A stretch of 26,197 bases of DNA, taken from the IMG/VR virus record IMGVR_UViG_3300024062_000056, positions 1-26,197 of that record. One strand, given 5' to 3'. Every line of letters begins with the position of its first letter. Position 1 is the first letter of the stretch. Below, in pieces: positions 1 through 26,197 of the stretch. This DNA is from a virus. Both the position numbers and the translations under genes were made by a program. A model generated the notes under the pieces. The model was not told where the DNA came from. It searched no databases and worked only from the letters and a program-made list of their open reading frames with translations.

Positions 1-86
1 TTAACTGAAAGACGTGCATCTTGAAATGCCATATCTTGTACTCTTTTATCTTTTACAGCTGATTCTGGTGCGAATTTTTCTTCCAT
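1..86 (-). CDS. Partial hypothetical phage protein (N-terminal end)
   Basis: Leftward reading frame that starts with ATG at 86 and is still open at the left edge, giving 28 complete codons beginning MEEKFAPESAVKDKR. It lies 20 bases beyond the stop of the previous leftward gene and is preceded by the same A/T-rich leader as its neighbours. It therefore looks like the next gene of the virion block. Too little is visible to assign a function; proteins in this position after the capsid gene are usually head-completion or tail proteins. Confidence 0.6.
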   Translation of the reverse strand, partial: MEEKFAPESAVKDKRVQDMAFQDARLSV

Positions 87-106
87 TTTTTCTAATTTTT
101 ATAATT

Positions 107-775
107 TTAACTTAATAAAGGTGTTATTTCTGAATATGTAAGAAATTCAAACTGATAAAATACTTCAGCAGTTCCTGCTAAGCCATCACCTGTTGCTGCT
201 TCTAAAGTTACAACATACTCTCCTGCTACTGCAGAATCATCTAAAAATAATCCCATATAATCAGATTTTACTGCTGTACCAATTGTAGGACCAAGAACTG
301 TATTAACCATATCAGCTCCTGAAACAAAACCATTAATAATATCAAATTCAGTACCTGGACCACCTGATGAATCTGTACATTTCACAGAACCACTATTATC
401 ATATGCAATATAAAAACCTGCAGGAGTTACTCCTCCATCTGGTGATGGAATAGTAATAGTTCCTTGAGCTTCAGAATAAACATTAGATCCAATTAATAAC
501 ATACCACCTGTAAATTTCCATCCTTGTAAAACTGTACCATCAGAATAAGTAATTTGTGTAGCAGTTTTTTGTAAAAATGGTTCAGGAATTGAACCTGAAC
601 TAGCAGATGTAGTAATTTGATCACTAACTAACTGTAATGCAGCTTCTGTTTCTGAACCAACTTGATTAACATGTGCTAATCTAGCTAATTGTGCCTGTCC
701 ATATTCTTGCTTTCTTGCAATTCTTTCTAAATCTGGATCAGGGCTTTGTGCGTATATTTTTTTAATAAATGCCAT
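107..775 (-). CDS. Probable virion structural protein downstream of capsid gene
   Basis: A 222-aa protein beginning MAFIKKIYAQ. Residues about 1-60 are mixed charged and helical (QEYGQAQLARLAHVNQV). The rest is rich in Gly, Ser, Thr and hydrophobic residues with few charges, as in beta-rich virion proteins such as head fibres, head decoration or tail components. I recognise no family motif. It is the first gene after the major capsid gene, from which it is separated by a strong terminator (794-822), so its level may be set independently of the capsid. The role is inferred from composition and position only; an auxiliary capsid or head-fibre protein is the best guess. Confidence 0.65.
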   Translation of the reverse strand: MAFIKKIYAQSPDPDLERIARKQEYGQAQLARLAHVNQVGSETEAALQLVSDQITTSASSGSIPEPFLQKTATQITYSDGTVLQGWKFTGGMLLIGSNVYSEAQGTITIPSPDGGVTPAGFYIAYDNSGSVKCTDSSGGPGTEFDIINGFVSGADMVNTVLGPTIGTAVKSDYMGLFLDDSAVAGEYVVTLEAATGDGLAGTAEVFYQFEFLTYSEITPLLS

Positions 776-793
776 TTTTATAATTTTTAAACT

Positions 794-822
794 TAAAAAA
801 AGGGGAGGATAATGCCTCCCCT
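794..822 (-). terminator. Intrinsic terminator after the major capsid gene
   Basis: On the minus strand an 8-bp perfect G/C-rich stem (AGGGGAGG pairing with CCTCCCCT, 6-nt loop) is followed by a run of seven T. It lies 27 bases after the capsid stop codon and just before the next gene. A strong or partial stop here would let capsid mRNA accumulate separately from downstream genes. Confidence 0.85.
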
Positions 823-848
823 ATTTTAGTTTGAGTTATTAATTTATC

Positions 849-2465
849 TTAGAATGATCCTCCAGTAACTGGATTTCTCATTACAATTTTAAGAACCTTG
901 GTTGGATCTTTTACCCAAATAGCTGGCATTGTCTGTGACATATACACACGATATCCATTAAATTGACCAGATGAAGCAAATCCTTGAGATCTACCCATAT
1001 AATCCATTGTTCCATTTTGATACCACCATTTAAGTTGATTATCCCAATCTAACTTTAATAAGAAAATGTTATCATTTCCTGTATCAGTAATATCAAAGAT
1101 AACAAAGCTATAAGAGCTAAGTGGATGACCATCAATGATTGGATTTTCAACATTATTAGTATGTAAGTTATCAAATGCTGGGTTAAGTACAAACTTAACA
1201 TTAGCTAAGAATGGAATTACATATGAAGTATAAGCAAATCCAAAGTTAAGATCCATTCCTTTACCAGTAATAGCACCTACATCAGATGCATTGATAACAA
1301 GACCTGAACCAACTGCTTCACGCTTAATTGCTTCATTAACCATTTTCATACCACCAATACCTGTTTGAACAATAAGTTGTCTTTGTGGATCTGGTCCATT
1401 AAGTTCAACACGTCCTTGGTAAAAGTTGTAAAGTTCTGATTTAAATAAATCAAGAGAAAATCCTGCTTTATTATAAACTTTTTTAAATGAGTTGTCAAGT
1501 TGTTTCCAAAGACCAACAGATAATCTGATGTCATCTGGACCATCTTGTCTAACTCTACCACCATGACCCCACATTAAGTATGTCTCCATATCAGAAGCAA
1601 TTTTACTTAAATGAGCAGCTTCAAGATTAGTTAAGAATGTTCTACTTAAAGAACCATTTTCCATTGCTTTCTTAACATATGATTTACCCATTGTTTGAAC
1701 CATTTCTTCAATTGAAGATACAGAAGGGTTATTTGCATTTTTATCAAAGTTTCTCCAGATCTCTGTTACAGGAACAGTTCCATCTGCGTTCATACCACCT
1801 TTGATCATCATATCAGCTCTTGAAGAAATTGAATAATGAACATGAGCTTCAGCACCACCTACATAGTTATAGAATTCTCTGAATCCTGAACCTGTAATGA
1901 TATCTGAAAATCTTTCACCATATTCACCTCTAGCAGAACCTTTTCTAAAGTACTTAGTTCCTTCAGTTAAGAATCTTGCGTCAAAAAACTTTTGTGAATC
2001 ATTATTTACTAATTGAACAGTGTAAATAAAACCGTCACCTACAGGCATGATATCATCAGCTGTAATATAAAGTTCAGTTCCATTATACTTGTCATAAGTA
2101 ATGATGTCACCATGTCCAAATTCACGCTTATTAAGTTTAATCTTAAAAGTAGTACCATCTATTCCTAGATTTTCACCATCTTCTACATTACAAACTACAT
2201 AAGGTAAGTCTTGGGAGACTGGCGTTTGCCATTTATACTCTCCACGAGCATTATCTACATTAATTACATTTTTTCCACCGAATGAAGACATTTGATAAAG
2301 AGGCATTTCCACTTTCTGTGCCATAGCCCAAATGTCTACTGGCCCAAGATCCATGGGTTCTGCATCCTTCAACATGTTCACAAGATGGTAAGAGTCTAAA
2401 TGAGATGACGCATTATATTGCGTATCTCTTAGAAAAATTCCATTGTTTAATACTGGAGTTGCCAT
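849..2465 (-). CDS. Major capsid protein (crAss-like, HK97 fold expected)
   Basis: A 538-aa protein that I assign as the major head subunit. It follows terminase, portal and scaffold-like genes in the usual order, has the usual size of crAss-like capsid proteins (about 490-540 aa), and is enclosed by untranslated spacers with a strong terminator downstream, as expected for the most abundant virion protein. The composition is that of a globular mixed alpha/beta protein with no signal peptide. Segments such as MWGHGGRVRQDGPDDIRLS (about residue 300) and the IVQTGIGGMKMVNEAIKREA region (about 365-385) look like capsid sequences of this phage group. The fold is inferred from family knowledge, not seen. 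Its 5' leader is purely A/T with no Shine-Dalgarno sequence. Confidence 0.85.
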   Translation of the reverse strand: MATPVLNNGIFLRDTQYNASSHLDSYHLVNMLKDAEPMDLGPVDIWAMAQKVEMPLYQMSSFGGKNVINVDNARGEYKWQTPVSQDLPYVVCNVEDGENLGIDGTTFKIKLNKREFGHGDIITYDKYNGTELYITADDIMPVGDGFIYTVQLVNNDSQKFFDARFLTEGTKYFRKGSARGEYGERFSDIITGSGFREFYNYVGGAEAHVHYSISSRADMMIKGGMNADGTVPVTEIWRNFDKNANNPSVSSIEEMVQTMGKSYVKKAMENGSLSRTFLTNLEAAHLSKIASDMETYLMWGHGGRVRQDGPDDIRLSVGLWKQLDNSFKKVYNKAGFSLDLFKSELYNFYQGRVELNGPDPQRQLIVQTGIGGMKMVNEAIKREAVGSGLVINASDVGAITGKGMDLNFGFAYTSYVIPFLANVKFVLNPAFDNLHTNNVENPIIDGHPLSSYSFVIFDITDTGNDNIFLLKLDWDNQLKWWYQNGTMDYMGRSQGFASSGQFNGYRVYMSQTMPAIWVKDPTKVLKIVMRNPVTGGSF

Positions 2466-2509
2466 AATTTAAATTTTAATTGTTATTTGTTATTTATTTA
2501 TTTGTTTTA

Positions 2510-3781
2510 TTATTTTCTTTTAAAAAAGTTTTTTGCTGGTTTCTGTAAACCTCTTTTTGAAGTTTGAGAAGTTTTAGCATTAATATCTGTACCAGAAGAA
2601 GATATTCTATTTGATTGCTCAGTCTTTAATTTTTTAACTGTGTCTTCAACATGTGTATTTTTTGCAACACTACTAATTTTTTCTCTGTAACCTTTTGGGT
2701 CAGCTAATAACCATAATGCTTCAGCTATAAGTCCATGATTTGGTTCAACAAATTGATACTTTTCAATTAAATGACCAAATAAATTTGTAGGTTTACCTGA
2801 TATAGAAGGATAATTTGGTTGTACTAATCCTGTATATAATAAATTTTGCATTTTTTGATCTAACTTTACACCATTTAACTCACCTGGAGAAAGGGTGCTA
2901 TATACGCTTTCTATATACATTTGAGAAGCATTTTCTTGCTCTTTCTTAATTTTTTCTTGCTCCATCAATTGTTTTTGTACAATTGATTCTTGCATTTTAT
3001 CTAATTTAGGTTTAAACTTTCCAACCTTATCTTCAAGTTTACCAAGATCTTTCCATTCTTCAATTTGTTCTTGAATATCTTCTTCATCTCCAAAATTAGT
3101 AGCTTCTAAATAATTTCTTGCAATTGACTCTTGACCTTTTTCTGTAGACGGATCTAATTCTTTTACTGTTTGATTTTTTGCTAAAACAGAAAACAAACCT
3201 TTTAAATCAGTTCCTCCATCACTAATATATTTAGCTGCATATTGTAATTCATGAGGTAAGTTGCTAAAAAAATCATGCTTTGCTTTTTTATCAAACTCAC
3301 CAGCTTTTTGATTAAAGTTTGCATTAAATAATTCTTTATAATCATTTAATGTATAATCTTTAAAGTCTTCTTCACCTTCAAAAGGTGTAAGTAAACCTTC
3401 AGATATTAATTCTTTTGTTAATTGAGACATACCTTCTTTATCTAATTTAGGTCTTCCTGTATTAGATTCAAAGTCTTCTGTTTCTACTTCATTTATAATG
3501 TCATCAATTTCAACTTTTTCATTTTTTTCTTCAACTTTAAGTTCTTCAGTTTCTTCTGGTATTTTAACTTCATCAATTATTTCTTCTTTTTCTTCTACTT
3601 CAGGTTCATCAACAAAACTCATATCAACACTATCTTTTGAAAAAAATGTAAGTTTTGATTCTTCTTTTTTATCAGATGGTGTCATTACAGATTCTGCACC
3701 AGGCATTCCTAAAAGGTTATCTAATTCTTCAATTGATACCTTCTGCACTTCAGTTTCTAAATTGTTTATTGTTTCAGACAT
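2510..3781 (-). CDS. Acidic scaffold-like head assembly protein
   Basis: A 423-aa, very hydrophilic protein. Residues about 55-120 are extremely rich in Glu/Asp/Lys (for example EEKEEIIDEVKIPEETEELK). A helical, Gln/Glu/Lys-rich coiled-coil-like part follows around 230-300, and the C-terminus is basic (RGLQKPAKNFFKRK). An acidic rod with a positively charged tail between portal and capsid genes is the classic layout of a capsid scaffolding protein, whose tail contacts the shell. No protease motif is visible. The gene has its own spacer (3782-3895) with a terminator for the portal mRNA and an AT-rich leader, so it may start a separate scaffold/capsid transcript. The function is inferred from position and composition. 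Confidence 0.6.
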   Translation of the reverse strand: MSETINNLETEVQKVSIEELDNLLGMPGAESVMTPSDKKEESKLTFFSKDSVDMSFVDEPEVEEKEEIIDEVKIPEETEELKVEEKNEKVEIDDIINEVETEDFESNTGRPKLDKEGMSQLTKELISEGLLTPFEGEEDFKDYTLNDYKELFNANFNQKAGEFDKKAKHDFFSNLPHELQYAAKYISDGGTDLKGLFSVLAKNQTVKELDPSTEKGQESIARNYLEATNFGDEEDIQEQIEEWKDLGKLEDKVGKFKPKLDKMQESIVQKQLMEQEKIKKEQENASQMYIESVYSTLSPGELNGVKLDQKMQNLLYTGLVQPNYPSISGKPTNLFGHLIEKYQFVEPNHGLIAEALWLLADPKGYREKISSVAKNTHVEDTVKKLKTEQSNRISSSGTDINAKTSQTSKRGLQKPAKNFFKRK

Positions 3782-3860
3782 TTTAAATTGTTTATTGGTT
3801 TATATAATAATATAATAATTTTATATATGATAAACTATGAAAGTTTAAAAAAAAGTAATT

Positions 3861-3880
3861 AAAAAAGATAAGATTATCTC
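3861..3880 (-). terminator. Weak intrinsic terminator after the portal gene
   Basis: Minus-strand hairpin AGATA/TATCT with a short loop, followed by six T, 16 bases after the portal stop codon. The stem is short and A/T-rich, so termination is probably partial. It separates TerL/portal mRNA from scaffold/capsid mRNA. Confidence 0.5.
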
Positions 3881-3881
3881 A

Positions 3882-3898
3882 TTATATAGCTATAACTA
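3882..3898. repeat. 17-bp AT-rich near-palindrome, copy 1
   Basis: TTATATAGCTATAACTA occurs here, overlapping the end of the portal gene, and again identically at 23948-23964 in the rightward arm. The core is close to an inverted repeat (GTTATA...TATAAC in the second copy). A shared operator or protein-binding site is possible, but A/T-rich words recur easily in this genome. Confidence 0.35.
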
Positions 3899-6658
3899 TT
3901 TCTTATCATTATCTTTTTTACTTTTTACATCATATTGATTCTTATTTTCTCTAGCTATTTGAAGATTTTTATCAGCAACGTCTCTTTCTGTTTGCAATTT
4001 TTCTCTTTCAAGAATCATTTTTTCTCTATTTGCATTCATTTTATTGGTTTCCTTTTCTCTTTGAATAGACATATTTTGCTGATATTGATCAGTTTCTCTT
4101 ATTTCTTTCATTGAATCTTGAAAGTCAGATACCTTATTTTCATTAACATCCATCATTGCACCATATCCAGAAGCTCTAATTTCTGCAACAAGAATATCTT
4201 TTCTTCTTTCTTTTTCTGATTCTTGAGTTTTATAATCTCTTTCTGCTTGTTTATCTTGTTGAGCTGCTTGAATTTGTTGTTCTTGCATTTGTTGCTGATG
4301 TTGTTGTTCTTGAGCTTTAACAATATCTGTTTTTCTTTCTGCAGATTTCATTACACCTTTAATTTCAGCAACTGATTCTCCAGCAATAATATTACCTAAA
4401 TCATATATACTAGCTCCAGATGTATTATTATTAAGTGCTAATTGTCTTAGTTGTTCCATTATTGCTCTAGAATTTGCGCTAGTAACAGCAAAAACATTTA
4501 TATCTCTTAATAAAAGATCAGTACCATTTATTTCAAAATTAACCTTTTCTTCATTTGTAGTTAGATAAGTTAATCTTATTGATTCTTTATTTGAATGATA
4601 ATATTGAGCTAAGTCAGTTCTCATTTGATTAACTCTAGGCATAAGATTATCACAATGATTAATAAAGTATTGTTCAGTTTGTGCATATGAATTAGATTGT
4701 GCAACTCTTACTCCTTCAGCAGTTTCTTGTTCAATAGGTGCACCCATACGTTGTGGTCCTACACCAATGTTCTCAAATGCTTGCTGTTTGAAATATTGTC
4801 CTAATTGTATTCTAGACATTAATCTATTAGTTTGATCTAATTCTAATTTTTGATAATGTTGAAAAGACATTGGACTTTCTGTGTTTGTAATAGTAGTATC
4901 TAAAGGAAGCATACTAAAATCTTTCATAGCTACATATGCTTTAGCAAGATTATTTTTACCCCAATCTTCACCTAAAGAATGTCTTGGTAATGCATTTTGA
5001 TCTAATACTATTACTGTTCCTAATTCATCTATTAGAATATCTGCAATTTGATTATTAACCATATTATAACCAATTTGCCAAGGTTTCATTTGGTCAACCA
5101 AAGATACTGACTTTGAATTTCTGTCTGTAAATATTCTACCTTCTACAGGTAATTTACATCCATATAATGTTTTATCACCTTTAAATTGAAACTTGACTGG
5201 ACCTACAAGATTTTGATTTATACCTAAATAAATTGGACTTATACCATTAGGATTATTCATACCCCAAAAAGTATTCATGTTAGGACCAATTTTAACACCA
5301 CCGTAAACATGATTAATCCAAATCCAATCAATGTGTTCTCCAAAAAGTAAATTATCTCTTCTTTTGTTTTTAAAGAACTTAGTATTATAAATAGGTTTAT
5401 CACTTACTTTATAATCTTCAGTAACTATTTCTTGTATGATTTCTCCATTATCATTAATTTTAGTCAAATGACCTAATTTTCTTTGAGACTTCCAATAAGT
5501 GGTAGTAACACGTAATAAATTTAAATTACCATAATCTAAAAAATCTTCTGACTCACCTAATATCCATGAAACAATATCTTGTCCATTTTCATTAAATAAA
5601 TCTCTATCAGAAACATATTGTCTATATCCTAATGAAGGCATTTCAGTGTTCCATTTATGTGATCTTGTAGGATCATAAAAAGAACCATCATTCTGTTGAC
5701 CACCTATAGTATAACCAGCAGCTCTTACAGGATATATTGATTCTAATGCAACTGTTTGTTCTTCATTAAGTAAAAATCCATATTTATCTATTACATCAGA
5801 AACAGACATCATATCTATTTTTCCTACCCAATTACCTTCAGATATATATCTAACATCAGGAGATTTATGATAAAATGTTAATACTGGATTCCACAACTCA
5901 AGATCATAATCATCATCATACATTTTAAAATGCCAAAATTCTCTATCAGAAATTAACATATCTCTAAATGCTCTCTCTTCAAGTTCATCTATTCTGAATC
6001 TTCCATCATCAGCTTCTTGTTGATGTTGAGCCCATTCTTCAACAATGTTAATATAATTCTTATCAAAAAATTCTTGAATTTGAGGTAATGTTTTAATGTT
6101 TTCTACATCTAATTGTGCTTGCGCTTCTTGAGCAGATTCTTCATTTTCAAAAGCACCTTGTTCTATTAACTTAGAAAGAAGTTTAACTTGTTCTTGACTA
6201 ACTAAATGTTCTTCAATCATCTTTCTTTTGTCCTCTAACATTTCATTATAGGAAGTATCGTCTACAGCTTTATATGTTACTTTAGTATTTCTTTTAGCAA
6301 ATTCATTTGCTAATGTATTTACAACATTAGGAATAATGGGATAAAATTTTAATTCTAATGCAGAGTTATCTTCTTCAGTAAGAGTTTGTATTATGTCACT
6401 ATATTCATTATCTGTTTCAACTATATAATCTGTTTTATCTATTATACCATTAGCAAGTTTATAGTTTTTTAATAATCTTCTTGCATTTCTTCTAATTTGT
6501 TTTAGACCTTGCCATTCAAACCAATCCATGTTCCATGCAGCCCATTCTTGGTTCTTTTTACTTTTTGGTAAAAATTGAATAGGCTGAGATAAATTAGACA
6601 TTGTACTATAGTCTGCTTTCTCTCCCTTTTTTAAATCTAATGCGTTTAAAACTCTCAT
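3896..6658 (-). CDS. Portal protein (crAss-like)
   Basis: A 920-aa protein directly after the terminase gene (8-bp spacer). crAss-like portal proteins are unusually long compared with typical 450-600 aa portals, and both size and position match. The portal forms the dodecameric ring at the head vertex through which TerL pumps DNA. The first about 780 residues are globular, with early segments such as SNLSQPIQFLPKSKKNQEWA. From about 790 to 900 the chain turns into a Gln/Glu/Lys/Arg-rich helix (QEQQHQQQMQEQQIQAAQQ and onward), which fits the long coiled-coil barrel or disordered tail known at the portal C-terminus. The stop codon is TAG, so TAG is not reassigned in this phage. Confidence 0.85.
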   Translation of the reverse strand: MRVLNALDLKKGEKADYSTMSNLSQPIQFLPKSKKNQEWAAWNMDWFEWQGLKQIRRNARRLLKNYKLANGIIDKTDYIVETDNEYSDIIQTLTEEDNSALELKFYPIIPNVVNTLANEFAKRNTKVTYKAVDDTSYNEMLEDKRKMIEEHLVSQEQVKLLSKLIEQGAFENEESAQEAQAQLDVENIKTLPQIQEFFDKNYINIVEEWAQHQQEADDGRFRIDELEERAFRDMLISDREFWHFKMYDDDYDLELWNPVLTFYHKSPDVRYISEGNWVGKIDMMSVSDVIDKYGFLLNEEQTVALESIYPVRAAGYTIGGQQNDGSFYDPTRSHKWNTEMPSLGYRQYVSDRDLFNENGQDIVSWILGESEDFLDYGNLNLLRVTTTYWKSQRKLGHLTKINDNGEIIQEIVTEDYKVSDKPIYNTKFFKNKRRDNLLFGEHIDWIWINHVYGGVKIGPNMNTFWGMNNPNGISPIYLGINQNLVGPVKFQFKGDKTLYGCKLPVEGRIFTDRNSKSVSLVDQMKPWQIGYNMVNNQIADILIDELGTVIVLDQNALPRHSLGEDWGKNNLAKAYVAMKDFSMLPLDTTITNTESPMSFQHYQKLELDQTNRLMSRIQLGQYFKQQAFENIGVGPQRMGAPIEQETAEGVRVAQSNSYAQTEQYFINHCDNLMPRVNQMRTDLAQYYHSNKESIRLTYLTTNEEKVNFEINGTDLLLRDINVFAVTSANSRAIMEQLRQLALNNNTSGASIYDLGNIIAGESVAEIKGVMKSAERKTDIVKAQEQQHQQQMQEQQIQAAQQDKQAERDYKTQESEKERRKDILVAEIRASGYGAMMDVNENKVSDFQDSMKEIRETDQYQQNMSIQREKETNKMNANREKMILEREKLQTERDVADKNLQIARENKNQYDVKSKKDNDKK

Positions 6659-6666
6659 ATTGTTGT

Positions 6667-8880
6667 TTATCTAATATTTTTAAAAGGATTTCTTTTTATA
6701 CTGTTAGATTTACCTTTTCTTTTGTTACCAATATTTTTAAAAGGTCTACTACTTAATTTAAACAAATTTCTTGATTTATCCAAGTTTTTGTCATCTTGAT
6801 CTTCTCTTATTCTTTTATATCCTCTATTTGACTCTTGTATCTTAACAAATGCCATTAAAGCACCAAATGAAATTAATCTATCAACGTTTAATCCAGGGTA
6901 ATAAGCAATCATTTCTTTCATTAACATAATATCAGGTATTCTTTCAATACCATATGTTATATTTATCTTAGTTCCATCTTCTTCTGTTTCTGCATCAATC
7001 TCTTCACTTAAAAACTCAATTGCATAACTTAATATATGACCTTTAAAAATGTTACCTGTATTTCTCCATCCATAATCAGCATATACAGATTTGTTAGCAC
7101 CAATATCTTTTAAAAACAAAATTTGATCTTTTGGTACAAGAAATTTTTGTTTTCTTTTTGAAATCATAAATTGTATAAATAATGATATGTTATTTTCTAC
7201 TAATGTCCATGCATTATAATATTCTATTATTAATAATAGTCTTTCATGAGTTTTATTTATATCATCAAATCTTCCACACCAGCATGCAACTATTTTACCT
7301 TTTTCAATAAATGTTTCTAAATTACCATTTTCATTTTCTCTTGTAACTTCTGTAGCATTTTTATAAACATATATAGAACATAAAGATTCTGATGTTGTGG
7401 TTTTACCTTCAGACACAGGATCAATAGATGCATAATACACACCCCATTCAGGTTTTTTTGGAGGTCTTTCAAATACTACAATAACACTTTCTTTATTTTC
7501 AGTTTTCTTATTTACAGGAAAATCTAATATTGGTATTTTTTTAGAATCTTTTACAACTATAACATTTTTGTCTCCTCTTTCTAATTCTATATATTCTGTA
7601 GAATATTTTTTATCTTCAATTCTTCTAGTTTGTTCTGTAACCAAATGCAATGGAAAAGGAGATTCTTTCCTATATGCAAAAGCTTCTGCAATATTTTTTG
7701 GTTTTTGTGAAATACGTAATTGGTATTTATCAGGACTTAAATCTCTTTTCCATTGCACTCTTTGTTTATCAATTTCTATTAATGCTTCTTCAACTAATGA
7801 ATTTCCATATTTATCAATACATGGAGGCATTGACCATTGTTCTGGTAAAAATAATCCATGTGTACCCCACGTTCCATCTTCATCTAAAAGATTTGATTCT
7901 ACTGCATAAAATCCATTTTCTTTTGGATAAAGTATATAATCTTTTAAAGGTTCACATTGATCTAAATCACCAACTGAACCTGCTGCAATAAACATTCCTG
8001 TAGTTTTCATTCCTGAATGTAATGCAGGTCTAATAAATTCATAAGTATCACCCATCTTAGGGGCTATACCAGCTTCTTCATGAAAAAAGTATCTACATGG
8101 ACCACCCACACCTTTTGTTGCACTTTTTTCAAAAGATAATCCAACCATTGTACTTTTTAATCCTTTGTATATAGGTTGACCACTTGAAAGTTTAACTTCA
8201 ATTTTTTGTTCCCATTTCATAACTTTTGCAGGATTATGTGCTCTTATCCATGCAGTATGTTCATTTAAAAAATCTGAATATTCTTGAACCATTTTCCAAG
8301 AACCATTCTCATCTATGTAATCTTTTAATGAAGCTCCCATTTTTAATTTAGCTCCTTCTTCAAACCAGTATTGATTTACTAGTTTAGCTGTATGAAAATA
8401 AGAAGATGCAATTTGTCTTTTTTTAAGAATAACTGCATGTTCATTATGTAGTTCAGCTAATATTTCATATAGAGCCATATGATATTGTACATCCCATATT
8501 AAAGGAAAATCATATATACCTTTTTCTTTATCAAAAATAGGTAAGAAATTTAACCACATATAATAATCTCTTGTTAGATACCAAGAATTATTTTTACTTT
8601 TAAATATTACACCTATTCTATTTTTATTTTTTTGATCATCCCAATATTTTCTAAAGTCTTTACTTTTAAAAGGAGATTTACAATAAAAACCATATTCATT
8701 AAAATGGGAAGCTTGTTCTCTAAACTTTAAACTTAAATCATCAAAGTTATATTCACCAGGTTCTTTAAATATTGATAATAAAAAATCAATGAACTCTTCT
8801 GTTGTTTTAAACTCAGTTTCTGTCCATTGATTATTATCATATGTTGGAATTATTATCGGGTAACTTTCTTCTCTAAACAT
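6667..8880 (-). CDS. terL: Terminase large subunit (DNA packaging ATPase/nuclease)
   Basis: A 737-aa packaging motor. A Walker A-like loop is at about residues 153-160 (KKRQIASS, the degenerate form common in TerL). Walker B with the catalytic glutamate is at about 262-270 (CRYFFHEEA), and a coupling motif is near 301-305 (GSVGD). The C-terminal RNase H-like nuclease starts at YASIDPVSEGK (about 483-493), with Asp487 as the first metal ligand. The final about 40 residues are basic. Size and motifs match crAss-like TerL. It docks on the portal encoded just downstream and cuts concatemeric DNA into heads. Its start overlaps the preceding small gene by 28 bases, which suggests translational coupling. 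Confidence 0.95.
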   Translation of the reverse strand: MFREESYPIIIPTYDNNQWTETEFKTTEEFIDFLLSIFKEPGEYNFDDLSLKFREQASHFNEYGFYCKSPFKSKDFRKYWDDQKNKNRIGVIFKSKNNSWYLTRDYYMWLNFLPIFDKEKGIYDFPLIWDVQYHMALYEILAELHNEHAVILKKRQIASSYFHTAKLVNQYWFEEGAKLKMGASLKDYIDENGSWKMVQEYSDFLNEHTAWIRAHNPAKVMKWEQKIEVKLSSGQPIYKGLKSTMVGLSFEKSATKGVGGPCRYFFHEEAGIAPKMGDTYEFIRPALHSGMKTTGMFIAAGSVGDLDQCEPLKDYILYPKENGFYAVESNLLDEDGTWGTHGLFLPEQWSMPPCIDKYGNSLVEEALIEIDKQRVQWKRDLSPDKYQLRISQKPKNIAEAFAYRKESPFPLHLVTEQTRRIEDKKYSTEYIELERGDKNVIVVKDSKKIPILDFPVNKKTENKESVIVVFERPPKKPEWGVYYASIDPVSEGKTTTSESLCSIYVYKNATEVTRENENGNLETFIEKGKIVACWCGRFDDINKTHERLLLIIEYYNAWTLVENNISLFIQFMISKRKQKFLVPKDQILFLKDIGANKSVYADYGWRNTGNIFKGHILSYAIEFLSEEIDAETEEDGTKINITYGIERIPDIMLMKEMIAYYPGLNVDRLISFGALMAFVKIQESNRGYKRIREDQDDKNLDKSRNLFKLSSRPFKNIGNKRKGKSNSIKRNPFKNIR

Positions 8881-9071
8881 CTTTCCTTTTCTAATAAATC
8901 TACTTTATATATTAAAGTATTAATATCACCTGATTGTAAAAATTTATCTTTTGGTGTACTCCAATATTCAGTATATTTGTCTCTTGGAACTGCACTCCAA
9001 AGTTCTGTATGGTAATTAAAATGAAAAACCCAGTTATAATAATGCTTTCCTTTTTTTTCTTTTTTCGCCAT
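8853..9071 (-). CDS. Small conserved-type phage protein overlapping terL
   Basis: A 72-aa basic protein (MAKKEKKGKHYYNWVFHFNY...) whose 3' end overlaps the terL start. It is rich in aromatic residues in its first half (YYNWVFHFNYHTELW) and ends in a charged helix. I do not recognise a family. The overlap with terL and the tight order suggest a packaging- or head-related role, but this is only context. A plus-strand frame over the same bases (8827-9015) is a shadow. Confidence 0.6.
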   Translation of the reverse strand: MAKKEKKGKHYYNWVFHFNYHTELWSAVPRDKYTEYWSTPKDKFLQSGDINTLIYKVDLLEKERCLEKKVTR

Positions 9072-9158
9072 TATGATAATTTTTTAAGTATTTTCTATCA
9101 AAATATTCTAGTAGTATTAATATTATTAAGTTTATATATGCTCTCATTTTTTTTTATT

Positions 9159-9680
9159 TTAACCTTGATCATATGCTAAACCTTTTCCACCTCTTACAGA
9201 AGATTGCTGTTCATCTTTTAAATCTCTAAATGCTCCTTTAAAAGATTGTCTAATTGCATCAAAATCTTTTGCAACAGCTCTTATTTGAGATATGTTACCA
9301 TCTCTTCCATCAGTTATTTGAGTATTAGCCATATAAGTTGCTATATTATCTAATGATTTTTTTATTCCCATATATGCTCTTGATGTAGGTGTTTCATATA
9401 ATTTTTCACATTTGTCTAATGCTAATCTTATTAATGGATCTTCAGTAGAAAACTCTGCATCTACATCTTCTAATATAATATCTTCTTTTTCATTTTCTAT
9501 CATATTAAAATAAGGATTAAGATCAGGATTCAAACATGTCATATAAAATAAATAAGAATAGACTTTAAGATATTCATCATTTTCATTATACTCATCCATT
9601 ATATCTTTTAAAAACTTTATTGTGTAACAATGTTCTGTAGGTACAATTTTTTCATTTTGTATATCAAATAATCTAACCAT
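9159..9680 (-). CDS. Conserved-type phage protein between nuclease and terL
   Basis: A 173-aa acidic, mostly helical protein starting MVRLFDIQNEKIVPTEHCY and ending in a flexible Gly-rich tail (SSVRGGKGLAYDQG). It overlaps the end of the nuclease gene by 8 bases. A small terminase subunit would be expected near terL, and size and position are compatible, but no DNA-binding helix-turn-helix is evident. Small-terminase identity is therefore a guess. The 87-base spacer after it is AT-rich with no clear signal. Confidence 0.65.
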   Translation of the reverse strand: MVRLFDIQNEKIVPTEHCYTIKFLKDIMDEYNENDEYLKVYSYLFYMTCLNPDLNPYFNMIENEKEDIILEDVDAEFSTEDPLIRLALDKCEKLYETPTSRAYMGIKKSLDNIATYMANTQITDGRDGNISQIRAVAKDFDAIRQSFKGAFRDLKDEQQSSVRGGKGLAYDQG

Positions 9681-10485
9681 TATTTTTTAAATATTTAATT
9701 ATTGTTAATACTTCTGTTTTTAAATAAGGTAATTCATATGGTACTATTTTTTTAACAATTGGATCACCATTTTCTTGGTATTTAGTTATTGGATAACCAT
9801 TTTCATCATCTCCTTCTTTTTCAAAAATTACATGTTGTATTATTAATTTACCTGGTTTTAATTTAGGATTATGTTTTATTATTATATACATGTATAAACT
9901 TAATTGTAAATTATAATGCATTAAATTACAATCTTCAATATGTTTCAATGGTACATTTAATGTTTTATATATACCCTCCCAATTTTTCCATGAACGCTTT
10001 TTAATTTCTTTATTAGTTTTATAATCAATTATATTAACATGATTATTTACAACATCTACATAATCTGCTTGACCACATATTCCTGCTGATTTTAAATAAA
10101 CAAAATGTTCAGGATATATACCAGGAATTAATTTTTGTTCTGGAGCGTATTTTAAATCATCTATTATTTTAGGTGGTATAATAGGTAACGCTGTACCATC
10201 AATTGTTAATGTATCTAAACCAAGTAAATCAGATTCTCTTTGATTATGATAAAATGTTCCTAAAGAAGTTGCTCTATTTGATTCATTTTCCCAAATCTTT
10301 TTTATTTCTTTAGGATCTTTTCCATACCATTTAGATTTTTTATTCTTAGCAGACTTTTCTGCTTGTTGTGGATTAAAGGGTTCTTTAAAACTAGATATAA
10401 CAGAAGTTACACTAGTCCAATTTATTTTTTCATTAGGATCTATACTTTCGTAAAGATGTCCTTTTTCTTTAAATATTAAGCTCAT
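9673..10485 (-). CDS. PD-(D/E)XK nuclease, RecB/Cas4-like
   Basis: A 270-aa protein with the ordered motifs of the RecB/Cas4 nuclease superfamily: GTFYHNQRE (His80, Glu84) as motif I, GQADYVDV with Asp141, IIDYKTNK with Asp154 and Lys156 as the D-x-K catalytic pair, and YNLQLSLYMY (Gln194) as the QxxxY motif. Such enzymes cut or trim DNA in a metal-dependent way. crAss-like phages carry one in the packaging/replication border, where it may process DNA ends or branched intermediates before packaging. The start overlaps the preceding zinc-ribbon stop by 4 bases (ATGA). No fused helicase is present. Confidence 0.85.
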   Translation of the reverse strand: MSLIFKEKGHLYESIDPNEKINWTSVTSVISSFKEPFNPQQAEKSAKNKKSKWYGKDPKEIKKIWENESNRATSLGTFYHNQRESDLLGLDTLTIDGTALPIIPPKIIDDLKYAPEQKLIPGIYPEHFVYLKSAGICGQADYVDVVNNHVNIIDYKTNKEIKKRSWKNWEGIYKTLNVPLKHIEDCNLMHYNLQLSLYMYIIIKHNPKLKPGKLIIQHVIFEKEGDDENGYPITKYQENGDPIVKKIVPYELPYLKTEVLTIIKYLKNNG

Positions 10486-10781
10486 AATGATTCATTTAAT
10501 TTATCTTCTTCCTCTTCACTTAAAACTGCATTCCATCTTTTATCATCACATTCAGATGATAATGCTCTTGTTTTTAATGAAAGATCGCAACCACACAATG
10601 AACAGCATGGTTGTGTTCCTTTCACATAACATTGATTTCCTTTCAAATCAATATGAGGACATTTTTTACATATATTTAATCTTTCGTTGGCAATTAATTC
10701 AACATCTTCTTTTTTAAAGATTTTATTCTTTATTCCTTCTAGAATTTGATTTTTTGCTTTCCAAATTTTTATTATTGACAT
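10482..10781 (-). CDS. Zinc-ribbon-like cysteine-rich small protein
   Basis: A 99-aa protein with eight Cys: CKKC (38, 41), Cys51, CCSLCGC (59, 60, 63, 65) and Cys78. This is a probable zinc ribbon or knuckle covering residues 36-80, followed by an acidic tail. Small Cys-rich proteins of this kind are common in Bacteroidota phages beside the HU-like gene, but the function is unknown; nucleic-acid or protein binding is likely. Its first 59 bases lie inside the end of the HU-like gene in another frame, so the two genes truly overlap, because the only early Met codon is at 10781. Confidence 0.75.
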   Translation of the reverse strand: MSIIKIWKAKNQILEGIKNKIFKKEDVELIANERLNICKKCPHIDLKGNQCYVKGTQPCCSLCGCDLSLKTRALSSECDDKRWNAVLSEEEEDKLNESL

Positions 10782-11151
10782 ACTCTAATCTTTTTAAAAG
10801 TTTTTCATTTTTTTCTTTATTTCTTTTTTCTATTTCATCTTGCAACTTATTTAATTTTTCCATTCTTTCAATAGTTTCAAGTTTAAACTTATGTTTATCA
10901 AAAGTCATTAAATCAGAACTAGGCATATTTTTTAAATAATTTTTATACTTCTGTCTTACATCTTCAATTTTAGTTTGCCTGACTCCAAAAGTACCTAAAT
11001 TTGAAACATGTATCAAAGGAGATTCTAATTTAGATACTGTTAATCTTACAGATTTCCAATAAAAACTAATTACTTTTTCAACTATGCTTTTATCAATATT
11101 TAAATCATCTGCTGTTTTAGAAATAAAAAATTTTGATTTTTTAGGATGCAT
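10723..11151 (-). CDS. HU/IHF-family DNA-bending protein
   Basis: A 142-aa protein whose residues 1-60 match the HU/IHF fold: two N-terminal helices (KTADDLNIDKSIVEKVISFYWKSVRLTVS) followed by HVSNLGTFGVR (about 48-58), the conserved turn into the DNA-binding arms. The beta-arm region is replaced by a long Lys/Glu/Asn-rich helical tail (about 80-142), which is longer than in cellular HU (about 90 aa). crAss-like phages are known to encode IHF-type subunits near their packaging genes. It may bend DNA for packaging, replication or late transcription. It overlaps both neighbours. Confidence 0.8.
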   Translation of the reverse strand: MHPKKSKFFISKTADDLNIDKSIVEKVISFYWKSVRLTVSKLESPLIHVSNLGTFGVRQTKIEDVRQKYKNYLKNMPSSDLMTFDKHKFKLETIERMEKLNKLQDEIEKRNKEKNEKLLKRLEYVNNKNLESKKSNSRRNKE

Positions 11152-11509
11152 CTTTTCTTAAAAATTTCATATCTAAAAATATATTACCATTTGTTTGTAA
11201 TTTTAAAATTGGATTTATAGTAATAGATTTTTTACTTTTTCCTTTTTTTACTATTAATTTTTTTGCTTCTGACTTATTTAATGAATTTCTAACAGATTGT
11301 GAAGAAGAAAATATTTCTTCAGATGCTGCAAAAAAACAAAAATCAGTTAGATTTGTTTCACCTTCAATACCTAATAATGTTAAACATTCCAAATCAGATT
11401 CAGATATAGTTATATCATTTAAATGACAATGTAATAATATTTGTAATTTTACAATATCATTTAAAGACATTTCTCCCTTTTTTTGTATGTAATTTACTTC
11501 TGCCATCAT
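11141..11509 (-). CDS. Winged-helix-like small phage protein
   Basis: A 122-aa protein. Residues about 65-105 (IFSSSQSVRNSLNKSEAKKLIVKKGKSKKSITINP) read as a recognition helix followed by a basic beta-wing, the pattern of a winged helix-turn-helix. An N-terminal helical part precedes it and a short beta segment ends it. Located next to the HU-like gene, it may be a DNA-binding partner in late gene control or packaging. The fold is inferred from the residue pattern, not from a recognised family signature. The start codon overlaps the preceding stop (TAATGATG), so either of two adjacent Met codons could be used. Confidence 0.65.
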   Translation of the reverse strand: MMAEVNYIQKKGEMSLNDIVKLQILLHCHLNDITISESDLECLTLLGIEGETNLTDFCFFAASEEIFSSSQSVRNSLNKSEAKKLIVKKGKSKKSITINPILKLQTNGNIFLDMKFLRKDAS

Positions 11510-12120
11510 TATGTAGATATATCTTTTGATTCAATTAAAGTATATGTAAAATCATTGCCCCATACTTTAGATGATTTTCTAACAATATTCATAAATTGTT
11601 TAAAATCTAAAGGATTAGCAAATACTTGACATCCTGCAGAATATTTGTTAATTCTAGTAGAAGTTTCATATGCAGAACTTCTATGTATATTAATACCAAA
11701 ATAACCTTTATCAGTAGTTTCTGGATCTAAATTATATATATCATTCTCATTACCATCTCTATATACCTCAACACTTCCGTTTCTCTGACATAATGCGTAA
11801 TATTTATTTCTATGTTTGTCAATTGTATATACACCACGATATTGATTTGGAACTAATATTGCACATCCTTTTTTATTTAAAGGATGATCCATCCAAAATT
11901 TTCCTGGATCTGTTGTAGCATTCCATTGATGATAATACCAAGGTCCATTATCTTTTTTTTTATAAGAAATAGTTATAAGATCATCATAATGATTTGTAAC
12001 TCTATTGCATGTATCAGAATTTCTAATACCAACTATATTAACATTATAACTTCCTGATGTAAAAAATGCATATCCTTTAGATTCAACGGCATCTTTTACT
12101 TGATCCATTGTAAAATCCAT
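11509..12120 (-). CDS. L,D-transpeptidase-like (YkuD-type) protein
   Basis: A 203-aa protein whose C-terminal half carries GYFGINIHRSS (His146) and NKYSAGCQVF (Ser161, Gly163, Cys164). This H...S-x-G-C arrangement is the catalytic signature of YkuD-type L,D-transpeptidases, with Cys164 as nucleophile. Cellular enzymes of this type cross-link or exchange on peptidoglycan stem peptides. In a phage, a cut or exchange of the wall during entry or lysis is plausible. There is no signal peptide. The usual HG before the motif and Arg after Cys are altered (NIHR, CQVF), so activity needs testing. It is coupled to both neighbours by TAATG junctions. Confidence 0.6.
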   Translation of the reverse strand: MDFTMDQVKDAVESKGYAFFTSGSYNVNIVGIRNSDTCNRVTNHYDDLITISYKKKDNGPWYYHQWNATTDPGKFWMDHPLNKKGCAILVPNQYRGVYTIDKHRNKYYALCQRNGSVEVYRDGNENDIYNLDPETTDKGYFGINIHRSSAYETSTRINKYSAGCQVFANPLDFKQFMNIVRKSSKVWGNDFTYTLIESKDIST

Positions 12121-12428
12121 TATATTTCTTTTTTAAGCGTTCTTGATTTTGGACCAGTTGACATATTTCTCATCTCTTCTTGCATTTTTTCTTGTGAAGG
12201 TGCTTCAGGAGATGGAGCCATTGCTTGTGCCATTTGCATTTGCATTGCAAATCTTTCAAATTTTTGATTTTCTATTTTAGTTAGAAGTTCTTCGTATACT
12301 AATCTTTTTTCTAAAAAAGGAATTTCAGATTCATAATGTTTTTGAATAACTTGTTTTTGCTTTTGAATTTCTTCTTCAGTATATTCTTTTTCTTGAGATG
12401 GTTTTTCTTTTATAGATGTTTTTGACAT
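12120..12428 (-). CDS. Small helical Gln/Glu/Met-rich protein
   Basis: A 102-aa hydrophilic protein predicted mostly helical (EEEIQKQKQVIQKHYESEIP), with a Met/Gln/Ala-rich middle (MQMQMAQAMAPSP) and a basic end (GPKSRTLKKEI). I recognise no domain. It begins a leftward gene group after an 86-base spacer that carries a promoter-like element. It could be a small virion or assembly protein; confidence in its being a gene comes from the good leader and tight coupling to the following gene. Confidence 0.65.
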   Translation of the reverse strand: MSKTSIKEKPSQEKEYTEEEIQKQKQVIQKHYESEIPFLEKRLVYEELLTKIENQKFERFAMQMQMAQAMAPSPEAPSQEKMQEEMRNMSTGPKSRTLKKEI

Positions 12429-12457
12429 TTTTTTGGTTTTAAAAATTTGTAATAAGT

Positions 12458-12488
12458 AAATATACTTATAAAGTTTAAACTTTACAAA
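12458..12488 (-). promoter_or_regulatory. Leftward promoter-like element A
   Basis: Read on the minus strand, TTTGTAAAGTTTAAACTTTA is followed by TAAGTATATT. About 26 of 31 positions match the element at 16119-16149, and both precede a leftward gene at similar distance. The element also sits within a long AT inverted repeat (AAATTTGTAA...TTACAAATTT). I read it as a candidate late promoter. Confidence 0.45.
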
Positions 12489-12514
12489 TTTTTAAATTTA
12501 AAATGTGTAAGAAA

Positions 12515-12898
12515 TTATAAATGTATATTTTTACTTTTATACATTAATCTTGCAAATTCATAATTAAGAAACAATTCTTCATTTGCTTTAACATCTTTTT
12601 TGGTATAAAAATCTAATGTTCTCTTTTCTTTATTAAATTTTATTGTAACATTATTATCTTTTCTAGAATTATATATTGCTCCATAACCATATGGAATAAT
12701 GATTTCATTTTTTATTGCAAAACTGTTACAACCAATTCCTGGAATAGTTCTAACTTTTTTAAACTCATCTTTAGAAAGAAATAAACCATGACATTCCTCC
12801 AATAAAGTATCTTTTGGAATGTCATTTATAGCAAATACACCCCATCCATGGAGTATACTTTTTCTAACTTCAATGTTTGGATTTTTTTCTAATATCAT
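12515..12898 (-). CDS. SET-domain protein (lysine methyltransferase-like)
   Basis: A 127-aa protein that is essentially one minimal SET domain: HGWGVFA (about 17-23, the G-x-G S-adenosylmethionine loop), DIPKDTLLEECHG (26-38), GYGAIYNSRKDNN (71-83, the region that normally reads N-H-S), and KKDVKANEELFLNYE (100-114), where Tyr113 is the expected catalytic tyrosine. SET domains transfer methyl groups to protein lysines. The canonical His of the NHS motif is absent (IYNS). Stand-alone viral SET proteins of about 120 aa are known, for example in chlorella viruses. Here it sits between a tail-spike gene and a small helical gene, so the target could be a virion or host protein. The start overlaps the spike stop by ATGA. 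Confidence 0.8.
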   Translation of the reverse strand: MILEKNPNIEVRKSILHGWGVFAINDIPKDTLLEECHGLFLSKDEFKKVRTIPGIGCNSFAIKNEIIIPYGYGAIYNSRKDNNVTIKFNKEKRTLDFYTKKDVKANEELFLNYEFARLMYKSKNIHL

Positions 12899-15384
12899 AT
12901 ACCAGCTCCATCTTGATGGAAAACACCTTCTATTATTAAACTAAAAGGAACAATAAGATTATCACCTGATATATCAGTTGTATATTCAATATTAAATACT
13001 ATTATATCATTTTCATAAAGAGAAGATACATCAACTTCACACAATTCTATTTCATGTAACATATTATTAACAGAAGACCATGTTGTTGCACCTATTGCAC
13101 CTGATATTACATTAGATGCTCCATCTATTAAAACTGATGTATTATTTGGATCTCTTGATCCAGCTGCAGACAATAAATCTGCAGAGCTAAATTCTCTTTT
13201 AACTAAAGTTTTTCCTCCAGCAGGATCTGCAATAAAATTTCCTGAAACAGCTTGTGGTAATGCTTTTGCTGTTAATGTAATAGGATCACTATTTAAATCA
13301 ACAGCCATTCCTCCAGATTGAAATTCAACTGCACATTTTATTTTAAGAGGAAATGCTGTACATGTTCCTATTGGTATTGGAAATTGAACACTTAAAGAAT
13401 CTCCTTCCTCAATTACTGAAAAATTAATTTCATGTGTCCAATTATCTCCTGTAGTATTACCAACAGTTTCTGCATAATTTCCTAAATCTATTGTTGGATT
13501 CATGCCACCAGTTAATGAACCAGACCATACTCTACCACTTAAAAATATTGTTTTTCTAAACATTCCTAAACCTGTTCCTGATGGTATACCTACTTTAGAA
13601 ACATTAAATGCGCTATCAATTATTTTACATCTTTCAAATATTGGATAACTAACTGGAGCTCCATTAGGAACTGTTGTTCTTATTCTACACCAATATGCAG
13701 TTATAGGAGTACCTCCAACAGTAATAGACTTTGGCTGCCAATCAATATCTACAAATTTAAAATTATTTATAGAATTATATGCAGTATCATTAGTTGCTCC
13801 TAATCTATAAAATTCTTTTGATTCATCTCCTGGATTACCTCTTCTAAAAAAAGCATTTCCATAAGGATAACCTTCTTCAGCAGATGTAGCCATACAAGAA
13901 ACAATTTTCCATGCTCCTAATGATCCATCCCATATTTCAAATACATAATCCCCTAAATCACCAGTTGTAGCTGTATTTACTAACATTTCTAATCCCCACC
14001 ATTTAAGTGCATTTGAAGAAACATCATATCTTCTTGATCCAAATGTTATTGTATCATTAGTTGCTCCAGTAGGAAAAGTGAATGTACTTCCTGATTTACT
14101 TATAACATCTGTTGTTATATCAGTTATATTATTACCATCAGTTGCAGCACCTGCATTATCTGAAGTAAATGCAACCAATCCTGTTATAAAAGGAGCACCT
14201 TTACCAAATGAAGATTCAATACCTTTTTCTGAAAATCCTGCAGAAAGTTGATCAGCTCCAAATATATTAAAACTTGAATCAAATTCACTAGTTGGTTCTT
14301 GTATATATGTTAATGTAAATTCTGATTTACCAGCTACCTCTGGATTATAAATATAATTTGGTTGATGATTAGCCGATATTCTATAAATAGAACTTTCTAA
14401 ACCAACTCCTGTTGCTCCAATATCAACAGCAACAGCATATGTAACATTTTCTATTCTACCTCCAAGTAAATTAGAAGTTTGATATACACCATCTGTACTT
14501 AAAGCATTAGTAGCATTAAATATGTTTGGTGTAAATATTAATGCAGTTGGATAGTCTACTCCTGGTCCAGGTGTAATAGTTGCCCCACCTCCTTCTGTTC
14601 TAATAGCGTTAGTTACATTTGGAGAACCTGTATTAAACCCAAACATCTGGGCTCTACCACCATTGGTTGGAGCCACTCCCGTAGGATCATCTGTGGTGAT
14701 TAAAAGGACATTATCTATAGTACCAGGAGAATTAGGTACATGTATACCTTCTAAAGCTAAAACACCTGTTTCTACTCTTAATGCATTTGCCATACCTCCA
14801 CCTTCTACTCTAATATTGCTACCTATTGTTTTTCCACCACCTGTTCTATTTATTCCAGTACCTGGCCCAGTAGTTCCAGTCCCATATAATGTAATATCAT
14901 ATACTGAATTTGTACCACTAACTTGATTACATTCAACTGCAGCTTGTACAGAATTTGGAACTAATACACTAAATCCTTGTATATAACCCTGATCTCCTAC
15001 TTGTATAACATCATATGCAGTTACACTACCATCACCAATTGTTGTATGTTCCCATCCACCTTCTGATATTAAAGATAAACCTGTTATATCTAAAGTTGCA
15101 GTTTCAGGATATGTTCCAGGTCTTACAGAAATTAAATCACCAGGACTTGAAGCAGTAATTGCAGCACCTATTGTTAAATATTGTAAATCTTGTCTACCAG
15201 GTAATGCAGTACCATCGTTACCATTAACAGCATCTACCCATAATGTGTTTCCTGTAACAATTGGTGATGAACCTCCTATTATATCAGCCATTGTAGCATA
15301 TACATTAGCTGTACTAGGATTGTTTGCACCTACTGCAGCTTGATATTCATCATTTGGTAAAAATCTGTGTATTCCGTCTGACAT
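12895..15384 (-). CDS. Beta-helix tail spike or fibre protein
   Basis: An 829-aa protein. Residues about 45-340 carry the pattern of a right-handed parallel beta-helix (pectin-lyase-like, DUF1565 type): LWVDAVNGNDGTALPG, YLTIGAAITASSPGDLISVRPGTY, followed by many short repeating turns rich in Gly, Asn and Val. The C-terminal part (about 380-829) is beta-rich and probably forms trimerisation or receptor-binding modules. Such proteins act outside the cell, binding or cleaving surface polysaccharide. No catalytic residues can be assigned. It lies among other adhesion-type genes and is coupled to neighbours by TAATG and ATGA junctions. Tail spike is likely; passive fibre is the alternative. Confidence 0.8.
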   Translation of the reverse strand: MSDGIHRFLPNDEYQAAVGANNPSTANVYATMADIIGGSSPIVTGNTLWVDAVNGNDGTALPGRQDLQYLTIGAAITASSPGDLISVRPGTYPETATLDITGLSLISEGGWEHTTIGDGSVTAYDVIQVGDQGYIQGFSVLVPNSVQAAVECNQVSGTNSVYDITLYGTGTTGPGTGINRTGGGKTIGSNIRVEGGGMANALRVETGVLALEGIHVPNSPGTIDNVLLITTDDPTGVAPTNGGRAQMFGFNTGSPNVTNAIRTEGGGATITPGPGVDYPTALIFTPNIFNATNALSTDGVYQTSNLLGGRIENVTYAVAVDIGATGVGLESSIYRISANHQPNYIYNPEVAGKSEFTLTYIQEPTSEFDSSFNIFGADQLSAGFSEKGIESSFGKGAPFITGLVAFTSDNAGAATDGNNITDITTDVISKSGSTFTFPTGATNDTITFGSRRYDVSSNALKWWGLEMLVNTATTGDLGDYVFEIWDGSLGAWKIVSCMATSAEEGYPYGNAFFRRGNPGDESKEFYRLGATNDTAYNSINNFKFVDIDWQPKSITVGGTPITAYWCRIRTTVPNGAPVSYPIFERCKIIDSAFNVSKVGIPSGTGLGMFRKTIFLSGRVWSGSLTGGMNPTIDLGNYAETVGNTTGDNWTHEINFSVIEEGDSLSVQFPIPIGTCTAFPLKIKCAVEFQSGGMAVDLNSDPITLTAKALPQAVSGNFIADPAGGKTLVKREFSSADLLSAAGSRDPNNTSVLIDGASNVISGAIGATTWSSVNNMLHEIELCEVDVSSLYENDIIVFNIEYTTDISGDNLIVPFSLIIEGVFHQDGAGI

Positions 15385-15722
15385 TATTTAGTTTTTTTAG
15401 TTGTTCTTTTAGTTCTTGATCTAGAAGCTGCATTTGACATTAATTGTTCTTCCATCTTTCCTATCTTAACTTTAAGATCAGTATTTTCTTGAACTAATAA
15501 ATCTATTTTTGATTCTAATTCATCAATCTTTTGTTTTAATTCTTCTATTACTTTAGCAAGTAATTTTCCTTCTGCTCTCCACTCTTTATCTTCTTTTTCT
15601 TCTTCTCTAATTTCTTTTGCAGCAGAAATATCTATTTTCTTTTTCCAAATATTCCAAACTTCTTTTATACCAAAAGCTCCAATAAGAGCTACTAGACCTG
15701 CTATTATCGTGCTTTCTTCCAT
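15384..15722 (-). CDS. Membrane-anchored coiled-coil protein, holin/spanin-like
   Basis: A 112-aa protein with one N-terminal membrane helix (about residues 4-24, TIIAGLVALIGAFGIKEVW), then a charged helix and a long heptad-type coiled coil (about 55-100, VIEELKQKIDELESKIDLL), ending in a very basic tail (SRTKRTTKKTK). One membrane segment plus a coiled coil beside a spike gene and near an L,D-transpeptidase-like gene suits a lysis accessory protein. A tail-tube or membrane-docking role is also possible. No family assignment can be made. Confidence 0.65.
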   Translation of the reverse strand: MEESTIIAGLVALIGAFGIKEVWNIWKKKIDISAAKEIREEEKEDKEWRAEGKLLAKVIEELKQKIDELESKIDLLVQENTDLKVKIGKMEEQLMSNAASRSRTKRTTKKTK

Positions 15723-15724
15723 GA

Positions 15725-16090
15725 TTACTGAACTATTGAGATTACTAAATCAGCATTACCTGCTGTGTCTGGATCAGGATCAAAAGATATTGGACCTACA
15801 AGATTAGATTCATCAGAACTAAAAGAAACACTTTCACCTGGTTTTAATCTTCCACCTGCAACTAAAGATTCTGTAGCAGTTGACGCATTAAAAAATGATA
15901 TTGAATAAGTTGAACCAGTTGTTTGAATACCAGCTACTATTTCTCTTGATAAACTAGCAGCTCTTGTTGCTGGTGTTGGCGCACCACCTGATGCTACAAC
16001 AATTTGTTTTAATAGTTTAAGTACGCCTAATTCATAAGCATAATTACTTCCTTTGTTACCATACTTTGGATTTCCGTTACCTAAGCCCAT
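15725..16090 (-). CDS. Small virion-type protein
   Basis: A 121-aa protein starting MGLGNGNPKYGNKGSNYAY, followed by a short helix (LGVLKLLKQIVVASGG) and a beta-rich half (TYSISFFNASTATESLVAGG...). Low charge and Gly/Ser/Thr richness indicate a structural protein, possibly a fibre-tip or head decoration subunit. I cannot name a family. It is preceded by a spacer holding promoter-like element B and followed two bases later by the next gene, so it probably leads the spike gene group. Confidence 0.65.
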   Translation of the reverse strand: MGLGNGNPKYGNKGSNYAYELGVLKLLKQIVVASGGAPTPATRAASLSREIVAGIQTTGSTYSISFFNASTATESLVAGGRLKPGESVSFSSDESNLVGPISFDPDPDTAGNADLVISIVQ

Positions 16091-16118
16091 AATAAAATTT
16101 TTATAAATATATATACTA

Positions 16119-16149
16119 TAATATACTTAAAATGTTTAAATTTTACAAA
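16119..16149 (-). promoter_or_regulatory. Leftward promoter-like element B
   Basis: On the minus strand TTTGTAAAATTTAAACATTT runs into TAAGTATATTATAG, closely matching element A at 12458-12488. It lies about 30-60 bases before the ATG of the downstream leftward gene in a 78-base spacer. Candidate late promoter. Confidence 0.45.
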
Positions 16150-16168
16150 TTAAGCATTAACTTATTAG

Positions 16169-16390
16169 TTATTTATCTTTATAATAGTCAGATTCTAAAT
16201 AATATTCTTGACTTCCTGTTATTTCAGTTAGTTTAGAAATCATTTCTTCTTCTGTTAAAAAACTATATAAAGTTGGTTGACCAGTATTAAGTAGTTGATC
16301 GTTTCCTAATTTACCAAATCCTGATACATCACTATTTGTATCAATAACAATCCAATATCTATTTAAATCTGTTTTTTCTATTGTTTCCAT
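16169..16390 (-). CDS. Small hypothetical protein
   Basis: A 73-aa acidic protein (METIEKTDLNRYWIVIDTNS...) with a beta-strand-rich start and a helical end (EEEMISKLTEITGSQEYYL). Its ATG overlaps the stop of the BspA-like gene, so it is translated from the same mRNA and may be a chaperone or accessory for that fibre, as small genes after tail-fibre genes often are. No domain is recognised. Confidence 0.6.
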   Translation of the reverse strand: METIEKTDLNRYWIVIDTNSDVSGFGKLGNDQLLNTGQPTLYSFLTEEEMISKLTEITGSQEYYLESDYYKDK

Positions 16391-17847
16391 TATATACCTC
16401 CTCCATCAGTTATGGTCCAACCATAAATATTAATTAAACTTGTTCTTGCTGTCTCAGCTGGACCTCCTAAAGTATATTGTGATGAACCAAAATCAATATT
16501 AGGAATTGGAGTATAACCTACTCCTCCTGGATATGAAGATTGCAATGTTGCTTCCCATCCAACTAAAATTGCATCATAATCTGATGTTAATAATGTTAGA
16601 CCAGTCATAAAAAGACTAAAACCGTTAGGTTGCAAAGGATCAGTACCTACAGATGATATATCCCAACTAGATAAATCACTTGAAAAACCTGTAGTCTGTC
16701 TAAACAGGCCTGACATAGACTCAACATTTGAAACATCCCATGAAGATAAAGTAGATCCAGATGCAGCAAAGCTTGATGCATCATAAAATGTATTAATCAT
16801 TAGGATACCTGAACTAGTATCCCAAGAGTCAAGATTTTGACTAAAAGATGTTGCTAATCTAAAAAGTGTGCTAAAACTTGTAACATTACTAACATCCCAA
16901 CCACTTATGTCTTGGTTAAATAATGGGCAAAATGAAAACATTCCACCTATATCTGTTGCACTACTCATATCCCAAGAACTAATGTCTTGATTAAAACTTG
17001 TAGCTCTAAACATTTGATCAAATTCTTCAATTCCTGATACATCCCATGATGCAAAACTTGGATTTGCTACAAAAGGTCCACCAAAAGCAGTATTTCTTTT
17101 AAACATTACAGTAAAACCAGCTCTTAAATTTAAATCTGCTACAGAAAAAACAGGTATATCAGTTGCAGTACAATTCATAAAATGAGCTGAATCAAAAGCA
17201 CCAGCCAAATCTTTCCAAGGTTGTGTACCCCATTGTTTAATTTCTATTAGTTCATCTTGTGAACCCATAGAAATCTTTGGAAATAAACCAGAAATTTTAA
17301 CTTCATATGTACCTGCTACTGCATATGGATGAGTAATTGTGCTACCTGTATTTCCAATTACATTTTCTATTGCAGAACCATCACCCCAATCTACATATGC
17401 ATTTATAGGTAATATATTAAATCCTGCAGGACTTCTCATTATATTTATATCATCTCCAGGAGCAGCTGTTGTCCATTCTGTTATTAATGGGACATAACTA
17501 GTAGTTTGAACAACTTGATTTGAATATGATTGTCCATACAAATTTGTTGCATATGCTCTAAAATAATATGTAGTATCATTTAATAAACCATCTATATCAA
17601 GTATATCAACAGTAAAAGGACCTACACCACCACTACCTGAACTTTTAAAATTATCAGCAATTGTTGGATTAAAACTTGTGCTCCAACATATACCAGTATC
17701 TGTTACAACTCCTCCTCCTTCATCTGTAACTTCACAACTAGTATCAAAATTTGTTAATTCTATATTTGTTAAAGTCATAGTAAGTGAACCAAGAGTAGCA
17801 ATTGTTTCACCTTGACCAAAAAAACTAAAAGGAATTTGTTGTGCCAT
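16390..17847 (-). CDS. BspA-like repeat surface/tail protein with PKD-like domain
   Basis: A 485-aa protein with three parts. Residues about 15-118 look like a fibronectin-III-type beta domain (ending YYFRAYATNLYGQSYSNQVV). Residues about 123-190 look PKD-like (YVDWGDGSAIENV...HPYAVAGTYEVKI). Residues about 262-400 hold six repeats of roughly 24-28 aa built on S-W-D-x-S (Trp at about 268, 292, 317, 342, 370, 395; for example FNQDISGWDVSNVTSFSTLF). This is the BspA/DUF285 leucine-rich-type repeat of bacterial surface proteins that bind host components. In this phage it most likely forms a host-adhesion fibre. There is no signal peptide or sorting tail, which suits a virion protein. Confidence 0.8.
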   Translation of the reverse strand: MAQQIPFSFFGQGETIATLGSLTMTLTNIELTNFDTSCEVTDEGGGVVTDTGICWSTSFNPTIADNFKSSGSGGVGPFTVDILDIDGLLNDTTYYFRAYATNLYGQSYSNQVVQTTSYVPLITEWTTAAPGDDINIMRSPAGFNILPINAYVDWGDGSAIENVIGNTGSTITHPYAVAGTYEVKISGLFPKISMGSQDELIEIKQWGTQPWKDLAGAFDSAHFMNCTATDIPVFSVADLNLRAGFTVMFKRNTAFGGPFVANPSFASWDVSGIEEFDQMFRATSFNQDISSWDMSSATDIGGMFSFCPLFNQDISGWDVSNVTSFSTLFRLATSFSQNLDSWDTSSGILMINTFYDASSFAASGSTLSSWDVSNVESMSGLFRQTTGFSSDLSSWDISSVGTDPLQPNGFSLFMTGLTLLTSDYDAILVGWEATLQSSYPGGVGYTPIPNIDFGSSQYTLGGPAETARTSLINIYGWTITDGGGI

Positions 17848-17858
17848 TTTAAATAAAT

Positions 17859-18416
17859 TTATGCATTATATCCAATAGTAGCCACACCTCTAGAAGTTTC
17901 TCCATCACTAACAATAGTTATTATATCAACTTTTCCTGAAGTATTTGATAAAGTTGGTGTAATACCTAAAGGCCATTCAACACCAGGTGCAAAACCAAGA
18001 ATTGGTGAAACTGCTCCTTCATATTCAATTATAATTATATATGTTCCAGCAGGAGGGGCTATTACTGTTTTTCCACTTGCTGTACCTATTGTGAGAGTGT
18101 AAACAGGTATTGTATCACCATCTAAAGTAACTTTATAATATTGATTACAATTTTCACCATCTATTACTAAAAATGCAGGATCAAGAACACCTTTATTCTC
18201 ACCTATTTTTGGTGGTAAATATACTACAGGACAAGTTCCAGTTCCTCCTCCTAAATCTGTTGCTCTTATCAACCTAGATCTCATTTGACCTTGAGTTTCT
18301 CTACTTCTATTTCCAACATTAGTTGATGCTAACATTATAAAATCAGAGTTTTCTACTTTTTTGACTATTCTTTTTCTTCTAAATAATCCTAGGGCATCTA
18401 ATACAAAATTGCTCAT
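17859..18416 (-). CDS. Virion or fibre-associated hypothetical protein
   Basis: A 185-aa protein. The N-terminus is basic (FRRKRIVKKVENSDF) and the rest is Gly/Thr/Ile-rich with alternating hydrophobic residues (YTLTIGTASGKTVIAPPAGTYIIIIEYEG), indicating beta structure. It sits between the secreted T9SS protein and the BspA-like fibre, 11 bases before the latter. Probably a tail or fibre accessory subunit; the function is not recognised. Confidence 0.6.
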   Translation of the reverse strand: MSNFVLDALGLFRRKRIVKKVENSDFIMLASTNVGNRSRETQGQMRSRLIRATDLGGGTGTCPVVYLPPKIGENKGVLDPAFLVIDGENCNQYYKVTLDGDTIPVYTLTIGTASGKTVIAPPAGTYIIIIEYEGAVSPILGFAPGVEWPLGITPTLSNTSGKVDIITIVSDGETSRGVATIGYNA

Positions 18417-18455
18417 TTTTTAATTTTTAATATTTTTATTTGTTGGCATATATTA

Positions 18456-18463
18456 TAATATAC
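18456..18463 (-). promoter_or_regulatory. Leftward promoter-like element C
   Basis: GTATATTA on the minus strand, inside TTTTTTTTGTATATTATAAT, about 40 bases before the ATG at 18416. The same octamer after a T-run occurs at 19871-19878, and within elements A/B at 12458 (GTATATTT) and 16119. Candidate promoter core. Confidence 0.4.
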
Positions 18464-18472
18464 AAAAAAAAT

Positions 18473-19678
18473 TTATTCTTTTATAAATTTTCCTATAGCA
18501 TTTACATTATCGCTTTTAGATTTTAATATATATGCTCCTTTATTAAATTTTTCTATATTTATTTGAAAATCATGAATTTCTCCAATAAAATGTTTTTTAT
18601 AAACTCTATTTCCGCTCATATCAAATATCTGTATATTATGATTTATTAGAGGATCTAATGTATAATCCATTTCTAATTCAATATAATCTATAGCTGGATT
18701 AGGTTTTATATTTAAACCAATTGTTTTTTCATTTTCAACATTAACAGATACAGGATAAAAAGTTTTTGAGTTACCATCATAATCTACTTGTCTTAAACGA
18801 TAATAAGATAATCCTATATGTGGATATAGATCTTTTAATTCATACAATTTAGGTGTGTTACAATTCCCATCTCCAGGCAATCTATCAACTTCTTTCCACT
18901 CATAACAATCTATACTATTTTCAACAACATAATAATCATTATTAACTTGTGATTCTACAATCCAATCAATATCTACGCTTGTTCCGTCTGCTTCTGCTGT
19001 GAAAGAAAGTAAATCTATTGGTAGAGAAGTGCCTGAACCTGATCCCAACAAAAAAAAATCATCAAACCAAAATTCTTCTCCTGCTCTATCCACTACGGCT
19101 AAAACATCAATTGCAATCTGTCTGGTTCCTAACGGAAAAATCAATTCTATAATAGAATACCCATCTCCAGCCAAGGTTCTATCTCCTCCTCCTGCTGGTG
19201 TATATATATCTACATTACCATTGACAACTTTACTAACAGTCTTAGAATTAAAATCCCAATAAGCATTATTATTTCCAGTTATTCTAACTTCTGAAAGATA
19301 AGTTAATCCACCATCAGTAGAAACTTGCACATCTATATAGTCACTTGCATCAATTCCTGAGTTAGGTCCTGTTGATGTAAATCTATAAGAACCAACATTA
19401 AGTTGAACCTTATACTCTTGTGTTGGATCTAATGTGTCTATATTAGGTAAACTATACCAATCATATTCATCATTTGCATTTCCTGTACCATATATAACTG
19501 CAGATGCTGGTGCAGATTTAGATGCATTACTAAAAAATCCTGTTGTAGCAGCTCCTACCCACCAATTTCCTGACCATGTATATCCTTCCATTTGATCATA
19601 TGCAACTGTATCTGGAAATGTTTGACCATTAACAATACGCATAATACTTAACAATAATATCAGTAATTTAATTTTCAT
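18473..19678 (-). CDS. Secreted protein with type IX secretion sorting domain
   Basis: A 401-aa protein built like a Bacteroidota exported protein. It has a signal peptide (about 1-19, MKIKLLILLLSIMRIVNGQ), a jelly-roll/MAM-like beta domain (about 25-215, ending EEFWFDDFFLLG), a fibronectin-III-like segment (about 219-315, SYYRLRQVDYDG), and a C-terminal type A sorting domain (about 320-401). The sorting domain shows KPNPAIDYIELE (PNP at 326-328), IQIFDMSGNRVY (349-360), FNKGAYIL (378-385) and the terminal KFIKE. This domain is recognised by the type IX secretion system, which exports proteins and attaches them to the cell surface. A phage gene with it implies a product made in the infected cell and sent outside, not an ordinary virion part. 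It is flanked by phage fibre genes, so contamination is unlikely. Confidence 0.85.
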   Translation of the reverse strand: MKIKLLILLLSIMRIVNGQTFPDTVAYDQMEGYTWSGNWWVGAATTGFFSNASKSAPASAVIYGTGNANDEYDWYSLPNIDTLDPTQEYKVQLNVGSYRFTSTGPNSGIDASDYIDVQVSTDGGLTYLSEVRITGNNNAYWDFNSKTVSKVVNGNVDIYTPAGGGDRTLAGDGYSIIELIFPLGTRQIAIDVLAVVDRAGEEFWFDDFFLLGSGSGTSLPIDLLSFTAEADGTSVDIDWIVESQVNNDYYVVENSIDCYEWKEVDRLPGDGNCNTPKLYELKDLYPHIGLSYYRLRQVDYDGNSKTFYPVSVNVENEKTIGLNIKPNPAIDYIELEMDYTLDPLINHNIQIFDMSGNRVYKKHFIGEIHDFQINIEKFNKGAYILKSKSDNVNAIGKFIKE

Positions 19679-19862
19679 AAGTAGCTTTTATATGTTTTGC
19701 CCAGTCAAGAACGTAATCATTAATTTCTTCTTTTGTGTAATTGCTTGTTTTAACTATAATCCTAATAAGATCCATAAAAACAATAAAATCAACGTTTGCT
19801 TCATCAAACTCTACAGTAATTGATTTTTTACCTTGTTCTAATATTATTCTAGTTACATCCAT
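19668..19862 (-). CDS. Small acidic hypothetical protein
   Basis: A 64-aa protein MDVTRIILEQGKKSITVEFD..., ending in a helical DWAKHIKATYEN. I choose the ATG at 19862. A longer frame from 19949 would run 59 bases into the preceding gene and would lack the A/T leader and GTATATTA element that stand just before 19862. It overlaps the start of the T9SS gene by 11 bases. No family is recognised. Confidence 0.55.
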   Translation of the reverse strand: MDVTRIILEQGKKSITVEFDEANVDFIVFMDLIRIIVKTSNYTKEEINDYVLDWAKHIKATYEN

Positions 19863-19870
19863 TACACACT

Positions 19871-19878
19871 TAATATAC
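19871..19878 (-). promoter_or_regulatory. Leftward promoter-like element D
   Basis: GTATATTA after seven T on the minus strand, 9 bases before the chosen ATG at 19862. It matches element C almost exactly around the core. The very short distance to the start would give a nearly leaderless mRNA if it is a promoter. Confidence 0.35.
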
Positions 19879-19890
19879 AAAAAAATAAGC

Positions 19891-20268
19891 TCATTTAAAA
19901 GTATTAGTAAGCTCATCATGTATTGCATCTTTACAATGATCTTCTTCAATCTTATCTAATGACCATCTAATAAATCTTCCTAAACGAGTTAAAGTTCCCA
20001 TTCTATCATTCTTTCCAATTACGGAAGATATTGTTTCTTTAGGATTACCAAACTTATATCCCCCTTTTTTAATAAGAGTGTCAATCATAATATCAGAACC
20101 TACAACATTAAAGAAAACATCAATTGATCTTGCAGTCTTACACGCCCATACCACAAATGCTCTAGTATTCTGGTTAATCAAATATTTAAATAACATATAC
20201 ATACATACTAGTGGTAAAAGAACATACAATAAAAAAATTGCTGTAACTAATAGTACAATTGATATCAT
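19891..20268 (-). CDS. Small membrane protein at the head of the late block
   Basis: A 125-aa protein with one strongly hydrophobic N-terminal helix (about 2-29, ISIVLLVTAIFLLYVLLPLVCMYMLF) and a soluble part containing GNPKETISSVIGKN (about 75-88) and LDKIEEDHCKDAIHDEL (about 104-120). A combination like D/KETISS...HC is seen in small phage proteins of unknown function, often close to lysis genes; I recall this only in outline. It is the first gene of the leftward block, directly downstream of the promoter candidate at 20309-20337. Confidence 0.6.
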   Translation of the reverse strand: MISIVLLVTAIFLLYVLLPLVCMYMLFKYLINQNTRAFVVWACKTARSIDVFFNVVGSDIMIDTLIKKGGYKFGNPKETISSVIGKNDRMGTLTRLGRFIRWSLDKIEEDHCKDAIHDELTNTFK

Positions 20269-20308
20269 TTTTTATTAAATTTATATATGTAGTTATGATT
20301 AGACTTTA

Positions 20309-20337
20309 AAGATAATACATAATCACAATAATGTCAA
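20309..20337 (-). promoter_or_regulatory. Candidate promoter of the leftward block
   Basis: On the minus strand TTGACA (20332-20337) stands 17 bases before TATCTT (20309-20314). The second box extends to TATCTTTA, 7 of 8 matches to the Bacteroidota primary-sigma -7 box TANNTTTG, with TTG about 20 bases before it. It lies about 40 bases upstream of the first leftward ATG (20268). Confidence 0.5.
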
Positions 20338-20375
20338 GTACAATATTACTAAATGTCCCGTGATCATGGTAGACA

Positions 20376-20438
20376 TGTCCCCCTTATAAGTGAACAGCAA
20401 CATTGGTTAAAGCCCAAGAGTAAGGGGGACACTTTTTT
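20376..20438 (+). terminator. Strong rightward terminator with no gene before it
   Basis: Perfect 11-bp inverted repeat TGTCCCCCTTA (20376-20386) and TAAGGGGGACA (20421-20431) with a 34-nt loop, followed by CTTTTTTT. No ORF precedes it on this strand, so it must end a short leader or small RNA starting in the divergent region. ATGTCCC also occurs at 20353-20359 and could compete weakly for the GGGGGACA arm. ATGTC at 20353-20357 can pair with GACAT at 20372-20376. Confidence 0.75.
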
Positions 20439-20541
20439 TGACTGGTTTACATATTATTTTTTGTGTACATAGTAAGGTGGAGAGGGTCATTATAAAACAA
20501 CCCCCGCCTCATTCCCGCGCTGGTCCTACCCCCCATGTTTT
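20439..20541. other. Intergenic segment with G/C-rich patch
   Basis: No credible ORF. A cytosine-rich tract (20499-20535, with runs of five and six C) stands out from the AT-rich genome and makes the minus strand G-rich. A weak hairpin can form from GAG-A-GGGT (20480-20487) with ACCC and CTC (20500-20510). Together with the flanking structures it belongs to the roughly 790-base divergent control region between the two gene arms. Confidence 0.4.
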
Positions 20542-20689
20542 CTGAGAGCAAAAGCTGTGCATATATGATTGTGTAAGAAAAAAGCTCTCAGGAGAATATA
20601 ATCATTCTCTTGAGTAGCTTCAATCAGCTATGAATCAAAGATTCAAGTGTTTATTATTTATTATTATTAATGAATTAATAAGTAATAAG
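20542..20689 (+). ncRNA. Back-to-back hairpin array with two mutually exclusive stems
   Basis: Consecutive complementary segments: CTGAGAGC (20542-20549) with GCTCTCAG (20584-20591); CTCAGGAGAAT (20587-20597) with ATTCTCTTGAG (20604-20614, one G-T pair); TAGCT/AGCTA (20615-20630); TGAATC/GATTCA (20631-20645); and an AT-rich stem at 20657-20689. The first two share 20587-20591, so only one can form at a time, as in RNA switches. The next two hairpins follow without any spacer. No ORF is present. The strand is assumed from the neighbouring rightward units. Confidence 0.5.
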
Positions 20690-20730
20690 TTTGATTTGAT
20701 TGTATTCATTACATTCATATCAATAAAATC

Positions 20731-20751
20731 TTAACCCTTTTATTCAATAAA
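20731..20751 (+). promoter_or_regulatory. Early promoter-like element, copy 1 of 8
   Basis: TTAACCCTTTT, four bases, AATAAA. The long RNA stem of the following small RNA begins at its last base, which suggests that transcription starts near the end of the element. Confidence 0.7.
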
Positions 20752-20849
20752 GAAAATTTAAGTGGGTAGATAGTTTATAACTGCAGTACTTCTGTCTCCT
20801 TATAGGGTAACTAAAAAGTTCAATAGCCTACTTAAGTTTTCTCTTTTTT
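20751..20849 (+). ncRNA. Small structured RNA 1 (about 100 nt)
   Basis: No ORF. AGAAAATTTAAGTGGG (20751-20766) pairs with CCTACTTAAGTTTTCT (20827-20842) over 16 bp with two G-T pairs. Inside, TAGTT/AACTA (20771-20775 with 20809-20813) and TATAA/TTATA (20776-20780 with 20800-20804) extend the rod with a GGGT bulge, and CAG/CTG may cap it. The 3' strand runs into CTCTTTTTTCC, so the same stem serves as terminator. The promoter-like element ends exactly at the 5' side and the next one begins at 20852. I infer a discrete small RNA delimited by promoter and terminator. The target is unknown. Confidence 0.65.
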
Positions 20850-20851
20850 CC

Positions 20852-20872
20852 TTAACCCTTTTAATTAATAAA
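20852..20872 (+). promoter_or_regulatory. Early promoter-like element, copy 2 of 8
   Basis: TTAACCCTTTT, four bases, AATAAA, beginning 3 bases after the T-run of small RNA 1 and leading straight into the first hairpin of small RNA 2. Confidence 0.7.
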
Positions 20873-20973
20873 GCACAAGTGTGCTTTGCTAGCAAGCTAT
20901 CAAATCCTCCTTCGCTTCACTATATCTTGGGCTGAAGCCTCAAGAATATAGGAAGGGGGTCCCCCCCTTTTTC
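20870..20973 (+). ncRNA. Small structured RNA 2 (about 100 nt) with G/C terminator
   Basis: No ORF. Hairpin AAAGCAC/GTGCTTT with a 4-nt loop (20870-20887). A second, longer arm has TATAT-CTTG-GGC (20921-20932) pairing with GCC-CAAG-ATATA (20937-20950) around a TGAA loop, with single-base bulges. Its base can be extended by CCTCCTTC (20906-20913) with GGAAGGGG (20952-20959). The same G-run can instead pair with the following CCCCCCCTT to make a compact terminator before TTTTTCC. The two alternatives exclude each other, so the 3' end could be regulated. Confidence 0.6.
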
Positions 20974-20985
20974 CACCGCGCATCA

Positions 20986-21011
20986 GAAAACTTTTATTAC
21001 ATAAAATTTTC
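20986..21011 (+). other. AT-rich hairpin before copy 3 of the element
   Basis: GAAAA-C-TTTTAT (20986-20997) pairs with ATAAAATTTTC (21001-21011) with one bulged C and a 3-nt loop, 10 bases before the promoter-like element. It could be a backup terminator or part of the promoter. Confidence 0.4.
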
Positions 21012-21021
21012 TTGTAAAGAC

Positions 21022-21042
21022 TTAACCCTTTTATGGCACAAA
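21022..21042 (+). promoter_or_regulatory. Early promoter-like element, copy 3 of 8
   Basis: TTAACCCTTTT, four bases, CACAAA. Its variable part contains an ATG (21033), which is not the likely gene start. From the element start to the chosen ATG at 21060 is 38 bases, the same as for copy 6 and close to the 40 of copy 5. Confidence 0.65.
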
Positions 21043-21059
21043 CTTTAAAATTTAAAATT

Positions 21060-21302
21060 ATGCCTAGAAAATCTAAGACATCATCGAAAGATAGTAAAAC
21101 TATCTTTGCGCCAATGTATTACAATTTACCACACACCAATGCTCCTGATTTCATCAAAGCTTCCATTAACATGAAAGTTGAAGAAATGCAAGATTTCATT
21201 GATGAACACGCATCAGAAGATAGTGACTATCTTAGATTTGATGTTGCACAAGCTCAATCTGGAAAATACCAGATTCGCTTGAACACATTCAAACCTTCCT
21301 GA
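21060..21302 (+). CDS. Small basic/acidic hypothetical early protein
   Basis: An 80-aa protein starting MPRKSKTSSKDSK, with a basic N-terminus, a middle helix NMKVEEMQDFIDEHASEDSD and a beta-like end (GKYQIRLNTFKPS). The upstream in-frame ATG at 21033 lies inside the promoter-like element and would probably not be transcribed. The ATG at 21060 has the A-rich leader and the 38-base distance seen in the other units, so I use it. A terminator follows 20 bases after the stop. Small early phage proteins of this size often modify host functions, but there is no specific evidence here. Confidence 0.6.
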   Translation: MPRKSKTSSKDSKTIFAPMYYNLPHTNAPDFIKASINMKVEEMQDFIDEHASEDSDYLRFDVAQAQSGKYQIRLNTFKPS

Positions 21303-21322
21303 TGCTAACACATTACCTAATG

Positions 21323-21348
21323 AGGGAGCTAACGCTCCCTTTTTTTTG
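21323..21348 (+). terminator. Intrinsic terminator of the first protein unit
   Basis: AGGGAGC/GCTCCCT stem (7 bp) with TAAC loop followed by an eight-T run, ending 6 bases before the next promoter-like element. Confidence 0.85.
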
Positions 21349-21353
21349 CTTTA

Positions 21354-21374
21354 TTAACCCTTTTACTTAACAAA
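21354..21374 (+). promoter_or_regulatory. Early promoter-like element, copy 4 of 8
   Basis: TTAACCCTTTT, four bases, AACAAA; 55 bases before the ATG of a 50-aa ORF. Confidence 0.65.
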
Positions 21375-21408
21375 AAACACGTTGAACTACAAACTAACCT
21401 ACAAAACA

Positions 21409-21561
21409 ATGCTCTCAGGAGAAACTCCTGAAGATGCAGAAGAACACACAAGACACTTCAAGACACTTGAAGCAGCAACAGCAGCTTGGCACGAGCTTGA
21501 TGCTTACACTTACGGAGGAACAGGCTTGACCTGCTTTGACACCAAACTAGAAGAAGCTTAG
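21409..21561 (+). CDS. 50-aa small ORF (early unit)
   Basis: ATG at 21409 to TAG at 21559-21561 encodes a 50-aa acidic peptide, MLSGETPEDAEEHTRHFKTL, ending FDTKLEEA. Support comes from its own promoter-like element upstream, an A/C-rich leader, and a terminator whose stem overlaps the last codons. Codons are used as in neighbouring genes and there is no competing frame. The middle (LEAATAAWHELDAYTYGG) is helical then Gly-rich. Function unknown. Confidence 0.6.
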   Translation: MLSGETPEDAEEHTRHFKTLEAATAAWHELDAYTYGGTGLTCFDTKLEEA

Positions 21562-21573
21562 GCTTCTTCTTTT
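21549..21573 (+). terminator. Terminator overlapping the stop of the 50-aa ORF
   Basis: AGAAGAAGC/GCTTCTTCT stem (9 bp perfect) with TTAG loop, followed by TTT. The TAG stop codon lies in the loop. The next element begins two bases later. Confidence 0.8.
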
Positions 21574-21574
21574 C

Positions 21575-21595
21575 TTAACCCTTTTTTCTAATAAA
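21575..21595 (+). promoter_or_regulatory. Early promoter-like element, copy 5 of 8
   Basis: TTAACCCTTTT, four bases, AATAAA; 40 bases from its start to the ATG at 21615. Confidence 0.7.
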
Positions 21596-21614
21596 CTTAA
21601 AACTTATAATTATT

Positions 21615-21974
21615 ATGGAAACAAGACATAAAGAAGAAGAAACAAAAGAAGCAATAGAAATAAAATGGATTGACATTAATGGTGCACAAGTAGTTGATGT
21701 AACACCTGACCATCATAGAGAATTAGCTTTAGTAGATTTAGAGGTTCTTAATAAACTTACTAAATTATTACCTATTGGTGATCTTTATGAAGTTAAGAGA
21801 AATCTTAAAGTAAACATAAGTGCTGCACGTTCTATAGAAGCTCTTGTAAAAGCTTGTGAAGACTTTACAGCATTTCATAAAACTGTTAACCTCATTCAAA
21901 AGATTAATGTTCAGCTTCATACTCCTGGAGAAGAAGATGATCTAGCTGTGGAAGCAACCCCATTAGCTTGTTAA
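21615..21974 (+). CDS. Acidic hypothetical early protein
   Basis: A 119-aa acidic protein, METRHKEEETKEAIEIKW..., with a probable helical core (REL ALVDLEVLNKLTKLLPIGDLYEVKRNLK, about 35-65; IEALVKACEDFTAFHKTVNLIQ, about 75-97) and an acidic tail (EEDDLAVEATPLAC). No recognised motif. It forms a single-gene unit with a promoter-like element before it and a terminator 6 bases after its stop. Confidence 0.7.
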   Translation: METRHKEEETKEAIEIKWIDINGAQVVDVTPDHHRELALVDLEVLNKLTKLLPIGDLYEVKRNLKVNISAARSIEALVKACEDFTAFHKTVNLIQKINVQLHTPGEEDDLAVEATPLAC

Positions 21975-21980
21975 ACAATG

Positions 21981-22004
21981 AGAGAGTAGAAATACTCTCT
22001 TTTT
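21981..22004 (+). terminator. Intrinsic terminator after the 119-aa gene
   Basis: AGAGAGTA/TACTCTCT stem (8 bp) capped by a GAAA loop, followed by TTTT; 3 bases before the next element. Confidence 0.85.
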
Positions 22005-22007
22005 CTT

Positions 22008-22028
22008 TTAACCCTTTTATTTATTAAA
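22008..22028 (+). promoter_or_regulatory. Early promoter-like element, copy 6 of 8
   Basis: TTAACCCTTTT, four bases, ATTAAA; 38 bases from its start to the ATG at 22046. Confidence 0.7.
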
Positions 22029-22045
22029 CTTTAAACTATATATAT

Positions 22046-22240
22046 ATGGAAAATTTACCAATTTATTTATTACAATGCCAAAAATGCATAACTATTACGG
22101 AAGATGATGCAATACGTCTTAATATTACAATGAATGAACTAATCAACAAAAAAGTTGATTTAACAAAGTATATTGAGCAATCAGTAGTTAATCATAATGC
22201 AGTTGGACAAATAGTAACCCTTAAATTAAAAATCAAATGA
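22046..22240 (+). CDS. Small hypothetical protein, first of a gene pair
   Basis: A 64-aa protein, MENLPIYLLQCQKCITITED, with one CxxC pair (Cys11, Cys14) near the N-terminus, a helical middle and a beta-like end (VGQIVTLKLKIK). The TGA stop overlaps the ATG of the next gene (ATGA), so the two are translationally coupled. Function unknown; the partner is a membrane protein with further CxxC motifs. Confidence 0.65.
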   Translation: MENLPIYLLQCQKCITITEDDAIRLNITMNELINKKVDLTKYIEQSVVNHNAVGQIVTLKLKIK

Positions 22241-22611
22241 AAAAATCAATATTAAACTTTCTAATGATGAGCATATTAATATCTCTCATTGGAGCACTAG
22301 CATTAGGAACATTAGAATATCTAATTGGCTCTACAGTATTATTCATTGTATGCATAGGACTTGTATTCATATCCGCAATTGCAATAATCCCATTTCAAAT
22401 TATGAAAGCTATTAACAAGCAAAGACCTAAATTTGAGATTTGTGATACTTGTGAAAATGTAATGACAATTAATGAATATTACGCAGGTGCAGGAGAATGC
22501 GCACCTTGTTGGCTAAAGAAAGTTGATGAAGAAATAGCTAATGAAGGGAAACCTGAAACATCAGAACCTATAAACTTCATACCTAACTACTATAAAAGAC
22601 ATAATCTATAA
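22237..22611 (+). CDS. Two-helix membrane protein with cytosolic zinc-binding tail
   Basis: A 124-aa protein with two membrane helices (about 7-25, FLMMSILISLIGALALG; about 30-55, IGSTVLFIVCIGLVFISAIA) and a soluble C-terminal part with CDTC (69-72) and CAPC (88-91) spaced by 15 residues, a probable zinc ribbon. A positively charged stretch (KAINKQRPK) follows the second helix, so the tail should face the cytoplasm. An early phage membrane protein with a zinc module may act on the host envelope or exclude other phages, but that is a guess. Coupled to the upstream gene by ATGA. Confidence 0.7.
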   Translation: MKKSILNFLMMSILISLIGALALGTLEYLIGSTVLFIVCIGLVFISAIAIIPFQIMKAINKQRPKFEICDTCENVMTINEYYAGAGECAPCWLKKVDEEIANEGKPETSEPINFIPNYYKRHNL

Positions 22612-22624
22612 ATGATTATGTTTT
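22599..22624 (+). terminator. Weak AT-rich terminator at end of membrane protein gene
   Basis: ACATAATC/GATTATGT stem (8 bp, 7-nt loop) overlapping the stop codon and followed by only TTT, 16 bases before the next element. Probably leaky. Confidence 0.45.
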
Positions 22625-22630
22625 AAAAAG

Positions 22631-22660
22631 TAGTTCATCTTAACCCTTTTTTTTATTAAA
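22631..22660 (+). repeat. 30-bp direct repeat, left copy, including promoter-like element copy 7
   Basis: TAGTTCAT plus the element TTAACCCTTTT (element starts 22640), four T, ATTAAA. It matches 23070-23099 at 28 of 30 positions. The two copies bracket the long structured RNA at 22680-23027. The identity extends 8-9 bases upstream of the element, further than between other copies. Confidence 0.75.
22640..22660 (+). promoter_or_regulatory. Early promoter-like element, copy 7 of 8
   Basis: TTAACCCTTTT, four bases, ATTAAA, followed not by a gene but by the long structured RNA. Confidence 0.7.
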
Positions 22661-22679
22661 GTTATAATATATGCTGAAT

Positions 22680-23027
22680 GGTTAACCTGCTAACCTTAAA
22701 CTTGTAACATTAAACGCAGATAAACTAATAGGACATACCGTGAACCTTTAGCAAGTTTTGTAGTCCGTTAACCTATAGAACTCTTTCCTATGTTGGTAGC
22801 TTAGTGGAAAGAGTCAAACAGAATAAATCTAGAAAACTAGATTTATAAAATAAGACTTCATTAGTCTATAAATGTATAGTATTTGAAATAGCACTAGCTG
22901 ATTAGCAAATTATCCTGGCAAGGATAAGGCATAGTGCGGAGTGATTATTGCATATCTCACTCAATTTAGCTTTTATATCCCAAGGGATTTTGGCTAATGT
23001 AGAATACATACAACTTATAGACTAATG
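22680..23027 (+). ncRNA. Long multi-domain structured RNA (about 350 nt)
   Basis: No ORF above a few codons. Domain 1: GGTTAAC (22680-22686) with GTTAACC (22767-22773), enclosing AAACTTG (22698-22704) with CAAGTTT (22752-22758), stacked on CTAA-AGG with CCTTTAG (ends 22751). Domain 2: ACTCTTTCC (22780-22788) with GGAAAGAGT (22806-22814). Domain 3: ATAAATCTAG/CTAGATTTAT (22823-22846). Domain 4: CATTAGTCTATAA (22859-22871) with TTATAGACTAATG (23015-23027), 13 bp perfect, closing a multibranch region with GCACTA/TAGTGC, TATCCT/AGGATA, GAGTGA/TCACTC, TTAGC/GCTAA and ATCC/GGAT capped by CAAG. Nested, mostly perfect helices at this density are not expected by chance. It is not a tRNA, tmRNA or any RNA class I can name. 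A promoter-like element precedes it. Confidence 0.7.
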
Positions 23028-23054
23028 GAGACACTGTTTTAACCCAAAAGAAAA

Positions 23055-23079
23055 AAATGAATTTTTTTATAGTTCATTT
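23055..23079 (+). other. AT hairpin after the long RNA
   Basis: AAATGAA (23055-23061) pairs with TTCATTT (23073-23079) around a T-rich loop, ending where the next promoter-like element begins. It may be a weak terminator for the upstream RNA, or part of the promoter. Confidence 0.4.
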
Positions 23080-23099
23080 TAACCCTTTTTTTTAATAAA
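23070..23099 (+). repeat. 30-bp direct repeat, right copy, including promoter-like element copy 8
   Basis: Same sequence as 22631-22660 with two mismatches. It contains the element TTAACCCTTTT from 23079, four T, AATAAA. It stands 72 bases (element start to ATG) before the 193-aa gene, a longer leader than in the other units, which holds a three-codon mini-ORF (ATG AAT TGC TAA). Confidence 0.75.
23079..23099 (+). promoter_or_regulatory. Early promoter-like element, copy 8 of 8
   Basis: TTAACCCTTTT, four bases, AATAAA, upstream of the 193-aa gene; the last copy that I can find in the window. Confidence 0.7.
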
Positions 23100-23150
23100 T
23101 ATTAATAAGAGTTATTAATATGAATTGCTAAATAACATAAAACTAGAAAA

Positions 23151-23732
23151 ATGGCAAACACAATGAAAAATCTTAAAGGTACTTTCCATCATTCCTTCAA
23201 GAATTACAAGACAAATGATGATGGTACAAGAACATTAAGAGGCATAGGTGCAATGTACTTAGTAAGCGGACCACAAGAAAGCATTGATGCATATCTTGAA
23301 ATTTGCGAGAATGTAGGATACGATATGGAAAGATTACTTGATGTAAAATCAGGAAAATACAAATATTGGGCAAACAAATCTCACGGTACAGGAAACATCA
23401 CTATCCAATTCAATATGGAGGCAGTAGATGAGGACGGAGTAATTACACCTTACGTCTTTGTAAAAGATGAGGTAGAAACTCACCTTCAAGGCGCATACCT
23501 AGATGCAAAGAATCAAGGTAATGAGCATTTAGCTCAAGGAATTGCAGATGCACAATTGAAAAAGCTACTTGCAAACATAGGAGGACAAGCACCTGTAACA
23601 AAGGTAGCACCTAAAGTGGAAGAGCCTGCAACTCCACCTGCAGATGTAGAAACGCCAATGGCAGCACCTACTACAAAGACAGGAGCAAAGACTAAAGCAA
23701 AAGCTAAAATAGATGACTTAGGCAAAGAATAA
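23151..23732 (+). CDS. Hypothetical early protein with Pro/Ala/Lys-rich tail
   Basis: A 193-aa protein. Residues 1-145 are a globular alpha/beta domain (FHHSFKNYKTNDDGTRTLRGIGAMYLV...; YWANKSHGTGNITIQFNMEAV). Residues about 146-193 are a disordered tail rich in Pro, Ala, Thr and Lys (VEEPATPPADVETPMAAP...KTKAKAKIDDLGKE). A folded core plus disordered tail with an acidic tip recalls single-stranded-DNA-binding proteins, and a DNA-replication role would suit this arm, but I see no OB-fold signature, so this is only a possibility. It has its own promoter-like element and a strong terminator. The codons look slightly richer in G/C than its neighbours. Confidence 0.7.
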   Translation: MANTMKNLKGTFHHSFKNYKTNDDGTRTLRGIGAMYLVSGPQESIDAYLEICENVGYDMERLLDVKSGKYKYWANKSHGTGNITIQFNMEAVDEDGVITPYVFVKDEVETHLQGAYLDAKNQGNEHLAQGIADAQLKKLLANIGGQAPVTKVAPKVEEPATPPADVETPMAAPTTKTGAKTKAKAKIDDLGKE

Positions 23733-23756
23733 GTCACTAAAGTACCTACAAACATA

Positions 23757-23784
23757 AGAGAGTGTGAAAAACACTCTCTTTTTT
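23757..23784 (+). terminator. Intrinsic terminator after the 193-aa gene
   Basis: AGAGAGTGT/ACACTCTCT stem (9 bp perfect) with a GAAAA loop and a six-T run. It closes the promoter-element array. Confidence 0.9.
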
Positions 23785-23947
23785 GTTGATCCTGTCGTGC
23801 TAAACAGCCATTATACTTGATTTTTAAAAATAAATTAAATTATTGTGGTAAAAAATGGTAAAAAGTGTAGAGAAGTGGGTGGAATAGCCACCATTACTAA
23901 CATATATAACATTATTACAATTCAAAATATTACCTCACACCACTCAG

Positions 23948-23964
23948 TTATATAGCTATAACTA
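23948..23964. repeat. 17-bp AT-rich near-palindrome, copy 2
   Basis: Identical to 3882-3898. Here the flanks extend it to the near-palindrome AGTTATATAGCTATAACT. It lies 23 bases before the promoter candidate at 23987, in a plausible operator position. Confidence 0.35.
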
Positions 23965-23986
23965 ACATAATGTGTAAAAAACTTAC

Positions 23987-24015
23987 TTGACTTAAAACTA
24001 AGAATAAACTACTAA
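23987..24015 (+). promoter_or_regulatory. Candidate promoter for the 24040-25155 gene group
   Basis: TTGACT (23987-23992), a 17-base spacer, TACTAA (24010-24015). It lies upstream of four closely packed rightward genes that lack the TTAACCC element. Only a loose match to known bacterial promoters. Confidence 0.35.
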
Positions 24016-24039
24016 TAGTTTTTGTTTGTTCTTATATAA

Positions 24040-24342
24040 GTGTTTAAGCATATACATATCCCGCAGTTAAATTCACTAATCCCCATAATTAAAAATCTAA
24101 TGGAAAATAATAAAGAATTAACACTAATAAACATCTTTAAAGAAGTTAAAAAAGAATACTATAAAACAGAAGACTTATATAATCTATTAATGGATATCAT
24201 CTATGAGTATGATAAAATGAAGAATGAAGACAAAGTTAGTAGAGCTAATGCTCCTATACATAAGATTCATACAGATCATAATATCCCAGAGATTTTAAAA
24301 AGTCTCCCTGACTATATTAAAGAAAGATTTAATAATGATTAA
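24040..24342 (+). CDS. Small hypothetical helical protein
   Basis: An open frame from GTG at 24040 encodes 100 aa; an internal ATG at 24100 would give 80 aa, MENNKELTLINIFKEVKKEY. GTG starts are uncommon in Bacteroidota, and the promoter candidate leaves only a short leader for 24040, so the start is uncertain; I keep the longer form. The chain is Lys/Glu/Asn-rich and helical, ending DYIKERFNND. First gene of a four-gene rightward group with short spacers. No domain recognised. Confidence 0.55.
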   Translation: MFKHIHIPQLNSLIPIIKNLMENNKELTLINIFKEVKKEYYKTEDLYNLLMDIIYEYDKMKNEDKVSRANAPIHKIHTDHNIPEILKSLPDYIKERFNND

Positions 24343-24353
24343 AACTAATTGAA

Positions 24354-24662
24354 ATGATAAAACTAAAACTGATAAAATTCTCAAATGAAGAGATAATCGT
24401 AGATGATGTAGTAACACATAATGTTTATTCAGATGGTTTAAGACTAGCAGTTCCTAAAGAAAAAGAAATAACATTTGACCATAGAGTTAAAGAGATAGGA
24501 CAAACTAATAAAGTTATAGTCCCTATTAATATTAAACAATATCAAGTTCTTTTTGATTCTAAAAAGTATGCTAGAGAAGAAGCTAATAAAATGTTTGGAA
24601 AAGATATTTCTGATCAAATGGATATTGATAATGAAGATCCGTTTATACCTCGCTATGATTAA
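24354..24662 (+). CDS. Small hypothetical protein
   Basis: A 102-aa protein, MIKLKLIKFSNEEIIVDDVV..., with a beta-rich first half, a middle segment KEITFDHRVKEIGQTNKVIV and an acidic end (DISDQMDIDNEDPFIPRYD). It follows 11 bases after the previous stop with the leader AAAACTAATTGAA. A similar AAACTAAT word precedes the next two starts, perhaps a ribosome-related leader in this phage. Function unknown. Confidence 0.65.
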   Translation: MIKLKLIKFSNEEIIVDDVVTHNVYSDGLRLAVPKEKEITFDHRVKEIGQTNKVIVPINIKQYQVLFDSKKYAREEANKMFGKDISDQMDIDNEDPFIPRYD

Positions 24663-24679
24663 AATTAAAACAAAAACTA

Positions 24680-24907
24680 ATGAGAAAGAATGAAACCGCA
24701 GAACAAGTAGCTATGAAAGACATATCTAATTATGTTAAACTTCAAGCAAATGATATTATTATACTTTATAATCAATTAGGTTGGAGACTTTCTCCTTATA
24801 ACTATTGGGATAATAATATCAATATGGTTATATCCAAAATGTTTGTATCCGTAATGATATTGAAAACTAAAGAAAATCGTAAACTGAATAAAAAACTAAT
24901 AAAATGA
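24680..24907 (+). CDS. Small hypothetical protein
   Basis: A 75-aa basic protein, MRKNETAEQVAMKDISNYVK, mostly helical with an aromatic middle (LGWRLSPYNYWDNN) and a Lys-rich end (RKLNKKLIK). The stop overlaps the next start by ATGA. The leader AAAAACTAATG places the conserved AAACTAAT word directly on the start codon. No domain recognised. Confidence 0.65.
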   Translation: MRKNETAEQVAMKDISNYVKLQANDIIILYNQLGWRLSPYNYWDNNINMVISKMFVSVMILKTKENRKLNKKLIK

Positions 24908-25155
24908 AAAAAATAATATTTTTTATAGTTGTTATTGTTCTTATGAGCTTTACAACTTACAACATTAAAGTCTCTTATAGACTTATTAACGCTATTGATA
25001 ATTTAGAAGATATGCGTAGCTTTATTGCTGAAGATGTTAATAGAGGATCAATGGAAATTGAAATTGGTGAAATTTATATTGACATCATAGATGATACACA
25101 AGATGATATTATCGCTGTAATTAAAGAAAATGATAAAGAATTATCAAAAAATTAA
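24904..25155 (+). CDS. Small secreted or membrane-anchored protein
   Basis: An 83-aa protein with an N-terminal hydrophobic helix after two Lys (KKIIFFIVVIVLMSFTTYNI, about 2-21), then an acidic soluble part (NLEDMRSFIAEDVNRGSMEIEIGEIYIDI...). It could be a signal peptide or a single membrane anchor placing the acidic domain in the periplasm. Last gene of the group; non-coding structured DNA follows. Confidence 0.65.
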   Translation: MKKIIFFIVVIVLMSFTTYNIKVSYRLINAIDNLEDMRSFIAEDVNRGSMEIEIGEIYIDIIDDTQDDIIAVIKENDKELSKN

Positions 25156-25172
25156 ATTTAAATTCTAATAAA
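25152..25172 (+). promoter_or_regulatory. Degenerate relative of the promoter-like element
   Basis: TTAA, seven unlike bases, TTCT, AATAAA with the same total length as the eight true copies. The CCCTTTT core is missing. It lies just before the RNA cluster at 25198, so it may be a decayed or variant promoter, or chance in AT-rich DNA. Confidence 0.25.
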
Positions 25173-25197
25173 GAATTATAAAGATGTAAGATAAGGC

Positions 25198-25269
25198 AGT
25201 CCTTTAAATGATGGTACTATTTCTTAATCTAGGGTGGCAAGGACTCATTCCCTAGAGCATTTTTTTTTA
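25198..25269 (+). ncRNA. H-type pseudoknot followed by a T-run
   Basis: AGTCCT (25198-25203) pairs with AGGACT (25240-25245), while CTAGGG (25229-25234) pairs with CCCTAG (25250-25255). The arms interleave, which gives a classical pseudoknot with two perfect 6-bp helices. Nine T follow at 25260-25268, so the second helix could also act as a terminator, and formation of the first helix might change it. No ORF. Possible ligand- or protein-controlled attenuator or an RNA 3' end. Confidence 0.6.
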
Positions 25270-25273
25270 AATT

Positions 25274-25359
25274 AGAGATAGAATATGCTTCTACGCAGTA
25301 GCATTTTAGGTAATAAGCGTTCAGGAATTGACCTGTAAATAACTAACTTGTCTATCTCT
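25274..25359 (+). ncRNA. Closed RNA domain with internal hairpins
   Basis: AGAGATAGA (25274-25282) pairs perfectly with TCTATCTCT (25351-25359). Inside, ATG(C)-TT-CTAC (25285-25294) pairs with GTAGCAT (25298-25304), and CAGG (25322-25325) with CCTG (25332-25335). The size of about 86 nt resembles a tRNA, but the arms do not fit a cloverleaf: there is no 5-bp/7-nt anticodon arm and no TTCRANNC loop. Unknown RNA. Confidence 0.55.
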
Positions 25360-25364
25360 TAGAA

Positions 25365-25442
25365 TTGAAGTGGGGGATGACAGCTTGTGAAAGAGCTGGA
25401 TGCACAAAATCCTGCAGGTCTTTGCCTTGCACCTCGCTTCAA
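25365..25442 (+). ncRNA. Cloverleaf-like RNA domain closed by 11-bp stem
   Basis: TTGAAGTGGGG (25365-25375) pairs with CCTCGCTTCAA (25432-25442) including two G-T pairs. Inside are CAGCTT (25381-25386) with G/AGCTG (25393-25398), which resembles a tRNA D-arm, and GCA-GG (25414-25418) with CC-TGC (25425-25430, one bulge). It ends 20 bases before the ATG at 25463, a position suited to a leader element of that gene. It is not a canonical tRNA. Confidence 0.55.
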
Positions 25443-25462
25443 CAAAATTAAATCCCTAAGTT

Positions 25463-25693
25463 ATGATAAAATTTTACACAGCAATCATCTGCTCTAAAGA
25501 TGAGAAAGAAACAGTAGTAAAAGAACTTAAAGAATATTATGGATCTAGTAAAGGAGCAGCAGCTAATGCTATATCATTTATTTCAACTCTGCACCCTTCA
25601 TTACAATCACAAGTGAAGTTTAAGATTTGGAGGAAAGATATTACATTAGGTAATCTTGCTATATTACTAAATCATCATAATATTGAGTTATGA
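25463..25693 (+). CDS. Small hypothetical protein between structured RNAs
   Basis: A 76-aa protein, MIKFYTAIICSKDEKETVVK..., with an alpha/beta pattern and a helical middle (SSKGAAANAISFISTLHPSLQ). No recognised family. It lies between two structured non-coding stretches with short spacers (20 bases before, 10 after). It may be co-transcribed with them, and its expression could be governed by the preceding cloverleaf-like element. Confidence 0.6.
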   Translation: MIKFYTAIICSKDEKETVVKELKEYYGSSKGAAANAISFISTLHPSLQSQVKFKIWRKDITLGNLAILLNHHNIEL

Positions 25694-25703
25694 TACTAGC
25701 CAT

Positions 25704-26156
25704 CACTATGTAAATAGTGTAAATATCAAGGGAGAACTTAGGCAACTCCCATTTAAACAAATTAAGGTGTTGAAGAGCGTAAGCCCAGACGTGGCAGAAC
25801 CAACTTAATGGAGAGCAAAACATTTGCGTTGCTCACTCTCTCCCTTAGATATAGATTAGTTAGAGGGTCAGTTAGATGTACATCAACTTAAATCAACTCC
25901 GTAAGAGAGCCCTCTTACTAATCTTTACTAACCCCACGGAAATATCAAAGCAAGACGCAGAATGAAATACTTCTGCTATCACCGTGTATAAACTAAAGAG
26001 CCTGGTTGCTGGGATAGAGAAAACCTTAAATAACTATCCATACTGCTCAAAAGATTTTAATAGAATCTTTCATGTAAGAGCTTGATTAAAATATTTCTCT
26101 TGTGTAGAGGAAGTCCTATGTTGTCAGGACTTTAAACTATAGATGTTAAACTATAG
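25704..26156 (+). ncRNA. Long structured non-coding segment (about 450 nt)
   Basis: No ORF. Helices in order: CACTAT/ATAGTG with a GTAA loop (25704-25719); GGGAG/CTCCC (25730-25750); ATTAAG/CTTAAT (25761-25766 with 25804-25809); GAGCAA/TTGCTC (25813-25834); AGATTAGT-T-AGAGGG (25853-25867) with CCCTCT-T-ACTAATCT (25910-25924), 14 pairs around one T-T mismatch; CACGG/CCGTG (25935-25939 with 25982-25986) enclosing GCAGAA/TTCTGC; GGATAG/CTATCC (26012-26039); AAAGATT/AATCTTT (26050-26070); AAGTCCT/AGGACTT (26111-26132). A direct repeat TTAAACTATAG follows (26132-26156). It may continue past the right edge. One large RNA or several; no known class is recognised. Confidence 0.6.
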
Positions 26157-26197
26157 TGTAAAATAGACAAAACACATTGTAAACAGTACCTTTCTTG

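What the first reader, a model, noticed from the sequence alone, without database searches (positions are those of the whole stretch)
20731..23099. Eight copies of a fixed-spacing element, TTAACCCTTTT-N4-A(A/T)(T/C)AAA, one per rightward unit
Copies begin at 20731, 20852, 21022, 21354, 21575, 22008, 22640 and 23079. The 11-base left half is identical in all and always separated by exactly four bases from the A-rich hexamer (CACAAA in the third). I found none on the minus strand or elsewhere in the window. Distances from element start to ATG are 38, 40 and 38 for three genes, and in the two small RNAs the first helix begins at base 19-21 of the element. This fits a promoter with initiation near its right end, unlike the Bacteroidota TTG/TANNTTTG promoter. 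crAss-like phages carry a virion-packaged RNA polymerase for early genes, so this may be its promoter.
Basis: partly seen in the sequence, partly recalled or inferred. Interest (0 to 1): 0.85.

Follow-up and report, generated by a model that had tools for sequence, protein, structure and literature searches.

The report
Genome-specific early promoters of crAss-like phage
Eight identical signposts in front of a crAss-like phage's first genes look like start signals for the phage's own injected RNA polymerase, and related phages carry the same arrangement with a different signpost sequence in each genome, sometimes replaced wholesale between near-identical phages.

Summary
In detail: TTAACCCTTTT-N4-(A/C)(A/T)(T/C)AAA occurs eight times, one strand only, at 20731-23099; 100 shuffles gave none. 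The window is an environmental crAss-like phage. The elements open each unit of the gene cluster at the divergent junction with the late block, often right after a terminator. Five precede ORFs (38-40 nt to ATG in three); three precede structured ORF-less RNAs.

The exact motif is essentially absent from relatives, but nine relatives have their own repeated element at the same place, in one orientation (two more weaker). Orthologous early genes keep coding sequence and leader end while the core differs. G041 and G042 are 90-99% identical on both sides yet differ in a 2.7-kb early cluster: 9 AACAGCTCA versus 7 ACCTCTTYTNAC. A late-strand motif (TTTTGTATATTA), by contrast, is shared across the group, window included. 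Host-type TAnnTTTG boxes are not enriched at early elements.

Best explanation: early promoters read by the injected virion RNA polymerase. 'Promoter' is well supported. 'Read by the virion polymerase' is inferred: relatives encode it (GxDFDxDK), but its covariation with the motif could not be tested. Many relatives, and the named isolates tested, show no such element.

The parts
20731..20751 (+). early promoter element 1 (TTAACCCTTTT-ATTC-AATAAA), before small RNA 1
20751..20849 (+). putative small RNA 1: long hairpin closed by a 5'-terminal stem and ending in a U-run
   Evidence: z = -3.1; no ORF
20852..20872 (+). early promoter element 2, before small RNA 2
20870..20970 (+). putative small RNA 2 with 5'-terminal hairpin and G/C-rich terminator-like hairpin
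   Evidence: z = -3.3
21022..21042 (+). early promoter element 3 (right half CACAAA)
21060..21302 (+). early ORF, 80 aa, ATG 38 nt from element start (an in-frame ATG at 21033 lies inside the element)
   Evidence: no Pfam hit
21354..21374 (+). early promoter element 4, directly after a hairpin plus T-run
21409..21561 (+). early ORF, 50 aa
21575..21595 (+). early promoter element 5, directly after a hairpin plus T-run
21615..21974 (+). early ORF, 119 aa, ATG at 40
22008..22028 (+). early promoter element 6, directly after a hairpin plus T-run
22046..22611 (+). two overlapping early ORFs, 64 and 124 aa, first ATG at 38
22640..22660 (+). early promoter element 7, before a structured ORF-less RNA
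22660..23062 (+). putative structured RNA of about 400 nt
   Evidence: z = -4.2, 0 of 100 shuffles as stable; no Rfam family
23079..23099 (+). early promoter element 8
23151..23732 (+). last gene of the element cluster, 193 aa; weak kin of the last cluster gene of G033 and L414
   Evidence: (E 0.004-0.014)
18456..18467 (-). late-strand promoter-like motif TTTTGTATATTA, 51 nt before a late gene
19871..19882 (-). second copy of TTTTGTATATTA (one mismatch allowed) on the late strand, about 20 nt before an ATG at about 19863

Best explanation
The eight elements are two-part promoters (an 11-base core and an A-rich hexamer four bases on) from which the phage's first genes and small RNAs are transcribed one by one, with initiation close to the right end of the element. 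Because that enzyme is phage-encoded, the promoter sequence can drift or be exchanged, so each lineage has its own sequence, uniform within a genome. Shown here: repetition, orientation, position, restriction to the junction cluster, lineage-specific sequence, replacement as a set, and lack of enrichment of a host -7 box.
For: 8 exact copies, 0 in shuffles, one strand, only at the divergent junction. Each opens a unit, several directly after hairpin-plus-T terminators; three units have no ORF but fold stably, two of them from element base 19-21. Relatives carry an own element at the same place and orientation: G018 GGCATTTCTTTTA x5, G028 ACAGTTTCTNTAG x8, G033 ACCCCTGAT x8, L414 CCCCTGAC x10-11, G038 GCCTTCGGCAG x7, G041 AACAGCTCA x9, G042 ACCTCTTYTNAC x7, G045 ACTTCTTYNTAC x9-10, G050 AATATCTYTYATA x6; weaker G027 and G039. 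Scores are -9.9 to -24 against shuffles no better than about -8. In the 114-kb contig G041 all nine copies of its 9-mer lie in the cluster on one strand; in the 109-kb contig G018 all five of its 12-mer do. Distance to ATG clusters at 27-46 nt. G041 and G042 are 90-99% identical outside a 2.7-kb cluster that holds all elements, and an orthologous gene keeps the end of its leader but not the core; likewise G027/G028, gene 95% identical. Element similarity falls with kinship: same at 89% exonuclease identity (G033/L390), one base changed at 78% (L414). A late-strand motif is conserved across the group. Ten relatives encode the polymerase signature; phi14:2 early genes are rifampicin-resistant and attributed to its virion polymerase (PMC10136315).
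Against: No transcript data. Many relatives with a sequenced junction (G010, G022, G037, G044, most of 41 loci) and the isolates phi14:2, crAss001, phi17:2 and csAssE-Sib show no comparable element. The cluster swap between G041 and G042 would need the polymerase or its specificity to differ too; the G042, G027 and G028 contigs do not reach the polymerase gene. No virion-polymerase gene lies in the window fragment. Two control windows (both from G079) reached -9.5, close to the weakest positive.
Confidence: 0.6

Rival explanations
1. The elements are binding sites (operators) of a phage regulator, comparable to the stoperators of mycobacteriophage L5: asymmetric, oriented, one per intergenic gap, co-evolving with a repressor. 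The exchange of the whole cluster would then carry regulator and sites together.
For: Uniform set of sites, lineage-specific sequence, exchange as a cluster. It explains the swap without a change of the virion polymerase.
Against: No recognisable DNA-binding protein among the window's early ORFs or seen in the G041/G042 translations (by eye only). An operator needs a promoter nearby, and the host-type -7 box is not enriched. Sites are confined to the first 2-2.5 kb, and the motif extends into the A-rich box just before the expected start.
Confidence: 0.17
2. Host RNA polymerase reads the elements, through a variant sigma specificity.
For: Early genes of many phages use the host enzyme; the elements have two boxes.
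Against: 1 TAnnTTTG within -40..+45 of 78 elements, 2.7 expected. The sequence differs between phages that are 93-99% identical in a conserved gene next to the terminase and so are likely to share host types, while a late-strand motif with a TTG about 20 nt upstream of TATATT stays constant.
Confidence: 0.1
3. The element acts in the RNA (5' leader, translation or processing signal) and transcription starts upstream.
For: Close, regular distance to ATG.
Against: Three of eight copies in the window, and 20 of 78 elements overall, have no ORF of 35 codons or more within reach; two of the window's ORF-less units fold from just after the element. Several elements directly follow terminators.
Confidence: 0.08
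4. Recombination or replication repeats that make the cluster exchangeable (homology for gene shuffling), with no role in transcription.
For: The cluster is hypervariable; contigs G032 and G057 break at it.
Against: Fixed orientation and regular distance to start codons; an 11-21-bp repeat is short for homologous exchange.
Confidence: 0.05

Closest known systems
Virion RNA polymerase of Cellulophaga phage phi14:2 (crAss-like) and its early genes
   Same: Relatives of the window encode the signature GxDFDxDK in giant late-block proteins; one (G032) matches the phi14:2 catalytic subunit at 9e-24. phi14:2 has the same divergent junction between late block and rightward genes.
   Different: No strong repeated early element of this kind was found in phi14:2 or crAss001. 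The phi14:2 paper itself could not be read here, so whether it reports a promoter was not checked.
Pre-early AT-rich promoters of Thermus phage P23-45, assigned to its virion polymerase gp96 (PMC10770324)
   Same: Repeated motif before pre-early genes, assigned to a virion polymerase of the two-barrel class; related phages without that polymerase lack the motif.
   Different: There the related phages share a similar motif; here the sequence differs from genome to genome and can change as a set.
N4 virion RNA polymerase promoters (from general knowledge)
   Same: Early, injected polymerase.
   Different: N4 promoters are hairpins read as single strands; here no inverted repeat is evident in the core except in G038 (GCC-TTC-GGC).
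T7-group promoters (T7, T3, SP6, K11; from general knowledge)
   Same: Phage polymerase and about 23-bp promoters, uniform in one genome and different between lineages.
   Different: T7 promoters are read by a newly made single-subunit enzyme and serve middle and late genes.
Mycobacteriophage L5 stoperators (from general knowledge)
   Same: Short asymmetric oriented sites in intergenic gaps, co-evolving with their reader.
   Different: No repressor found; sites here are confined to the early cluster and sit at promoter distance.

Membership tests
Promoter set of a phage-encoded RNA polymerase | Repeated conserved sequence upstream of transcription units, one orientation | tested here: met
Promoter set of a phage-encoded RNA polymerase | Transcripts start at a fixed position in the motif | not testable with these tools
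   No RNA data; helices begin at element base 19-21 in two RNAs
Promoter set of a phage-encoded RNA polymerase | Not the host promoter consensus | tested here: met
   1 TAnnTTTG near 78 elements, 2.7 expected
crAss-type virion polymerase promoter | Genome encodes the DFDxD virion polymerase | tested here: inconclusive
   Not in the 26-kb window fragment; signature present in G010, G018, G022, G032, G037, G038, G041, G044, G057, G079
crAss-type virion polymerase promoter | Motif only before early genes | tested here: met
   By position only: G041 9 of 9 in 114 kb, G018 5 of 5 in 109 kb, window 8 of 8; actual timing of expression unknown
crAss-type virion polymerase promoter | Motif changes together with the polymerase | not testable with these tools
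   G042, G027 and G028 contigs end before the polymerase gene
Bacteroidota host promoter (TTG / TAnnTTTG) | TAnnTTTG about 7 nt before the start | tested here: not met
N4-type hairpin promoter | Inverted repeat in the core | tested here: not met
   No inverted repeat in TTAACCCTTTT (by reading the sequence)
L5-type stoperator | Cognate repressor in the genome | tested here: inconclusive
   No Pfam DNA-binding domain in ten rightward proteins of the window; genome incomplete
Order Crassvirales or crAss-like phages | crAss-type portal, terminase and major capsid protein, and gene order | tested here: met
   phrog_6547, phrog_6681, phrog_11589; terminase about 25% to crAss-like phages, portal 20-31% to named phages

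The most novel reading that the evidence does not exclude
Crass-like phages carry exchangeable early-promoter alleles: the whole early cluster with its uniform promoter set is swapped between near-identical phages together with matching changes in the virion polymerase, giving each phage a private start signal that a co-infecting phage's injected polymerase cannot read, a form of transcriptional incompatibility.
Probability: 0.25. Interest if true: 0.85.

Novelty: new variant of a known kind. Interest (0 to 1): 0.68.

Why it matters
The promoter read by the injected polymerase of crAss-like phages was not described in any of the papers I could read (the primary phi14:2 paper was not held). These elements give a direct candidate and about a dozen natural variants for an in vitro test, and the G041/G042 and G027/G028 pairs are ready-made natural experiments on how polymerase and promoter co-evolve. 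If right, early-cluster boundaries, early genes and phage small RNAs can be recognised in some uncultured crAss-like genomes from sequence alone.

Tried and rejected
Exact motif in IMG/VR: 72 stretches with one hit each, treated as chance. Exact motif in 36 relative records: three single hits. Search for kin of the 193-aa early protein: none in IMG/VR or named phages. A whole-region k-mer search was swamped by repeats in tail genes on the other strand and was replaced by junction-restricted, ORF-masked search. Named phages phi14:2, crAss001, csAssE-Sib, phi17:2: no strong element beyond tRNA T-loops, which served as a positive control of the method. Two searches with early proteins found only the two known pairs. 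Attempt to obtain the polymerase of close pairs: contigs too short; G032 and G057 break at the early cluster. Structure prediction of the 193-aa protein: pLDDT 48, not used. PDB search with a G018 giant protein: no hit. The reverse-strand scores printed mirror the forward ones by construction and were not used.
Full report
OBSERVATION. The pattern TTAACCCTTTT-N4-(A/C)(A/T)(T/C)AAA occurs eight times in the window, all on the + strand between 20731 and 23099; 100 dinucleotide shuffles of the window contained none. No other exact 11-mer exists on either strand.

SETTING. Leftward genes include the crAss-like major head protein, portal and terminase (PHROG matches). Named relatives are distant (terminase about 25%, portal 20-31% identity); close relatives are environmental IMG/VR contigs. 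The elements begin just right of the divergent junction between the leftward late block and the rightward block. Several directly follow a hairpin with a T-run. Five elements precede short ORFs, none with a confident Pfam match. Three precede ORF-less stretches that fold better than shuffles (z -3.1, -3.3, -4.2).

RELATIVES. The exact motif is essentially absent from relatives (three single hits in 36 records; 72 scattered single hits in IMG/VR). When the same place was searched de novo, a different repeated element appeared in a number of relatives: G018 GGCATTTCTTTTA, G028 ACAGTTTCTNTAG, G033 ACCCCTGAT, L414 CCCCTGAC, G038 GCCTTCGGCAG followed by TACAGCTTA, G041 AACAGCTCA, G042 ACCTCTTYTNAC, G045 ACTTCTTYNTAC, G050 AATATCTYTYATA, and weaker G027 CTTAACTTCYTA and G039 AAACTCTTGTA; G051 and G012 have a few TTTAACCCTTT copies close to ATGs. 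Log10 scores in ORF-masked sequence are -9.9 to -24 for the ten strong cases (window included), against best shuffles of 0 to about -8 and control windows of -4 to -9.5. The two -9.5 controls come from one genome, G079, which has another repeated word. All are in the orientation of the early block; distance to ATG is mostly 27-46 nt. In the 114-kb contig G041 all nine copies of the 9-mer, and in the 109-kb contig G018 all five copies of the 12-mer, lie in this cluster on one strand.

CONCERTED REPLACEMENT. G041 and G042 have 99% identical exonucleases, late blocks 90-98% identical over more than 40 kb and a 99.5% identical stretch beyond the other side of the cluster, but the 2.7 kb between, exactly the early cluster, does not align apart from one gene. 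Nine AACAGCTCA stand in one, seven ACCTCTTYTNAC in the other. The shared gene (84% aa identity, 85% nt) retains the last ~12 bases of its leader while the core differs. G027 and G028 (93%) repeat this with a gene 95% identical in DNA. By contrast G033 and L390 (89%) have the same core and L414 (78%) one changed base in 10 of 11 copies. So the sequence is uniform within a genome, drifts with distance and can change as a set.

CONTRAST WITH THE LATE STRAND. A different word, TTTTGTATATTA, occurs (up to one mismatch) 57 times between genes on the late strand against 5 on the early strand, with similar numbers inside genes (23 and 26), in 19 of 20 records examined including the window (some records, such as G028/G032 and window/G001, are near-duplicates, so the counts are not all independent). 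An upstream TTG about 20 nt before TATATT gives it some likeness to the Bacteroidota promoter; that reading is tentative. One signal is thus conserved while the early one changes, as expected if the late one is read by a conserved machine and the early one by a phage-specific one.

READER. Early genes must be read by host polymerase or by something injected. TAnnTTTG is not enriched (1 against 2.7 expected at 78 elements). Relatives encode the crAss virion polymerase signature (G010, G018, G022, G032; G037, G038, G041, G044; G057, G079). In phi14:2 that enzyme is reported to carry out rifampicin-resistant early transcription (review PMC10136315), and crAss001 has an early module at one end of its genome (PMC8375218). 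P23-45 offers a precedent for a repeated AT-rich motif assigned to a virion polymerase (PMC10770324). I therefore put promoter at about 0.85 and virion polymerase as reader at about 0.6. The cluster swap is the hardest fact for the polymerase reading: the polymerase gene lies about 60 kb from the junction in G041 and would have to change as well. The available contigs stop short of it.

LIMITS. No expression data. The element is patchy: G010, G022, G037, G044, most of the 41 junction loci and the named isolates show none, so either their signals are more degenerate or they use another scheme. Motif discovery was a word count with mismatches, not a full probabilistic method. Gene calls are from a simple ORF finder. 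That the cluster is early is inferred from its position. The late-motif comparison was found after the fact.

VERDICT. Observation confirmed; interpretation partly supported. New variant of a known kind: phage-specific early promoters, here lineage-specific and exchangeable as a set.

Noticed in passing
window 18456-18467 and 19871-19882 (- strand); G010, G032, G037, G038, G041 and others: Conserved late-strand motif TTTTGTATATTA(TAAT), 57 intergenic copies on the late strand against 5 on the early strand across 20 records, often with TTG about 20 nt upstream of TATATT: a candidate late promoter of the whole group.
   Followed up: partly
window 22660-23062: ORF-less, strongly structured stretch of about 400 nt behind the seventh element (z -4.2), no Rfam match; ORF-less units also occur in relatives' early clusters, with short similar stretches between G033/L414, G041/G042 and G038/G045.
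   Followed up: partly
window 25160-25460 and 25700-26197: Two further long stretches without long ORFs in the rightward block, without the element.
   Followed up: no
G032 (contig start) and G057 (contig ends): Otherwise long contigs break at the early cluster, as if population variants there stop assembly.
   Followed up: partly
window 23151-23732; L190:19149-19475; L414:1113-1439; L175:2608-3138: The last gene of the element cluster belongs to a diverged protein family shared by several relatives (G033, L414, G018, weakly the window); structure prediction was unreliable.
   Followed up: partly
G079 positions 462, 6064, 6094, 95431, 87285 and others: Another repeated word, TTGTAGARCT, mostly between genes, on both strands, in one relative in which the early-cluster type of element was not found.
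   Followed up: no
PP438436 (Leptolyngbya phage Lbo-JY46): A phage recorded from a cyanobacterium has the closest named portal protein (31%) to this crAss-like group, plus many tRNA genes; the host assignment deserves a check.
   Followed up: no
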